NCBI RefSeq assembly: GCF_003967355.1
Contig: NZ_BIFH01000036.1
Location: 896-64,895, forward strand
DNA: 64,000 nt
Source: Embleya hyalina
GTDB taxonomy: Bacteria; Actinomycetota; Actinomycetes; Streptomycetales; Streptomycetaceae
Reading direction: 5' to 3'
Shown: piece by piece, positions 1 to 64,000 of the stretch
How positions within the stretch are numbered: the first letter of the stretch is position 1
Layout of the letters: each line of letters opens with the position of its first letter
The notes under the pieces: model-generated
Told to the model about the DNA's origin: nothing
Databases searched by the model: none
The model's input: the letters and a program-made list of their open reading frames with translations, nothing else
Translations under genes and position numbers: made by a program

Positions 1-1
1 C

Positions 2-445
2 CGGGAACGCGCGCCCGGCGGACCCAACTCGAGCGCCCTGTCTGCCGGCCGCTGCAGGTCGCTTTTTCGCCGAGCAAGACGTCGGTCTCGCCGAAGGCCC
101 AAGCCTCGAAGCCCCCACCCCGGCGGCGGTTCACCACCGACCCGGGCCGGCCCCGGACCGGCCACCCGCAACCCAACGCCCAACGCCCGCCGAAGAGGAC
201 CCGGCCCACTCGGGAACGCGCGCCCGGCGGACCTGACCCGAGCGCCCTGTCTGCCGGCCGCTGCAGGTCGCTTTTTCGCCGAGCAAGACGTCGGTCTCGC
301 CGAAGGCCCCAAGTCTCGGAGCCCCCGCCCCGGCGGCGGACCACCACCGACCCGGGCCGGCCCCGGACCGGCCACCCGAGACCCAAAACCCAACGCCCGC
401 CGGAAACACCCCGACCTGTTCGGGAAGGGTGCTCGGCGGACTCGG
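2..445. repeat. Tandem repeat, two copies of about 209 bp plus a decayed third start
   Basis: A unit starting CGGGAACGCG at position 2 recurs at 211, and the internal GCTTTTTCGC block recurs at 61 and 270, so the period is 209 bp. Later single-base insertions push the offset to 210. The two copies are nearly identical. A degraded third start (CGGGAAGGGT) lies at 421. The unit contains GC-rich dyads such as GGGCCGGCCCC. The period is not a multiple of 3, so reading frames shift between copies, and I read it as non-coding. The array begins at the window edge and may extend to the left. From 446 to 673 I see only a probable 5-prime region of the next gene, with one isolated DnaA-box-like TTGTGCACA at 614-622. 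Confidence 0.85.
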
Positions 446-673
446 CTTGGGTGACCGCTTGCCTTGTGGTTTCAGGGGTTTGGGTCGTTCGTCGGTTGGC
501 CTGGTGACTTCGGTTGGGGTCGCTGCGGCCGCCGGAGGCGGAGGTTCGTGTGATCTTGTCCGTGGGGGTGCTGTGGTTCGGGGTTGTCGAGTCGCCGATC
601 CACAAGGGTCGAGTTGTGCACAGTCTGGTTGCCCGTGTTCGGTCGGGAGGGGTGTCGGGCGCAGGCTCGATGC

Positions 674-2017
674 ATGAACGACACCGATGGCTTCGACCGC
701 ACGCCCTACGTGGCCATGTCCCCGCAATCCGTCCTGCGGGTGCGCTCGCCCGCCGATCTGGTGGAGGCCGTGCCGTATCTGATCGGCGTGCGGCCCACCG
801 ACAGTGTGGTGCTGCTCGGGATCCTGCCGGGGGATCGGAGCCGGGTCGGGCCGGTGTTGCGGCACGATCTTCCCGCGCCGGCCGATTTCGCGAACGCCGC
901 TCGGCACTTCGCGCGCCTGCTGGTGCGGACCGGAGCACGCGGGGTGGCGGTGGCGATATACGCGGACGGGGAGCGCGGCCGGGCGAGCGGGGCGGAGGTC
1001 GCCGGGACGTCGCGTGCGGCCGACGCGTCCGGTGGAGCGGGTGCTTCGGAGGCGTTGGGAGGAAGCGCGGCGGCAGGCGGGTCGGTTGCCCCGGAGGCAT
1101 TGGGGGCGTTGGAGGCTCTGGGGGCCCCGGAAGCCCCCGAGGTCTCACCCGCTCCGGGGTTCTCCTCCGGGTCGCCACTCCAGGACTCCGGCCGTACCGA
1201 CCGGCCGGCCCCCGATCCGGGCGCGCCCGGGTCGCGTTCCGGCTCCCTCGGCGGTTTGCCCGGGGCCGTTGGGCGGCTGCGGCCCCTGCATGACGCCATT
1301 GCGCGGGAGTGTGCGGCTCTCGGGGTGGAGGTTCGGGAGGCGGTTTGTGTCACCGCCGGGCGGTGGTGGTCATATGGGTGTGCCGATGTGCGGTGTTGTC
1401 CGGTGGAAGGCACGCCGCTGCGGACCGAGCGTAATTCGACCGTGGCCGCCACGGCGGTTTGGGCCGGGTTGCCCGAGCCGGCCTCGTTGGCCGATCTGGT
1501 GCGCCTGTTCCGGCCGCCGGAGTATGCGATGCGTGAGCGGATACTGCGTGCGTACACCGACGTGCGTGGCGATTCCGCGGGCTTCGAGCCGGGGCGCACG
1601 CTGATCGCGTTGGCGGGCCATCGGGTCCGGTTTCGGGCCGGTGATACCGAGATCGAGCCGGAGGAGGCGGCGCGGCTGGTGTTGGGGCTCGGCGACGCGC
1701 GGGTGCGCGACGAGGTGATGGCCTGGCATGGGGAGACGCCGGGTGAGGCCGACGACCGCACCTTGCTCGCGCTGTGGACCGTGCTCGCCCGTCGGGCCTT
1801 CGCGCCCGCGTCCGCGCCGCCGCTCACCCTCGCCGCGTGGGCGGCCTGGACGGCGCACGACGGCGTGCTGGCTCGGGTCGCGGTGACCGGGGCACTGCGT
1901 GCCGATCCCGGATACACCATGGCGCGGCTGCTGCACTCGGCGATCAACAGCCCGCTGAGCGCCGCCGAGGTGCGTCGGCGGATCTTCCGCGATGCCGTGA
2001 CCAACCGGGCGCCATGA
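674..2017 (+). CDS. DUF4192 domain-containing protein
   Basis: A 447-residue cytoplasmic protein of the actinobacterial DUF4192 family, whose biochemical role is unknown to me. The N-terminus (VRSPADLVEAVPYLIGVRP, then TDSVVLLG) and the RCCPVEGTP motif near residue 240 are family signatures. Residues about 100-197 are an Ala/Gly/Ser/Pro-rich insertion that splits the domain and is probably disordered. The chosen ATG gives the conserved MNDTDGFDRTPYVAMSP start. An upstream GTG at 584 would add 30 residues of unconvincing sequence. The next gene starts 129 bp downstream on the same strand. No regulatory site is evident. The family assignment is strong and the function open. Confidence 0.85.
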   Translation: MNDTDGFDRTPYVAMSPQSVLRVRSPADLVEAVPYLIGVRPTDSVVLLGILPGDRSRVGPVLRHDLPAPADFANAARHFARLLVRTGARGVAVAIYADGERGRASGAEVAGTSRAADASGGAGASEALGGSAAAGGSVAPEALGALEALGAPEAPEVSPAPGFSSGSPLQDSGRTDRPAPDPGAPGSRSGSLGGLPGAVGRLRPLHDAIARECAALGVEVREAVCVTAGRWWSYGCADVRCCPVEGTPLRTERNSTVAATAVWAGLPEPASLADLVRLFRPPEYAMRERILRAYTDVRGDSAGFEPGRTLIALAGHRVRFRAGDTEIEPEEAARLVLGLGDARVRDEVMAWHGETPGEADDRTLLALWTVLARRAFAPASAPPLTLAAWAAWTAHDGVLARVAVTGALRADPGYTMARLLHSAINSPLSAAEVRRRIFRDAVTNRAP

Positions 2018-2146
2018 GCGTTGGGGGGCCGGGGGCCGGTTGTCGACCGCGGGGGTGCGGTGCGGCCCGACGCGTCGCCGCCGTCCGGGTGGACCGACGT
2101 GACCACGGCCCCGCGTGGGACCTGGGAGAAGGGGGAGGCGGGAGCG

Positions 2147-4096
2147 GTGACGGTGAGCACGATTCCACATCCGGTCGCGCACGACGCGCTCGTCTGCGTG
2201 GACGCGCCGGGCATGGTGATCAGCGGCCGCGACGGGCAACTGCGCGGCCAGGGCGTGGAGGGTATGTACCACGACGGGCGACGCACGCTCTCGCGCAACG
2301 TGCTGACGCTCGGCGGCATCGAGCCGGAGCCGCTGTCCGGGCACGTGGTCGCCGCGGGGACCGTGCGATACCTGGCGATGCGCCGATTCGCCGCGGACAC
2401 CACGCCCGACCCGGCCCTGGTGGTCGAGCGCACCCGGTTCGCCGACGGCCGCGAGCGGATCGTGGTGCGCAACACCGGCCGCCGGCCGCTGAGCTTCCCG
2501 GTCGAGGTGGTGCTGGGCGCCGACCTGATCCCGCTCGACGCGCTGCGCGCCGGCTTCCGGCCGGCCGAACTGCCCGCCCGGGTCGCCGCGGCGGGCCTGG
2601 GCTGGAGCGCGCCGGACGGCATGTCCGTGCGCGCGGTGTCCGAGCCCGCACCGGACACCGCGCTCGCCGCCACCGCGACGCTGCGCTGGGACGTGGCGCT
2701 GGAGCCGGCCCGCTCGTGGGCGGTCGAACTGCGCGTGCTCGCCGAGCCGGTGCCCGGCCGGTCCGGCCCGCGCGCGGTCTCGGGCCGACCGCCGTGGAGC
2801 GAGCCGCGGGTGCGCTGCGACGACGTACGGGTGGCGGCCTGGGTCGATCAGGGCCTGCGCGATCTGCGGGCGCTGCTCGTGGTCCCCGATCCGGACCTGC
2901 CGACCGCGGTGCTGCCCGCCGTCGGCGCGCCCTGGCAACTCGCCCCCGCCGGGCGCGACGCGCTGTGGACGGCCCGGATGTCGCTGCCCCTGGGCACCCG
3001 CTTCGCGAGCGGCGTGCTGCGGTTGCTCGCGTCGCGCCAGGGGGTGCGGTCGCGACCGAGGGTCGGCGAGGAGGTCGGGCGCATCCCGCACACCCTGGGG
3101 CGGGGCGGCGAGCAGGTGCGCTACGACTGCGCGGGCTCGACCGCGCTGTTCGTCACGCTGCTCGGCGAGGCGTGGCGGTGGGGGCTGCCCGCCGCCGAGA
3201 CCGCCGCGCTGCTGCCCGCGCTCGGCCGCGCGCTCGGCCATCTGACCCGGACGCTGGGCGAGCGGCCCGGCGACTTCGTACGACTGGGGCCCGCAGGGCC
3301 GGCGCCGTGCGAACTCCAGGCCCAGACCTACGAGGCCGCGCGGCACGGGGCGGCCCTCCTTGACGCGCACGACCTGCCGGGCGGGGCGGCGTTGCGCGAG
3401 CGCGCCGAGCAGTTGGCCGCGGCGTTTCGCCGGGCGTTCCGGGCCGAGGACGCGGCAGGGGAGTACTACGCGGCGGCGCTCGATCCCGGCGGTCGGCCGA
3501 TCCCGGTGGCCTCGTCGGCGATGGGGCACCTGCCCGGCAGCGGCATCCTGGACGACACCGGCAGCGAGGCGGTGGCCCGCCGGCTGACCGCGCCCGACCT
3601 GGACTGCGGTTGGGGCCTGCGCGGCACCTCGGCCCGTACGCCCGGCTATCACCCGCTCGCCGTGCGCGGCGGGGTGGTGCGCACCCACGACACGTGCGTG
3701 GCGGTGGCCGGGCTGGCCGAGGCCGGCCATCCCCACGCCGCGCAGCGGTTGTTCGCCGGACTGCTCGACGCCGCGCCGTGGTTCCAGTACCGGCTGCCGG
3801 AGATGCACGCGGGCGAACAACGCGTCGAGGGCCACGCACCGGTGGCCCACCCGCTGGCCTGCCGCCCCCTCGCCCGCGCGGCCGGCGCGATCCTGCCGGT
3901 CCTGGTCGCCTTCGCCGGCATCCGCCCCGACGCCCCCACCGGCCGCGTCGTCGTGCGCCCGAGCGGCCCCTTGGACATCGGCGAACTCGAACTCCGCGAC
4001 CTGCGCATCGCCGGCAACCCCTTCACGGTCCGGGTGAACCGCACCGGGCAACCCATCGTCGAAGAGGCCCCCGAGTCCCTCCAATTCTCCACATGA
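2147..4096 (+). CDS. Amylo-alpha-1,6-glucosidase / glycogen debranching family protein
   Basis: A 649-residue protein with an N-terminal GDE_N_bis-type beta-sandwich (about residues 10-210, with PGMVISGRDGQLRGQGVEGM). The C-terminal (alpha/alpha)6-barrel is of the glycogen-debranching or trehalase-like kind, with CGWGLRGTSARTPGYHPLA and VRTHDTCVAVAG near residues 485-525. Members cleave alpha-1,6 branches or related glucans in the cytoplasm, but the substrate here is not shown by the sequence. I chose GTG at 2147 because GGGGGAGG lies 8 bases before it. A longer frame runs back to 2021, and GTG at 2099 is also possible. It follows the DUF4192 gene without a visible terminator, so the two may be cotranscribed. 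Confidence 0.85.
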   Translation: MTVSTIPHPVAHDALVCVDAPGMVISGRDGQLRGQGVEGMYHDGRRTLSRNVLTLGGIEPEPLSGHVVAAGTVRYLAMRRFAADTTPDPALVVERTRFADGRERIVVRNTGRRPLSFPVEVVLGADLIPLDALRAGFRPAELPARVAAAGLGWSAPDGMSVRAVSEPAPDTALAATATLRWDVALEPARSWAVELRVLAEPVPGRSGPRAVSGRPPWSEPRVRCDDVRVAAWVDQGLRDLRALLVVPDPDLPTAVLPAVGAPWQLAPAGRDALWTARMSLPLGTRFASGVLRLLASRQGVRSRPRVGEEVGRIPHTLGRGGEQVRYDCAGSTALFVTLLGEAWRWGLPAAETAALLPALGRALGHLTRTLGERPGDFVRLGPAGPAPCELQAQTYEAARHGAALLDAHDLPGGAALRERAEQLAAAFRRAFRAEDAAGEYYAAALDPGGRPIPVASSAMGHLPGSGILDDTGSEAVARRLTAPDLDCGWGLRGTSARTPGYHPLAVRGGVVRTHDTCVAVAGLAEAGHPHAAQRLFAGLLDAAPWFQYRLPEMHAGEQRVEGHAPVAHPLACRPLARAAGAILPVLVAFAGIRPDAPTGRVVVRPSGPLDIGELELRDLRIAGNPFTVRVNRTGQPIVEEAPESLQFST

Positions 4097-4314
4097 CCAA
4101 CCCTCGTCAGCACCCCGAATCCCCGCCCCCACCGCATCCCGCGCCACAGGCCCCGAGCGACGCCACGCCGTTGCCTCGTCCGATACGTCGTCCCGCCCGT
4201 CGGTGGGGCATCCGGGCGGCGGAACGTCGCTCCGCTTCGGGGCGCGTTCGGATGTTGTCCGAGGGGCCGGCGGGAAGGGTGGGGTTGCGGGTGGTTTTAT
4301 CGTCAGCCAGACAG

Positions 4315-4335
4315 CTAGTGGCTTTCGGGCACTAG
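4315..4335. promoter_or_regulatory. 21-bp palindrome, candidate operator of the Nudix regulator gene
   Basis: CTAGTG-N9-CACTAG is a perfect inverted repeat ending 9 bases before the ATG at 4345. It also stands out by containing two CTAG tetramers in a GC-rich genome. Nudix proteins with a C-terminal winged helix (NrtR type) bind palindromes of about 21 bp. Autoregulation by the downstream product is therefore a reasonable inference. No clear -35/-10 pair was found. Confidence 0.5.
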
Positions 4336-4344
4336 GATCGCTCC

Positions 4345-5052
4345 ATGCCGCGCTCCGATACCTCGCTCTTCCCGCCCTTCGGAGTCACCGTGGATCTTGT
4401 CGTCCTCACGGTGCGCGAGCACGCTCTGAGTGCCCTGACCATTCGTCGGGGCGAGCCGCCGTTCCAGGGCGCCTGGGCGTTGCCCGGGGGATTCGTGCGG
4501 GAGGGGGAGGGGCTGGAGGCCGCCGCGGCGCGGGAGTTGGCCGAGGAGACCGGGCTGGATCGGCTGCCCGTGCACCTCGAACAACTCGCCACGTTCGGCG
4601 ATCCCGGCCGGGATCCCCGGATGCGCGTGGTCAGTGTCGCCTATCTGGTCCTGGCCCCCGACCTGCCCGCGCCGCGCCCCGGCGGAGACGCGGCGGGTGC
4701 GCGTTGGTCCTCGGTCGGCGAACTGCTGGGCGACGGCGGTCGGCTCGCGTTCGACCACGCGCGGATCCTGGAGGACGGGGTCGAGCGGGCCCGGTCCAAG
4801 ATCGAATACTCCTCCCTGGCCGCCGCGTTCTGCCCCGAGGAGTTCACCGTGGGCGAGCTGCGCCGGGTTTACGAGTCGGTGTGGGGGGTGGCACTGGACC
4901 CGCGCAACTTCCACCGCAAGGTGACCGGCACCCCCGACTTCCTCGTGCCCACCGGCGGCACCACCACGCGCCAGGGCGGTCGCCCCGCCCAACTGTTCCG
5001 TCGCGGATCCGCGGAGAAGCTCAACCCGCCGATGTTGCGCCCCGAGGCCTGA
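4345..5052 (+). CDS. Nudix hydrolase with C-terminal winged-helix domain (NrtR-like)
   Basis: A 235-residue protein with a complete Nudix box at about residues 48-71 (GGFVREGE, then RELAEETGL). It therefore keeps the metal-binding RE..EE core of an active nucleoside-diphosphate-X hydrolase, typically acting on ADP-ribose or NAD-related molecules. Residues about 150-235 match the winged helix of NrtR-type regulators (SKIEYSSLAAAF, EFTVGELRRVYESVWG, NFHRKV). NrtR proteins repress NAD-metabolism or sugar genes and sense ADP-ribose derivatives. No NAD gene is adjacent, so the target is unknown. The palindrome just upstream suggests self-control. It could be purely enzymatic, purely regulatory, or both. 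Confidence 0.85.
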   Translation: MPRSDTSLFPPFGVTVDLVVLTVREHALSALTIRRGEPPFQGAWALPGGFVREGEGLEAAAARELAEETGLDRLPVHLEQLATFGDPGRDPRMRVVSVAYLVLAPDLPAPRPGGDAAGARWSSVGELLGDGGRLAFDHARILEDGVERARSKIEYSSLAAAFCPEEFTVGELRRVYESVWGVALDPRNFHRKVTGTPDFLVPTGGTTTRQGGRPAQLFRRGSAEKLNPPMLRPEA

Positions 5053-5146
5053 TCGCCAAGCCCCGCCCGATCGCCAAGCCCTGATCGCGCGGCGCGACCG
5101 ACCCGCGACACGCCGCGCCCGCCCCTGCCCCCGCCCGCACTCCCCG

Positions 5147-5599
5147 TCAGCCCTGTCCGCCCAAGTCCAGCGCGACCGCGTCATACGCGAGCTGGGCGTC
5201 TCGGCTGCGGTGGTGGACCAGTTGGGCGAGCAGGTCCAGCACCCTGGGCCGCAGCGCCCGCCAGTCGGCCGCGTCCTGCGGGTCGTGGGCCAGGCCCGCG
5301 AGCAGGTCGTCGAGGAGCAGGCCGAGTCGGGTGTGTTCGTCCCGCAGTCGCCACACCGTGGGTTCGAACCTGGGATCCGCGCGGCGCACCTCCTCGTAGA
5401 GCCCGTCGGGCCCCTCGGTGACCGCGACATGTTCGTACAGATCGGCCCGCAACTGCCGCAGCCCCGCGCACAGCGCGGCCATCCGGCGCGGGCCCACACG
5501 GTCGGCGACCAGACCGTCACGAACGATCAACAACGCGTCGTCGAGGTCGCTCCGCCTACGGCGGACGGCGTCCAGGACGCCCGGATCGGGAAGAGACAT
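5147..5599 (-). CDS. Small helical protein, hemerythrin-like (HHE) candidate
   Basis: A 150-residue, mostly alpha-helical protein. Spaced His and acidic residues (LYEHVAVTEGPDGLYEE, LRDEHTRLG, LVHHRSRDAQL) resemble the HHE/hemerythrin-like four-helix fold that binds a di-iron centre. I cannot confirm every iron ligand. The ATG at 5599 was chosen because GGAGG lies 5 bases upstream. The open frame extends to 5704 without a better signal. It is divergent from the ABC transporter genes. If the fold is right, a role in O2, NO or redox sensing is the usual expectation, but the sequence does not show it. Confidence 0.6.
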   Translation of the reverse strand: MSLPDPGVLDAVRRRRSDLDDALLIVRDGLVADRVGPRRMAALCAGLRQLRADLYEHVAVTEGPDGLYEEVRRADPRFEPTVWRLRDEHTRLGLLLDDLLAGLAHDPQDAADWRALRPRVLDLLAQLVHHRSRDAQLAYDAVALDLGGQG

Positions 5600-5781
5600 G
5601 CCGACCTCCAGAGACGTGCTCGGCGGTACTTCGATGGTCCTCCCGCACCCCGTGACCTGTCCAGGTTCGGGGGACTTTTCCCCAGCTCGCCGATACGTGG
5701 GCAAATGCCGAGAAAACTATGGTTTCGCCGGTATGTTGCCAAAGATCCAAAGATCTCCCACGCACGGGATGACCAGGAGCG

Positions 5782-7293
5782 ATGGCGATGGCGATGATCC
5801 AGACACGTGCGCTGACCAAGAGATACGGCGGCATCGTGGCCGTCGACGACCTTTCCTTCGACGTGCCGCCGGGCAAGGTGACCGCCCTGCTCGGGCCCAA
5901 CGGCGCGGGCAAGACGACCACGCTGCGGCTGATGCTCGACCTCGAACGCGGTGGCGGCGAGACGCGGTACGACGGCCGCCGCTATCGCCGACTGCATCGC
6001 CCCGGCACCGTGGTCGGCGCCTGCCTCGGCCCGGGCGCGGCCCACCCCGGCCGGCGTGTGCGGGCGCACCTGCGGATGCTCGCCGCGGCCGGGCGCATCC
6101 CGGCGCGTCGGGTGGACGAGGTGCTGGACCTGGTCGGCCTGACGCCCGTGGCCGGTGCCCGGGCCCGGGTGCTCTCGGCCGGCGCGCTCGGCCGGCTCGC
6201 GCTCGCCTCGGCGCTGCTCGGCGACCCGGACACGCTGATCCTGGACGAACCGGCCGCCGGTCTGGACCCGCAGGGGGTGCGATGGCTGCGCGACTTCCTG
6301 CGGGCCTATGCCGCCCAGGGCCGTACCGTCCTGGTCGCGGGGCACATCCTGGCCGAGACCGCGCGCTGCGCCGATCGGGTGCTGGTGATCAGCCGGGGTC
6401 GGCTGGTCGCGGACGAGTCGGCCGCCGACTTCCTGCGCCGAGGGGTGCGCACGGGGGTCGCGGTACGGACCCCGCAGGTGGCTCGGCTGTCCGCGCTGTT
6501 GCGGGCCGAGGGGGTACACACCACGCGTCCCGGGGGCACCACGCTCACCGCGATCGGTGCGGATCGGGCCCGGGTCGGCGAGATCGCCTTCCGCGGCGGC
6601 GTGCTGCTGCACGAGTTGACCGAACGCGAGCCGGGCGTGGGCGACGCGTTCGCCGACGCGATCACCCGCCGCCGCGAGCGGGCGGCCGTCACGACCGAAC
6701 TGGCGCGGACCGAGCACCGCGCCGCCCACCCGCCCGAGCACCCCGCCGACGCGGTGTGCACCGAAACGGGTCACCGCGCCGAACCGACACGCGTGGACCG
6801 AGCGACGCGACGCCTCGCCGACCCGGTACAGACGGACGATTCGGCCCGGACGGACGACCTCGCCTGGACGGACGCCCCGGTCCGGAGCAACCCCCACCCG
6901 CACGACCCGGCACCCGCACTCGCACCTACGCCCGCACCTACGCCCGCCCCCGGATCGCCCGCCGGACACCGCGTCGAGACCACCCCGACGATGACGACGA
7001 CGGATCACCTCACCGAAGCCCTCGCCGAGTCCGCCCTCGCCCGGTCGGCCCCCCGCTTCGACACCCCCACCCGCGTCGACCTTCCCCGGGCGGCCCTCGC
7101 CCCCGACCCCCGAGGCGCCGAACCGGCCCCGGAGGCCGCGCCCGAGGTACGCCCGCTCGACGAGCCGATCGTGGCGGTCGAACCGCTCGCCCCCGAGGCC
7201 CCGCCGGCCGCGCGTCCGCCGAGGCGTCGATTCGCCCGCACCTGGCGCTCCGCCGACCGCGCCCGACAGACCGACGAGGTGAGGAGCGCATGA
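5782..7293 (+). CDS. ABC transporter ATP-binding protein with long disordered C-terminal tail
   Basis: A 503-residue protein whose first ~300 residues are an ABC ATPase of the bacitracin/Bcr exporter type. Walker A is GPNGAGKTT at 38-46 and Walker B TLILDEP at about 151-157. The signature reads LSAGALGRLALA instead of an LSGGQ-like motif, so ATP hydrolysis may be unusual. Residues about 310-503 are Pro/Ala/Thr/Asp-rich and low in complexity, which is rare in this family. In-frame ATGs at 5788 and 5794 are possible starts, and AGGAG at 5774 fits 5788 best. The stop overlaps the permease start by ATGA, so the two form one exporter. The substrate is unknown. Confidence 0.85.
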   Translation: MAMAMIQTRALTKRYGGIVAVDDLSFDVPPGKVTALLGPNGAGKTTTLRLMLDLERGGGETRYDGRRYRRLHRPGTVVGACLGPGAAHPGRRVRAHLRMLAAAGRIPARRVDEVLDLVGLTPVAGARARVLSAGALGRLALASALLGDPDTLILDEPAAGLDPQGVRWLRDFLRAYAAQGRTVLVAGHILAETARCADRVLVISRGRLVADESAADFLRRGVRTGVAVRTPQVARLSALLRAEGVHTTRPGGTTLTAIGADRARVGEIAFRGGVLLHELTEREPGVGDAFADAITRRRERAAVTTELARTEHRAAHPPEHPADAVCTETGHRAEPTRVDRATRRLADPVQTDDSARTDDLAWTDAPVRSNPHPHDPAPALAPTPAPTPAPGSPAGHRVETTPTMTTTDHLTEALAESALARSAPRFDTPTRVDLPRAALAPDPRGAEPAPEAAPEVRPLDEPIVAVEPLAPEAPPAARPPRRRFARTWRSADRARQTDEVRSA

Positions 7294-8054
7294 GCGCGAT
7301 CCGGTACGAACTCGTGCGAGCCCGGAGCCTGCGCGCCACCTGGTGGGGCGCGTCGGCGCTGATCGCGCTCGCCGCCGGGAGCACATGGGTGGCGGTCCGC
7401 CAGGCCGGGGCCGTGCCGATCGGCTCCGGCGAGGTGGCCAACCTGCTCACCGCGGGCCCCGGCCACACCCCCGTCCTGGTCCCGGCGATCATGCTCTCGA
7501 TCGCGCTGGCGTGTGCGCGGGAGCAGCGTCGCGACGCGCTGCCGACGCTCTTCCTCGCCCTGCCGCGACGCAACCGGGTGTTCCTGGCCAAGGTCGTCGG
7601 CACCGCGCTCGCCGCCGCGCTGGTCGCGGTCCTGGCGGTGGGCGCCGATCTGGCCACGGCCCGCGCGGTGTTCGGTCCGACCTTCCCCGACCTCGCGGCG
7701 ATCGACCCGCCGGCGCCGCGGATCCTGGTCGGCTTCGTCGGCTACGTGGTGCTCGCCGCCGTACTCGGCCTGGGTGTCGGGGTGTTGTCCCGTGGCGCGC
7801 CGCTGATCGCGGTCGCCGTCGCGGCGCTGCCCGCGGGCGCCGAACGGCTGATCGCGGCGGCCATTCGGGCCGGCGTTCCGCCCGAGCGGCGGGACCTGGT
7901 GCGTCACCTTCCGTTCCGCGCCGCCGACCGCATGCTCGTGGTCGGCGAGGGTGGCGGCGGATGGTCGACGCTGGTCGACGGCGCGGTTCTGGCCGGGCTC
8001 ACGGGTGTGGTCGCCGTACTGGCGATGGTGACGTTCCGTCGTCGGCGGGCCTGA
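7290..8054 (+). CDS. ABC-2-type transporter permease
   Basis: A 254-residue membrane protein with about six hydrophobic segments, for example LRATWWGASALIALAAGS, VLVPAIMLSIALACA and LVGFVGYVVLAAVLGLGVG. It has the arrangement of ABC-2 permeases that partner single ABC ATPases. It starts at an ATG overlapping the ATPase stop, so it is translationally coupled and almost certainly forms the membrane half of the same exporter. The cytoplasmic loop with CAREQRRDALPTLFLALPRR resembles the coupling region of the family. The substrate is unknown; antibiotic or lipid export is typical of relatives. Confidence 0.8.
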   Translation: MSAIRYELVRARSLRATWWGASALIALAAGSTWVAVRQAGAVPIGSGEVANLLTAGPGHTPVLVPAIMLSIALACAREQRRDALPTLFLALPRRNRVFLAKVVGTALAAALVAVLAVGADLATARAVFGPTFPDLAAIDPPAPRILVGFVGYVVLAAVLGLGVGVLSRGAPLIAVAVAALPAGAERLIAAAIRAGVPPERRDLVRHLPFRAADRMLVVGEGGGGWSTLVDGAVLAGLTGVVAVLAMVTFRRRRA

Positions 8055-8187
8055 GGACGGGGCCGCTTCGTGGGGTTGTGCGGGCTTCACACTTTCGGAC
8101 GATCGACCCGCAAGGTAGATCACCCTTTCGTGTGTTTTTCAGCCGGGAGCGGGTTTGCGGCTCAAGCCCGACCCGTTCGAGGCCGAG

Positions 8188-9075
8188 ATGGAGAGCGTGA
8201 GTATCGCTGCCCATCAGACAATGACCCACGCCCCGGCGAGCGGCTCGGCCGACGCGTTCCGCGCCGGCGAGCCGGGCGCCGCCGGCACCGACCCGATGTC
8301 CCGCCGGCCGTACGTGTGGGACGGACCCGACCTCGAACCGGCCCGAGCCGTCCGCAAACCCGGCGTCGGCCGGGGGCGGGGCCTGCACGGCCAACTCGTC
8401 CAGCAGCTCGGCCAGATGATCGTCGCGGGCGAGGTGGGCGCCGAACGTCCGCTGGTGCCCGAGGAGATCGGCCAGCGCTTCGAGGTCTCCCGGACCGTGG
8501 TGCGCGAATCGCTCCGGGTCCTGGAGGCCAAGGGCCTGGTCAGCGCCCGGCCCAATGTCGGCACCCGGGTGCGCCCGGTGAGCGACTGGAACCTGCTCGA
8601 CCCCGACGTGATCGAGTGGCGCGCGTGCGGCCCGCAGCGTGATTCGCAGCGTCGCGAACTGTTCGAGCTGCGCTGGGGGATCGAGCCGCTGGCCGCGCAC
8701 ATGGCCGCGTGCCGCAACCACCCGGAGATCGTCCGTCGGCTCGGCGACGTCGTGGAGATCATGCAGCGGGCGGTGGCCCAGCCCGATCCGCTGACCTTCA
8801 GCCGCGCCGACGCCGAGTTCCACGGCCTGCTGCTCCAGGTCGCCGGCAACCGCATGCTCGACCACCTCGCGAGCATCCTGGCCGCCGCCCTCCAGGTGTC
8901 CGGCGGGCATGTCGCCGGGTGCGAACACCTGTCGGAGGCGTCGGTCGCGCTGCACGCGCGCCTGGTCGACGCGGTCGCCGCCGGCGACGGGGAGTGCGCC
9001 GAGGCCGCCATGCGGTCGCTGCTCGCGGTACACCCCGAGGTGGACCGCCAGTTCCCCGCCCCCCGCGAGGGATGA
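8188..9075 (+). CDS. whiH: FadR-type GntR transcriptional regulator, WhiH-like sporulation regulator
   Basis: A 295-residue protein. An N-terminal winged helix (about residues 70-140, LVPEEIGQRFEVSRTVVRES) is followed by a C-terminal all-helical FCD ligand domain (about 155-285). WhiH in Streptomyces coelicolor is a FadR-like GntR protein needed for sporulation septation, and as I recall its gene lies just beside hrdB. Here only the SpoIIE-type phosphatase gene separates this gene from hrdB, which supports orthology. The start is uncertain: TTG 8155, ATG 8188 and GTG 8197 are in frame. The first ~60 residues are variable and probably disordered. The ligand is unknown. A paralogous FadR regulator cannot be excluded without alignment. 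Confidence 0.75.
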   Translation: MESVSIAAHQTMTHAPASGSADAFRAGEPGAAGTDPMSRRPYVWDGPDLEPARAVRKPGVGRGRGLHGQLVQQLGQMIVAGEVGAERPLVPEEIGQRFEVSRTVVRESLRVLEAKGLVSARPNVGTRVRPVSDWNLLDPDVIEWRACGPQRDSQRRELFELRWGIEPLAAHMAACRNHPEIVRRLGDVVEIMQRAVAQPDPLTFSRADAEFHGLLLQVAGNRMLDHLASILAAALQVSGGHVAGCEHLSEASVALHARLVDAVAAGDGECAEAAMRSLLAVHPEVDRQFPAPREG

Positions 9076-9386
9076 CCCGCGCCGCCGCTTCCCGGATACC
9101 GCGCATCGCCCCTTCGCCGACCCACCGCCCGGGGTCGACGGAGGGGCGCGCGTATGCCCCGGGTCCCGGTCCGCTTCCTCGCCCCGCGGCCTGCCCGCGG
9201 ATCGACGACCGACCCCGACCCGCCCGCTTTCGCGCGGCAGTTCGCGAGGCGGTGCGCGACGTGGCACACGAGACGGGGAGAGTTCGGGGCAATCCTCCCG
9301 ATGAGGCGGCTCGCGTGCGTACTCTCGATATCTGACTCGATCCGACTCGCCGGCCCGTGATTGCCAACAGGTGGGGTTGTGAGGCA
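9076..9386. other. Intergenic region without a convincing gene
   Basis: This stretch between the GntR gene and the phosphatase gene contains GC-rich direct and inverted pieces, such as CCGCGGCCTGCCCGCGG around 9182-9199, which may act as a weak terminator. I find no ORF with believable codon use and no clear promoter hexamers. A lower-GC patch near 9319-9335 (TACTCTCGATATC) is where a promoter for the downstream gene would be expected. Confidence 0.4.
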
Positions 9387-11042
9387 ATGAACGACGACAA
9401 GGGCGGAAGCGAGCGGCCCGCGGACATCGACGCGGCGTTGCTCGACACCTTGAGCACCCACGGATCCATGGCATTCGCCTTCTACGACCGACGGTTGCGC
9501 TGTCGGCGGGTCAGCGACGCGCTGGCCCGGATGCATCGGCGCGGCGCGGCCGACCTGCTCGGCAGCCGTCCCGGCGAGGTCTCCCCGGGCGCGCGGGGCC
9601 GGCGGATCGAGGCGGTGTTGTCCCGGGTGCTGGCCGACGGTCAACCCCTCGTCGAGCCGCACGCGACCGGCCCCGACGGCGCCGCGGACACCCCGGATCC
9701 CGTGGACACCGGCGACCCGGGCCGGTCGGAGCGGGCGGAAGGGCGCGAACGGGCCTACGAGGCACAGTGGTTGCCGGTTCCCGACCCCGCCGACCGGGAC
9801 GCCCCCGCGGTCGGCGTGCTGCTGGTGGTGCGCGATGTCACCGAGCAGCGGCGCTGCGAGGAATTGCTGCGCGCCGGGCAGTGGCGCACCGCCGGGCTGC
9901 AGGCGATGACCGCGCGGATCGCCGGCACCCTGAGCGTGCCCGAGGTCGAGGACGCGGTCGGCGAACTCGGCGCCGGCATCGCCGCCGTGTGCTCGGAGGC
10001 CTACCTCCTGGACGAGAGCACCCCGGTGTACCCCTGGCCGAACGTGCCCGCGCAGCGCACCGTCGGCCGCCGCCGGGGCATGCCCGCGCACTGGCCGGCG
10101 GACCTGGTGGCGGCGGTCACCGACGGCGTGGCGCGGTACACCTGCGCCGACGGCCCCGGCGCCTCCCGGGCGATCCTGCCGCTGGTCGGCTCCGGCGCGC
10201 CGCTGGGCGTGCTGCGCTACACCTTCGACGACGGCCGGGCGTTCGGGTCGGACGACCGGATCTTCCTGGAGGCGTTCGCGGGGCAGTGCGCGCTCGCGGT
10301 CGAGCGGTCCCGGCTGTACGAGCGCGAACACCGCACCGCGGTCGCCCTGCAGCGCAGCCTGCTCCCGGATCGGTTACCCGCGGTGCCCGGGGTCGAGTTC
10401 GGCTTCCGCTACCTGCCGGGCGCGCCCGACTTCGAGGTCGGCGGCGACTGGTACGACGTGTTCCAACTGCCCGACGGGCGGGTGGCGATCGTGGTCGGCG
10501 ACGTGATCGGCAAGGGGCTGACCGCGGCGGCCGGCATGGGCCGGGTGCGCTCGGCGCTGCGGGCGCTCGCCTTCACCGACCCCGAACCCGCCGCCGTACT
10601 CACCGGCCTGGACCGGTTGTTCACCGCCACCGAGGACGACGAGTCGCTGACCACCCTCGTCTACGCGGTGGTCGACCCCACCACCGGCCTGCTCGACCTC
10701 GCCGACGCGGGACACCTGCCGGTGGTGGTCGTCTCGGCCGACGGCAAGTCCCGACTGGTCGAGATCGGCGAGGAGTCCACGCCCCTGGGGGTGGCGGAAC
10801 ACCGCACCCAGCACACCGTGCGCCTCGACCCCGGCGACATCCTGATCGGCTTCTCCGACGGACTGGTGGAGACGCGCGGTCGCGGCATCGACGAGGGGCT
10901 GGACGACCTCGTCGAGATGGCCAGAGGGGCCAACGAGGGCCTGGAGCCGCTGTTGACGGCCATCCTCGACGGACTCATCGGCGACCGGGGCCGCGACGAC
11001 GACGTGACCATCCTGGGGGTGCGGATCACCGGCGCCGATTGA
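9387..11042 (+). CDS. PAS-GAF-SpoIIE family serine/threonine phosphatase
   Basis: A 551-residue cytoplasmic protein. A PAS-like N-terminus (about 20-165, ending VGVLLVVRDVTEQRR) and a GAF-like sensor (about 180-315) precede a PP2C/SpoIIE phosphatase domain (about 330-548). The phosphatase shows the expected motifs: GGDWYDVF, VVGDVIGKG, ADAGHLP, FSDGLVETR and DDDVTILGVR. The metal-binding Asp and Gly residues are intact, so it should be active. Family members dephosphorylate anti-anti-sigma factors. It sits between whiH and hrdB, but no anti-sigma partner is nearby. The ATG at 9387 was chosen because GAGG lies just upstream; the frame is open from 9357. Confidence 0.9.
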   Translation: MNDDKGGSERPADIDAALLDTLSTHGSMAFAFYDRRLRCRRVSDALARMHRRGAADLLGSRPGEVSPGARGRRIEAVLSRVLADGQPLVEPHATGPDGAADTPDPVDTGDPGRSERAEGRERAYEAQWLPVPDPADRDAPAVGVLLVVRDVTEQRRCEELLRAGQWRTAGLQAMTARIAGTLSVPEVEDAVGELGAGIAAVCSEAYLLDESTPVYPWPNVPAQRTVGRRRGMPAHWPADLVAAVTDGVARYTCADGPGASRAILPLVGSGAPLGVLRYTFDDGRAFGSDDRIFLEAFAGQCALAVERSRLYEREHRTAVALQRSLLPDRLPAVPGVEFGFRYLPGAPDFEVGGDWYDVFQLPDGRVAIVVGDVIGKGLTAAAGMGRVRSALRALAFTDPEPAAVLTGLDRLFTATEDDESLTTLVYAVVDPTTGLLDLADAGHLPVVVVSADGKSRLVEIGEESTPLGVAEHRTQHTVRLDPGDILIGFSDGLVETRGRGIDEGLDDLVEMARGANEGLEPLLTAILDGLIGDRGRDDDVTILGVRITGAD

Positions 11043-11318
11043 GGCGCATCCCGCATACATCCCTCACACAGGGTGTGGCGCGCGCCGCAAGGGGGAATCG
11101 TGTGAGCTGCGCCACTGAAGGGGCGCGTAACACTTCTTCGCCTGGCCCGATGAGTACGAAGGTGGCAGCCGTTCGGGAATAGCAAAACAAGCCGAAGCGC
11201 TGACTCGAGTGCAACCGGTTTGCCGGAACCACGCGCTGTCCGCCCGAGTGTCGTTCGCTTGGCGGCGCCCGCCTGTTCACCAGGCCGTGACGCCGTCCAG
11301 ATCGTCGAGAGGTTGTTT

Positions 11319-12908
11319 GTGTCGGCCAGCACATCCCGTTCGCTCCCGCCCGAGATCGCCGAATTCGTCAACGTGAAGTCGTTGATCGAGCGTGGTGAGG
11401 CCCAGGGGTACATCGCCAGCGACGAGGTGCGCCAGGCGTTCGAGGCCGACCAGATTCCGGCCACCCAGTGGAAGAACGTCCTGCGCAGCCTCAACCAGGT
11501 CCTCGACCAGGAGGGGGTGACCATCATGGTCAGTGCCGCGGACTCGGCGGCACCCAAGCGCAGTCGCAAGAGCGTGGCGGCGAAGAGCGCGGCCAAGCGC
11601 ACCGCGACCAAGACCGTCGTCACCAACCGCGCGGCGGCCGCCCCCGTGCCGGCCGCCCCCGCGCCGGGCATCACGGCGCAACCGACCACGAGGGCCACGA
11701 CACCCGACGAGAACGCCGCCCCGGCCCCGATCGCCGCCGCGCCGGCCGCCGCCGCGCCGCGCAAGGCCGCCGCGAAGAAGACCGCCGCCGGCGGCGGCGC
11801 CAAGAAGGCCGCGCCGAAGAAGGTCGCCGCCAAGAAGACGGCCGGCAAGGCCGGCGAAGCCGAGCCGGACGCCGAGGAGTTGCCCGACGAGCCCGACATG
11901 GTCGTCGAGGACGCGGTGCCCGACGAGCCGGAGAGCAAGGGCTTCATTCTCTCCGACGACGAGGACGACGCGCCGGCCCAGCAGGTCGCCGCCGCGGGCG
12001 CCACCGCCGACCCGGTCAAGGACTACCTCAAGCAGATCGGCAAGGTCCCGCTGCTCAACGCCGAGCAGGAGGTCAACCTCGCCAAGCGGATCGAGGCCGG
12101 CCTGTTCGCCGAGGACAAGCTGGGCTCCGGCGAGAAGTTGCAACCCAAGCTCCGGATGGAACTGGAGATCATCGCCGAGGACGGCCGGCGGGCGAAGAAC
12201 CACCTCCTCGAGGCCAACCTCCGGCTGGTGGTCTCGCTGGCCAAGCGCTACACCGGCCGCGGCATGCTCTTCCTGGACCTGATCCAGGAGGGCAACCTGG
12301 GTCTGATCCGCGCGGTGGAGAAGTTCGACTACACCAAGGGCTACAAGTTCTCCACCTACGCCACGTGGTGGATCCGGCAGGCGATCACCCGGGCCATGGC
12401 CGACCAGGCGCGGACCATCCGCATCCCGGTCCACATGGTCGAGGTGATCAACAAGCTCGCCCGCGTGCAGCGCCAGATGCTCCAGGACCTGGGCCGCGAG
12501 CCCACCCCGGAGGAGCTGGCCAAGGAACTCGACATGACCCCCGAGAAGGTCATCGAGGTGCAGAAGTACGGGCGCGAGCCGATCTCGCTGCACACCCCCC
12601 TCGGCGAGGACGGGGACAGCGAGTTCGGTGACCTGATCGAGGACTCCGAGGCGGTCGTGCCCGCCGACGCGGTCAGCTTCACCCTGCTCCAGGAGCAGCT
12701 GCACTCGGTGCTCGACACGCTCTCCGAGCGCGAGGCGGGTGTGGTGTCGATGCGCTTCGGGCTCACCGACGGTCAGCCCAAGACGCTGGACGAGATCGGC
12801 AAGGTCTACGGGGTGACGCGCGAGCGCATCCGGCAGATCGAGTCGAAGACGATGTCCAAGCTGCGCCACCCGTCCCGCTCCCAGGTGCTGCGCGACTACC
12901 TCGACTGA
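11319..12908 (+). CDS. hrdB: RNA polymerase principal sigma factor HrdB
   Basis: A 529-residue housekeeping sigma-70. The N-terminal part (about residues 10-75, [20 protein letters not shown]) matches Streptomyces HrdB. A Lys/Ala-rich linker (about 80-190) and an acidic linker (about 190-235) follow. Regions 1.2 to 4.2 run from about residue 230, with region 2 at about 303-360 ([31 protein letters not shown]) and region 4.2 near the end ([18 protein letters not shown]). I chose GTG 11319 because it gives the [14 protein letters not shown] start of known HrdB, with GAGAGG 6 bases upstream. The frame is open to 11220 without similarity. It directs transcription of essential genes and is monocistronic by context. 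Confidence 0.97.
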
Positions 12909-12924
12909 CCCGACCGACGGACCG

Positions 12925-12952
12925 GGCCCCGGATACACCATCCGGGGCCTTC
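12925..12952 (+). terminator. Terminator of hrdB
   Basis: A perfect 10-bp stem, GGCCCCGGAT / ATCCGGGGCC, with an ACACC loop begins 16 bases after the hrdB stop and is followed by TTCGTG. The position and stem strength fit an intrinsic terminator with a weak U-tract, common in this group. Confidence 0.8.
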
Positions 12953-13058
12953 GTGTGTGCGGACGCGAATCAGTCACCCGTTCGCCGGGGCGAAGGGTTC
13001 CCGATCGTCACGCCTGGGCACCGGAGACTACCTGACGGTAGCCGGCGAGAGGTTCCCC

Positions 13059-13925
13059 ATGATGGTGCGAGCGCCCGAGCGGAACGAACGCAGCAGTTTC
13101 CGGCGGTACACACGAGGATCGACGGCCGCGTTGGCCGCGATCGTGGTTGCGGCAGTCCTGACGGGGGCCGCGCCTTCCGCGCCCGCCGGGCCCCCGCGCG
13201 GCGTGGTCGGCGGGTCGCCCGCCGACACCGCGACCTATCCGTGGGCGGTGGCCCTCTCCAGTCGTGCCGAGTACGGCTCCGCGCGATCGGGGCAGTTCTG
13301 CGGCGGCACGCTGATCGCACCCACGAAGGTGCTGACCGCCGCGCACTGCATGTTCGATCAGAACGGACAACGCGACGATCGCCCGGATCTCAAGGTGATC
13401 CAGGGTCGGACGGATCTGCGCACCACCGCGGGCCGCGAGGTGGCGGTCGGTTCGGTGTACGTGAACCCGGGTTTCGACGCCGGCCGGATCTCCGGCGACT
13501 GGGCGGTGCTGACCCTCGAAGAGCCGCTGAGCACGGCCGGCGCGTCGCTGGTCGGCGCGGACGAGGACGTGTACGCCGCCGACACCCCGTCGACGGTGGT
13601 CGGCTGGGGTGACACCACGGGACGGGGCGACTACTCCCCGACGCTGCGGCAGGTCACCGTGCCGCTGGTGTCCGACGCCGCGTGCGCCACCGCGTATCCG
13701 GGCGGGCGGTACGGCACCTACGACGCCGCGTCGATGGTGTGCGCGGGGGAGAAGCGAGGCGGCAAGGACGCGTGCAGCGCGGACAGCGGCGGACCACTGC
13801 TGGTCGGCGGCCGGGTCGCCGGGATCGTGTCCTGGGGCGACGGATGTGCGCTGGCCGGCAAGCCGGGCGTGTACACCCGGGTCGCCGCGTTCGTCCGAGA
13901 CATCCGGGATGCCGCCGGATTGTGA
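13059..13925 (+). CDS. Secreted trypsin-like serine protease (S1 family)
   Basis: A 288-residue chymotrypsin-fold protease. An Arg-rich N-terminus and a hydrophobic core (STAALAAIVVAAVLTGAAPSA) form a signal peptide, and the mature enzyme probably begins at VVGG like trypsin. The triad is His96 (TAAHC), Asp147 (SGDWAVL) and Ser243 (CSADSGGPLL). The usual GDSGGP is ADSGGP here. Four Cys residues are placed for S1 disulfides. The ATG pair at 13059/13062 has GAGAGG upstream. A protease gene also follows hrdB in Streptomyces as I recall. It is probably extracellular; the role is unknown. Confidence 0.92.
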   Translation: MMVRAPERNERSSFRRYTRGSTAALAAIVVAAVLTGAAPSAPAGPPRGVVGGSPADTATYPWAVALSSRAEYGSARSGQFCGGTLIAPTKVLTAAHCMFDQNGQRDDRPDLKVIQGRTDLRTTAGREVAVGSVYVNPGFDAGRISGDWAVLTLEEPLSTAGASLVGADEDVYAADTPSTVVGWGDTTGRGDYSPTLRQVTVPLVSDAACATAYPGGRYGTYDAASMVCAGEKRGGKDACSADSGGPLLVGGRVAGIVSWGDGCALAGKPGVYTRVAAFVRDIRDAAGL

Positions 13926-13990
13926 GGGATATCACGCACGTTTCGGACCCGAACGACCGTTCCTGAAGCGGGCGGGTGCGCAGGGACAGA

Positions 13991-14026
13991 CGCCGATGGC
14001 GGCCACCTCGGTGGCCGCCATCGGCG
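13991..14026. terminator. 36-bp perfect inverted repeat, bidirectional terminator candidate
   Basis: Two perfect 17-bp arms (CGCCGATGGCGGCCACC and its complement) are separated by only TC. It lies between the protease gene and the convergent DUF7455-type gene, so it can end both transcripts. There is no T-tract on either side. Confidence 0.7.
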
Positions 14027-14067
14027 CGATGTCTGCTCGTCGGGATCTCAGAGGGTCGGCTGTCTGG

Positions 14068-14298
14068 TCAGTTGTCGTCGTCCGGTGCGGTAACGGGGAC
14101 CGCCGTGAGGCGGTCGGTCTCGTCCTGTATCTCCACGGCCACCTTCCGAAGTTCCGGCTCGAACTTGCGGGCGTGGTGCGCACAGAACAGCAGTTCGCCG
14201 CCGCTGGAAAGGACAACCCGAAGGTATGCCTGGGCGCCGCACCGATCACAACGGTCGGCGGCCGTCAACGGACTGGCGGGTGTCAGAACCGAATTCAC
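14068..14298 (-). CDS. DUF7455-type small zinc-ribbon-like protein
   Basis: A 76-residue protein with CDRCGAQAYLRVV and, 18 residues later, FCAHHARK. These form a probable zinc site made of a CxxC and a CxHH knuckle. The rest is acidic and ends DDDN. Proteins of this type are conserved in actinobacteria next to parE, but I know no established function. GTG at 14298 is preceded by AGAGG at the right spacing. It is convergent with the protease gene and divergent from parE, sharing the 386-bp intergenic region with the latter. Confidence 0.8.
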   Translation of the reverse strand: MNSVLTPASPLTAADRCDRCGAQAYLRVVLSSGGELLFCAHHARKFEPELRKVAVEIQDETDRLTAVPVTAPDDDN

Positions 14299-14684
14299 GT
14301 CGCCTCTTCTCTACTCGACGAAGCCTTCATCGATGTCCAACATCAAATCAGCCTCGAACGTTCCCGGGGTGATCGTGTCATGTTCAACAGCTTCTCGGCA
14401 CACCCCTTTTGCAACTCGTTCCTTGTGCATAGGACGTGCCCTGTGCGCGTACGGTTCATGCCGGCCACCCGATCGGGTGGTCGAAGATGTGTTCGGATGC
14501 CGGCTAGTATGCGGCGGCGAGCCGTCGCCGGGCTGTCTTCCGGCCCCGGTAGCCTTGCTCTCCGGCGCGACGAGGGTGATCACCGGGCCCACTTCCGTGG
14601 GTTCGACACATCGCGAACGCGCCGTACGGATCGACGCGTACGCGGCGATCCGACTACTCGACTACATGCGAGGAGTTGCACCGC
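14299..14684. other. Divergent regulatory region between the zinc-ribbon gene and parE
   Basis: This region is less GC-rich than its surroundings, notably 14320-14440. An open frame on the minus strand ends with TAG at 14311-14313, just 12 bases before the GTG of the zinc-ribbon gene. From ATG 14430 it would encode 39 residues ending DLMLDIDEGFVE. Its third-position GC is low for this genome, so I treat it as leader sequence rather than a gene. On the plus strand TTCGAC at 14602 and TACGGA about 17 bases on are a possible parE promoter, but the match is weak. Confidence 0.4.
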
Positions 14685-16805
14685 GTGACCGCCCAGACGA
14701 CCGCGCAGTCCACCGCGCTCCTGGCGGGCGAGCCCGACCACTCGAACTACACCGCACGGCACCTCCTCGTCCTCGAGGGTCTGGACGCGGTCCGCAAGCG
14801 CCCCGGCATGTACATCGGCTCCACCGACAGTCGGGGCCTGATGCACTGTCTGTGGGAGATCATCGACAACTCGGTCGACGAGGCCCTCGGGGGCTTCGGC
14901 GACCGGATCGAGGTGTTCCTGCACGCGGACGGCTCGGTGGAGGTTCGGGACAACGGTCGCGGCATTCCCGTCGACGTGGAGCCCAAGACCGGCCTGTCCG
15001 GTGTCGAGGTCGTCATGACCAAGCTGCATGCCGGGGGCAAGTTCGGCGGCGGCTCCTATGCCGCGTCCGGCGGCCTGCACGGCGTCGGCGCGTCGGTGGT
15101 GAACGCCCTGTCCGCCCGACTCGACGTCGAGGTGGACCGCGGCGGACACACCCACGCCATCTCGTTCCGCCGCGGCGTGCCCGGCGAGTTCGCCACGCTC
15201 GGTGCCGACGCTCCGTTCAGCAGTGGTAACGGACTGCGCCGGATCAAGAAGGTCGCCAAGGCCAAGAGCGGGACCCGGATCCGCTACTGGGCGGACCGGC
15301 AGATCTTCCTCAAGGACGCCGCCCTCGACCTCGAACTGCTGCACGCGCGGGCCCGGCAGACCGCGTTCCTGGTGCCCGGACTGACCCTTGTTGTTCGCGA
15401 CGAGCGTAATGGGGCGAATCAGGGCGAAGTAGACGAACAGCTCTTTCACTACTCCGGCGGGATCAGCGAGTTCTGCGAGTACCTCGCTCCCGACCGCGCG
15501 CTCTGCGACGTGTTGCGCTTCACCGGCTCCGGCACGTTCAAGGAAACCGTGCCCGTGCTCGACGAGCAGGGACACATGGTGCCCACCGAGGTCCAGCGCG
15601 AGTTGGGCGTCGACGTGGCGCTGCGCTGGGGTACCGGCTACGACTCGACCCTGCGCTCGTTCGTGAACATCATCGCCACCCCCAAGGGCGGCACCCACGT
15701 CGCCGGGTTCGACCAGGCGCTGCGACGCACGGTCAACGACGCGCTGCGCTCGGCGAAACTGCTGCGCGTGGCCGAGGACGACATCACCAAGGACGACGCC
15801 ACCGAGGGGCTGACCGCCGTGGTCACCGTTCGGTTGGCCGAGCCGCAGTTCGAGGGGCAGACCAAGGAGGTGCTGGGCACCTCGGCCGCCGCGCGGATCG
15901 TGCAGAACGTGGTGTCCAAGGAACTCAAGGCGTTCCTGACCTCCACCGGGCGCGACCACAAGGCGCAGGCGCGCGCCGTCCTGGAGAAGGTCGTCTCGGC
16001 GGCCCGCACCCGGATCGCCGCGCGGCAGCACAAGGAGGCCCAGCGTCGCAAGACGGCCCTGGAGACCTCGGCGCTGCCCGCCAAGCTGGCCGACTGCCGC
16101 AGCGACGACGTCGACCGCAGCGAGTTGTTCATCGTCGAGGGCGACTCCGCGCTCGGCACCGCCAAGCTCGCCCGCAACTCGGAGTTCCAGGCCCTGCTGC
16201 CGATTCGGGGCAAGATCCTGAACGTGCAGAAGGCGTCCGTGTCGGACATGCTCAAGAACGCCGAGTGCGCCGCGATCATCCAGGTGATAGGGGCCGGCTC
16301 GGGGCGCACCTTCGACATCGACCAGGCCCGCTACGGCAAGATCATCTTCATGGCCGACGCCGATGTCGACGGCTCGCACATCCGCTGCCTGCTGCTGACC
16401 CTGTTCCAGCGCTACATGCGCCCGATGGTCGAGGCCGGTCGGGTGTTCGCCGCGGTCCCGCCGCTGCACCGGATCGAGTTGTCCCGGCCGAAGAAGGGCC
16501 AGGACAAGTACGTCTACACCTACTCCGACGGCGAACTCCGGCGCACGCTGCTCGAATTCGAGCGCAAGGGCGTGGCCTGGAAGGACCCGGTCCAGCGCTA
16601 CAAGGGCCTGGGCGAGATGGACGCCGATCAGCTCGCGGAGACCACGGTCGACCCCCGGCACCGCACCCTGCGTCGGATCAACCTCGGCGATCTGGAGGCG
16701 GCGGAGCGGGTGTTCGACCTGCTGATGGGCAACGAGGTCGCGCCGCGCAAGGAGTTCATCACCAACTCCGCGTCGCTGCTCGACCGGTCGCGCATCGACG
16801 TCTGA
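14685..16805 (+). CDS. parE: DNA topoisomerase IV subunit B
   Basis: A 706-residue GyrB/ParE-family ATPase subunit that works with ParC to decatenate replicated chromosomes. It contains the GHKL ATPase motifs EIIDNSVDEAL, DNGRGIPVDV and SGGLHGVGASVVNAL, and a transducer domain. The TOPRIM motifs are IVEGDSALGTAK and FMADADVDGSHIRCLL, followed by the C-terminal KGLGEMDADQL. The NYTARHLLVLEGL N-terminus and the chromosomal location match the Streptomyces parE rather than gyrB gene. I chose GTG 14685 with AGGAG 9 bases before it; TTG 14676 is in frame but too close to that site. parC lies 4 kb away on the other strand. Confidence 0.93.
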   Translation: MTAQTTAQSTALLAGEPDHSNYTARHLLVLEGLDAVRKRPGMYIGSTDSRGLMHCLWEIIDNSVDEALGGFGDRIEVFLHADGSVEVRDNGRGIPVDVEPKTGLSGVEVVMTKLHAGGKFGGGSYAASGGLHGVGASVVNALSARLDVEVDRGGHTHAISFRRGVPGEFATLGADAPFSSGNGLRRIKKVAKAKSGTRIRYWADRQIFLKDAALDLELLHARARQTAFLVPGLTLVVRDERNGANQGEVDEQLFHYSGGISEFCEYLAPDRALCDVLRFTGSGTFKETVPVLDEQGHMVPTEVQRELGVDVALRWGTGYDSTLRSFVNIIATPKGGTHVAGFDQALRRTVNDALRSAKLLRVAEDDITKDDATEGLTAVVTVRLAEPQFEGQTKEVLGTSAAARIVQNVVSKELKAFLTSTGRDHKAQARAVLEKVVSAARTRIAARQHKEAQRRKTALETSALPAKLADCRSDDVDRSELFIVEGDSALGTAKLARNSEFQALLPIRGKILNVQKASVSDMLKNAECAAIIQVIGAGSGRTFDIDQARYGKIIFMADADVDGSHIRCLLLTLFQRYMRPMVEAGRVFAAVPPLHRIELSRPKKGQDKYVYTYSDGELRRTLLEFERKGVAWKDPVQRYKGLGEMDADQLAETTVDPRHRTLRRINLGDLEAAERVFDLLMGNEVAPRKEFITNSASLLDRSRIDV

Positions 16806-16813
16806 TCGAGGGC

Positions 16814-16840
16814 CCGCGGACCGGGGATCCCGGTCCGCGG
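16814..16840 (+). terminator. First hairpin after parE
   Basis: CCGCGGACCGGG and CCCGGTCCGCGG form a 12-bp stem with a three-base loop directly after the parE stop. A second stronger hairpin follows, so the two probably act together. Confidence 0.65.
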
Positions 16841-16857
16841 CGCCTCGACGCACACAC

Positions 16858-16899
16858 GCCGGGCCCGGTGGGATTCGTCCCACCGGGCCCGGCTCTTTC
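16858..16899 (+). terminator. Second hairpin after parE, 16-bp stem with TTCG tetraloop
   Basis: A perfect stem (left arm GCCGGGCCCGGTGGGA) closed by a stable TTCG loop is followed by TCTTTC. This is the best intrinsic terminator in the parE region. Confidence 0.85.
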
Positions 16900-17211
16900 A
16901 TGATCAGGACATCCGGGCCAAACAATCCGTATATCTGCGATAGAAGGACGAATGTCACTCATTGGCGTGTGACCGACCGGTTTCCCGTATCGGGAGAGCT
17001 CGACTTCTCGTTGGCCAGACGATTCCACGACGCATGGCGGAGCCAGGAGTGCGGCCGTGCCGGTGATTCATCCGTACAGGTGAATCGCGCAGAACCTGGC
17101 CGTGCGGCCCGCGCCCGCTGACCATGCTGAACACCAGTCCCATCGAACGCCTGTGTCGGCGCTCGGACCGGGAGGCATCGCGCGGTTCGGCGATCGACGA
17201 GGAGAGCTACG
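16900..17211. other. Upstream region of the DUF485/symporter operon
   Basis: No gene is supported here. An AT-richer patch at 16920-16950 (CAATCCGTATATCTGCGATAG) is the likeliest promoter area. GATTCA-N10-TGAATC at 17065-17086 is an exact inverted repeat of a size suited to a dimeric regulator. It lies 126 bases before the DUF485 start, so it could control acetate-uptake genes. No known site is matched with confidence. Confidence 0.4.
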
Positions 17212-17592
17212 GTGACGACCAGTTCGTACCGACCCACACCCACCCTGGGTGTGCCGTTCGGCGACCCGGAGCCGGATCCGCGGGCGGAGATCTACCTGCG
17301 CGTGCAGGCGAGCCCCGAGTTCCAGGAGATTCGGCGCCGCTACCGCGACTTCGTCTTCCCGATGTCGCTGGCCTTCCTCGCCTGGTACCTGCTCTACGTG
17401 TTCGCGTCCACGTTCGCGCGGCACTTCATGGCGCACCGCATCCTGGGCGCGTTCAACGTCGCGCTGGCGTTCGGGCTGCTCCAGTTCGCGAGCACGTTCC
17501 TGATCACGTGGGCGTACGCGCGCAACGCGCGGGCCAAGCGCGACCGCGCGGCGCTGAACCTGCGCTGGGAGACCCAGGAGATGTTCCGATGA
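17212..17592 (+). CDS. DUF485 membrane protein
   Basis: A 126-residue protein with two transmembrane segments (PMSLAFLAWYLLYVFASTFA and ALAFGLLQFASTFLITWAYA). The DUF485 signature FQEIRRRYRDFVFPMS precedes the first segment. DUF485 proteins (YjcH type) are encoded directly upstream of acetate/solute symporters, and this one overlaps the symporter start by ATGA. It presumably helps assembly or activity of that transporter, though its role is not proven. GTG 17212 has GAGGAG upstream. It is the first gene of a two-gene operon. Confidence 0.9.
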   Translation: MTTSSYRPTPTLGVPFGDPEPDPRAEIYLRVQASPEFQEIRRRYRDFVFPMSLAFLAWYLLYVFASTFARHFMAHRILGAFNVALAFGLLQFASTFLITWAYARNARAKRDRAALNLRWETQEMFR

Positions 17593-19202
17593 CCGGCCCG
17601 CACCTGGCGGTCGCCGCCGGCCATCGCGGCCTGACCGGCCTGCTGTTCGTGGTCCTCGTGCTGATCACCCTCGGCATCACCGTGTGGGCCAGCCGCAACA
17701 GCCGCACGGCCAACGACTTCTACGCCGGCGGGCGGGAGTTCTCCGCCGCGCAGAACGGGCTCGCGATCGCGGGCGACTACATGTCGGCGGCGTCCTTCCT
17801 GGGTATCGCCGGGCTGATCGCGCTGTTCGGCTACGACGGCTTCCTGTACTCGATCGGCTTCCTGGTCGCGTGGCTGGTCGTGCTCATGCTCGTGGCCGAA
17901 CTCGTGCGCAACTGCGGTCGGTTCACCATGGCCGACGTGGTGGCGTTCCGGATGAGCCGCAAGCCGGTGCGCACCGCCGCCGGCGCCGCGACGATCGTGG
18001 TCTCGATCTTCTACCTGATCGCCCAGATGGTCGGCGCGGGCACGCTGGTGGCGCTGCTGCTCGGCGACACCGGCGGCTCGGCACAGACCTGGACGATCGT
18101 CGGGGTCGGCGCGCTGATGGTGGTCTATGTGACCTTCGGCGGGATGAAGGGCACCACCTGGATCCAGATCGTCAAGGCCGTGCTGCTGCTCGGCGGCGCG
18201 ATCCTGATGACCCTGCTGGTCCTGTGGCGTTTCCACTTCGATCTCGACGAGTTGCTGCACACCGCCGCGCACACCAGCGGCCACGGGCAGCAGTTCCTCG
18301 AGCCGGGCCTGAAGTACGGGAAGAACCTGACCAGTCGGCTGGACTTCATCAGCCTGGCGATCGCCCTGGTGCTCGGCACCGCGGGGCTGCCGCACATCCT
18401 GGTGCGGTTCTACACGGTGCCCACCGCGCGGGCCGCGCGGCACTCGGTGATGTGGGCGATCGGGCTGATCGGCACGTTCTACCTGCTCACCATCGTGCTC
18501 GGGTTCGGCGCGGCGGCGGTGCTCGGCTCGGACCGGATCCGCAAGTCGAACGCGGCGGGCAACACCGCGCTGCCGCTGCTCGCGGAGGAACTGGGCGGCG
18601 GGCCGGACACGTTCGGCGGCGTGGTGTTGCTCGCGGTGATCGCGGCGGTGGCGTTCGCGACCATCCTGGCGGTGGTGGCCGGGTTGACCCTGGCCTCCTC
18701 GGCGTCGTTCGCGCACGACCTGTACACGAACGTGATCCGCAAGGAGGCGACCGACGAGAAGAGCGAACTGCGGGCGGCACGGCTGTCCGCGATCGTGATC
18801 GGCGGGATCGCGATCGGGCTGAGCCTGTCCGCGCAGAAGCTCAACGTCGCCTTCCTGGTCGCGCTCGCCTTCGCGGTGGCCGCCTCGGCGAATCTGCCCA
18901 CGTTGCTCTACACGCTGTTCTGGCGGCGGTTCAACACCAACGGCACGGTGTGGGCGATCTACGGCGGGCTCGGTTCGGCGCTGGTGCTCGTGCTGTTCTC
19001 GCCGGTGGTCTCCGGGGGCACGACGCCGCTGGTGACCGGCGTCGATTTCCACTGGTTCCCGCTGGAGAACCCGGGGATCGTGTCCATCCCGATCGGGTTC
19101 CTGTGCGGCTGGATCGGCACGTTGCGCTCGGACGAGGAGGCGGACGCGGCGAAGTACGCCGAGATGGAGGTGCGTTCGCTGACCGGGGCGGGCGCCTACT
19201 GA
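17589..19202 (+). CDS. Sodium:solute symporter, acetate/pyruvate (ActP/MctC) type
   Basis: A 537-residue SSS-family permease with about 13 transmembrane helices. The FYAGGREFSAAQNGLAIAGD and YMSAASFLGIAGLIA segments and GLPHILVRFYTVPTARAARH are typical of the acetate-permease branch (ActP, MctC). It should import short monocarboxylates with Na+ or H+ across the cytoplasmic membrane. It is translationally coupled to the DUF485 gene. The last 7 bases overlap the end of the convergent sucrase/ferredoxin-like gene, so no terminator fits between them. Substrate identity is inferred from family and partner, not from specific residues. Confidence 0.9.
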   Translation: MTGPHLAVAAGHRGLTGLLFVVLVLITLGITVWASRNSRTANDFYAGGREFSAAQNGLAIAGDYMSAASFLGIAGLIALFGYDGFLYSIGFLVAWLVVLMLVAELVRNCGRFTMADVVAFRMSRKPVRTAAGAATIVVSIFYLIAQMVGAGTLVALLLGDTGGSAQTWTIVGVGALMVVYVTFGGMKGTTWIQIVKAVLLLGGAILMTLLVLWRFHFDLDELLHTAAHTSGHGQQFLEPGLKYGKNLTSRLDFISLAIALVLGTAGLPHILVRFYTVPTARAARHSVMWAIGLIGTFYLLTIVLGFGAAAVLGSDRIRKSNAAGNTALPLLAEELGGGPDTFGGVVLLAVIAAVAFATILAVVAGLTLASSASFAHDLYTNVIRKEATDEKSELRAARLSAIVIGGIAIGLSLSAQKLNVAFLVALAFAVAASANLPTLLYTLFWRRFNTNGTVWAIYGGLGSALVLVLFSPVVSGGTTPLVTGVDFHWFPLENPGIVSIPIGFLCGWIGTLRSDEEADAAKYAEMEVRSLTGAGAY

Positions 19203-20125
19203 CGCGAGGCCGCCGCCACCCTGGCCCGCATGCTGGTCGGGAGGCCGCCGCCCTTGCCGCAGCTCTCCGGCCGGGCCGGGGCCTCCTCGCGCGGGTTCAC
19301 CACGACGGTCCAGCGGCGCCCGTCGACGTGGTGGACGAGCACGGTCCACCCGCCGTCGTCCTCGGCCCGCTCGTCGTGCACCGACAGGGCGTCGGCCCGA
19401 CGCTCGCCGCACTCCTCCCGGACCGCGAGCTCGGCGGCCTGGCCGGCCCGGGACCAGGTGGCCCGGCCCCGGCAGTGCTCCGGCGCGATCTCGCCGCGGT
19501 GTGCGGCGGTGAGCACGGCGCCGGCCGCGATGGGGTCCAGGCGGCCGTACAGGTAGCCCTGGGGCAGCACCACGGCGGTCGGGGCGAATCGGTGCCCGCC
19601 CAGGTGGGTGGCCTCCCACGTGGCCTCCGGGAAGCTCGTGGCGAGCGCCGCGGCCAGTGGGCGGCCCTCGACCGCACAGCAGCGGTCGCGCTTGCCGTTC
19701 GTGCAGACCAGCATCAGCGGCTCGGCGACCGGTTCGCCCACCGAGGGCTCGACCGGTCCGGCGAGCGCGCCGAGGTCGTGGGCGAGCAGCTCGGCGACGT
19801 CGCTCACGCGCAGTCGGCGCAACCAGGTCGCGCCCGGCTCGGTCCAGGCCAGGAACACCGTGCGCGGCGTGTCGGACTCGGCCGGCTCCGCCTCGGCCCG
19901 CGCGCCGCCCTCGTCGGGCCTGCGGATCAGCGTCGCGCGAAAGCCCGCCCGCGCCGCGCGCGCCTCCAGTTCGCGACCCACGCCGTCGGCCAGGCCCCGG
20001 CTGTCCACCAGCGCCTTCGCCGCCCACGGCCCGGGATGCTCGATCAGCAACCATCCGCGCGTGGTGGGAGCGGTGCCGGCCATCGGCTCGGCCAGTTCGT
20101 GCGAGAGAAAGACGCAGGTTTCCAC
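19196..20125 (-). CDS. Sucrase/ferredoxin-like family protein
   Basis: A 309-residue protein of the Suc_Fer-like (thioredoxin-like ferredoxin) family. Characteristic pieces are LMLVCTNGKRDRCCAVEGRP, with Cys residues that can ligate a [2Fe-2S] cluster, and HLGGHRFAPTAVVLPQGY. The N-terminal half carries RGWLLIEHPGPW, also typical. The name comes from old annotation and sucrase activity is not established; an electron-transfer or redox role is more likely. GTG 20125 is the probable start (ETCVFLSHELAEPMAG). It is convergent and overlapping with the symporter gene and divergent from the HD hydrolase gene. Confidence 0.85.
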   Translation of the reverse strand: METCVFLSHELAEPMAGTAPTTRGWLLIEHPGPWAAKALVDSRGLADGVGRELEARAARAGFRATLIRRPDEGGARAEAEPAESDTPRTVFLAWTEPGATWLRRLRVSDVAELLAHDLGALAGPVEPSVGEPVAEPLMLVCTNGKRDRCCAVEGRPLAAALATSFPEATWEATHLGGHRFAPTAVVLPQGYLYGRLDPIAAGAVLTAAHRGEIAPEHCRGRATWSRAGQAAELAVREECGERRADALSVHDERAEDDGGWTVLVHHVDGRRWTVVVNPREEAPARPESCGKGGGLPTSMRARVAAASRQ

Positions 20126-20239
20126 GACCGTGCACGGTACAGCCGCGACGGGGGCGACCAGCGGATCGGTCCCGCCCCGAGCGCCACGATCGGGTGATCC
20201 CGGTACGGTTGTTGCACACGGTAACGATGGGAGGCGGCC

Positions 20240-20713
20240 ATGCCCCAGGGACGGACCGACGGGAGCGCGGCGATAGCCGGCTTCACGTTGGACGACGCGG
20301 TGGCGCTCGCCAGGGCCGCGCACGACGGTCAGTTGGACAAGGGCGGTCACCCGTACATCACGCACCCGCTGCGGGTGATGCGGGAGGTCGAGGGGACCCA
20401 CACGCGGATGGCGGCGGTGTTGCACGATGTGATCGAGGACACGCCGGTGGGTGCGGACGATCTGCGCGCCGCCGGGGTGCCGGAGCAGGTGGTGGTCGCG
20501 GTGATCGCGCTGTCCAAGCTGCCGGGCGAGCCGCTGGAGCGCAGCATGGCCCGCGCGGCCGCGAACCCGATCGCGCTGGTGGTCAAGCGGGCGGACATCG
20601 CGGACAACCGGTCCGAGGCGCGTCTGGGTCAGCTCGACCCGGCGACGCAGGTGCGACTGCGCAAGAAGTACGCGCGCTCGATCGAACTCCTGGAGGAGTT
20701 CGCGGCGCGCTGA
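20240..20713 (+). CDS. Stand-alone HD-domain phosphohydrolase, small alarmone hydrolase-like
   Basis: A 157-residue single-domain protein that closely resembles the hydrolase half of Rel/SpoT enzymes. The motifs RAAHDGQLDKGGHPYITHPL, AVLHDVIEDT (the HD plus ED pair) and KRADIADN can be seen. It has no synthetase, TGS or ACT domain. Stand-alone proteins with these motifs (MESH1-like or small alarmone hydrolases) can degrade (p)ppGpp with Mn2+. That activity is inferred here. ATG 20240 has GGGAGG 5 bases upstream. It is monocistronic, ending at strong hairpins. Confidence 0.85.
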   Translation: MPQGRTDGSAAIAGFTLDDAVALARAAHDGQLDKGGHPYITHPLRVMREVEGTHTRMAAVLHDVIEDTPVGADDLRAAGVPEQVVVAVIALSKLPGEPLERSMARAAANPIALVVKRADIADNRSEARLGQLDPATQVRLRKKYARSIELLEEFAAR

Positions 20714-20715
20714 GC

Positions 20716-20743
20716 GGGCGTCCCGACCGCGGTCGGGACGCCC
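20716..20743 (+). terminator. Terminator of the HD hydrolase gene
   Basis: GGGCGTCCCGACC and its complement form a 13-bp stem with a two-base centre, 2 bases after the stop. Confidence 0.75.
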
Positions 20744-20755
20744 CGGAACGGGAGA

Positions 20756-20790
20756 GGCCCCCGCGGCGAGGGACGCCGCGGGGGCCGTTT
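20756..20790. terminator. Bidirectional terminator between the HD hydrolase gene and parC
   Basis: GGCCCCCGCGGCG / CGCCGCGGGGGCC form a perfect 13-bp stem with an AGGGA loop followed by GTTTCGT. It lies 34 bases after the parC stop on the other strand, so it can serve both convergent genes. Confidence 0.75.
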
Positions 20791-20823
20791 CGTGGGAGCC
20801 GGCCCGTGGGGCGGGCTCCTCGG

Positions 20824-23292
20824 TCAGACCGTGCCGGGGGGGCCGCCGACCACTTCGACGTGCTTGGCCAGCGGGGTGCCCGAACCGTCCCGACGGGGGT
20901 CCGGGGCGGGCAACTCGACCGGCTGGCCCTTGGCGTCGGAGCCGCGGCCGGGCGCCGGGCCCGCCCAGGCCAGGCGCAGCGTGGTCTCGCCCTTGAGGAA
21001 GCGCTGGCAGCGCACCCCGCCGGTGGCCCGGCCCTTGCGCGGATACTCGGCGAACGGGGTGACCTTGCAGGTGCCGTGTTCCGCGCCGAACAGCGCGTCG
21101 CCGCTGTACGCGGCCACGGTGACCACCACCGCGTCGGCGCCCGGGTCGACCGCGGTGAACGAGAGCACGGACTGCCGGTCGCCGAGCTTGATGCCGGCCA
21201 TGCCGCCGGCCGGGCGGCCCTGGGGCCGGACCATGGACGCCTGGAAGCGCAGCAGTTGCGCGTCGTCGGTGATGAAGACCAGGTCCTCCTCGCCGGTGCG
21301 CAACTCGACCGCGCCCACGATCGAGTCGCCGTCGCGCAGGGCGATCACCTCGAGGTCGTCCTTGTTGGCCGGATAGTCCGGCACGACCCGCTTGACCACC
21401 CCCTGCGCGGTGCCGAGCGCGAGCCCGGGGGAATCGGCGGAGAGCGTGGTCAGGCACACCACACGTTCGTCGGACTCCAGGGAGACGAACTCGGACAGCG
21501 GGGCCCCGCCGGCCAGGTTCGGCGCGGTCGCGGTCTCCGGGAGCGCGGGCAGGTCGACCACGTTGATCCGCAGCAGTCGGCCGGTACTGGTGACCGCGCC
21601 GACCTCGCCGCGCACCGTCGCCGCGACCGAGGAGACCACCAGGTCGTGTTTGGCCCGGCCCCCCTCGGGCGGCAGCGGGCCGCCGGTGGAGGTGCGCGCC
21701 AGCAGGCCGGTCGAGGACAGCAGGACCGTGCACGGCGCGTCGGTGACCTGCAGCGGAACCGCCGCGGCGGGGACGTCGGCCGATTCGAGCAGGACCGTGC
21801 GGCGCGGCGTGCCGTACTTCTTGGACACCGCGGCCAACTCGTCGGAGACGACCTTCCGCAGCAACTTGTCGTCGTCCAGGATCTTGGTCAGCTCGGCGAT
21901 CTCGGCGCGCAGCCGCTCCTGCTCGGCCTCCAGTTCGATCCGGTCGAACCGGGTGAGCCGGCGCAGCGGGGTGTCCAGGATGTAGGACGCCTGGATGTCG
22001 GACAGCGAGAAGGTCTCCATCAGGCGTTCCTTCGCCTGGGCGGAGTTGTCGCTCGAGCGGATCAGCTCGATCACGCGGTCGATGTCGATCAGCGCGACCA
22101 GCAGGCCGTCGACCAGGTGCAGGCGCTCCTGGCGCTTGCGGCGGCGGAACTCGCTGCGCCGGCGGACCACCTCGAAGCGGTGGTCCACGTAGACCTGGAG
22201 CAGTTCCTTCAGCCCGAGGGTGAGCGGCTGGCCGTCGACCAGGGCGACGTTGTTGATGCCGAACGTCTCCTCCATCGGCGTCAGCTTGTAGAGCTGCTGG
22301 AGGATCGCCTCGGGGTTGAAGCCGTTCTTGATCTCGATGACCAGGCGCAGCCCGTGCGAGCGGTCGGTGAGGTCCTTCAGGTCGGCGATGCCCTGGACCT
22401 TCTTGGACTGCACCAGCTCCTTGATCTTGGCGATCACCCGCTCCGGGCCGACGTTGTACGGCAGTTCGGTGACCACGATGCCCTTGCGGCGCGCGGTGAC
22501 CGACTCGACCGTGGCGGTCGCCCGGATCTTGAAGGTGCCGCGGCCCTTCTCGTAGGCGTCGCGCACACCGCCGAGGCCGACGATGCGACCGCCGGTGGGC
22601 AGGTCGGGGCCGGGCACGTGGCGCATCAGGTCGTCGAGGTCGGCGGTGGGGTGGCGGATCAGGTGCCGGGCGGCGGCGACCACCTCGACCAGGTTGTGCG
22701 GCGGCATGTTGGTCGCCATGCCGACCGCGATCCCGGACGCGCCGTTGACGAGCAGGTTCGGGAACGCGGCGGGCAGCACGCCCGGTTCCTGCTCCTGGCC
22801 GTCGTAGTTGGGGCCGAAGTCGACGACGTCCTCGTCGATCGAGTCGACCATCAACATCGCGGCCGTGGACAGCCGGGACTCGGTGTAGCGCATCGCGGCG
22901 GGCGGGTCGTCGCCGCCGAGGGAGCCGAAGTTCCCGTGGCCGTCGATCAGCGGCAGGCGCATCGAGAACGGCTGCGCCATGCGCACCAGGGTGTCGTAGA
23001 TGGGGCCGTCACCGTGCGGGTGCAGCTTGCCCATCACCTCGCCCACGACGCGGGCGCACTTGACGTAGCCCTTGTCGGGGCGAAGGCCCATCTCGGCGGC
23101 CTGGTACAGGATGCGGCGATGCACGGGCTTGAGCCCGTCGCGGGCGTCCGGCAGTGCCCGCGAGTAGATCACCGAGTAGGCGTACTCCAGGAAGGAGCCC
23201 TGCATCTCGTCGACGACGTCGATGTCGAGGATGCGTTCCTCGAAGTCGTCGGGTGGCTGCGGACCGGAGGTTTTCGTACTACGGCGGGCCAT
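20824..23292 (-). CDS. parC: DNA topoisomerase IV subunit A
   Basis: An 822-residue ParC/GyrA-family subunit. The winged-helix breakage-reunion domain contains [20 protein letters not shown], with catalytic Tyr136 in AMRYTESRL. The tower/coiled-coil region follows to about residue 490 and a beta-propeller-like C-terminal half completes it. The C-terminal domain lacks a full GyrA box, supporting ParC. The residue matching the quinolone-contacting Ser (Ser80 of E. coli ParC) is Gly95 in HPHGDG. ATG 23292 is preceded by AAGGAG. It pairs with ParE encoded about 4 kb away. Confidence 0.94.
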
Positions 23293-23543
23293 GCGCGGCG
23301 TTGCTCCTTTGCTTCTTCGGGCCGGCGCCGGGCCGTGTCTCCCGTGTCCGCCCGAGGGCGGCGCGGCCGGGGACGGCCCGCACGGCGTGCCCATTGTGGC
23401 GCGCCGGTGCGACATGTGAGTGCATCGACCCGGGTGACAGCGTGCTTGGGGGCCGTGCGAGGGGGGAAGGACAGCCCTTTGGCCCACGGTTGTGCCGCAG
23501 TTCCCGGCCGCCGTTCGAGCAGGAGAAAGAAGGGTTCCGCGCG

Positions 23544-23789
23544 ATGGACGACAAGCAGATCCGCGACCGCATCACCGACATGGTCGAGCAGGAGCGTGCC
23601 CTGCGCGACCGACTTGCGCAAGGCGCGCTCACCACCGACGAGGAACACGGGCGGCTCGCGGAGGTGGAGGCCGAACTGGACCGGTGCTGGGATTTGCTGA
23701 GGCAGCGTCAGGCGTTGCGCGACGCCGGCGCGGATCCGGGGACGGCCGCGGCGCGTCCCGCGCGCCAGGTCGAGGGTTACCAGCAGTAG
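23544..23789 (+). CDS. DUF2630 family protein
   Basis: An 81-residue, highly charged helical protein. It begins MDDKQIRDRITDMVEQERAL and continues as a probable coiled coil (LTTDEEHGRLAEVEAELDRC, WDLLRQRQALR), the pattern of DUF2630. Function unknown. It is divergent from parC with a 251-bp shared region and is followed after 127 bases by the peptidase genes. ATG 23544 is preceded by AGGAG farther up and by AAGGG. The frame is open upstream to 23154, but that part overlaps parC antisense and is a shadow. Confidence 0.85.
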   Translation: MDDKQIRDRITDMVEQERALRDRLAQGALTTDEEHGRLAEVEAELDRCWDLLRQRQALRDAGADPGTAAARPARQVEGYQQ

Positions 23790-23916
23790 CCCGCACGCCC
23801 CGCTTCGCCCGTCGCGAACAGCCCCGCGCGTGGGAGTCGAACGGGTCCCGCGCGTCGTTAGGGTGAGGGTGGCCGCCGTCGCGGCGGTCACCCTCCAGGA
23901 GAGGACGGATGGGCTT

Positions 23917-25236
23917 ATGGCAGGACCGGCGACTGCATCGTTGGGGTTCACCGCGACCACGCACACCCTCGGCAACGGGCTCCGCGTGGTGCTCTCGGAG
24001 GACCACGTCGACCCCGTGGCCGCCGTCTGCCTCTGGTACGACGTGGGTTCACGGCACGAAAGGCCCGGGCGGACCGGGCTCGCGCACCTCTTCGAGCACC
24101 TGATGTTCCAGGGTTCGGCCAACGTGCACGGCAACGAGCACTTCGAGTTCGTGCAGTCCGCGGGTGGTTCGCTCAACGGCACCACCAGCTTCGAGCGCAC
24201 GAACTACTTCGAGACGATGCCCGCGCACCAGGTGGAGCTCGCACTGTGGCTGGAGGCGGACCGCATGGGCGGGCTGCTGCAGGCGCTGACCGAGGAGAGC
24301 CTGGACAACCAGCGCGACGTGGTCAAGAACGAGCGCCGGCAGCGCTACGACAACGTGCCCTACGGCACCGCGTGGGAGCGGCTGGTGGCGATGGCCTTCC
24401 CCGAGGGCCACCCGTACCACCACATGCCGATCGGCTCGATGGCCGACCTGGACGCCACCTCCCTGGAGGACTGCCGGGCCTTCTTCCGGACCTACTACGC
24501 GCCGAACAACGCGGTCCTGGCGATCGTCGGCGACGTGGACCCGGAGCAGACGCTGGCCTGGGTGGAGAAGTACTTCGGCACGATCCCCGCGCACGACGGC
24601 AAGCCGGTGCCGGCCGACGGCGCGCTGGCGCCGGTGATCGGCGCGGAGTTGCGCGAGACGGTGCACGAGGAGGTGCCCTCGCCCGCTCTGATGGCCGCCT
24701 ACCGGATGCCGGCCGACGGCACCCGGGGCGCCGACGCGGCCGACATCGCGCTGACCGTGCTCGGCGAGGGGGAGAGTTCGCGGCTGAACACCCGCCTGGT
24801 GCGGCACGACGAACTCGCGGTGTACGCCGGGGTCGGTCTGATGCGGCTGTCCGGGACCGCGTCGGTGGCCATGCTCGACGTGAAGGCGTCCGGCTCCGGC
24901 GCGGTGTCGGCGATCGACGCGGCGCTGGCCGAGGAGTTCACCCGGTTCGCCGAGGAGGGCCCCACCCCGGCCGAACTCGAGCGCGCGCAGGCCCAGTTGG
25001 AGCGCGCCTACCTGGACACGATGGCCACCGTCGGTGGTCGGGCCGACGAACTGTGCCGCTACGCGACGCTGTTCGGCGACGCGAACCTGGCGTTCACCGC
25101 GCTGGATCGGCTGCTGGACATCACGGCCGAGGAGGTGCGGGCGGTGGCCGCCGAGCGCCTGGTGCCGGACAACCGTGCGGTGCTCGTGTACGAACCGACC
25201 GACGACGCGGACGAGAACGAGGAGCAGGTCGCGTGA
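23917..25236 (+). CDS. M16 family zinc peptidase (catalytic subunit)
   Basis: A 439-residue pitrilysin-family metallopeptidase. The inverted zinc motif HLFEH occupies residues 57-61, with the third ligand probably Glu139 in VVKNERRQR. The R/Y-type substrate region of M16 enzymes appears in the C-terminal half. No signal peptide is visible, so it is cytoplasmic. It is coupled by a GTGA overlap to a second M16-fold gene lacking the zinc motif, giving the active/inactive heterodimer pattern known for M16B peptidases. ATG 23917 has AGGAGAGG upstream with rather long spacing. Substrates are unknown oligopeptides. Confidence 0.92.
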   Translation: MAGPATASLGFTATTHTLGNGLRVVLSEDHVDPVAAVCLWYDVGSRHERPGRTGLAHLFEHLMFQGSANVHGNEHFEFVQSAGGSLNGTTSFERTNYFETMPAHQVELALWLEADRMGGLLQALTEESLDNQRDVVKNERRQRYDNVPYGTAWERLVAMAFPEGHPYHHMPIGSMADLDATSLEDCRAFFRTYYAPNNAVLAIVGDVDPEQTLAWVEKYFGTIPAHDGKPVPADGALAPVIGAELRETVHEEVPSPALMAAYRMPADGTRGADAADIALTVLGEGESSRLNTRLVRHDELAVYAGVGLMRLSGTASVAMLDVKASGSGAVSAIDAALAEEFTRFAEEGPTPAELERAQAQLERAYLDTMATVGGRADELCRYATLFGDANLAFTALDRLLDITAEEVRAVAAERLVPDNRAVLVYEPTDDADENEEQVA

Positions 25237-26597
25237 CCCAGACCGGCGAGATGGTGTTCCACCCGCGCCCCGGCGCGGGAGCGGCCCGCGAGTGGACCTT
25301 CCCGGCGCCCGAGCGCTCGGTGCTCGGCAACGGCCTCGCGGTGTTGCGGGTGGACCGGCCCGGGCAGAAGGTGGTGGCGGTCGAGCTGGTGCTCGACTCG
25401 CCGCTGGCCGCCGAGCCGACCGAGTGCGAGGGCGTCGCCACGATCATGGCGCGCGCGTTCACCGAGGGCACGGACCGGATGGGCGCGGAGGAGTTCGCCG
25501 CCGAACTGGAGAGCTGCGGCGCGACGATCGACACCGACGCCGACCACCCGGGTGTGCGGGTCGCGCTCGACGTGCCTGCCTCGCGCCTGGAGCGGGCCCT
25601 GGGACTGCTCGCGGACGCGGTCCGGGCACCGGCCTTCCCGGCCGCCGAGGTGGACCGTCTGGTGCGCCAGCGGCTGGACGAGATCGTGCACGAGATGGCC
25701 AGCCCGCCCCGGCGCGCGGCGTTCGCGCTGAACGCGACGCTGTTCGACGACGCGGTGCGGCTGTCCCGGCCGCGCGCGGGCACCGCGGAGAGCGTCGCGC
25801 GGGTGGACCGGGCGGCGGTGTGGGACTTCTTCACCGCGCACGTGCGCCCGAGCACCGCCACCCTCGTGGTGGTCGGCGACTTCGCCGGCGTCGACGTCAC
25901 CGGCGTGCTGGAGCGCACCATCGGCACCTGGAGCGGGTCGGCCGCCGAGCCCTCGCGGCCGGGTCCGGTGGTCGCCGACGACCACGCGCGCGTGGTGATC
26001 GTGCACCGCGCCGGCAGCGTGCAGACGCAGCTGCTGGTCGGCCGGATCGGCCCGGGCCGCGAGGACGCCTCGTGGCCGGCGCTGACCATCGGCACCTACT
26101 GCCTCGGCGGCACCCTCACCTCGCGCCTGGACCGGGTGCTGCGCGAGGAGAAGGGCTACACCTACGGCGTGCGCGCGGCGAACCAGTCGCTGCCGAACGG
26201 CTCGCTGCTCGCCATCCACGGCTCGGTGGAGACCGACGTCACCGGACCGGCCGTCGCGGACCTGGTCACCGTGCTGCGCACGCTCGCCGCCGAGGGCCTG
26301 ACCGACGGCGAGCGGGACGCGGCCGTGCAGAGCATCGTGGGGGTCGCGCCGCTGAAGTACGTGACGCCGCGCGCGGTGTGCGACTCGCTCGCCGACATGG
26401 CCGCCGAGCGGCTGCCCGACGGCTACCTGCCCGAGCTCTACCTGAAGCTGGCCGACGTGGCCACCAAGGACGCCGCCGAGGCGGCCTCGGGCGGGTTCGA
26501 TCCCGCGCGCCTGGTGGCGGTGCTGGTCGGCGACGCGGACAAGATCCGCGAGCCTCTGGAAGCCCTCGATCTGGGACCGGTCACGGTCGTCGAATAG
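25233..26597 (+). CDS. M16 family peptidase-like protein (non-catalytic subunit)
   Basis: A 454-residue M16 fold. The position of the HxxEH motif reads GVATIMARAFTEGTDRMGAE, so the zinc site is lost. The C-terminal motif GTYCLGGTLTSRLDRVLRE, then EEKGYTYGVRA, is preserved; in this family that region provides the Arg/Tyr residues contributed by the inactive partner. The start GTG overlaps the preceding stop, so the two subunits are probably made in equal amounts and form a clamshell heterodimer. A two-part hairpin follows the gene. Confidence 0.9.
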   Translation: MTQTGEMVFHPRPGAGAAREWTFPAPERSVLGNGLAVLRVDRPGQKVVAVELVLDSPLAAEPTECEGVATIMARAFTEGTDRMGAEEFAAELESCGATIDTDADHPGVRVALDVPASRLERALGLLADAVRAPAFPAAEVDRLVRQRLDEIVHEMASPPRRAAFALNATLFDDAVRLSRPRAGTAESVARVDRAAVWDFFTAHVRPSTATLVVVGDFAGVDVTGVLERTIGTWSGSAAEPSRPGPVVADDHARVVIVHRAGSVQTQLLVGRIGPGREDASWPALTIGTYCLGGTLTSRLDRVLREEKGYTYGVRAANQSLPNGSLLAIHGSVETDVTGPAVADLVTVLRTLAAEGLTDGERDAAVQSIVGVAPLKYVTPRAVCDSLADMAAERLPDGYLPELYLKLADVATKDAAEAASGGFDPARLVAVLVGDADKIREPLEALDLGPVTVVE

Positions 26598-26605
26598 GGC
26601 GCTGC

Positions 26606-26640
26606 GGCGGTGGGCGGACCACAACGGTCGGCCCACCGCC
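26606..26640 (+). terminator. Terminator of the M16 operon
   Basis: An outer stem GGCGGTGGGC / GCCCACCGCC encloses an inner stem GACC / GGTC. It starts 8 bases after the stop codon. Confidence 0.75.
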
Positions 26641-26662
26641 AACCGGGATCCCCCCGGACACT

Positions 26663-26668
26663 TACGGT
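26663..26668 (+). promoter_or_regulatory. Possible -10 element of a leaderless transcript
   Basis: TACGGT ends 6 bases before the ATG of the P-type ATPase gene, and no Shine-Dalgarno sequence lies between. That spacing places the transcription start at the ATG. Leaderless mRNAs are common in actinobacteria. No good -35 element was found. Confidence 0.4.
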
Positions 26669-26674
26669 AGACCC

Positions 26675-29167
26675 ATGACTCAGCCGTTGCCGGGCGCCGG
26701 GCCCGGAGAGACGACAGCCATCCCGCCGGTCGACAGACCCGACGGGAAAGAAAGCGAACCGAACGTGCGCCTCGGGGTGGGACTGACCACCGCGGACGTC
26801 GCGGAGCGGGTCGCCCGGGGCGACGTCAACGACGTCCCCGTGCGGTCGAGCCGATCCACCACCGAGATCGTCAAGGCGAACGTCTTCACCCGGTTCAACG
26901 CCGTCATCGGCGTGCTCTGGCTGATCATCCTGTCCGTCGGGTCGGTCAAGGACGGCCTGTTCGGCTTCGTGATCATCGCCAACACCGGGATCGGCATCAT
27001 CCAGGAGATGCGCGCCAAGCGCACCCTGGACCGCCTCGCGGTGATCGGCGAGTCCAAGCCGGTGGTGCGCCGCGACGGACGGGCCGTCGCGCTGTCCCCG
27101 TCCGAGCTGGTGCTCGACGACGTGATCGAACTGGGCGCGGGCGACAAGGCCGCCGTGGACGGCGTCGTGGTCGAGGCCGACAACCTCGAGATCGACGAGT
27201 CGCTGCTCACCGGCGAGGCCGACCCGGTGATCAAGCGCCCGGGCGACCCGGTGATGTCCGGCAGCTTCGTGGTGGCCGGCAACGGCGCGTTCACCGCGAC
27301 CCGGGTGGGTCGCGAGGCGTACGCCGCGCAACTGATGGAGGAGGCCAGCAAGTTCACGCTGGTGGCGTCCGAGCTGCGCAACGGGATCAGCACGATCCTC
27401 AAGTACGTCACCTGGATCCTCTTCCCGGCCTCGATCGCCCTGATCATCAGCCAGTACCGGCTGGAGGACACCACCTGGCGCGAGGCGGTGACCCGGATGA
27501 TCGCGGGCATCGTGCCGATGGTGCCCGAGGGCCTGGTGCTGCTCACCTCGCTGGCCTTCGCGGTCGGCGTGGTGCGCCTGGGCCGCAAGCAGTGCCTGGT
27601 CCAGGAGTTGCCCGCGATCGAGGGCCTGGCCCGGGTCGACGTGGTGTGCCTGGACAAGACCGGCACGCTGACCGAGGGCGGGATGAACGTCGCCGAGGTC
27701 CGCGAACTGGCCCAGGGCCTGCCGGTGCGCCCCGCGCTCGGCGCGCTCGGCACCACCGAGCCCCGGCCGAACGCGAGCCTGGCCGCGATCATCGACGAGT
27801 GCCCGGCCGAGCAGGGCTGGACCTCGGTGGAGAGCGTGCCGTTCTCCTCGGCGCGCAAGTACAGCGGGGCGACCTTCGAGGTGGCCGGTGCCCGTGCCAC
27901 GTGGCTGATCGGCGCCCCCGAGGTGCTGGTGACCACGCAGGCGCACGGCGACCTGCTCGCCGAGGCCGAACGCCTGGGCGCACAGGGCCTGCGAGTGCTG
28001 CTGCTCGTGCGTACCGACGCCGCGCTCGCGGACACGGTCGACGCCCTGGTCGGCGGCCCCGACGGCGCCGACGTGACGCCCGCCGCGCTGGTCGTGCTGG
28101 AACAGCGGCTGCGGCACGACGCGGGCGCGACGCTGGACTACTTCGCCGACCAGGGTGTGGCCGCCAAGGTCATCTCCGGGGACAACGCGATCTCGGTCGG
28201 CGCGGTGGCCGCCAAGCTCGGCATCAAGGGCGCCGACCACCCGGTGGACGCCCGGACGTTGCCCACCGACCAGAACGAACTGGCCGACGTGCTGGAGGCC
28301 AACACGGTCTTCGGCCGGGTCACCCCGCAGCAGAAGCGGGACATGGTCGCGGCGCTCCAGTCGCGCGGCCACAACGTGGCGATGACCGGCGACGGCGTCA
28401 ACGACGTACTCGCGCTCAAGGACGCCGACATCGGCGTGTCGATGGGCTCGGGCAGCGAGGCCACCAAGGGTGTCGCGCAGATCGTGCTCCTCGACAACAG
28501 CTTCGCCACGCTGCCGTCCGTGGTCGGCGAGGGTCGTCGGGTGATCGGGAACATCGAGCGGGTCTCGAACCTGTTCCTGACCAAGACCGCCTACTCGGTA
28601 CTGCTGGCCATCCTGGTGGTCATCGCCAACGTGCCGTACCCGTTCCTGCCGCGCCACCTGACGCTGCTCGCCTGGTTCACCATCGGCACGCCGGCGTTCT
28701 TCCTGGCCCTGGCACCGAACAAGGAGCGGGCCCGCGCGGGCTTCGTCAAGCGGGTGTTGCGCTACTCCGGACCCTCCGGCGTGATCGCGGGCACCGCGAC
28801 GTTCACCGCGTATCTGCTGGCCCGCTCGCACTACGGCGCGACGGACGCCACCCGTACGGCGGAGACCTCGATCGCGACGCTCACGTTGTTCCTGGTCGGC
28901 CTGTGGGTGCTGGCGATCATCGCGCGACCGTACACCTGGTGGCGGATAGCGCTGGTCCTGGTGATGGGCGCCGGATTCGCCGTGGTGCTGACGGTGCCCT
29001 GGCTGCAGCGGTTCTTCGAACTCAAGCTGGTCGGCACGCAGATGCCGTGGACGGCGGTCGGCCTGGCGATCGCGGCGGGGCTGCTCCTGGAGGTGGTTGC
29101 CTTTTGGAACAAGCGCCGATTGGCTCAGGAGGTCGCGGTGGTGGGGGCGGGCTCTGTGTCGGTGTGA
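26675..29167 (+). CDS. Cation-translocating P-type ATPase, CtpE-like
   Basis: An 830-residue membrane pump. It has the actuator motif LLTGEADPV, the phosphorylation site DKTGTLT with Asp327, the hinge motif MTGDGVNDVLALKDADIGV and the TM4 motif IVPMVPEGLVLLTSLAFAVG. About eight to ten transmembrane helices are predictable. The TM4 sequence resembles mycobacterial CtpE, reported as a calcium importer, so Ca2+ is the most likely ion but not proven. There is no N-terminal metal-binding domain. The start lacks a ribosome-binding site and may be leaderless; GTG 26766 is an alternative. It is monocistronic. Confidence 0.9.
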   Translation: MTQPLPGAGPGETTAIPPVDRPDGKESEPNVRLGVGLTTADVAERVARGDVNDVPVRSSRSTTEIVKANVFTRFNAVIGVLWLIILSVGSVKDGLFGFVIIANTGIGIIQEMRAKRTLDRLAVIGESKPVVRRDGRAVALSPSELVLDDVIELGAGDKAAVDGVVVEADNLEIDESLLTGEADPVIKRPGDPVMSGSFVVAGNGAFTATRVGREAYAAQLMEEASKFTLVASELRNGISTILKYVTWILFPASIALIISQYRLEDTTWREAVTRMIAGIVPMVPEGLVLLTSLAFAVGVVRLGRKQCLVQELPAIEGLARVDVVCLDKTGTLTEGGMNVAEVRELAQGLPVRPALGALGTTEPRPNASLAAIIDECPAEQGWTSVESVPFSSARKYSGATFEVAGARATWLIGAPEVLVTTQAHGDLLAEAERLGAQGLRVLLLVRTDAALADTVDALVGGPDGADVTPAALVVLEQRLRHDAGATLDYFADQGVAAKVISGDNAISVGAVAAKLGIKGADHPVDARTLPTDQNELADVLEANTVFGRVTPQQKRDMVAALQSRGHNVAMTGDGVNDVLALKDADIGVSMGSGSEATKGVAQIVLLDNSFATLPSVVGEGRRVIGNIERVSNLFLTKTAYSVLLAILVVIANVPYPFLPRHLTLLAWFTIGTPAFFLALAPNKERARAGFVKRVLRYSGPSGVIAGTATFTAYLLARSHYGATDATRTAETSIATLTLFLVGLWVLAIIARPYTWWRIALVLVMGAGFAVVLTVPWLQRFFELKLVGTQMPWTAVGLAIAAGLLLEVVAFWNKRRLAQEVAVVGAGSVSV

Positions 29168-29218
29168 TGGTGTGATGGGTGGGAGCGCCGCCCCGGTCGT
29201 TCGGTGATTCGGGGTGGT

Positions 29219-29380
29219 GCTGTTTTTTGGGCGCTTCGCGCCGGCTCGCGAGGGACCACTTTTTTCTCTCCCCCGCTTCGCTCCTCCGAGAAAAAAGCGG
29301 CCCCTCGCTCGGGGCCGGCTGTCCCTCCGCTTCGCTCCGGGCCATCCGACCCAAGTTCTGCGGCTCCGCCGCTCTCCGCG
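29219..29380. repeat. Cluster of inverted repeats after the P-type ATPase gene
   Basis: Several dyads are packed together. GGCGCTTCGCGCC lies near 29229. CTTTTTTCTC (29259-29268) is exactly complementary to GAGAAAAAAG (29288-29297), and GGCCCC-TCGCTC-GGGGCC is at 29299-29316. GCGGCTCCGCCGC lies near 29360. The A/T runs of the second repeat are striking in this genome. CGCTTCGCTCC also recurs at about 29273 and 29331. The cluster may be a compound terminator for the convergent genes on either side or a mobile repeat element. Confidence 0.7.
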
Positions 29381-29418
29381 CTGCGCGCGTCGATCGCGTG
29401 GGCGGCCCGGGGCGGGGG

Positions 29419-29550
29419 CGCTGACGCGCCATGGGGGTTCGGGCGCGGGGTGGGGTGGGGGGTGCTGACGTTCCATGGGGGTTCGGGGGCGGGGCGTTGG
29501 TGGGTTGGGGCGTGGTGGGTGGGGGTGGGGGTGGTGGGTTAGGGGGTGGG
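29419..29550. repeat. 45-bp direct repeat and G-run tract
   Basis: GCTGACG-N2-CCATGGGGGTTCGGG occurs at 29419 and again at 29464. Around and after it, many runs of three to six G separated by one to three bases (for example 29447-29463 and 29519-29550) satisfy a G-quadruplex pattern on the plus strand. The tract runs into the end of the next minus-strand gene. I find no coding potential in 29168-29538. Confidence 0.7.
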
Positions 29551-29952
29551 GCGTTCTGTGAGGGCTACGGCGGTGCCGAGCAGGGCTGAGCCGGCGGCCA
29601 GGGTTGCGATGAAGGCGCGGTGGCCTCGGGGGAGGGCCTTGGCGTGGGTGGCGGTGATCAGGACGTCGCCGAGGTCGGCGGCCGCCGCGGTCAGGGCCCA
29701 CAGGCGGACCGGTTCGCCGCGTGCCGCCGCGACCATGGTTCCGACGCCGAGTGCCACATCGCGCCCGCCCAGCGCGCGGGCGAACACCAGCGCTCCGACG
29801 CGGTCCGCGTCGTCGCCGATCCAGGGGCGGGCCACCCGGGGCGGGTCGAGCAGCGCGACCACCCCCAGTGCCGTGCGGGCGCCGCCCCAGGCGAGCGCCG
29901 CCGCCCGCCCGAGCCGGTCGAAGTCACCTGCGGTAATCGTCACATCCGGCAC
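29539..29952 (-). CDS. Small predicted membrane protein, unknown function
   Basis: A 137-residue protein with four hydrophobic segments. These include ALGVVALL, VGALVFARALGGRDVALGVG, LWALTAAAADLGDVLITA and AFIATLAAGSALLGTAVAL. The conserved-looking RALGGRDVALG motif recalls DUF4267-like small membrane proteins, but I cannot assign it firmly. GTG 29952 was chosen for GGGAG 7 bases upstream; GTG 29943 is possible. Its 3-prime end abuts the G-rich tract, and it is divergent from the lipoprotein gene. Confidence 0.65.
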   Translation of the reverse strand: MPDVTITAGDFDRLGRAAALAWGGARTALGVVALLDPPRVARPWIGDDADRVGALVFARALGGRDVALGVGTMVAAARGEPVRLWALTAAAADLGDVLITATHAKALPRGHRAFIATLAAGSALLGTAVALTERPTP

Positions 29953-30107
29953 GGTATCGCTCCCACGCCACTTCGGCGGCAGCCCATTTCGTGCATTAGC
30001 CTCGCCCTGCCGACACACGCACCGGCAACATCGAGCGAGCGGCGCCGTCGTGACGTCCCGTCACGCGTCCACGGGGGTGGAGGAAGGCGCCGGGTCGCCA
30101 CACGGGG

Positions 30108-30812
30108 ATGGAGAACCAGTTGTACCTGCGCAAGCCTGCCCTCTCGGGACTGCTCGTCGCCGCGTCCGTCATCGCTCTTTCGAGCGGCTGCGGCCTGGCC
30201 GACAAGGTCAAGGGTGACGACGACAAGAAGAAGGATCCGACCACGGCCGCGCCCCAGGCGGGCGGCAGCACGGGGAACGCGACCGGAGGCGCGACCGGCG
30301 CCCCCGCCACGGCGCCCGGCGGTGGCAAGGGCACCGCGCCGGCGACGGCTCCGGGCACCACCAAGCCCGGCGGGACCGGCAACCTCGACCCCAAGGCGTT
30401 CTGCGAACTGCTCACGCCCGCCGAACTCAAGGGCGTGCTGAACACCGAGGTCACCCGCACCAAGAACGACGAAACGCTGCGCACCTGCCGCTACTACGGG
30501 CCCGGCGACTCCGGCCTGGTGACCCTGCAGTACTTCGTCCGCAGCGGCAAGCTCGCCGACACGCCGGAGAGCGTGGTGGCCAAGAACGAGATGTCGAAGT
30601 ACGGCAAGCCGATCACCGACCTCGGCGCGATCCCCGCGCTGTACGTGCCCGGCACCGGCAGCTACCCGGCGCCCAGTGTCCCCGAGGTCTACTTCGCCAA
30701 GACGCACGGCGACGTGATCGTCGACATGCACGTCAGCCTGGCACCGCCCGCGAAGGACCTGCCGCGCGCGCAGCACATCGCGATCGCGAAGATCATCGCC
30801 GACAAGCTCTGA
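30108..30812 (+). CDS. Secreted lipoprotein, DUF3558-like
   Basis: A 234-residue protein with a type II signal peptide: positive start, hydrophobic core (SGLLVAASVIALSS) and lipobox LSSGC with Cys28. A Lys/Asp patch and a Gly/Thr/Ala/Pro-rich linker (about 35-90) lead to a compact C-terminal domain. The CELLTPAELKGVL and TCRYY pattern there is that of DUF3558-type actinobacterial lipoproteins. It is anchored on the outer face of the membrane; function unknown. TTG 30120, with GGAG 6 bases upstream, is a competing start that gives the same signal peptide. It is convergent with the acyl-CoA synthetase gene. Confidence 0.82.
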   Translation: MENQLYLRKPALSGLLVAASVIALSSGCGLADKVKGDDDKKKDPTTAAPQAGGSTGNATGGATGAPATAPGGGKGTAPATAPGTTKPGGTGNLDPKAFCELLTPAELKGVLNTEVTRTKNDETLRTCRYYGPGDSGLVTLQYFVRSGKLADTPESVVAKNEMSKYGKPITDLGAIPALYVPGTGSYPAPSVPEVYFAKTHGDVIVDMHVSLAPPAKDLPRAQHIAIAKIIADKL

Positions 30813-30817
30813 CCGCG

Positions 30818-30850
30818 GCGCGGGGGCCGGCCTCGGCCCGGCCCCCGCGC
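30818..30850. terminator. Bidirectional terminator
   Basis: GCGCGGGGGCCGG pairs with CCGGCCCCCGCGC over 13 bp with a 7-base loop. It lies 5 bases after the lipoprotein stop and 26 bases after the end of the convergent synthetase gene. Confidence 0.75.
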
Positions 30851-30876
30851 GATCCCGGTTGTTCGTACGCCCGGGA

Positions 30877-32598
30877 TCAACTGCCCTTGAGCTCGGGAAA
30901 GTCCTCCTCGAACCATTCCAGCGGGCCGCGCGAGGCCAGGTCCTCGTCGTGCAACTCGCGCTCGCGACCCCGCAGTTCGACCCGGCGGATCTTGCCGGAG
31001 ATGGTCTTGGGCAACTCCGCGAACTCGAGCCGACGCACCCGCTTGTACGGCGAGAGCACCGCACGCGCGTGCCGCAGGATCGCCAGGGCCGTCTCCCGGG
31101 TGGGCTCGTGCCCCGGGGCGAGCACCACGTACGCCTTGGGCACCGCGAGTCGGACCGGATCGGGCGAGGGCACCACGGCGGCCTCGGCCACCGCGTCGTG
31201 CTCGATCAGTACGCTCTCCAACTCGAACGGCGAGATCCGGTAGTCGGACGCCTTGAACACGTCGTCGGAGCGGCCCACGTAGGTGATGTAGCCGTCCGCG
31301 TCCCGGGTGCCGACGTCGCCGGTGTGGTAGAAACCGTCGCGCATCGACTCGGCCGTGCGCTCCGGGTCGTCGAGGTAACCCGCCATCAGACCCAGCGGGC
31401 GCGCGGCCAGTTCGAGGCAGATCTCGCCCTCGGCGTCGGTGCCGGTGACCACCTCGCCGGAGATCGGGTCGACCAGCGCCACCGTGTATCCGGGCAGCGG
31501 GCGGCCCATCGACCCCGGACGGACCTCCTGCCCGGGCGCGTTGCCGATCTGCGCGGTGGTCTCGGTCTGCCCGAAGCCGTCGCGGATGGTCAACCCCCAG
31601 GCGGCCCGCACCTGTTCGATCACCTCGGGGTTCAGCGGCTCGCCCGCGCCGATCACCTCGCGCAGCGAGGTGCGCCACGCGCCCAGGTCCTCCTGGACCA
31701 GCATCCGCCACACGGTCGGCGGCGCGCAGAACGAGGTCGCCCCGCAGCGCACCACGGTGTCCAGCAACGGGCGGGCGGCGAACCGCTCCTGACGCACGAT
31801 CAGGATCGTGGCGCCGGCGTTCCAGGGGGCGAAGAAGTTGCTCCACGCGTGCTTGGCCCAGCCGGGCGAGGAGATGTTCAGGTGCACGTCGCCGGGGCGC
31901 AGGCCGATCCAGTACATGGTGGACAGGTGCCCGATCGGGTAGCTCGCCTGGGTGTGCCCGACCAGCTTGGGCTGCGCGGTGGTGCCGGAGGTGAAGTAGA
32001 GCAGCAGCGGATCGCTCGCGGCGGTCGGCCCGTCGGGCGCGAACGGGGCGTCGGACTCCCACGCGTCGGCGAACGACGACCAGCCCTCGGTCGGCTCGCC
32101 CACCACGATCCGGGTCCACTCGCCCGGCACCTCGGCGAAGCCCGCCGTCACCGCCGACTCGGCGATCACGTGCGCGACGCCGCCCCGGGTGACCCGGTCG
32201 GTCAGGTCGGCCGGCGCCAGCATCGTGGTGGCCGGGATGATCACCGCGCCGAGCTTCATCGCGGCCAGCATCGCCTCCCACAACTCGACCCGGTTGCCGA
32301 GCACGAGCAGGATCCGGTCGCCGCGCCGCACCCCCCGCGTCCGCAACCACCCCGCGACCCGGTCGGAACGCCGGGACAACTCGGCGAAGGAGACCTTGGT
32401 GTCGGTGCCGTCCTCGGCCACGATCCACAGCGCGGTGGCGTCGTTGTCGCGGGCGATCGCGTCGAACCAGTCGAGCGCCCAGTTGAATTCGGTGGGTTCG
32501 GGGCGCGGGAAGTCCCGGCACGCGGTGGGCTGGTCCTCGCGGTGTTCGAGCAGGAAGTCGCGCGCAGCGCGAAACGCCTCGGTCGCACCCGTCGTCAT
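30877..32598 (-). CDS. AMP-binding acyl-CoA synthetase, medium-chain type
   Basis: A 573-residue adenylate-forming enzyme that would activate a carboxylic acid to an acyl-CoA via an acyl-AMP. The P-loop reads YFTSGTTAQPKLVGHT (the usual Gly is Ala). Other motifs are DGFGQTETT, HTGDVGTRDADGY with the conserved Asp, GRSDDVFKASDYRIS, and PKTISGKIRR with the catalytic Lys near the C-terminus. The overall arrangement matches medium-chain (ACSM-like) synthetases. ATG 32598 has GGAGGAATT upstream. It is divergent from the kinase gene over a 210-bp region. The substrate is not readable from the sequence. Confidence 0.9.
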   Translation of the reverse strand: MTTGATEAFRAARDFLLEHREDQPTACRDFPRPEPTEFNWALDWFDAIARDNDATALWIVAEDGTDTKVSFAELSRRSDRVAGWLRTRGVRRGDRILLVLGNRVELWEAMLAAMKLGAVIIPATTMLAPADLTDRVTRGGVAHVIAESAVTAGFAEVPGEWTRIVVGEPTEGWSSFADAWESDAPFAPDGPTAASDPLLLYFTSGTTAQPKLVGHTQASYPIGHLSTMYWIGLRPGDVHLNISSPGWAKHAWSNFFAPWNAGATILIVRQERFAARPLLDTVVRCGATSFCAPPTVWRMLVQEDLGAWRTSLREVIGAGEPLNPEVIEQVRAAWGLTIRDGFGQTETTAQIGNAPGQEVRPGSMGRPLPGYTVALVDPISGEVVTGTDAEGEICLELAARPLGLMAGYLDDPERTAESMRDGFYHTGDVGTRDADGYITYVGRSDDVFKASDYRISPFELESVLIEHDAVAEAAVVPSPDPVRLAVPKAYVVLAPGHEPTRETALAILRHARAVLSPYKRVRRLEFAELPKTISGKIRRVELRGRERELHDEDLASRGPLEWFEEDFPELKGS

Positions 32599-32808
32599 CG
32601 CCGAATTCCTCCGTCTGTCGTGTGGTCTCGCTGTACCGCAACACGGCGTCGCCCGTGCAGAAACGCACCCTCGCATCACCCGTTCGAGCGGTCAACGACC
32701 GAGACCGGGCCCTACGCGTTGACCGTCGCGGCGCGGGGCGGCCAGACTCCCCGGGGACACGGAACGAAGCGCACAAAGATGATCTTGATCTGACCATCGG
32801 GACCGTAA

Positions 32809-34110
32809 TTGACAGACAGTACGGCGCGATCCGGCCCACGCGTGCTCGTCCTGGCCGACGACCTCACCGGTGCCAACGCCACCGCGGTGCGCTTCGCCCG
32901 GCGCGGGATGCGCACGCTCGTCACCGGTGGGCCGCCGCGCACCTGTATCAGCGCCCCCGACGTGCTCGTGCTCGACCTGGCCACCCGGCACCTGCCCGGC
33001 GTCCAGGCCGCGCGCCGGGTGGTCGCGGGCGCCTCGGTGTTCCCGGACGCCCCGCTGGTGGCCAAGCGGGTGGACAGCACGCTGCGGGGCAACCCGGGCG
33101 CGGAGACCGCCGCGTTGTTGCACGTGCTGGACGCCCGCCCGGGGCCGCCGGTGCGGGCGCTGGTGGTGGCGGCCCATCCCGAGGCCGGTCGGACCACCGA
33201 GGGCGGCGTGCACCGCGTACACGGCGTGCCGATCGCGGACAGCGAGGCGGCCCGCGATCCGTTCCACCCGGTCACGTCCTCGTGTGTGCTCGGCACGTTC
33301 GCCACGAGCGAGCACACCGTCGCGCACGTCCCGCTCGACGTGGTGCGCGGCGATCGGTCGGGGCTGGCCCGCGCCCTCGGCGATCCGGGCGCGCGGATGC
33401 TGGTCTGCGACGCGATCACCGACGCCGACGTGGAGACCCTCGCGCTGGCCGCCGCGGCCCGCGCCCTGGAGGGCGATCTGCGCTGGTTGCCGGTCGACCC
33501 CGGACCGTTCGGCGCGGCCCTGGCCGGCGCGCTGGGCACGGTGCCCACCGGCCGCCCGGTGCTCGGCGTGGCCGGCAGCCTGAGCCGGCTCAGCCTGGAG
33601 CAGATCGCGCAGACCCAGCGCTGCCTGGACGCGCGCTGGCTGGACGTGGGCGACGCGCCGGACCCGATCCGGGTCGCCGCCGACCTGGTCGCGCTGGCCC
33701 GCACGGGGGTCGCGCTGGCCGGGATCCGCACCCGCGTACCCGATCGGGTCGACCCGGTGATCGCCGCGCGCCTGCCGGTGCTGCTCGGCGAGGCGGTCAA
33801 ACGCGCGCTGACCGTCGCGCCGTTCGCGGGCGTGTACGCCACCGGCGGGGACGTCGCGGGGGCGGTGTGCACGGCGCTCGACGCCGACGGGCTGGCGGTG
33901 GAGACCGAGGTCCAGCCCCTGGTGGTGGCCGGCCGCCTGGTCGGCGGAGCGCACGACGGGCTGCCGTTCGCGGCCAAGGGCGGCCTGGTCGGCGACGCGT
34001 ACGCGGCGGTGGCGTGCGCGCTGCACCTGCGGATGAGTTCCACCGTCACGGCGACGACGTCGCCCACGCCGATCACGACCGGAGAGAGCGCCGATGGACC
34101 ACGCCGATAA
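32809..34110 (+). CDS. Four-carbon acid sugar kinase family protein (DUF1537 type)
   Basis: A 433-residue kinase. The N-terminal domain has VLADDLTGANATAVRFARRG and KRVDSTLRGNPGAE. The C-terminal nucleotide-binding domain has VYATGGDVAGAVC and LPFAAKGGLVGD. This family (DtnK, DenK, OtnK) phosphorylates D-threonate, D-erythronate or related acids. The overlapping PdxA2 gene supports a D-threonate-like catabolic route to dihydroxyacetone phosphate, as described for DtnK/PdxA2 pairs. The specific substrate is inferred. The start is poorly marked: TTG 32809 has no good ribosome-binding site and GTG 32842 would truncate the first strand. No transporter or regulator gene is adjacent. Confidence 0.85.
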   Translation: MTDSTARSGPRVLVLADDLTGANATAVRFARRGMRTLVTGGPPRTCISAPDVLVLDLATRHLPGVQAARRVVAGASVFPDAPLVAKRVDSTLRGNPGAETAALLHVLDARPGPPVRALVVAAHPEAGRTTEGGVHRVHGVPIADSEAARDPFHPVTSSCVLGTFATSEHTVAHVPLDVVRGDRSGLARALGDPGARMLVCDAITDADVETLALAAAARALEGDLRWLPVDPGPFGAALAGALGTVPTGRPVLGVAGSLSRLSLEQIAQTQRCLDARWLDVGDAPDPIRVAADLVALARTGVALAGIRTRVPDRVDPVIAARLPVLLGEAVKRALTVAPFAGVYATGGDVAGAVCTALDADGLAVETEVQPLVVAGRLVGGAHDGLPFAAKGGLVGDAYAAVACALHLRMSSTVTATTSPTPITTGESADGPRR

Positions 34111-35191
34111 TCCGCCGGACCCCGCCGGTGACCCATCGCCCGTGGTGGCGCTCACCCTCGGCGATCCGGCCGGGATCGGTCCGGAGATCGTCGCCCGCAC
34201 CCTGGCCGACCCGGGTCCGCCCCGCCTCGCCCGGTGCGTCGCGGTCGGCGACGCGGCGGCGCTGCGGCGCGGTGCCCGGGCCTGCGGCCTGGACGTGCGG
34301 GTGCGCTCGATCGACCCGGCCGGGATCGGGACGGAGCCGGAGCCCGGGGTGGTCGACATCCTGGACACCGCGACCGTGACCGACGCGGAGATCGCCGACA
34401 CGATGCCGTGGGGCCGGGTCGGCGCACCCGCCGGCGCCGCCGCGCTCGCCGCGATCCGGCTCGCGGTCCGGCTCGCCGAGGCCGGCGCGGTCGACGCGAT
34501 CGCGACCGCCCCGATCAACAAGGAGTCGATCTGGGCGGCGGGCGCCGGGCAGTTGGGCCACACCGAACTGCTCGGCGAACTCACCGGCGCCGCCCACGCG
34601 GACACCATGTTCGTGGTCGGCGGCCTGAAGATCTTCTTCACCACCCGGCACGCCTCGCTGCGCACCGCCCTGGACCTGCTCACCCCCGAACGGGTGGACG
34701 CGGCGATCACGGCCGCGCACGAGGCGCTGCGGGTGTTCGGCGACGCGCCGGACCCGGTGCTGGCGGTGGCGGCGGTCAATCCGCACGGCGGCGAGGGCGG
34801 CGCGTTCGGCGACGAGGAGATCGAGGTACTGGCGCCCGCCGTGGCCCGGGCCCGGGACCGCGGCCTGGCCGTGGTCGGCCCGATCCCCGCCGACTCGGTC
34901 TTCCACCAGGGGCTGCGCGGGCGCTGGGCGGGGGTGTTGTCGCACTTCCACGACCAGGGCCACATCGCGGCCAAGACCTTCGACTTCGACGGCACCGTCT
35001 CGGTCACCGTCGGGCTGCCGATCCTGCGCACCTCGGTGGACCACGGCACCGCGTTCGACATCGCGGGCACCGGCGTCGCCGAATACGCGTCGATGCGCGA
35101 GGCGGTGCGCACGGCGGCGCGGTTCGCGCCCGCGGTGCCGCGCCTGCGCGCGACCTGGCCCCGGGTGGTCGATCCGGGCGCGGTCAGGTGA
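34094..35191 (+). CDS. pdxA2: 4-hydroxythreonine-4-phosphate dehydrogenase family protein (PdxA2)
   Basis: A 365-residue PdxA-family oxidoreductase with [16 protein letters not shown] at the N-terminus. The metal and substrate His residues are in [12 protein letters not shown] and [28 protein letters not shown] and [15 protein letters not shown] follow the family pattern. Actinomycetes make pyridoxal phosphate by the PdxST route, so a role in vitamin B6 synthesis is unlikely. Coupling to the acid-sugar kinase (17-bp overlap, with GGAGAG before the ATG) points to PdxA2-type oxidation and decarboxylation of 4-phospho-D-threonate. The 3-prime end overlaps psuG by 8 bp in convergent orientation. 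Confidence 0.88.
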
Positions 35192-36194
35192 TGGTCAACG
35201 CCCTCGCGATCCGCGCGGCCAGGTCGGCGTTGCCCAGGATCAGCGCGACGTTGGCGGCCAGGCTCGCGCCGCGGGTCTCCCGGTGGAAGAACTCCAGCAG
35301 GAACGGGGTGACCGCCTTGCCGCGCACCCCGCCGTCCGCCAGCGCGGCCAGCGCCCGGCCCAGCACCCGATCGTGCAGGTCCGGATCCATCTGATCGCCC
35401 CGGGGCACCGGATTGGCCACCACCACCGCGGTACGACCCAACCCCAGCGCCTCGTGCGCGCGCACCACGTCGGCCACCTCGTCGGCGGTGTCCACCCGCC
35501 ACTCCAGGCGATGGCCGGAGTCGGCCAGATAGAACCCGGGGAAGGCGTGCGTACCAAAGCCGAGGACGGTGACGTTGAGCGATTCCAACCGCTCCAGCGT
35601 CGCGCCCACGTCCAGGATCGACTTGACCCCCGAGCACACCACGGTCAGCCCGCATCCGGTCAGCGCGATCAGGTCGGCCGACTCGTCCCAACTCTCCCGG
35701 GCCTGGCGATGCACCCCGCCCAGGCCGCCGGTGGCGAAGACCCGGATCCCGGCCTGATGCGCCAGATGCGCGGTCGCCCCCACGGTGGTCGCGGCGTGCC
35801 CGCCCCGCGCGGTGACCGGCGCCAGATCCCGGATCCCGGCCTTGAGCACCTCCCGGGAGCCGGCCACGAATTCGAGCGTCTCCGCGTCCAGGCCGATCGA
35901 CGGGCGCCCGTGCACGATCGCGATCGTCGCCGGCACCGCGCCCGCGGCCCGGACCCGCCCCTCGATCTCCCGCGCGATCCGCAGGTTGTCCGGCCGCGGC
36001 AGCCCGTGCGCGATGATCGTGCTCTCCAGCGCGACCACCGGCCGGCCCGCGGCCAGCGCGTCGGCGACCTCCGGCAGAATCCGCAAGCCGTTCACCGGAA
36101 GGACGCTACCGGGCGCGAGCGGCAGCGGTGTGGCATACGCGCCGGGACGTGCCGGTTCGGCCTCGCCCCGACGCTCGGATACTCCGATGATCAT
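35184..36194 (-). CDS. psuG: Pseudouridine-5'-phosphate glycosidase
   Basis: A 336-residue PsuG family enzyme that reversibly splits pseudouridine 5'-phosphate into uracil and ribose 5-phosphate. Recognisable are [56 protein letters not shown] and [11 protein letters not shown]. The Glu and Lys residues expected at the active site are in these motifs. The first ~35 residues are variable. Internal starts such as GTG before NGLRILPEV are possible, because ATG 36194 lacks a good ribosome-binding site. No psuK kinase gene is adjacent. A VOC gene lies 30 bases upstream on the same strand. Confidence 0.92.
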
Positions 36195-36224
36195 GGCAAT
36201 TCACCGTTCCACCCCGAAGCGGGG

Positions 36225-36563
36225 TCAGCGCCGGGGCTGGTACAGCACGGCCGCCCAGCCGTCCGGCCCGCTCACCCGGACACGCACCTCGTGCGGCCCC
36301 TCGACCGGCTCGCCCACCGTGAACCCGCCCTCGCGCAGCGGCGCGAGCGCCGCCTCCAGGTCGGCGACCTTGACCATCACCGAGGCCGCGTCGCCCTCGC
36401 GGTCGGTACCCGCCAGCGCCAGCCGGCCGCCGGCCACGTCGAACTGCGCCCAGCGCTCCCCGTCGACGAAGGTCGGCTCGGCCCCGAGCACGGCGGTCAT
36501 GAACCGCACCGCGGCGGCCATGTCGGCGACGGGGAAAGCGGCGGACAGGCCCTGAGCGGACAT
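36225..36563 (-). CDS. VOC (glyoxalase/bleomycin resistance) family protein
   Basis: A 112-residue single VOC module with the paired beta-alpha-beta-beta-beta pattern. It begins LSAAFPVADMAAAVRFMTAV and ends GPDGWAAVLYQPRR. The expected metal ligands are weak: the N-terminal His is replaced and only partial acidic residues are present. It may bind a ligand without catalysis. ATG 36563 has AGGAGG 6 bases upstream. It precedes psuG by 30 bases on the same strand, so cotranscription is likely. Function unknown. Confidence 0.82.
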   Translation of the reverse strand: MSAQGLSAAFPVADMAAAVRFMTAVLGAEPTFVDGERWAQFDVAGGRLALAGTDREGDAASVMVKVADLEAALAPLREGGFTVGEPVEGPHEVRVRVSGPDGWAAVLYQPRR

Positions 36564-36673
36564 GGGTTGCCTCCTGGAGTGAGACCGGGAACGGTATCTG
36601 ATGGTCTATCAGGCGTGCCGGACACCAACCGAGTCGGGGCGCCTCGAATCCGCCGGCGGCACGACACAGGGGT

Positions 36674-36679
36674 TAGCCT
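36674..36679 (+). promoter_or_regulatory. Possible -10 element of a leaderless transcript
   Basis: TAGCCT lies 7 bases before the GTG of the Pat-type gene. The intervening CGCAAAC contains no Shine-Dalgarno sequence. Transcription would begin at or one base before the GTG. No convincing -35 hexamer is present. Confidence 0.4.
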
Positions 36680-36686
36680 CGCAAAC

Positions 36687-39419
<2,733 letters not shown>

Positions 39420-39989
39420 CGTCCGGGGTCCGCGCACGGTGTCCGGGGGCTCGCAAAGCCTTCGACGCCGCCCGGATATGTGGAACCGCCGCCGTACTCA
39501 CATGCCACCCCGAGCTGTGGCACGTACGTACGGCGACGGCTCCGGGCCGGATCCGCTCCGCGGCATGCCCCTCCGCGCCTACCCTCCACATGGCTGCGCA
39601 TTTCATGCCGTTCACGCTGTCCGGACCGAGCCGCCCCGCGCCGGTCGTTTCCCCGAGTGTCCCCGGCGGTGAGGCGGTGTCACTCGTCCCCCCGCCCGGG
39701 GGCACGAGTGTCGCGAGAGATCCGCCGGTGCCACCGTCTGCACGGCGCGTCCCTGTTGCCCCGGCCGGGTCTCTCGAGAGATCAGTCAACCCCGCCGAGC
39801 CGTCGAACGGGAGGGCGCACGAAAGGCGCACGGTGGCGATCCGTAGAGGGCGCCCCAACAGTGCGCATCCACCTCACCCGTTCGGTCCTGTCATTACGTC
39901 GACAAACCGTCACCATTTGGCAACGGCCGGTGTCCGACCCGATCTTCGGACGAGGCGGATGGCGCACGGGTGCCCTCGGAGGTGCCAGG
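39420..39989. other. 570-bp intergenic region with a long hairpin and repeated CGAGAGATC
   Basis: No ORF here has convincing codon use. CACTCGT-C-CCCCC / GGGGG-C-ACGAGTG at 39681-39710 forms a hairpin of 12 pairs with one mismatch and a 4-base loop. CGAGAGATC occurs at 39714-39722 and again at 39775-39783, the second inside the palindrome TCTCTCGAGAGA (39770-39781). AT-richer sequence at 39890-39920 is the probable promoter area for the DUF5998 gene. A small RNA or attenuator is possible but unsupported. Confidence 0.5.
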
Positions 39990-40586
39990 ATGGGGGGTAT
40001 GGCTAAGACCACCACCTCGACCCAGGGGCTGCGCACGGCCATCGAGCGCAGCGGTTACTACCCGAGCCTCGTTGCCGACGCGGTCGAGTCCACGATCGGC
40101 ACCGAGCCGGTCGACGCTTTCCTGGTGCACCAGGAGACCACGTTCGATTCCAATGAGGTCCGCCGCCACATCACCGTTCTGGTGCTCACGCCAGGCCGAT
40201 TCCTGGTCAGCCACACCGACGAACACGCGCCCGACGACACGTCGCCCACGCCCTACGCGACCACGTCCACCGAGACCGTGCGGATCGACCGACTCGAGTC
40301 GGTCGTGGTCAGTCGGGTCGTGGGCAACCCCGCCGAATACGTCCCGGGGGCCCCGCCGCGCGAAGCCGTGCTCACCATCGGCTGGGGCGCGGTCGGCCGC
40401 ATCGACCTCGAACCGGCCGGGTGCGCCGACCCGAACTGTGAGGTCGACCACGGCTACACCGGCTCGTTGACCGCCGACGACCTGTCGCTGCGGGTGAGCG
40501 AGGCCGCCGACGGCCCCGAAGCGGTGGAGCGCACGCTCACGTTCGCCCGCGCGCTGTCCGAGGCCGTGGCCGGCATCAACCAGTGA
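39990..40586 (+). CDS. DUF5998 family protein
   Basis: A 198-residue actinobacterial protein of unknown function. Typical pieces are LRTAIERSGYYPSLVADAVE, FDSNEVRRHITVLVLTPGRF and ADPNCEVDHGYTG. The last contains a single Cys/Asp/His cluster that may be structural. It is predicted cytoplasmic and alpha/beta. ATG 39990 is favoured because GGAGG lies 7 bases upstream; ATG 39999 also has a G-run before it. The stop overlaps the GTG of the phosphodiesterase gene (GTGA), so the two products are probably functionally linked. Confidence 0.85.
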   Translation: MGGMAKTTTSTQGLRTAIERSGYYPSLVADAVESTIGTEPVDAFLVHQETTFDSNEVRRHITVLVLTPGRFLVSHTDEHAPDDTSPTPYATTSTETVRIDRLESVVVSRVVGNPAEYVPGAPPREAVLTIGWGAVGRIDLEPAGCADPNCEVDHGYTGSLTADDLSLRVSEAADGPEAVERTLTFARALSEAVAGINQ

Positions 40587-41749
40587 GCGCCTCCGTCTGG
40601 CTCGACGAGCAACCCCCGGTCCCGTTGCCCCGCTACGGGACCGGGGCGCTGTGCGACCTGTTGCCCTCCATAGCCGCCTCTCTCGGCATGCCGGGGGAGC
40701 GAAACCTCCTCGGCCTCGCGCCCGCGCGCGCCGCGTGTGTGTTCCTGATCGACGGCCTGGGGTGGGAGTTGCTGCGGGCGCATCCCGTCGAGGCGCCGTA
40801 TCTGCACTCGCTCCTGGCCGGCTCGTTCGCCGGCAGCGGCACACCGCTCACCGCGGGCTTCCCGGCGACCACCGCGACCAGCCTCGCGTCGTTCGGCACC
40901 GGGCTCACCCCCGGTGTGCACGGCCTGGTCGGCTACTCGGTGGCGGTGCCCGGCGAGAACCGGCTGATGAACCAGCTGCGCTGGGTCGGCGACATCGAAC
41001 CCCGGGCGTGGCAGCCGTATTCGAGCGTCCTCGAACGTGCCGCGGCGGCCGGGATCACCGTCGCGCAGGTCAACGACACCATGTTCGAGCACACGCCGCT
41101 CACCAGGGCGGCGCTCGCCGGCGGTCGATACTTCGGCGCCGAGTTCGGCGCCCCCAGGATCGAGGCCGTACACCGGCAGTTGGCCCGGCCGGGCCCGGTG
41201 CTGATCTACACGTACGCGAGTGAACTCGACCGCGTCGGGCACGGCATGGGCGTCGACTCGCCCGAGTGGCGCGCGGAGTTGCGCCGGATCGACGGGGTCG
41301 TTCGGGCGATGGCCGAGGGGCTGCCCGCCGACTCGGTGTTGTACGTCACGGCCGACCACGGCATGGTCGACGTCGCCCCCGAACAGCGGGTCGACGTGGA
41401 CGCCGACCCCGGCCTGTCCGCCGGTGTGGCCCTGCTCGGCGGCGAGGCGCGCGCCCGGCACGTCTACACCCGGCCCGGCGCGACCCGGGACGTGTACGCG
41501 ATCTGGGACGACATGCTGGGCGATCGCATGTGGGTGCTCACCCGCGACGAGGCGATCGAGTCGGGCTGGTTCGGGCCCAAGGTCGAGGACCGGGTCCGCG
41601 AGCGCGTCGGCGACATCGTCGCGGCCGCCTTCGGCGACGTCGCGGTGGTCGCCTCCCGGCGCGAACCCGGCGAGTCCCGACTCACCGGCGTGCACGGCTC
41701 GATGACCGCGGCCGAACAACTGATCCCGCTGCTCGAGGTACGGAGCTAG
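40583..41749 (+). CDS. Alkaline phosphatase superfamily nucleotide pyrophosphatase/phosphodiesterase
   Basis: A 388-residue member of the type I phosphodiesterase/nucleotide pyrophosphatase family. Metal and nucleophile positions are visible in FLIDGLGWELL (Asp), FPATTATSLASFGTG (nucleophilic Thr), YASELDRVGHGMG (Asp, His) and YVTADHGMVDV (Asp, His). It has no signal peptide, so it should hydrolyse a cytoplasmic phosphodiester or pyrophosphate. The substrate is unknown. It is translationally coupled to the DUF5998 gene, and a clear hairpin follows. Confidence 0.88.
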   Translation: MSASVWLDEQPPVPLPRYGTGALCDLLPSIAASLGMPGERNLLGLAPARAACVFLIDGLGWELLRAHPVEAPYLHSLLAGSFAGSGTPLTAGFPATTATSLASFGTGLTPGVHGLVGYSVAVPGENRLMNQLRWVGDIEPRAWQPYSSVLERAAAAGITVAQVNDTMFEHTPLTRAALAGGRYFGAEFGAPRIEAVHRQLARPGPVLIYTYASELDRVGHGMGVDSPEWRAELRRIDGVVRAMAEGLPADSVLYVTADHGMVDVAPEQRVDVDADPGLSAGVALLGGEARARHVYTRPGATRDVYAIWDDMLGDRMWVLTRDEAIESGWFGPKVEDRVRERVGDIVAAAFGDVAVVASRREPGESRLTGVHGSMTAAEQLIPLLEVRS

Positions 41750-41780
41750 GGCCCGGCGGGCGCGGCGCGTTTCGGCGAGC

Positions 41781-41814
41781 AAAAGGGGCGGCCCCGGTGG
41801 GGGTCGCCCCTTTG
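41781..41814. terminator. Terminator with A/T flanks, probably bidirectional
   Basis: AAAGGGGCG pairs with CGCCCCTTT, with an additional inner CCC/GGG, giving a 9- to 12-bp stem. The flanking A and T runs make it one of the most classical intrinsic terminators in the window. It lies between the phosphodiesterase gene and the convergent 28-codon gene. Confidence 0.82.
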
Positions 41815-41832
41815 TGCCGAATCACCGCCGGT

Positions 41833-41919
41833 TCAGGCCTGGTTGCGCTTCTTCTGCACGGCGAGCGCGACACCCGCGGCGGCGGCGAGCAGCAGGACGA
41901 TCTTGAACAGCTTGCCCAT
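41833..41919 (-). CDS. 28-residue single-span membrane peptide
   Basis: A 29-codon ORF encodes MGKLFKIVLLLAAAAGVALA followed by VQKKRNQA. This is one hydrophobic helix with a basic C-terminus, like a small bitopic membrane protein. A GAGGGGG ribosome-binding site lies about 10 bases before the ATG, and a terminator lies just beyond the stop. Codon use matches the genome (GC-rich third positions). The DLW-39 family of actinobacterial micropeptides is similar in style but not clearly the same. Function unknown. Confidence 0.7.
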   Translation of the reverse strand: MGKLFKIVLLLAAAAGVALAVQKKRNQA

Positions 41920-42116
41920 GGAAATGGACCCCCTCGATGGTCGAAACGATGATGCGTCCCCCGATCGGGGAAGGTCGCGGGCGACGCGGCCCGTGTGTAC
42001 GTAGGCGCACGGGTCCCGCCGATCCCGGACCCCGCTCCGGTCGGAAGCCCGTCAAGCTCGACTCTACGTCACCTGTTTGGTTCAAGGGGGGAGCGGTTTC
42101 CGGTCGGAGTGGCGGC

Positions 42117-42132
42117 CGGGTCGGGCCCGACC
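42117..42132. terminator. Perfect 16-bp palindrome beyond the double VOC gene
   Basis: GGGTCGGGCCCGACCC lies 24 bases past the stop of the minus-strand VOC gene. It can form a hairpin only with a small loop. It may terminate that gene. No U-tract follows. Confidence 0.4.
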
Positions 42133-42156
42133 CGACGGCGGATCGGGAGCAGTCGA

Positions 42157-42936
42157 CTATTGCGGACCATTCGGATTCGAGGCCACCGCGATCACGTTGA
42201 ACAGCGCGCCCTGTGGATCCCGTATGGCGGCCACCCTGCCGTACGGGGACTCCTCCGGCCCGCGCAGCACGGTGCCGCCCAGGTCGTCGACCCGCGTGAC
42301 GCTCTCGTCCGCGTCGCGCACCGCGAAGTAGACGGCCCAGTGCGGCGGCGGCCCGTTGCGCACCCCCGCGAGCCCGCCGCGCGGCACACCGTCGACGTGG
42401 AAGGTGGCGTAGTCGAAGTCGGCGTCGGACATGTCCTGGAAGGTGACGCCGAACACGTCCGCGTAGAACCGTTTCGCCCGGCCGCTGTCCGGCGTGTACA
42501 ACTCGTTCCACACCACCGCGCCGGGCTCGTCCACCACACCCGCGCCGATGTGTTCGCGCGCCTGCCAGACGGCGAACACCCCGCCCGTCGGGTCGACGGC
42601 CACCGCCGTGCGGCCGAGCGTGCGCACGTCCGTCGGCGGCACCGACACCTCGCCGCCCGCGGCGACGATCCCGCGGGCCACCGCGTCGACGTCGTCCGCC
42701 GCGAGGTGGGTGGTCCAGGCGATCGGCCCCGGTTGCCCGGGCCGTCGGTCGAGCAGGCCGGCGACGGGCCGCCCGCCGAGGGTGCAGGTCGTATAACCAC
42801 CCGGCGGGGCCGGCTCGATCTCGTCGTCCCAGCCGAACAGTCCGCGATAGAACGCCAGTGCGGCCGCGACATCGGGCACCGCCAGGTCCACCCAACACGG
42901 CACGCCGGTGGGATATCGCGAGGTCCACACACTCAT
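42157..42936 (-). CDS. VOC family protein with two glyoxalase modules
   Basis: A 259-residue protein made of two tandem VOC modules (about 10-125 and 135-255). Each starts with a hydrophobic strand and a FYRGLFGW or FYADVFGV helix, the hallmark of hydrolase-type VOC proteins found next to regulators in Streptomyces. Internal similarity between the halves is visible (DPTGGVFAVWQ versus DPQGALFNVIA). ATG 42936 has GAGGAGG close upstream. It is divergent from the rhodanese gene. No substrate can be assigned; an antibiotic-binding or glyoxalase role is only generic. Confidence 0.88.
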   Translation of the reverse strand: MSVWTSRYPTGVPCWVDLAVPDVAAALAFYRGLFGWDDEIEPAPPGGYTTCTLGGRPVAGLLDRRPGQPGPIAWTTHLAADDVDAVARGIVAAGGEVSVPPTDVRTLGRTAVAVDPTGGVFAVWQAREHIGAGVVDEPGAVVWNELYTPDSGRAKRFYADVFGVTFQDMSDADFDYATFHVDGVPRGGLAGVRNGPPPHWAVYFAVRDADESVTRVDDLGGTVLRGPEESPYGRVAAIRDPQGALFNVIAVASNPNGPQ

Positions 42937-43045
42937 CGCTGCCTCCTCGGCAGAAGGTGACAATCGGGACGATACGACATCGATGCTGCCGGCCGGGTGC
43001 CGCATGTGCTCGTCGCCGAGCCGTCATACGAGGCAGGATGCCGTC

Positions 43046-43888
43046 ATGAGTTCCCTGATCAGCGCGGCCGACCTGGCCGCCGCCCTGGACGGTTCGTCGC
43101 CCCCGATCGTGCTCGACGTGTCCTGGCAACTGGGCGGCCCGCCCGGCATCGACGCGTACCGGGTCGCACACGTGCCCGGCGCGCACTTCGTCGACCTCGC
43201 GAAGGAGTTGTCGGGACCGCACACCCCGACCGGCGCCGGCGGCCGGCATCCGGTGCCCGAACCGGCCGCGTTCGGCGCGGCCATGCGACGGTACGGGATC
43301 GGCCCGGCGACCGACGTGGTCGTCTACGACGCGGGGCAGAGCGTCGCCGCGGCGCGCGCGTGGTGGTTGTTGCGCCACTTCGGTCACGACCGGGTGCGCG
43401 TGCTCGACGGCGGCCTCGGCGCCTGGACGGCGGCGAACCTGCCGGTCACCGACGTGGTGCCGGGGCCCGCCGAGCCGGGCACCTTCGTACCGCGCCCGGG
43501 CGGCACGACCCGGCTCGACGCGGATCAGACCGCGGCGTTCGTGGCGGCCGGCGGCGTGCTGCTCGACGCCCGCGCCGGGGAACGTTTCCGCGGCGAGACC
43601 GAGCCGATCGACGCCAGGGCCGGCCACATCCCCGGCGCGGTCAGCGCGCCCGCGACCGAGTACACCCACGCCGACGGCCGGTTCCGCGAACCCGGCGAGC
43701 TGGCGGATTACTTCGCGGCCAAGGGCGTGGTTCCGGGTGCGCGGGTGGCCGCCTACTGCGGCTCGGGCGCGACCGCCGCGCACGAGGTGCTGGCGCTGCA
43801 CGTGATCGGCGTACCCGCCGCGCTGTACGCCGGTTCGTGGAGCGACTGGATCTCCGACCCGCAACGCCCGGTGGCCACGGGCGAGTAG
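43046..43888 (+). CDS. Thiosulfate/3-mercaptopyruvate sulfurtransferase (double rhodanese)
   Basis: A 280-residue protein with two rhodanese domains: an inactive N-terminal one (about 1-135, ending VLDGGLGAWTAANLPV) and a catalytic C-terminal one (about 150-280). The active-site loop is YCGSGATAAHE, whose Cys would carry the persulfide. CGSG(A/V)TA loops are typical of 3-mercaptopyruvate sulfurtransferases. It moves sulfur from a donor to cyanide or thiols in the cytoplasm. It is divergent from the VOC gene and convergent with sepH, separated from it by a hairpin. Confidence 0.9.
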   Translation: MSSLISAADLAAALDGSSPPIVLDVSWQLGGPPGIDAYRVAHVPGAHFVDLAKELSGPHTPTGAGGRHPVPEPAAFGAAMRRYGIGPATDVVVYDAGQSVAAARAWWLLRHFGHDRVRVLDGGLGAWTAANLPVTDVVPGPAEPGTFVPRPGGTTRLDADQTAAFVAAGGVLLDARAGERFRGETEPIDARAGHIPGAVSAPATEYTHADGRFREPGELADYFAAKGVVPGARVAAYCGSGATAAHEVLALHVIGVPAALYAGSWSDWISDPQRPVATGE

Positions 43889-43923
43889 CCGCAGCGGTCG
43901 GCGGCGTCGGGACGGGACACGAA

Positions 43924-43953
43924 GAAGGAGCCGAGGAGGACCCCGGCTCCTTC
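43924..43953. terminator. Bidirectional terminator between the rhodanese gene and sepH
   Basis: GAAGGAGCCG and CGGCTCCTTC form a perfect 10-bp stem with a 10-base loop, lying 36 bases after the rhodanese stop and 16 bases after the sepH end. Confidence 0.75.
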
Positions 43954-43968
43954 GCCCGTCGTCGCCGG

Positions 43969-45066
43969 CTACTCGCGCCGCTTGCGCCTGCTGCCGAAGA
44001 CGATCTCGTCCCAACTGGGCACGGTCGCCCGGCGCCCGGGGCGCACCCCGTCGGCCTCGGCCTGCCGGTCGGTGCTGCCGACCAGACGCTCGCGGTGCGG
44101 GCCGACCACACCGCGCGGCACCAGCACGTTCTCGTAGGCGCTGCCCGCGCCCGCCGCCGCCGCGGGGGCCTGGGTCTCCTCCTCCTCGATCGGCTCGGCG
44201 CGCTCGGGACGTTCCGCCCGTTCCACGCGTTCGATCCGCTCGGGCCGTTCGACACGTTCGATCCGCTCCGGGCGCTCGGGCCGCTCCGGGCGCTCGATGC
44301 CGCCCACGCGCGGGCGCTCGGCCAGCGCGGTGACGTCGATGCGCATCGGCCCGGGGGAGGCCTGTCGTTCCGGTACGACCGGCTCGCCGCGCAGTCCGGG
44401 TACCGCGTCGAGCAGGCTGGTGATCGCGTCGTCGTCGCTCTCGCGCGGGATGGTGGCCAGGCGCGGGCGAAACGGGAACGGGGTCTCGGACGCCGCCGGG
44501 TGCTCGCCGATCAGCGAACGCGCCTCGTCGTCGTTGGTGGTGACCAGGCGGCGGGGCGGGTCGAAGCTCCAACTCGCCGAGCGCATCTCGCCGTCGGCGC
44601 GGTACAGGAGCAGGATCTCCCAGCTGCCGTCGTCGCGGCGCCACGAATCCCACTGCACCGACTCGGAGTCGGCGCCGCGCAGGTGCAGTCGCTCGGTGAC
44701 GATCTCGCCGAGCAGCGGACCGGTGGTCTCGCCCTGCCGGCGGATCGGGGTCTTGCGGGCACGCTCGGCCATGAAGGCACGCTCGGCGAGCACCGGACCC
44801 TCGAACCGCCGTACGCGGTCCACGGGGATGCCGGCGAGCTGTGCGACCTCCTCCGCGGTGGCACCGGCCCTTATCCGGGCCTGGATGTCACGCGGACGCA
44901 GCTGGCTCTCGACTTCGATCTCGATCTGACCGAGTCTGGCGCGGTCGCCCCGGACGGCGGCGCGGAGCCGCTCGTCGATGGGCAACATGTACTCAGTGCC
45001 GTCGGCAGCCTTCAGCACCAACCGTGTGCCGTCGTTGCTGACGGCCACGACACGCAGTTCGGGCAT
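43969..45066 (-). CDS. sepH: Cell division protein SepH (DUF3071)
   Basis: A 365-residue protein. The N-terminal DUF3071 domain (about 1-170) begins MPELRVVAVSNDGTRLVLKA and contains a helix-turn-helix-like part (RPRDIQARIRAGATAEEVAQ, LAGIPVDRVRRFEGPV). In Streptomyces SepH binds FtsZ, stimulates its assembly and is needed for proper septation. The middle is disordered, and about residues 258-300 form an unusual Arg-Pro-Glu repeat (ERPERPERPERIERVERPER). The C-terminus SWDEIVFGSRRKRRE is conserved and basic. ATG 45066 has GGGAGG upstream. The location near hemH and cutRS agrees with the Streptomyces order as I recall it. Confidence 0.92.
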   Translation of the reverse strand: MPELRVVAVSNDGTRLVLKAADGTEYMLPIDERLRAAVRGDRARLGQIEIEVESQLRPRDIQARIRAGATAEEVAQLAGIPVDRVRRFEGPVLAERAFMAERARKTPIRRQGETTGPLLGEIVTERLHLRGADSESVQWDSWRRDDGSWEILLLYRADGEMRSASWSFDPPRRLVTTNDDEARSLIGEHPAASETPFPFRPRLATIPRESDDDAITSLLDAVPGLRGEPVVPERQASPGPMRIDVTALAERPRVGGIERPERPERPERIERVERPERIERVERAERPERAEPIEEEETQAPAAAAGAGSAYENVLVPRGVVGPHRERLVGSTDRQAEADGVRPGRRATVPSWDEIVFGSRRKRRE

Positions 45067-45520
45067 GGGGACCTCCCGGGTGGTGCCTGCCGACGTCACC
45101 TGCGTCGTTGCTCCCGCTACGAGTGTGACCTGCCCAGCCTCGGCATGACCACAACCTGACCGAGTTGTCCGGCGTGTCGGATTTATTACCTGACTGGCCG
45201 AATTGCCTTGGTTACACCATTTCGGGTAGATACCGGGGCGGTGCCCCACCCTGACCTCTGCGGTCGGTCGCCTCCCCCTTCGCGCACAGGTCTTTCCGGA
45301 ACCTGGCGTGAACAGTACTCCATTCGGGGGCTCTACCGGGACACACCGCGCCGCATCGGCGCGTCCCGTTCGGACGAGTCGTTTTCGGCCGTCCGGGGTG
45401 ATGTCGATCACAAGATTGGGCCGATTGGAACGATGTCGCTGGGCCGTTCAGTCGTAACCAGGGTGAAGTCGTGTTTTTCATGATTAGCCATTGGTTGTGA
45501 ACGAACGTGCAAGGAAAGTG
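45067..45520. other. Divergent regulatory region between sepH and a membrane-protein gene
   Basis: This 454-bp region has no gene I can support. Two stretches of lower GC (45160-45220 and 45410-45500) probably hold the promoters for the two divergent genes. I could not pick reliable -35/-10 pairs. A CRP-like palindrome is listed separately. Confidence 0.45.
45398..45411. promoter_or_regulatory. CRP/FNR-like palindrome GTGA-N6-TCAC
   Basis: GTGATGTCGATCAC matches the symmetrical GTGA-N6-TCAC core bound by CRP/FNR-family proteins. It also nearly fits the GTG-N6-GNCAC element reported for Streptomyces Crp, except for A at the G position. It lies 109 bases before the membrane-protein start and 331 bases before sepH. 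A single short match can arise by chance. Confidence 0.4.
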
Positions 45521-46441
45521 ATGCCGGAAAGGACCGAGCGTGAACGTCGGCGGATCGATGTCAACGGGGTACAGGTCGTGGGCAGCGCCCTGGCGGCCAT
45601 CTCCTCGGCGTTCCTGCTCTCCACCCTCGGCGTCGCCGGGACGGTGATCGGCGCGGCGCTCGCGAGCGTGGTCGCCACCGTCGGAAGCGCGGTCTACGTC
45701 CACCTGTTCCGGCGCACCGGCGAACAACTGCGCGACGTGCGGGCGACGCTGACCCCGCCGCCCGAGAGCGGACCGGCCACCGAGCCGACCGCGATCCCCG
45801 ATCGGCCGACGGGCGTGGCCGATCCGGGGCGGGCGACCGACGAGACGATGGTGCTGCCGGTCGGCGACTACACCCGGGGCCCGGGCGACACCGGGGCGGA
45901 GCCCGCCCCGACCGGCGAACGGCGGGTCTGGCTGGCCCGTTCGCTGGTCGGCGCGGTGGTGGTGTTCGTGGTGGCGATGGGCGTGGTCACCCTCGCCGAG
46001 ACCGCGATCGGCCGTTCCTTCGCGAGCCTGTTCGGGCACGGCGACGACGGCTCGACCATCTCGCGCATCGTCGACGACAAGCGCACCCGAAACGACACCC
46101 CGAAGTCGCCCGGTGGGGCCACCCCCGGTCCGACCGGATCGACCGCGTCACCGCCGAGCCACGCCCCGGACACCGGCGACAAGGGCACGTCGACCCCGAA
46201 CGGCGGCGGGGGCGCGACCTCGGTGCCCTCGACCACCCCGACCACCCGGCCGAGCGGCAGTCCCTCGTCGAACCCGACCGGCTCCACGCCGCCGACCACG
46301 CCCGTGTCCCCGACCAAGCCCCCGGTGGGCGGCTCGGCCGGCGGCGACACCGACGCCGGCGGCGGCGCGGCGGCCGGGAACGAGGCGGGCGGACGGGGCG
46401 GCACGAACGCGAACGCGGGGTCGGGCGCGGGCAGCCGCTGA
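45521..46441 (+). CDS. Membrane protein with long Thr/Pro/Gly-rich extracellular tail
   Basis: A 306-residue protein of unknown function. Two hydrophobic regions (VGSALAAISSAFLLSTLGVA with GTVIGAALASVVATVGSAVY, and ARSLVGAVVVFVVAMGVVTLA at about 137-157) flank an acidic cytoplasmic or linker stretch. The final ~120 residues are almost entirely Thr, Pro, Ser and Gly and look like a surface stalk. ATG 45521 has AAGGAAAG upstream; GTG 45497 and TTG 45491 are in frame. It is convergent with the oxidase gene, with a short GGCGCC hairpin in the 24-bp gap. Confidence 0.75.
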   Translation: MPERTERERRRIDVNGVQVVGSALAAISSAFLLSTLGVAGTVIGAALASVVATVGSAVYVHLFRRTGEQLRDVRATLTPPPESGPATEPTAIPDRPTGVADPGRATDETMVLPVGDYTRGPGDTGAEPAPTGERRVWLARSLVGAVVVFVVAMGVVTLAETAIGRSFASLFGHGDDGSTISRIVDDKRTRNDTPKSPGGATPGPTGSTASPPSHAPDTGDKGTSTPNGGGGATSVPSTTPTTRPSGSPSSNPTGSTPPTTPVSPTKPPVGGSAGGDTDAGGGAAAGNEAGGRGGTNANAGSGAGSR

Positions 46442-46465
46442 CCGACCGGCGCCGCCCCGGGCGCC

Positions 46466-47794
46466 TCAGTCGCCCAGCACCCGGCGCAGATAGTCGTTGC
46501 CGAAGCGGCGCTCCGGGTCCACCCGGTTCCGCAGCGCCGTGAAGTCGGCGAACCTCGGATAGAGGCCGGCGAGGTGATCCGCGTCGCGGGTGTGCATCTT
46601 GCCCCAGTGCGGGCGCCCGCCGTGGGCGACCATGATCTTCTCCACCTCGGTGAAGTACCGCTCGTGCGGCGTCCCCTTGTACAGGTGCACCGCGATGTAG
46701 GCGGTCTCGCGCCCGTACGCGGTGGACATCCACAGATCGTCCGCCGGGGCCACGCGCACCTCGACCGGGAAGCCGATCGGCAGACCGGCGGCGTCCACGA
46801 AGGCGCGCACCTCGGTCAGTGCCTCGGTCGCCGCCGCGCGCGGCAGCGCGTACTCCATCTCGATGAAGCGCACCCGGCGCGGACTGGTGAACACCTTGTG
46901 CGAGGTGTCCGAGTAGGTGCGCGCCGACAACGCGCGGCTGGAGAGCCGGGCGATGGTCGGCACCGTGCGCGGCGCGGCGCGGCCGACCCGACACGCGAGC
47001 GAGAACACCCCGTTGGACAACAACTCGTCGTCGAGCAGGAAACGCGCCTTCGACAGCGGCTTCGCCGGCCCCTCGACGCGGTTGTTGCGCTTCACGTTGC
47101 AGTTGTCGGTGTGCGGGAACCAGTAGAACTCGAAGTGCTCGTTGTCCGCGCACAGCGCGTCGAAGTCGGCGAGCACCGCGTCGAACCGCATCGGCTCCTC
47201 GCGCGCCTCCAACAGGAAGCTCGGCTCGACGCCGAAGGTCAGCGCGGTCACGATGCCCAGCGCGCCCAGGCCGACCCGGGCGCCCGCGAACAACTCGGCG
47301 TTCTCGGTCGGCGAGCACGTGGTGATCTCGCCGTCGGCCAGCACGATCTCCATGCCGCGGATCTGCGCCGCCAGCGAGCCGGACGCCCGCCCCGTGCCGT
47401 GGGTGCCGGTGGAGGTGGCGCCGGCCAGGCTCTGCACCGCGATGTCGCCCATGTTGGTCAGCGCGAGGCCGTACCCGGTGAGCAGCGTGTTGAAGTCGCT
47501 CAGCCGCATCCCGGAGCCGACCGTGATGGTGCCGGCCGCGCGGTCGAGCGCGTGCACCCCGGTCAACCCCTCCGGGCGGATCTGTACGCCGTCGGTCACC
47601 GCGATCGAGGTGAACGAGTGACCGGCGCCGACGGCCTTGACCGAGAGTCCCTGCCCGGCGGCGCGGCGGACCGCGGCCGAGATCTCCTCGGCCGATCCCG
47701 GGGTGAGCACCGAGTGCGGTCGCGCGGACTGGTTCCCGGTCCAGTTCCGCCAGGCGGGGGGCGTCTTGGAGACGGCGGGGCCGGCGCTGCTCAA
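46466..47794 (-). CDS. FAD-linked D-arabinono-1,4-lactone oxidase family protein
   Basis: A 442-residue VAO-family flavoprotein. The FAD-binding domain contains [13 protein letters not shown], whose His is the usual covalent FAD site, and [19 protein letters not shown]. The C-terminal ALO domain ends with [20 protein letters not shown] and [18 protein letters not shown]. Family members oxidise aldonolactones or alditols with O2 to give H2O2. The substrate is unassigned here. The TTG start at 47794 is supported by AGGAGGAATCCCG directly before it. It is divergent from ferrochelatase with a 177-bp gap. Confidence 0.9.
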
Positions 47795-47971
47795 CGGGAT
47801 TCCTCCTGGGGTCGGACGCGGGATCTGCCGGACATTACCCGCCGGTCAACGGACCGGGAAGGGGTCGCCGGGGGATGGGCGGCAACTCACCCGCGGCTCA
47901 CCCGCGACCGCACCCCCGAGGCCCGGGGTGTGATGTGGGCGAGGACGGCGCACGATGCGAGGATCACAGGC

Positions 47972-49147
47972 ATGCACGCGACACAGGCCCCCGATCCCGA
48001 GCCGTTCGACGCGCTCCTGGTGCTCTCCTTCGGCGGCCCGGACGCCCCCGACGAGGTGCTGCCGTTCCTGGAGAACGTGACCGCGGGACGCGGGGTCCCC
48101 CGCGAACGCCTCGAGGAGGCGGCCGGCCACTACGCGCACTTCGGCGGCGCCAGTCCGATCAACGCGCAGAACCGGGCGCTGATCGCGGCCGTCGAGGCCG
48201 ACCTCGCCGCACACGGGGTGCGGCTGCCCGTCTACTGGGGCAACCGCAACTGGCGCCCCTACCTGGCGGACACCGTGCGCCGGATGGCCGACGACGGGAT
48301 CGAACGCGCCGCGGTCCTGGTGACCAGCGCCTACGGCTCCTACTCGGGCTGCGCGCAGTACCACGAGGACCTGCTCGCGGCCCGCGCCGAAGTGGGCGAG
48401 CGGGCCCCGGTGTTCGACAAGCTGCGGCACTTCTTCAACCACCCGGGCTTCGTCGAGCCGCTGGTGGACCACACGGCGGAGGCGTTGGCGCGGTTGCCCG
48501 AGCAGGTCCGGGCCGGCGCCCGCCTGGTGATGGTCACCCACTCGATCCCCACCGTCACCGCGCGCACCGCGGGCCCGGCCGGCAACGCCTACGTCACCCA
48601 GCACCGGGAGACCGCGCGCCTGGTCGCCGAGGGCGTCGCGCGCGCGGTCGGCCGCGAACACGACTGGGACCTGGTGTACTCCAGCCGCAGCGGCTCCCCG
48701 CGGGTCCCGTGGCTGGAGCCGGACGTCAACGACCACCTCGTCGAGTTGGCCGCGGCCGGGGTGCCCGCCGTCGTGCCGGTGCCGATCGGGTTCCTGTCCG
48801 ACCACATGGAGGTGGTCTACGACCTCGACGTCGAGGCCGCCGCGACGGCCGCCCGGATCGGCCTGCCGCTGGCCCGGGCCGCGACCACCGGCGCCGACCC
48901 CAGGTTCGCCGCCGCCGTGCGCGAACTCGTACTCGAACGGGCCGCGACGGTGCGCGGCGAGGCGCCCGCGCGGTGCGCGCTCGGTGTGCTGGGCGCCGCG
49001 CACGACGTGTGCCCGGTCGGCTGCTGTCCCGACCCGCGGGCCCTGCGTCCGCGCCCCGGAGCGTCGGCCGCCGATTCGGAGGCGCCCGCGCGGGCGCCGC
49101 GCGGGGCGGCGCTCTCGGACGAGCGCTCCGGCAGGATGGACCCATGA
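47972..49147 (+). CDS. hemH: Ferrochelatase (coproporphyrin ferrochelatase type)
   Basis: A 391-residue enzyme inserting Fe2+ into the porphyrin. In actinobacteria this is coproporphyrin III (CpfC) in the coproporphyrin-dependent heme route. Motifs include [49 protein letters not shown] and [20 protein letters not shown]. The C-terminal [12 protein letters not shown], with the earlier RCALG, can supply cysteine ligands for the [2Fe-2S] cluster known in actinobacterial ferrochelatases. The last 35 residues are a variable tail. ATG 47972 is preferred over ATG 47933. It overlaps the next gene by ATGA. Confidence 0.93.
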
Positions 49148-49935
49148 CGATCGACACCGCGGAACTCCTGGCCATCGCCCGCGACGCGGCGCGCCACACC
49201 GGGGGCTTCCTGCTGCACGAGCGCCCCGCCGACCTCGGCGTCGCGGCGACCAAGAGCAGCCCCACCGACGTGGTCACCGAGATGGACACGGCCGCGGAGA
49301 AGCTGATCATCGAACGCATCCGGGCGCATCGACCCCACGACGGCTTCCTCGGCGAGGAGGGCGACGCGAGCGAGGGCAGCAGTGGGGTGCGGTGGGTGAT
49401 CGACCCGATCGACGGCACCGTCAACTACCTGTACGACCTGCCCGGCTGGTGCGTGTCGATCGCCGCCGAGACCGCCGAGGGCACGCTCTTGGGCGTGGTC
49501 GAGGTCCCGGTGGTCGGCGAGACCTTCCACGCCGTGCGCGACGGCGGCGCCTTCCGCAACGGCAAGCCGATCCACTGCCGCCCTGCGGTCCCCTCGGCCC
49601 GGGCGCTGGTGGCGACCGGATTCGGCTACACCGTCGAGCGGCGCACCCGACAGGCCGAGGCGATCGCCGCGCTGCTGCCGCGGGTGCGCGACCTGCGCCG
49701 GGCGGGTTCGGCCGCGATCGACCTGTGCTCGGTGGCGGCGGGCCGGGTCGACGCCTACTACGAACGCGGTCTGAACCCGTGGGACGTCGCGGCCGGCGCG
49801 CTGATCGCCCGCGAGGCCGGCGCCGAGGTGATCGTCGACCTGTGGCCCGAGGCCGACGGCTCGACGATGTGCCTGGCCGCCCCCGCCGGACTGCGCGCGG
49901 AGCTACAGACCGCCCTGGCCGCTCTGCACGCGTAG
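49144..49935 (+). CDS. Inositol monophosphatase family protein
   Basis: A 263-residue Mg2+-dependent sugar-phosphatase fold enzyme. The metal-binding motifs are FLGEEGD (Glu), [14 protein letters not shown] (Asp, Asp) and [19 protein letters not shown] (Asp). All are intact, so it should hydrolyse a small phosphomonoester such as inositol phosphate, histidinol phosphate or a nucleotide. The family is too broad to choose. Translational coupling to ferrochelatase is also the arrangement I recall in Streptomyces. A hairpin follows 12 bases after the stop. Confidence 0.9.
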
Positions 49936-49947
49936 GCCCGCCCGTGC

Positions 49948-49980
49948 GTGAGGCCCGGATCGGGGTGATCCGGGCCTCAC
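49948..49980. terminator. Terminator of the hemH operon
   Basis: GTGAGGCCCGGATC / GATCCGGGCCTCAC forms a perfect 14-bp stem with a GGGGT loop. Confidence 0.82.
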
Positions 49981-50085
49981 GGGTCTCGGCCGGACAGCCG
50001 AACCCCCGGCGTCCGCTGGGGACCTCGCCGGGGGAAACAAGAACGGGTGTGTCTGCTGCTGTACCGCGGTCGTGGCCCTTGTGGC

Positions 50086-50259
50086 TCAGGCGCTCTCGGG
50101 CAGCACCCGCACGCCGTGCTCCGACGCCATCCGCAGAAGATCGTCCAACTCGGACTGCTCGACCTCGACGAGGAAATCGTCACCGGTGTCGCAGGCCTGC
50201 TTCAACGCCTGTTCGGTCTCACGTATGCGTCGCAGTACGCCGGCCGTAAATTCGTCCAT
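50086..50259 (-). CDS. 57-residue acidic helical protein
   Basis: A 58-codon ORF encodes MDEFTAGVLRRIRETEQALK followed by QACDTGDDFLVEVEQSELDD and LLRMASEHGVRVLPESA. It is acidic and amphipathic, probably a helical hairpin. Codon use fits the genome and GGGGCGG lies upstream of the ATG, though this is not a classic site. A small conserved gene in this place upstream of cutR is familiar in Streptomyces, but I know no function. It is divergent from cutR and convergent with the hemH operon. Confidence 0.75.
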   Translation of the reverse strand: MDEFTAGVLRRIRETEQALKQACDTGDDFLVEVEQSELDDLLRMASEHGVRVLPESA

Positions 50260-50653
50260 AAGGCCGCCCCAATGTCACTCGTCGTCGCCGGTTTCGGTTG
50301 TCCTACCCCCCGTGCAACGCCGGGGAAACCACCGAAGCGGGCCTTTGCGGCCCCTCGACCGAGGGGTCTGACCAGGGGACTTGTGCGATCCAACGATCGG
50401 GTGTCGGACTTTCCGGGGCGTACCGGAATCCTTCCCTCCTTCGGGGGGTCCCGTAACGTCGGCAACCGGACATGTGCGCGGGGGCGGCGCGCCCGCTCGG
50501 GTCGGGTCGGGCCCCGCGCACCGGCTTACCGGGGCTTTACCGGGCCGCGAGGGAAGATGGACAACGGATCCATCCCATCTCCATCCCATCTCCACCCTCG
50601 AATCCTTCGCGTCCCGCGAATCTTTCGAGTCTTTCGAGCAGGAGGCACAGCCG

Positions 50654-51307
50654 GTGCGGGTTCTCGTGGTCGAGGACGAGCAGCTTCTGGCGGACGCGGT
50701 CGCTACCGGGTTGCGCCGCGAGGCCATGGCCGTCGATGTCGTATACGACGGGGAGGCGGCGCTGGAGCGGATCGCCGTCAACGACTACGACGTGGTGGTG
50801 CTCGACCGGGACCTGCCGATCGTGCACGGCGACGACGTGTGCCGGGCGGTCGTGGAAACCGGCATCCCCATGCGGGTACTGATGCTGACCGCCGCCGGCG
50901 ACGTCAGCGACCGGGTCGAGGGCCTGGAATTGGGCGCCGACGACTACCTGCCCAAGCCGTTCGCGTTCAGCGAGCTGATCGCCCGGGTGCGCGCGCTCGG
51001 CCGGCGGGCCGTCTCCCCGCTGCCGCCGGTCCTGGAGCGGGCCGGCATCCGACTCGACCCGAACCGGCGCGAGGTGTTGCGCGAGGGGGTGCCGGTGCAC
51101 CTGTCGCCCAAGGAGTTCGCCGTCCTCGACGTGCTCATGCGCGCCGACGGCGCGGTGGTCTCGGCCGAGCAACTGCTCGAGAAGGCCTGGGACGAGAACA
51201 CCGACCCCTTCACCAACGTCGTCCGCGTCACGGTGATGACGCTGCGCCGCAAGCTCGGCGAGCCGCCCGTCATCCTGACGGTGCCCGGCGCCGGATACCG
51301 CATTTGA
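50654..51307 (+). CDS. cutR: Response regulator CutR (OmpR family)
   Basis: A 217-residue OmpR/PhoB-type regulator. The receiver domain has the acidic pocket VVEDE and phosphoacceptor Asp51 in VVVLDRDLP. The switch residue is in MLTAAGD and the Lys in YLPKPF. A winged-helix DNA-binding domain follows (about 120-217, HLSPKEFAVLDVLMRADGAV, TVPGAGYRI). The length and position between the hemH operon and the kinase gene match CutR of Streptomyces (also 217 residues as I recall). GTG 50654 has AGGAGG 9 bases upstream. Just before it are short repeats (CATCCCATCTC twice). Linked to secretion stress and antibiotic levels in Streptomyces. Confidence 0.92.
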   Translation: MRVLVVEDEQLLADAVATGLRREAMAVDVVYDGEAALERIAVNDYDVVVLDRDLPIVHGDDVCRAVVETGIPMRVLMLTAAGDVSDRVEGLELGADDYLPKPFAFSELIARVRALGRRAVSPLPPVLERAGIRLDPNRREVLREGVPVHLSPKEFAVLDVLMRADGAVVSAEQLLEKAWDENTDPFTNVVRVTVMTLRRKLGEPPVILTVPGAGYRI

Positions 51308-51315
51308 GGACCGCC

Positions 51316-52836
51316 ATGAACGACAGCTCTCGGGCCGTCCCGGCGGAAGCCGGCCCCGCCGCGACCCCGGCCAAGGCCGCACCCCCCGCCCCGACCTCGG
51401 GGTCGACCGCGGCACCGGCCCCGGGCGCCTCGACCGCGCCCGCGCCCGCCTCGGCCAAGTCCGCCGCGCCCCGCTCCGGACCGCCGCCGCGCCCGGGTCG
51501 GCCGCCCCAGCCGCCGCGTCCCAGCGCGCCGCCGAGCGCGCCGCCCAGGCCCAACCGGGAGCCCGCGCGCGAGGCGGGCCGCGATCCGCAGCGCCCGACC
51601 GCCGGCGGTCGGCGGCTGATCCTGGGCCGCGACGCCGACGACGCGGCGGAGATGTCGCGGCTGTCGCGGATGGCCCCCTCGCAGATCCCGGACCTGCTGC
51701 GGTCCACCATCAAGATGCGCCTGACCGCGCTGTACGGCGGCATGTTCCTGATCGCCGGGGTGCTCCTGCTCGGCACCGTCTACCTGCTGGTGCGGCAGAG
51801 CCTGAACGAGGGCCGGCTGAATCTGAGCCTGGCCCCGAACACCTTGATGACCATCAACGGTGTGCCGATGACGCCCGAGCAGTTCGAGCAGTGGCAGACC
51901 CTCCAGCAGATCCACCAGCGCGACGCGGCGTTGAACTCGCTCCTGCAGCAGTCGCTGCTCGCGCTGCTGCTGCTCTCCGTGATCGCCTTCGGCTTCGGCT
52001 ACGTGATGGCGGGCCGGGTGTTGCGCCCGCTGGGGCGGATCACCTCCATCGCCCGCGAGGTGGCCGGATCCAACCTGCATCGGCGGATCGACCTGGAGGG
52101 GCCCGACGACGAGTTCAAGGAGCTGGCCGACACCTTCGACGACATGCTCGACCGGCTCGATCGCTCGCTGGAGTCGCAGCGCAAATTCGTCGCCAACGCC
52201 TCGCACGAGCTGCGCACGCCGCTGGCGATCAACCGCACCCTCCTGGAGGTCGCGCTCGGCGATCCGGAGGCGTCCGTCGAGCTCAAACAGCTCGGCAAGA
52301 CGCTGCTGGCCACCAACGAGCGCAGCGAGGGGCTGATCGAGGGCCTGCTGCTGCTGGCCCGCAGCGACAACGAGCTGACCGAGCGCAAGCCGGTGGACCT
52401 GGCCGAGGTGGCCCGCCGCGCGGTGGACCAGACCGGCGCCGAGGCGGCCGACCGCGAGGTGACCCTGCACGACGAGCTGGGTCCGGCCGTGCTCCAGGGC
52501 AACGGCGTGTTGCTGGAGCGGGTCGCGATGAACCTGATCCAGAACGCGGTGCGCTACAACCGGGTCGGCGGCACCGTCGACATCTCCACCGAGTCGGGCG
52601 CGGGAGTCGCGGTGCTGACCGTGACCAACACCGGGCCGGTGGTGCCCGGCTACGAGGTGGACAACATGTTCGAGCCGTTCCGGCGGCTGCGGACCGAGCG
52701 GATCGCCAGCGACAAGGGCGTGGGCCTGGGGTTGTCCATCGTGCGTTCGATCGTGCGCGCGCACGGCGGCTGGATCGAGGTCGAGCCCCGGGAAGAGGGC
52801 GGGCTGATGATGCGGATCGGGTTCCCGATCGGCTGA
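51316..52836 (+). CDS. cutS: Sensor histidine kinase CutS, with extended proline-rich N-terminus
   Basis: A 506-residue kinase. Residues 1-105 are Pro/Ala/Ser-rich and disordered. The first membrane helix is at about 135-158 and the second at about 213-236, enclosing a short extracytoplasmic segment. HAMP (GRVLRPLGRITSIAREVAGS), the phosphoacceptor His near 297 in NASHELRTPL, and the ATPase motifs NLIQNAVRYN and GVGLGLSIV follow. Streptomyces CutS is about 410 residues in my memory, so roughly 90 residues are extra. The whole protein contains no cysteine. It is 8 bases downstream of cutR with GAGG before the ATG, so they form an operon. Confidence 0.92.
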   Translation: MNDSSRAVPAEAGPAATPAKAAPPAPTSGSTAAPAPGASTAPAPASAKSAAPRSGPPPRPGRPPQPPRPSAPPSAPPRPNREPAREAGRDPQRPTAGGRRLILGRDADDAAEMSRLSRMAPSQIPDLLRSTIKMRLTALYGGMFLIAGVLLLGTVYLLVRQSLNEGRLNLSLAPNTLMTINGVPMTPEQFEQWQTLQQIHQRDAALNSLLQQSLLALLLLSVIAFGFGYVMAGRVLRPLGRITSIAREVAGSNLHRRIDLEGPDDEFKELADTFDDMLDRLDRSLESQRKFVANASHELRTPLAINRTLLEVALGDPEASVELKQLGKTLLATNERSEGLIEGLLLLARSDNELTERKPVDLAEVARRAVDQTGAEAADREVTLHDELGPAVLQGNGVLLERVAMNLIQNAVRYNRVGGTVDISTESGAGVAVLTVTNTGPVVPGYEVDNMFEPFRRLRTERIASDKGVGLGLSIVRSIVRAHGGWIEVEPREEGGLMMRIGFPIG

Positions 52837-52907
52837 TCGCCCTCTCGTCACCGACTGTTTTCGGCCGGCGGCGGCCCGCTGTCGAGGGCCGCCGCGACCG
52901 CCCTTGT

Positions 52908-52923
52908 TCGTACGCACGTACGA
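52908..52923. promoter_or_regulatory. 16-bp palindrome upstream of the desaturase gene
   Basis: TCGTACG-CA-CGTACGA has perfect 7-bp arms. It lies 151 bases before the desaturase ATG and 71 bases after cutS. It may be an operator for the desaturase gene. The CGTACG core also recurs nearby as TACG half-sites. Confidence 0.45.
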
Positions 52924-52961
52924 GAGTCGGGGATCACATTTCCGTCTGGGGGTGGAACCAA

Positions 52962-52992
52962 CCTACGCTGTCGTAAGTTACGGGAACGTAGG
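52962..52992. promoter_or_regulatory. Nested 31-bp palindrome, candidate operator of the desaturase gene
   Basis: The inner palindrome CGTAAGTTACG (52972-52982) and the outer arms CCTACG (52962-52967) and CGTAGG (52987-52992) share the same centre at 52977. Twenty-two of the 30 non-central bases are symmetric. This is the layout of a TetR- or GntR-type operator. It lies 82 bases before the ATG at 53075, where a promoter is expected. Confidence 0.55.
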
Positions 52993-53074
52993 GACGCGTC
53001 GTGCGGGCGATGCACAGCGTCGTCCTCCGTGTCTGCCGCTGTACGACGCTGTCTGCCTATGCACTGGAGTGCCG

Positions 53075-54025
53075 ATGAACCTTCTCGCCGCCGCACCGAC
53101 CGGCCCGCACCTGCTCCGCGAGTTGGAGCAGGTCGTCGCCGTCGAACTCGACCGCCATCTCGCCGTGGCCAAGGAGTGGTTCCCGCACGAGTACGTGCCG
53201 TGGAGCGCGGGTCGCGACTTCGACGGCGTACTCGGCGGCGAGGCGTGGACCCCGGAGGAGTCGAGGCTCACCGACGTCGGCCGGATAGCGTTGACGCTGA
53301 ACCTGCTGACCGAGGACAACCTGCCCAGCTACCACTACGAGATCGCGGCGATGTTCGGCCGCGACGGCGCCTGGGGCACGTGGGTGCACCGGTGGACGGC
53401 CGAGGAGGGCCGGCACGGCATCGCGATCCGCGACTACCTGATGGCCGCCCGGGCGGTGGACCCGGTCGCGCTGGAGCGCTCGCGGATGGAACACATGGAG
53501 GCCGGCTACCAGGGCGACCACATGGACAATCCGCTGCACGTGATCGCCTACGTGACCTTCCAGGAGCTGGCCACCCGGGTCTCGCACCGCAACTCGGGCC
53601 GCACCTGCGGCGACCCGATCGCCGAGCAGCTGCTCGCGAAGGTGGCGACCGACGAGAACCTGCACATGGTCTTCTACCGGAACCTGCTCAGGGCCGCCTT
53701 CGAGATCGCGCCGGATCAGGCGATGCGCGCGGTGACCGACATGGTCACCGACTTCCGGATGCCCGGACACGGGATCAGCGGCTTCGAGCGCGCGGCGGTC
53801 AAGCTCGCCGTGGGCGGCGTGTACAACCTGCCGATCCACCAGAACGACGTGCTCCTGCCGGTGCTGCGCAACCTCAAGGTGATGGAGCGCACCGACCTGG
53901 GCCCGGAGGGCGAGAAGGCCCGCGAGGAGCTCGCGGTGTTCCTGGGCGGCCTGAACACCCAGGCGACCCGCTTCGAGGAGCGCCGACTGGCCCTGGAGGC
54001 CCGCAAGGCGGCCAACCGCGTCTGA
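53075..54025 (+). CDS. Acyl-ACP desaturase (soluble di-iron fatty acid desaturase)
   Basis: A 316-residue ferritin-like enzyme of the plant stearoyl-ACP desaturase/mycobacterial DesA family. It inserts a double bond into ACP-bound acyl chains using O2 and ferredoxin. The di-iron ligands lie in LTEDNLPSYHYEI, WTAEEGRHGIAIRDY (ExxH), TFQELATRVSH and KVATDENLHMVFYR (ExxH). Length and motifs are complete, so it should be active and supply unsaturated fatty acids for membrane fluidity. ATG 53075 has GGAG 6 bases upstream. Two palindromes upstream suggest control by a fatty-acid-type repressor. It is convergent with the NatAB-like genes. Confidence 0.93.
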   Translation: MNLLAAAPTGPHLLRELEQVVAVELDRHLAVAKEWFPHEYVPWSAGRDFDGVLGGEAWTPEESRLTDVGRIALTLNLLTEDNLPSYHYEIAAMFGRDGAWGTWVHRWTAEEGRHGIAIRDYLMAARAVDPVALERSRMEHMEAGYQGDHMDNPLHVIAYVTFQELATRVSHRNSGRTCGDPIAEQLLAKVATDENLHMVFYRNLLRAAFEIAPDQAMRAVTDMVTDFRMPGHGISGFERAAVKLAVGGVYNLPIHQNDVLLPVLRNLKVMERTDLGPEGEKAREELAVFLGGLNTQATRFEERRLALEARKAANRV

Positions 54026-54041
54026 CCGGCACCACGACGCG

Positions 54042-54084
54042 CGACGGGCCCGCCGCCTCCCGATCGGAGGCGACGGGCCCGTCG
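54042..54084. terminator. Two-part bidirectional terminator
   Basis: Outer arms CGACGGGCCCG / CGGGCCCGTCG and an inner stem GCCTCC / GGAGGC form an interrupted hairpin between the desaturase gene and the convergent ABC permease gene. Confidence 0.8.
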
Positions 54085-54134
54085 TACGCGGTGCCCGGGT
54101 CGACCCCGGACCGACGTCGCGCGCGATGCCCGGG

Positions 54135-55328
54135 TCAGCGCTTGCGGGCCGCGCCGAGGGCCTCCTTGAAGCCGACCTTGCCGCCCATCCGCAACACCGC
54201 GCCCTCGTACATCCGGGCCGCGAGCCGGACCAGCCCCACCAGCGCGAGCAGCGCGAGCGCGAAGGCGACCAGGTTCTCCACCACCGACACCTCGTCCGCG
54301 GCGGTCATCGCCGGCTGGAGCATCGCCGAGAACGGCGGGACGTAGGCCAGTACGTGGGCGATCGTGCCGCCCTTCTGCCCGAGGAAGACGGCGGCCAGGA
54401 ACGAGCCGATCAGCAGCGAGGTCATCGGCGTGATCACGTTCTGCAGATCCTCCTGGCGGGACACCCGCGCCGCCGCCGCGGCGAACATGCACGCGTAGAG
54501 CGCGTAGCCCACCACGAACCACAGCAGCACCAGCGCCACCGGATAGATCATCGCCCCGGTCAACTCGACGCTGCCCAGCGCGGACGCCGCGGCCAGTCCG
54601 ACCACCGCGGTGACCAGCATCTGCAACAGCCCGAGCAGGCCGATCCCGAGGACCTTGCCGGTCAGCAGCGCCCGGGCGGGCACGGTGGCCAGCAGGATCT
54701 CCACGATCCGGCTCGACTTCTCCTCCACCACACCGCTGGCCACCCACATGCAGAAGACCATCAACATGCCGTAGAGCACCAAAGTGCCGACGAAGGCGAT
54801 GCCCTTGCGTGTGTCGCGCTGGTCGGCGTCGGGATCCAGCGTGGTCTTGGGCATCGGCCGGATCGCCGACGCCTCATTCACCGCGCCCGGGTCGATGCCC
54901 CGCGCGCTCAGCCGCAGATCGCGCTCCACGGTGGCCCAGGCGCTCTGCAGCACGGCCGCCAGCGGGTCGGACAGCTTGGTGTCCACCAGGATCCGGCCGT
55001 TGTCCACGACCGCGTCCAGCCCGCCGTCGGCCAGCGCCTTCTCCGCCGCCGCGCGGTCGGCCACCGTGCCCACGCGCACGTCCACATCGAGCAGCGCCGC
55101 CTGGCGCTCGGCGGTCTGCGCCAACTGCGTCTGCTGCGGACCGAGGAAGGCCACGTCGTACTTGTCCGAGCCGCCGCCGAGCGCGGCCGGGATGGCCACC
55201 GAGGCGAGCAGGATCACCAGCATGACGCCCACCGAGATCTGGAAACCCCGATCCCGGATGCGCTCGGTGAACTCGCGGCGCGCGACCAACCGCACGGCGG
55301 ACCAAAACGTGCTGCCACCGGTGCTCAC
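54135..55328 (-). CDS. ABC transporter permease, NatB-like
   Basis: A 397-residue ABC-2 permease. It has one N-terminal helix (QISVGVMLVILLASVAIPAA), a large extracytoplasmic domain (about 50-190) and five more helices in the C-terminal half. The motif SGVVEEKSSRIVEILLATV with PARALLTGKVLGIGLLGLLQ is the signature of the NatB/YhaP Na+-exporter-like group. GTG 55328 overlaps the stop of the ATPase gene (GTGA), so the two are coupled and form one exporter. The cargo (Na+, lipid or drug) cannot be read from the sequence. Confidence 0.9.
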   Translation of the reverse strand: MSTGGSTFWSAVRLVARREFTERIRDRGFQISVGVMLVILLASVAIPAALGGGSDKYDVAFLGPQQTQLAQTAERQAALLDVDVRVGTVADRAAAEKALADGGLDAVVDNGRILVDTKLSDPLAAVLQSAWATVERDLRLSARGIDPGAVNEASAIRPMPKTTLDPDADQRDTRKGIAFVGTLVLYGMLMVFCMWVASGVVEEKSSRIVEILLATVPARALLTGKVLGIGLLGLLQMLVTAVVGLAAASALGSVELTGAMIYPVALVLLWFVVGYALYACMFAAAAARVSRQEDLQNVITPMTSLLIGSFLAAVFLGQKGGTIAHVLAYVPPFSAMLQPAMTAADEVSVVENLVAFALALLALVGLVRLAARMYEGAVLRMGGKVGFKEALGAARKR

Positions 55329-56323
55329 GCGCCGACCTCCGATTCCCTGCCGGCCGCCGGGTCCGAACCCGCCGGCTCGCCCGCCCGCGGCTTCGCGACC
55401 GGCGGCTCGCCGGCCTCCGCGTCCGTGCCCTCGCCGTTGACCACCTCGCGGAAGAGTTCGGCGAGGGAGGGGGCGGCGGGGGCGAACGCGAGCACCCGGC
55501 CCGCCGCCCGGCCCGCGTCGAGCAGTGCCTGCTCGCTCGTCCCCGGAAGCAGTTCGACCAGCACCGCGTCCTCCTCGGCCGGGCCGAGCACCCGCACGCC
55601 GGGCAGCGCGTCCGCCCAGCCCGCCGGCGCCCCCGCGACACGCACCCGATAGCGCACCGCGCGATCGTCGCCGCGCAATTCGGCCACCGTGCCGGAGGCG
55701 TGCATGCGCCCGCCGTTGATGATCCCGACCGCGTCGCACAACGACTCGACGAGTTCGAGCTGATGGCTGGAGAAGACCACCGAGGCCCCCGCCGCGGTGC
55801 GCTCGCGCAGCACGCCCGCCATCACGTCCACACCGACCGGGTCCAGGCCGGAGAACGGCTCGTCCAGGACCAGCAGCTCCGGCTCGTGCACCAGCGCGGC
55901 GGCCAGCTGCACACGCTGCTGATTGCCCAGCGACAGCGTCTCCAGCCGGTCCCCGGGAGCGCCCGTCACCCGCAGCCGGGTCAACCAGTGCGCGGCCGAC
56001 GCCTGCGCCTCGGTCCGCGACATCCCGTGCAGCTCGGCCAGGTAGACCAGCTGGTCCCGGATGCGCATCTTCGGATACAGGCCGCGCTCCTCCGGCATGT
56101 ATCCCCAACGTCGTCGCACCTTGCGGTCGACCGGGGCGCCCCGCCAGCGGATCTCGCCACGATCGGCCGCCAACACGCCCAGCGCGATGCGCATGGTCGT
56201 GGTCTTGCCCGCCCCGTTGGTGCCGACGAATCCGAACATCTGGCCCGGCTGTACGGTCAGCGAGAGGTTGTCGAGGACAACCTTCGCGCCGAACCGCTTG
56301 TCCAGGCCGGCCAACTCGAGCAC
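55325..56323 (-). CDS. ABC transporter ATP-binding protein, NatA-like
   Basis: A 332-residue ATPase. Walker A is GTNGAGKTTTMR at about 34-43. The Q-loop region YMPEERGLYPKMRIRDQL is typical of NatA/YhaQ, the signature is LSLGNQQRVQLAAAL and Walker B LLVLDEPFSGLDPVG, with the switch His in SSHQLELVE. A C-terminal acidic tail of about 35 residues is variable. It is the first gene of the two-gene exporter operon. GTG 56323 has GGGGAG 5 bases upstream. An AT-rich GTATATAAG on the minus strand near 56361-56369 is a likely -10 region. Confidence 0.92.
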   Translation of the reverse strand: MLELAGLDKRFGAKVVLDNLSLTVQPGQMFGFVGTNGAGKTTTMRIALGVLAADRGEIRWRGAPVDRKVRRRWGYMPEERGLYPKMRIRDQLVYLAELHGMSRTEAQASAAHWLTRLRVTGAPGDRLETLSLGNQQRVQLAAALVHEPELLVLDEPFSGLDPVGVDVMAGVLRERTAAGASVVFSSHQLELVESLCDAVGIINGGRMHASGTVAELRGDDRAVRYRVRVAGAPAGWADALPGVRVLGPAEEDAVLVELLPGTSEQALLDAGRAAGRVLAFAPAAPSLAELFREVVNGEGTDAEAGEPPVAKPRAGEPAGSDPAAGRESEVGA

Positions 56324-56446
56324 GTATCTCCCCGTATGGTTTCAACCCCCCGTGTCGCACTTATATACGGGTCGATCCGGGCATTCAAACCGGCGCCCGC
56401 GTGTGCGATCGGACACATCCGGTCAGCGTGGGCCGGCGGTCGCGGA

Positions 56447-56965
56447 TCAGTCCAGACGGCGCAGGTCGCGGCGGAAACGGCGGCCGTTCTCGACGTAGCT
56501 GCGCACCGCCTCCGCGAACGCGCCGGGCGCGACCGCGTTCTCCCGAATCCTCGCCGGCACCCCGAGCGCCATCGCGTAGGACGGCACCTCGATCCGATTT
56601 CCGACCACCGCACCCGCTCCCACCAGGGCACCCGTGCGCACCACGGCCTGATGCATGACCACCGCGCCGTTGCCGACCAGGCAACGATCCTCGATCACGC
56701 AGCCCTCCAAATGCACAATGTGACCGATCACGCACTCGTCGCCCACTACCGTCGGCCACGGCGCCGTGGTGTGCAGGACGCACCCGTCCTGTACCGACGT
56801 GCGCTCGCCGATCACGATCCGGCCGTGGTCCGCGCGCAATACGGCACCCGGCCACACCGTAGAATCCGCGCCGATCTCCACGCTGCCGATCACGACCGCG
56901 TCCGGGTGCACATACGCATCGGGGTGCACCTTGGGTACTTGATCACCCAGCGCGTAGACCGTCAC
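56447..56965 (-). CDS. Gamma carbonic anhydrase family protein
   Basis: A 172-residue left-handed beta-helix protein with hexapeptide repeats (for example VVIGSVEIGADSTVWPGAVL, VIGHIVHLEGCVIEDRCLVG). The His residues in VLHTT and IGHIVHLEG match the zinc or iron ligands of CamH/YrdA-type proteins. It forms trimers and may hydrate CO2, although many relatives show no activity. GTG 56965 was chosen because AGGAGG lies 4 bases upstream. The longer frame to 57082 lacks a site. It is divergent from the DUF4193 gene. Confidence 0.9.
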   Translation of the reverse strand: MTVYALGDQVPKVHPDAYVHPDAVVIGSVEIGADSTVWPGAVLRADHGRIVIGERTSVQDGCVLHTTAPWPTVVGDECVIGHIVHLEGCVIEDRCLVGNGAVVMHQAVVRTGALVGAGAVVGNRIEVPSYAMALGVPARIRENAVAPGAFAEAVRSYVENGRRFRRDLRRLD

Positions 56966-57215
56966 GATTCCTCCTGGTTGTGCAGGGCGGTACGGGGTTA
57001 CAGTGGCCCCCCATCCAACCAAGTCACCTCTTTGGGGGTTCGGTTGGGTGTCGATTGCGTAACGAGCCTTGATGTAAGGCAAAATCTGCGCTTCGGGTCG
57101 GGCACAACTCCGGCCCCTCGCGCGTTACGTGCGCTGAAGGCATCGTCCAATGAAGGTTCAGGGGCGGTGCCTGCACGACTGAGCACCGCAGATCCACCCG
57201 GAGGGGGAGAGGTAC

Positions 57216-57512
57216 ATGGCAACCGACTACGACACCCCGCGTAAGACCGACGACGACATCAACGAAGACAGCATCGAGGAGCTGAAGGCTCGGCGCGTGG
57301 ACAAGTCGGCCGGTTCGGTCGACGTCGACGAGTTCGAGCAGGCCGAGTCTCTCGAGCTTCCCGGCGCGGACCTCTCCAATGAGGAGCTGTCCGTCCGGGT
57401 CGTCCCGAAGCAGGCCGACGAGTTCACCTGCTCCAGCTGCTTCCTGGTGCACCACCGCAGCCAGCTGGCCAAGGAGAAGGACGGCCAGCCGATCTGCAGC
57501 GACTGCGCCTGA
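57216..57512 (+). CDS. DUF4193 family zinc-ribbon protein
   Basis: A 98-residue acidic protein ending in a probable zinc ribbon (FTCSSCFLVHHRSQLA, then QPICSDCA, four Cys). The N-terminal part (DDINEDSIEELKARRVDKSA) is rich in acidic residues. DUF4193 is conserved across actinobacteria, and a role with RNA polymerase or ribosomes has been suspected from the fold only; I do not know a proven function. The ribosome-binding site GGAGGGGGAGAGG is strong, suggesting high expression. It ends at hairpins shared with the DUF3093 gene. Confidence 0.92.
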   Translation: MATDYDTPRKTDDDINEDSIEELKARRVDKSAGSVDVDEFEQAESLELPGADLSNEELSVRVVPKQADEFTCSSCFLVHHRSQLAKEKDGQPICSDCA

Positions 57513-57673
57513 CCGTGTTCGGTCGAGGACGACCGGCGATGAACGGCAACCCTGCACACGCCACACGGGTACCGGCAGGAGTTGGACCGTCGACGTTCGC
57601 CGAGCGTCCTTGAACACGAGGACACGACACGGGGCACGAAAGACACCGAAGAGCACGCATGACGTACGAAGTC

Positions 57674-57705
57674 GAACGTCCGCCGGCACAGGGCGGGCGT
57701 TCTTG
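57674..57705 (+). terminator. Terminator downstream of the DUF4193 gene
   Basis: GAACGTCCGCC pairs with GGCGGGCGTTC (one G-T pair) with a 6-base loop, followed by TTGA. It lies about 160 bases after the stop, so a 3-prime untranslated stretch or an additional processing step is implied. Confidence 0.6.
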
Positions 57706-57723
57706 ACTGTCGGCGCCGGTCCG

Positions 57724-57746
57724 GATCGAGCCCCCGCGGCTCGATC
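57724..57746. terminator. Hairpin before the convergent DUF3093 gene end
   Basis: GATCGAGCC / GGCTCGATC is a perfect 9-bp stem with a 5-base loop. It lies 30 bases past the DUF3093 stop on the minus strand. Confidence 0.6.
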
Positions 57747-57775
57747 GAGCCGGACCGGGCCCGCCCGCGGCCGGG

Positions 57776-58225
57776 TCAGGCGCGGGCGCGCAGCGCGGCC
57801 ACCACGTCGACCAGACGCTGGGGGTTGCGCGAGGACAGGTAGAGGTAGGGCGTCGGATCGGCCGGGTCGACGACCTCGATCCGAGCCGCCCCCGGGATGT
57901 AGGCGCGCAGCAGCATGAACGCGCGAGGGTCGGCGTTCTCCATCCGCAACGAGCGCGCCTGCTCGGGGTCGAGCGCGACACCCGCGCCGAGCGCGCTCAG
58001 CGGCACCCGCGCGCGCCCCGCGCACACCTCGGTCTCGGTCACGGTGATCCGCGCCGAGCCGTAGGCGCCGGTGGCCCACGCGGTCAGCGCGCCCAGGACC
58101 AGGGCGAGCACGATGGTCGGCACGATCCCGAAGGCCAGGCCCACCAGCCCGCCCGAGACGCCCATGAGCACGGTCAGGGCCCACCACGAGGCCGGCACGC
58201 CGAGTCGTTCGCTGTACGCCTGCAT
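57776..58225 (-). CDS. DUF3093 family membrane protein
   Basis: A 149-residue protein with two N-terminal transmembrane helices (ASWWALTVLMGVSGGLVGLA and PTIVLALVLGALTAWATGA) and a C-terminal cytoplasmic beta-rich domain. The RITVTETEVCAGRARVPLSA and YLYLSSRNPQRLVDVVAAL pieces are typical of DUF3093, which is widespread next to dut in actinobacteria. Function unknown. It starts with ATG at 58225, 33 bases after the end of the SDR gene on the same strand. Confidence 0.88.
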   Translation of the reverse strand: MQAYSERLGVPASWWALTVLMGVSGGLVGLAFGIVPTIVLALVLGALTAWATGAYGSARITVTETEVCAGRARVPLSALGAGVALDPEQARSLRMENADPRAFMLLRAYIPGAARIEVVDPADPTPYLYLSSRNPQRLVDVVAALRARA

Positions 58226-58258
58226 GGCCCCAAGCCTGTCATGGGCGGCCCGCGGGTT

Positions 58259-59152
58259 TCAGCGGGGGCCGTGCCGCCGGGTCAACCGGGCGAGGGCGCG
58301 GGTGACCCGCTCCGGGGGCGTACGCAGGCCCGTCGCCACTCCTTTGGCGTAATCCGAAAGTGCGGTCGGGGCCAGCAGGTCCAGCGCCGCCCCGGCCCGG
58401 GCGTCGTTGCCCACCAGGTAGCGCGGGCGCGGCCGGGGCACGCTCAACGCGGTGCGCACCGCGTGCGCCACCGGAGCCGGGTCGGGCAACGTCTTGGCCC
58501 GCCGCAACACCTCGTCGGCGACCTCGTAGGAGTCGTGGTACGCCGACGTCTTGCGCGGCGGCATCCGGGCCATGCTCCGCTCCCAGATGTCGGTGCCGAA
58601 GCTGCCCGGCTCGATCAGCACCACCTTCACGCCGAAACCGGCGGTCTCGATCCGCAGCGCGTTCGAGATCGCCGCCAGACCCTGCTTGCTCGCGCAGTAC
58701 CAGCCCACGAAGGGCGAGGAGACCCGGCCGGAGATCGAGGAGATGTTGACGATGCGCCCGTCCCGGCGACGGCGCATCTGCGGCAGGACCAGGCGCGCGA
58801 TCCGCGCGGGGGCGACCAGGTTGGTCTCCAACTGCGCGCGGACCCCCTCGTCGTCCACGTCCTCGATCGCGCCGGGCTGGGCGATGCCGGCGTTGTTGAC
58901 CACCGCCCACGGGCCGCCGTCGGTCATCTGGGCGATCTCGGTGAAGGCCCGCACCGTCGAGGTGGCGTCGGCGACGTCGAGCAGGACCGTCCGCACGCCC
59001 ACCTCGGCCCGCTCGGCGCTCTCGCGCAGACGCTCGGCCTTCTCCCGGGTCCGGGCGGTGCCGATCACGTCGAACCCGGATCCGGCCAGTTCCAGGGCGA
59101 CGGCCAGGCCGATCCCACCGGTCGCCCCGGTGACGACCACACTCTTGGTCAT
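58259..59152 (-). CDS. Short-chain dehydrogenase/reductase (SDR)
   Basis: A 297-residue NAD(P)-dependent oxidoreductase. It shows the cofactor motif [10 protein letters not shown], the structural NNAG motif, the catalytic Ser in ISSISGRV and YCASK (YxxxK). The length and the C-terminal region ([16 protein letters not shown]) match the classical SDRs annotated as retinol-dehydrogenase-like, but the substrate is unknown. ATG 59152 is the first good methionine before the Rossmann strand. It is divergent from the thioesterase gene with a 98-bp gap and may be cotranscribed with DUF3093. Confidence 0.9.
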
Positions 59153-59250
59153 GCGCTTCCTTCCGTCCCGCGACCCTCCCGGGCCGCGGCGCTCGAGGCC
59201 CCCGAGCCTCTGCGCAGGTGTCGGTCGGAACGACGGTAGTGTCCTTCGGC

Positions 59251-59832
59251 GTGAGTCGACCAACATCCCTGACCCCGCCTCCGGAAGCGGTGGTGCCCCA
59301 GCCCCACCCGGACGCCCCGTCGCCCGGCACCGAACTGGGCGAGCACTACAGCGACTGCTTCGGCTGCGGCGAGGCCGCCCCGGGCGGGCTGCGCCTTCGT
59401 ACGCGCGCCGGCGAGGGCGTATCCGTGGACGCCGAGTTCACCGTCACCTCCCAGCACCAAGGCGCCCCGGGCCTGGCCCACGGCGGGCTGCTGACCTGCG
59501 CGTTCGACGAGGCGCTCGGGGCGATCGGATACATGCTGCACACCACGGCGGTGACCGGACACCTGGAGACGGACTTCCGCCGCCCGGTGCCGGTGGGCAG
59601 CACCCTGTACATCCACGCCTGGTGCGAGGCGGTGGCCGGCCGCAAGATCTACTCGCGTGCGGTGGGCCGGCTCGACGCCGCGGACGGGCCGATCGCGGTC
59701 GAGGCGGCCGCGCTGTTCGTCAGCGTCGGACTCGAGCATTTCGTCGACAATGGACGTGCGGAGGATGTACGGCGCGTCCTGGACAACCCCGACCTGATCA
59801 AGGCCGGCCGAGCGTTCGAGGTGAACCCGTGA
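59251..59832 (+). CDS. PaaI-like hotdog-fold thioesterase
   Basis: A 193-residue protein with a hotdog domain of the PaaI type (about 30-165). The start of the fold, [17 protein letters not shown], has two Cys residues common in this subgroup. [20 protein letters not shown] carries the HGG and catalytic acidic residue. It should hydrolyse acyl-CoA or acyl-ACP thioesters. GTG 59251 appears leaderless: TAGTGT lies 8 bases before it and no Shine-Dalgarno is seen. GTG 59218 would add 11 residues. The stop overlaps the dut start (GTGA). Confidence 0.85.
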
Positions 59833-60356
59833 GCACGAGTGTGGACGTCCTGGTGCGCCGGCTCGACCCCGCGTTGCCGCTGCCCGCCTACGAGCACCCC
59901 GGCGACGCCGGCGCCGACCTGGTGACCGCGCAGGACGCGGAGATCGCCCCCGGCGAGCGGGTGGTGCTGCCCACGGGCATCGCGATCGCGCTCCCCGACG
60001 GCTACGCCGCGTTCGTGCATCCGCGCTCGGGACTCGCCGCGCGGTGCGGAGTATCGCTGGTGAACGCCCCGGGCACCGTCGATGCGGGATACCGTGGCGA
60101 AATCAAGGTTGTCGTGGTCAATCACGACCTGCGTACGCCGGTCGTCTTCCGACGCGGCGACCGCATCGCCCAACTCGTGATCCAACGGGTCGAGCGAGCG
60201 GGGTTCCACGAGGTCGCCGAACTGCCCGGTTCCGGGCGGGGCGAAGGCGGCTTCGGTTCCACCGGCGGGCACGCGGCGGTCGGCGTTTCGAGCGCCGGCG
60301 CGGCGGGCAGCGCGGGCATCGTGCAACACTCGGCTTCCGACAGGGAAGGACTGTGA
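59829..60356 (+). CDS. dut: Deoxyuridine 5'-triphosphate nucleotidohydrolase
   Basis: A 175-residue trimeric dUTPase converting dUTP to dUMP and PPi, which keeps uracil out of DNA and feeds dTMP synthesis. All five family motifs are present: [40 protein letters not shown] and [11 protein letters not shown]. About 30 extra residues follow motif 5 and are Ala/Ser/Gly-rich. It is translationally coupled to the upstream thioesterase and followed one base later by the DUF3710 gene, the usual actinobacterial arrangement. Confidence 0.95.
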
Positions 60357-60357
60357 C

Positions 60358-61176
60358 GTGTTCGGTCGTCGCCGACGCAGCGAAAAGGATGATCTGCCCG
60401 TCGAGGAGCGCGAAGACCTCGACGACATCATCGAGGACGAGGACGATGCGGACGAGGCGCCCGACGCCGGAACCGCAGCGGACTCCGACGACGCGGACCT
60501 CGACGAGCTGAGTCGACCGGTCCCGCCCGCGCCCCGGCCGGACGGACCGTGGGACGTCGACGAGCTCGAGGATCCGCACGAGGATCGCATCGACCTCGGC
60601 GGGATGCTGATCCCGGCCGATCCGCGGATGGAACTGCGGGTCGAGGTCTCCAACGACATGATCATCGCGGCCACCGTGGTGCTGGAGGACAGCGGCCTGC
60701 AACTGCAGGCGTTCGCCGCCCCGCGCAACGAGAGCATCTGGCACGAGGTGCGCGCCGAGATCGCCTCCGGCATCACCCAGCAGGGTGGCGTCGTGGACGA
60801 GCAGGACGCGGGCCTGGGCTGGGAACTGCGCGCCCAGGTGCCGGTCCAGCTCCCCGACGGCACGCAGGGCCACCAGCTGGTCCGGTTCGTCGGCTGCGAC
60901 GGTCCGCGCTGGTTCCTGCGCGGGGTGATCTCCGGCCGGGCCGCGGTGGATCCCGCCGTGGGCGCCGACCTGGAGGGCATGTTCCGCGACACCGTCGTGG
61001 TCCGCGGCAACGACCCGATGGCGCCGCGCGACCCGATCCTGCTGCGCCTGCCGGAGAACGCCCAGGTGGACCCGAACAGCGGGCTCGCGGTGCCGCAGCA
61101 GGGCGCCGAGGAGAACCGCTTCGCGGGCGACCTGGACCCCTTCCAGCGCGGCCCGGAGATCACCGAGGTGCGCTAG
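60358..61176 (+). CDS. DUF3710 domain-containing protein
   Basis: A 272-residue cytoplasmic protein. A basic start (MFGRRRRSEK) and a strongly acidic region (about 15-80) precede the DUF3710 domain. That domain includes RIDLGGMLIPADPRMELRVE, RFVGCDGPRWFLRGVISGRA and RDTVVVRGNDPMAPRDPILL. DUF3710 genes follow dut in most actinobacteria; the biochemical role is unknown. GTG 60358 lies one base after the dut stop, with GGAAGGA upstream. A strong tetraloop hairpin closes the operon. Confidence 0.92.
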   Translation: MFGRRRRSEKDDLPVEEREDLDDIIEDEDDADEAPDAGTAADSDDADLDELSRPVPPAPRPDGPWDVDELEDPHEDRIDLGGMLIPADPRMELRVEVSNDMIIAATVVLEDSGLQLQAFAAPRNESIWHEVRAEIASGITQQGGVVDEQDAGLGWELRAQVPVQLPDGTQGHQLVRFVGCDGPRWFLRGVISGRAAVDPAVGADLEGMFRDTVVVRGNDPMAPRDPILLRLPENAQVDPNSGLAVPQQGAEENRFAGDLDPFQRGPEITEVR

Positions 61177-61210
61177 CCCCACCGTTCCACCGCTGTACCC
61201 CGAGGACACC

Positions 61211-61250
61211 GAAGCCCGGTTCCGCCGAAAGGCGGGACCGGGCTTCGTGC
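61211..61250 (+). terminator. Terminator of the dut operon, GAAA tetraloop
   Basis: GAAGCCCGGTTCCGCC pairs with GGCGGGACCGGGCTTC over 16 bp (one T-G pair) around a GAAA loop, followed by GTGCGT. Confidence 0.85.
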
Positions 61251-61276
61251 GTGTGCGGTTCCGGGTACCCGCGAAT

Positions 61277-61367
61277 CTTGATGTCAAGGGCGCGTCAAGA
61301 AGGCATATAAGCACGTTAGGGCGCCGCCAACGCTTTCGGTTTTGCCCCTTTTATGGTGACTTTTGAC
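61277..61367 (+). promoter_or_regulatory. Putative kdp regulatory region
   Basis: This patch is AT-rich for the genome. CTTGA-TG-TCAAG (61277-61288) is a palindrome followed by another TCAAG (61295-61299). TATAAG at 61306-61311 could be a -10 element with a degenerate -35 overlapping the palindrome, as in activator-dependent promoters. Three T-runs (TTTTGCC 61340, TTTTATG 61349, TTTTGAC 61361) repeat at about 10-bp intervals, resembling the T-rich sites bound by KdpE in other bacteria. All of this is inference from pattern. Confidence 0.45.
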
Positions 61368-61437
61368 GGCTTGGAACTGCTATCAATGAGCTCGCCACGG
61401 GCGATCAAGCGCCCGTCCGTCCCAAGGAGTACCCGCG

Positions 61438-61521
61438 ATGGCTGATCTGGCCTTCGTATGCCTGACGATCGCGTTCTTCGCACTGGTCGTCGTGATCGCC
61501 AAGGGGGTGGCGAAGCTGTGA
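61438..61521 (+). CDS. 27-residue membrane peptide ahead of kdpF
   Basis: A 28-codon ORF encodes MADLAFVCLTIAFFALVVVI followed by AKGVAKL, a single hydrophobic helix with a short basic end. AAGGAG lies 9 bases before the ATG, and its TGA overlaps the GTG of kdpF, so the two are translationally coupled. It resembles KdpF in size and topology but lacks the LxFPERF end. It may be a second small subunit of the pump or a translation-controlling leader. Similar small ORFs occur before kdpF in some actinobacteria as far as I recall. Confidence 0.7.
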   Translation: MADLAFVCLTIAFFALVVVIAKGVAKL

Positions 61522-61607
61522 ACGCGGACAGCATCGTCGGCCTGAGCGTCGCCATCGCCCTGCTCGGCTACCTGGTCCTGGCCCTGATCTTCCCCGAGAG
61601 GTTCTAG
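61518..61607 (+). CDS. kdpF: Potassium-transporting ATPase subunit KdpF
   Basis: A 29-residue single-span peptide, VNADSIVGLSVAIALLGYLV then LALIFPERF. The closing ALIFPERF is the KdpF hallmark. KdpF stabilises the KdpABC complex in the membrane. The GTG start overlaps the stop of the preceding 27-codon ORF, and the TAG stop abuts the GTG of kdpA directly, so all are coupled. Confidence 0.88.
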   Translation: MNADSIVGLSVAIALLGYLVLALIFPERF

Positions 61608-63272
61608 GTGAGCGTCACGCTCGCGGGGATACTCCAGCTGTCCCTGCTGATAGCCGTCCTGGCCGCGGTACATCGCCCCTTCGGCGACTACATGGCCCGC
61701 GTGTACTCCAGCGACGAACACCTGCGCGGCGAGCGCGTCCTGTACAAGCTGATCGGCGCCGATCCGAACGCCGAACAGCGCTGGACCGTCTACCTGCGCA
61801 GCGTGCTCGGGTTCTCCATGTTCTCCCTGCTCGGGCTCTACGCCCTGCAGCGGTTCCAGGACCACCTGCCGTTCGACCTCGGGATGAAGCCGATCACCCC
61901 GGATCAGGCGTTCAACACCGCGGCGTCGTTCACGGCCAACACGAACTGGCAGTCGTACTCCGGTGAGACCGCCATGGGTCACACGGTCCAGATGGTCGGC
62001 CTGACCGTGCAGAACTTCGTGTCGGCCGCCGTGGGCATGGCCGTGGCGATCGCCCTGGTGCGTGGATTCGTCCGGGTCCGCTCGGGTGAGATCGGCAACT
62101 TCTGGGTCGACCTGATCCGCGGTTCGATCCGGATCCTGCTGCCCATCGCGATCATCGGCACGATCGTGCTCGTCGCGTCCGGCACGATCCAGAACCTCTC
62201 CGACCCGCACACCGTGCAGACGTTGTCGGGCGGGACGCAGACCATCCCCGGTGGTCCGGTGGCCTCGCAGGAGGTGATCAAGGAGCTGGGCACCAACGGT
62301 GGCGGCTTCTTCAACGCCAACTCGGCGCACCCGTTCGAGAACCCGAACGCGTTCACCAACCTGTTCGAGATCTTCCTGATCCTGGTCATCCCGTTCTCCA
62401 TGCCGCGCGCCTTCGGCCGGCTCGTGGGCAACCTCAAGCAGGGCTACGCGATCCTCGCCGCGATGTTCGTGATCTGGTTCGCCGCGGTCTGCCTGATGTG
62501 GTGGACCGAGGCGCACGGCAACGGCGCCGGACCGGAACTGGCCGGCGGCGCGATGGAGGGCAAGGAACAGCGGTTCGGCATCCCCGGCTCGTCGGTCTTC
62601 GCGGTCTCCACCACGATGACCTCCACCGGCGCGGTCAACTCGTTCCACTCCTCGTTCACCGGCCTCGGCGGCGGCATCACGATGCTGGGCATGATGCTCG
62701 GCGAGATCACGCCCGGCGGTGTCGGCTCGGGCCTGTACGGGATCCTGATCATGGCGATCCTGGCGGTCTTCGTGGCCGGTCTGATGGTCGGCCGCACGCC
62801 CGAATACCTGGGCAAGAAGATCGGCGCCGGCGAGATGAAGCTGGTCGCGATGTACATCCTCGTGGTGCCGGCGACCATCCTGACCTTCACCGGCATCGCC
62901 ATCGCGCTGCCCGGCGAACAGGCGGCGATCCTCAACTCCGATTCGCCACACGGCATCTCGGAGGTGCTGTACGCGTTCACCTCGGGGGCGAACAACAACG
63001 GCAGCGCGTTCGCCGGGCTCGGCGCGAACACCGAGTTCTACAACACGATGATCGGGTTGGCCATGCTGATCGGCCGCTTCGTACCGATCGCGCTGGTACT
63101 CGCCCTGGCCGGTCGACTCGCCGAACAAAAGAGCGTCCCCGACACCGCGGGCACCCTGCAGACGCACAAGCCCCTGTTCGTGGGCCAACTCGTCGGCGTG
63201 ATCCTGATCATCACCGGCCTCACCTTCTTCCCCGCCCTGGCTCTCGGGCCGCTTGCCGAGGGATTGGCATGA
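61608..63272 (+). CDS. kdpA: Potassium-transporting ATPase subunit KdpA
   Basis: A 554-residue membrane protein that forms the K+ channel part of the high-affinity KdpFABC pump. About ten transmembrane helices surround the four selectivity-filter-like loops. These include [45 protein letters not shown] and [16 protein letters not shown]. All four loops are intact. The family length is about 555. GTG 61608 follows the kdpF stop without a gap. The stop overlaps the kdpB start (ATGA). Expression is expected under K+ limitation through KdpD/KdpE, which are not in the window. Confidence 0.96.
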
Positions 63273-64000
63273 CAGACACCGCAATACGCCCCACCGACGA
63301 ACACGTCGACACCCCCACCGGCTCCGGCCGGGTCTCGGCCGGCCTGTTCGAACCCCGTCAACTGCTGAAGTCGCTGCCCGGCGCGCTGCGCAAGCTCGAC
63401 CCGCGGATCATGGTCCACACCCCGGTCATGTTCGTGGTCGAGATCGGCTCGGTGATCACCACCGTCATGGCGATCAAGGACCCGAGCACCTTCGCCTGGC
63501 TGGTCGCCGTCTGGCTGTGGCTGACCGTGGTGTTCGCCAACCTGGCCGAGGCCGTCGCCGAAGGGCGCGGCAAGGCGCAGGCGGACACGCTGCGCAAGGC
63601 CAAGACCGACACGGTCGCCCGGCGCCTGGTCGACGGCCGTGAGGAGCGGGTCGCGGCCACCGAATTGGCCATCGGCGACCTGGTGGTCTGCGAGGCCGGC
63701 GACGTCATCCCCGGTGACGGCGACGTCGTCGACGGTGTCGCGAGTGTGGACGAGTCGGCGATCACCGGCGAGTCCGCGCCGGTGATCCGCGAGTCGGGCG
63801 GTGACCGCTCGGCGGTCACCGGCGGCACGAAGGTGCTGTCGGACCGGATCGTCGTCAAGATCACCACCGAGCCCGGCAAGACCTTCATCGACCGGATGAT
63901 CGCCCTCGTCGAGGGCGCCGCCCGGCAGAAGACGCCGAACGAGATCGCGCTCGACATCCTGCTCGCGTCGCTGACGATCATCTTCCTGTTCGCGGTCGTC
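63269..64000 (+). CDS. kdpB: Potassium-transporting ATPase subunit KdpB (truncated by window end)
   Basis: The first 244 residues of the P-type ATPase subunit that powers the Kdp pump. Visible are the N-terminal transmembrane helices ([20 protein letters not shown] and an [20 protein letters not shown] segment) and the actuator domain with [20 protein letters not shown]. The protein runs off the right edge before the DKTGT phosphorylation site. It is translationally coupled to kdpA. kdpC and possibly kdpDE should lie just beyond. Confidence 0.96.

Follow-up and report, generated by a model that had tools for sequence, protein, structure and literature searches.

The closest described system is the CutRS pair of Streptomyces, a proposed detector of protein-folding stress whose sensor kinase CutS was suggested in 2025 to read disulphide formation outside the cell (PMC12802291). 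According to that paper, two cysteines of the extracytoplasmic loop are conserved in more than 100 Streptomyces CutS proteins and universal in those tested, and the C85S,C103S variant renders CutRS constitutively active. The system is termed there 'only conserved in Streptomyces species'; CutS reciprocal best hits are reported in 39% of 2,936 bacterial genomes, and at least two loop cysteines in just 6.9% of the CutS homologues of the bacterial set. Cys-free homologues as such are already known from the latter figure. The name Kitasatospora is absent from the main text of the paper. In the open-licence literature, no paper was found on CutS or CutRS in Kitasatospora or on the two-component systems of Embleya, nor any description of a Cys-free CutS inside the family at the same locus. 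This published work is the one on sensing cysteines mentioned in an earlier note on this DNA, and it agrees with what the note says of it.

The locus analysed here lies in a window of 64,000 nucleotides from Embleya hyalina, the whole stretch of DNA under study. Two overlapping samples of relatives were used for comparison. The first was obtained by a scan of public genome contigs; since the best 80 of 576 confirmed stretches were retained, it leans towards the query, and S. coelicolor and S. venezuelae are absent from it. The second consists of 61 genomes (own and relatives) searched with CutS residues 85-236, which yielded a CutS match in 44 of them. The own family (code f1, 17 genus codes), equated with Streptomycetaceae, is represented by 37 genomes, and every one of these has a match.

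A cutRS locus with a thiol-free kinase

The gene at 51316-52836 (forward strand, as for all features below unless stated) encodes a sensor histidine kinase of 506 residues whose translation contains no cysteine. It adjoins cutR (50654-51307), coding for an OmpR-type response regulator with receiver and winged-helix domains (Pfam Response_reg and Trans_reg_C), and lies behind two conserved neighbours, the genes for ferrochelatase (47972-49147, PF00762) and an inositol monophosphatase family protein, or IMPase (49144-49935, PF00459). All four genes were matched in 77 of the 80 best of 576 loci. Of the 36 other family genomes, 34 show the same order on a single strand, and in the remaining two (G003 and G012) a contig end interrupts the locus; the order also recurs in two genomes belonging to other families of the order (G037 and G040). 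The trees cluster the protein with Streptomyces CutS, apart from outside homologues, and its architecture fits a CutS orthologue, with two transmembrane helices round a short loop followed by HAMP, HisKA and ATPase domains. What this reading frame encodes is a thiol-free CutS, the Embleya orthologue. The earlier note had identified it as CutS from gene order and from its partner CutR, in agreement with synteny and tree.

The polypeptide starts with a cytoplasmic head rich in Pro, Ala and Ser (residues 1-100, 51316-51615), followed by a juxtamembrane segment (residues 101-137, 51616-51726) that matches its E. scabrispora counterpart at all but 2 of 37 positions. The first transmembrane helix, TM1 (residues 138-159, 51727-51792, Kyte-Doolittle), leads into the extracytoplasmic sensor loop (residues 160-212, 51793-51951), delimited by hydropathy and by alignment with two-Cys loops, and then into TM2 (residues 213-235, 51952-52020, hydropathy). 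The cytoplasmic half comprises HAMP (residues 230-282, 52003-52161, PF00672), HisKA with the motif SHELRTP and H297 (residues 288-352, 52177-52371, PF00512) and the ATPase domain (residues 397-504, 52504-52827, PF02518). The best NCBIfam model for the protein is VanS-O (NF033094, E 1.8e-59, residues 212-504); membership was rejected at 201.8 bits against a cut-off of 720.

With the CutS of S. venezuelae and S. coelicolor (PMC12802291 and PMC10433416) the Embleya protein shares gene order, the CutR partner, two transmembrane helices and a head with the motif PP[KR]P, a likeness judged from the 72 two-Cys loci among the best 80 of 576. Unlike two-Cys Streptomyces-type CutS, it lacks the loop pair by which a disulphide-gated CutS is recognised, displays another residue at position 160, has a head some 100 residues above the median and is followed by a desaturase gene. 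The Kitasatospora-type CutS resembles it in having a loop free of cysteine, Arg at position 160, Gly at position 182 and a desaturase gene downstream, but differs by a head of 64-67 residues and by identities of 70-73% in the kinase part and 22-33% in the loop.

In the closest locus among the best 80 of 576, that of E. scabrispora (L003), CutS is 87% and CutR 100% identical to the proteins of the window; CutR identity is 85-89% to the other 78 loci with a cutR match and 84-91% outside Embleya over both samples. The end of CutR, NVVRVTVMTLRRKLG, is the same in the window, one Streptomyces and one Kitasatospora, the three rows compared. On the output side, the disulphide-gated model predicts CutR sites at htrA-type genes. 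The own genome (a 12.05-Mb assembly in 78 contigs) was searched for PF13365, with 15 matches. Pfam assigned PDZ domains, and hence an HtrA-type architecture, to C27 and C49, and a Colicin V-type membrane domain to the third match looked at in this way. The seven CutR site sequences in Table 1 of PMC12802291 were absent from the 17.6-18.0 kb round the six best of the 15 matches; the 1.5 kb on either side of the eight best contained no looser form, both scans covering part of the genome. Streptomyces htrB adjoins cssRS (PMC3498368), whereas a motif search found no convincing kinase gene beside the six best Embleya matches. Two long frames near HtrA-type matches (L095 and L098) display an HExRxP-like motif; they lack the ATPase motifs searched and were taken as off-frame.

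Distribution and history of the loop cysteines

Exactly two loop cysteines are present in 72 of the 80 best of 576 loci and none in the other eight. The two-Cys loci of this set belong to Streptomyces, Actinacidiphila, Wenjunlia and two further records. The Cys-free ones are L003 and seven Kitasatospora-type loci (L038, L052, L053, L060, L062, L075 and L081), three of which are recorded as Streptomyces although the tree places them with Kitasatospora (SH-aLRT 98). The earlier note had allowed that typical Streptomyces CutS proteins might also lack sensor cysteines, which the pair found in these 72 loci contradicts. As 76 of the 83 CutS rows from the best 80 of 576 loci have no cysteine outside the loop anyway, the missing feature is the loop pair.

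Among the 37 family genomes, two loop cysteines occur in 19 (10 genera) and none in 18 (7 genera), never one or three. Compared across clades, as the earlier note had proposed, the pair is all-or-none and head length is untied to it. For several sister genera a Cys-free CutS is the rule, and the idea of one odd lineage gives way to a split through the family. The note's statement that 'this lineage' is Cys-free holds for Embleya and was too narrow, seven genera being in the same state. Ten of the ten non-syntenic outside or paralogous homologues read (L083-L086, G046, G054, G044, G049, G000b and G010b) have no loop cysteine. The count covers the fetched homologues with a recognisable TM motif: G000c was dropped for want of it, and several weak matches lie outside the set. 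Two plasmid-borne CutS-like genes (L001 and L002) carry the pair. One of these is located at 2923-4140 of L002 (Streptomyces longhuiensis plasmid p1); the gene table for the plasmid stretch fetched, which is incomplete, lists no response regulator.

At position 160, where TM1 ends, 18 of the 19 two-Cys genomes have Ala, as against none of the 18 Cys-free ones. Among the first-sample rows (best 80 of 576 loci), Ala occupies this position in 73 of 74 two-Cys proteins, and all 9 Cys-free proteins have Arg there. An invariant Arg160 in Cys-free CutS was considered and abandoned: the wider sample displays R, G, N, Q or D, and only 'never Ala' survives.

The geometry of the pair is variable. The spacing between the two cysteines is 17-23 in 15 of the 19 two-Cys genomes, 11-16 in three (g8 twice and g12), where the second cysteine lies four residues earlier, and 8 in one (g10). 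From the second cysteine to a fixed TM2 anchor, 18 residues are counted in 15 of the 19, 22 in three and 30 in one. The syntenic CutS of G040 (L171), which belongs to a different family of the order, likewise carries two loop cysteines, and 18 residues again separate the second of them from the anchor. In L139 (genome G012, genus g10) a different pair, eight residues apart, lies inside the hairpin (NTCLQINDTKLCDD), with Arg still at position 160; this pair was possibly acquired independently.

A tree was built from four genes (ferrochelatase, IMPase, CutR and the kinase part of CutS without the loop) and rooted on G037 (no Cys) and G040 (two Cys), order-level relatives with the same gene order. 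According to the tool's warning these two are long branches that meet, and G003 and G012 occupy under half of the columns. Embleya and genus g2 form one Cys-free clade (100/100), g3, g4, g11 and g14 another (98/95), and 16 two-Cys genomes group together (98/96); g8, g10 and g15 do not settle. The cysteine state needs three changes on this tree, and a single two-Cys clade within the family was not rejected (AU p 0.174). Under a two-state model the probability of a Cys-free family ancestor is 0.94 if the rates are equal and about 1 if they are allowed to differ, from which a Cys-free CutS would probably be ancestral in the family. One clean gain of the pair, as suggested by the single change on an 87-row tree with plasmid-borne outgroups, was given up in view of the three changes and the two-Cys outgroup of the wider sample.

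The proline-rich head

By hydropathy, 137 residues precede TM1, and the first 100 residues include 28 Pro, 24 Ala and 10 Ser. The conserved YGGMF motif is preceded by 139 residues. For 71 two-Cys orthologues the median is 39 (37-74), and seven Kitasatospora-type proteins have 64-67, both groups coming from the best 80 of 576 loci; given these values, the earlier note's 'about 90 extra' Pro-, Ala- and Ser-rich residues are a fair estimate.

The cutS ATG lies 8 nt past the cutR stop, and the upstream tgaggaccgcc is identical in E. scabrispora. Most other loci of the 80 best of 576 start cutS 3-8 nt past cutR, the Kitasatospora-type ones at 30-106 nt. Comparison of the window with E. scabrispora points to purifying selection on residues 56-100 (dN 0.036, dS 0.58, 15 of 18 changes at third codon positions), residues 1-55 being less constrained (dN 0.30, dS 0.38), and the aligned gaps in the head preserve the frame. 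As two of the three forward frames are open across the head, an open frame proves nothing by itself there. The start and the head are real, the start being well supported by its position and by the coding-type substitutions. On the same grounds the alternative starts M113 and M119 were ruled out, and with them the reservation of the earlier note that the true start might follow the proline-rich segment.

The motif PP[KR]P is found in the heads of 80 of 83 CutS rows of both Cys types from the best 80 of 576 loci; a contig end truncates one of the three exceptions. In the second sample (the 37 family genomes plus G037) 32 of 38 rows have it, and one of the six without it is likewise truncated. 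Head lengths in the second sample are 127-139 in Embleya, 79-129 in g2, where the starts are less sure, 36-84 in the Cys-free genera g3, g4, g11, g14 and g15, and 39-80 in the two-Cys genomes. Head length and cysteine state do not track, given the last two ranges. The Embleya head is an enlarged version of one common in the family, and general in kind.

Signal input and competing explanations

An AlphaFold2 monomer prediction was computed from 48 rows for residues 105-506 of the window protein (model number plus 104). Strands 74-76 and 79-81 in model numbering, around N181-G182, correspond to a predicted beta-hairpin, M178-T-I-N-G-V-P-M185 (51847-51870), and the pLDDT of the two blocks is 82 and 87. 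A helix is predicted from residue 187 through TM2, and the loop blocks range from 72 to 87; the prediction for the two-Cys loop of L032 is less certain (58-73). Loop identity between the window and E. scabrispora is 0.96 at a kinase identity of 0.96, a loop identity of at least 0.94 being reached in 1 of 133 comparable two-Cys pairs. An unusually conserved Embleya loop was nevertheless dropped as a candidate, since the loop of G003, of the same genus, is only 0.53 identical at a kinase identity of 0.90. The loop evolves fast in Embleya too, so that nothing in it points to a new binding site under strong conservation.

The explanation preferred here, with a probability of roughly 0.6, is that Embleya CutS is a thiol-free orthologue with conserved output wiring and non-covalent signalling through the loop, a form probably older than the two-Cys one, with an enlarged head. 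CutS would pair with CutR as in Streptomyces, and the output wiring is most likely unchanged because the TM2-HAMP-HisKA-ATPase half and the DNA-binding end of CutR are conserved. The input would differ: the 53-residue loop is predicted to consist of a small hairpin and a helix running into TM2, with no disulphide. A non-covalent movement of the hairpin against the helix would most likely carry the signal, and an envelope ligand, a misfolded chain or a membrane change acting on the loop may trigger it. In Streptomyces and related genera, on the published model extended in this way, the pair would staple the hairpin region to the helix and thereby add redox gating. It seems reasonable that a Cys-free CutS must sense something else, as the earlier note had argued.

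An alternative would have the pair ancestral and lost independently in Embleya and the sister genera, with CutS locked as a fixed-on kinase. Several losses of an old pair are possible, as the syntenic CutS of G040 has the second cysteine at the common position, and the C-to-S variant of S. venezuelae is constitutively active (PMC12802291). The state of the syntenic outside relative G037 and of the ten homologues, both Cys-free, and the ancestor favoured by the two-state model argue against an ancestral pair. A locked kinase would moreover leave 18 of 37 genomes with an inputless sensor though the loop is kept at a similar length, and this explanation is considered unlikely. Still less is to be said for the extended head docking a cytoplasmic partner that replaces the cysteine input, a very improbable reading. 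Although the longest heads are indeed those of Embleya and, with less sure starts, g2, and E. scabrispora shows conservation of residues 56-137 with the window protein, two-Cys proteins carry PP[KR]P heads as well and five Cys-free genera have heads of about the two-Cys size; the earlier note's docking partner specific to the Cys-free type finds no support, since the motif occurs in 80 of 83 heads.

Sensing of membrane or lipid state, linked to the neighbouring desaturase, is the remaining alternative and an improbable one. A fatty acid desaturase gene (53075-54025, PF03405, FA_desaturase_2) accompanies cutS only where the kinase is Cys-free. It is the first matched gene downstream, in the same orientation, in 16 of the 18 Cys-free genomes and in none of the 19 two-Cys ones, at least 3.5 kb of downstream sequence being covered, and in 8 of 8 Cys-free against 0 of 72 two-Cys loci of the best 80 of 576; a short loop with a predicted helix continuous with TM2 would also suit such an input. 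The gene, however, starts 238 bp past cutS behind a promoter-like block of its own (by eye), and a stable hairpin (-34.6 kcal/mol or lower per 60 nt) lies between the two genes in 7 of 7 Kitasatospora-type loci. The CutR site TAWATAAA is absent from the whole 64,000-nt window and no CutR-like octamer was found in nine cutS-desaturase stretches, so that control of the desaturase by CutR was rejected. G006 and G017 are Cys-free, yet lack the desaturase neighbour, which is also absent in both order-level relatives (G037 and G040). The adjacency is likely a shared ancestral gene order, in view of the separate conserved block, the Kitasatospora-type hairpin and the lack of a CutR box in the window, and shared ancestry suffices to explain it. 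In the window itself, the stretch past cutS folds no better than shuffles (z -0.82), leaving a terminator there unsupported.

Conserved imperfect repeats (about TTACG.TGTCGTAA) are seen by eye ahead of the desaturase at 52837-53074 of the window and in L003, L038, L052, L053, L060, L062, L075 and L081, and a CGTACG-type palindrome precedes the gene in the two Embleya loci; these elements look like operators of a separate regulator. Beyond the desaturase lies an ABC-2 type exporter pair (54135-56323, reverse strand), whose permease has a match at the corresponding position in three further Embleya genomes and three of genus g2; the remaining second-sample stretches have none there.

A broader proposal for the family is made tentatively, at slightly less than even odds. 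A kinase-regulator pair would have stayed at its locus, partner and DNA-binding end unchanged, while its input changed within one family, a thiol-free loop sensor becoming a disulphide switch by joint acquisition of two cysteines, possibly more than once, with geometries of 8, 11-16 and 17-23 residues and a linked Ala at the end of TM1.

As natural versions without loop cysteines exist, the published disulphide-sensing model cannot cover all CutS relatives. The presence of a CutS match in 37 of 37 family genomes, 18 of them without the loop pair, contrasts with the description 'only conserved in Streptomyces species' in PMC12802291. The observation on the Embleya protein is sound and concerns a variant, open to testing, of a system already known, and the natural Cys-free orthologues constitute ready-made controls for deciding between the cysteine pair as the sensor itself and as a tuning staple on an older sensor.
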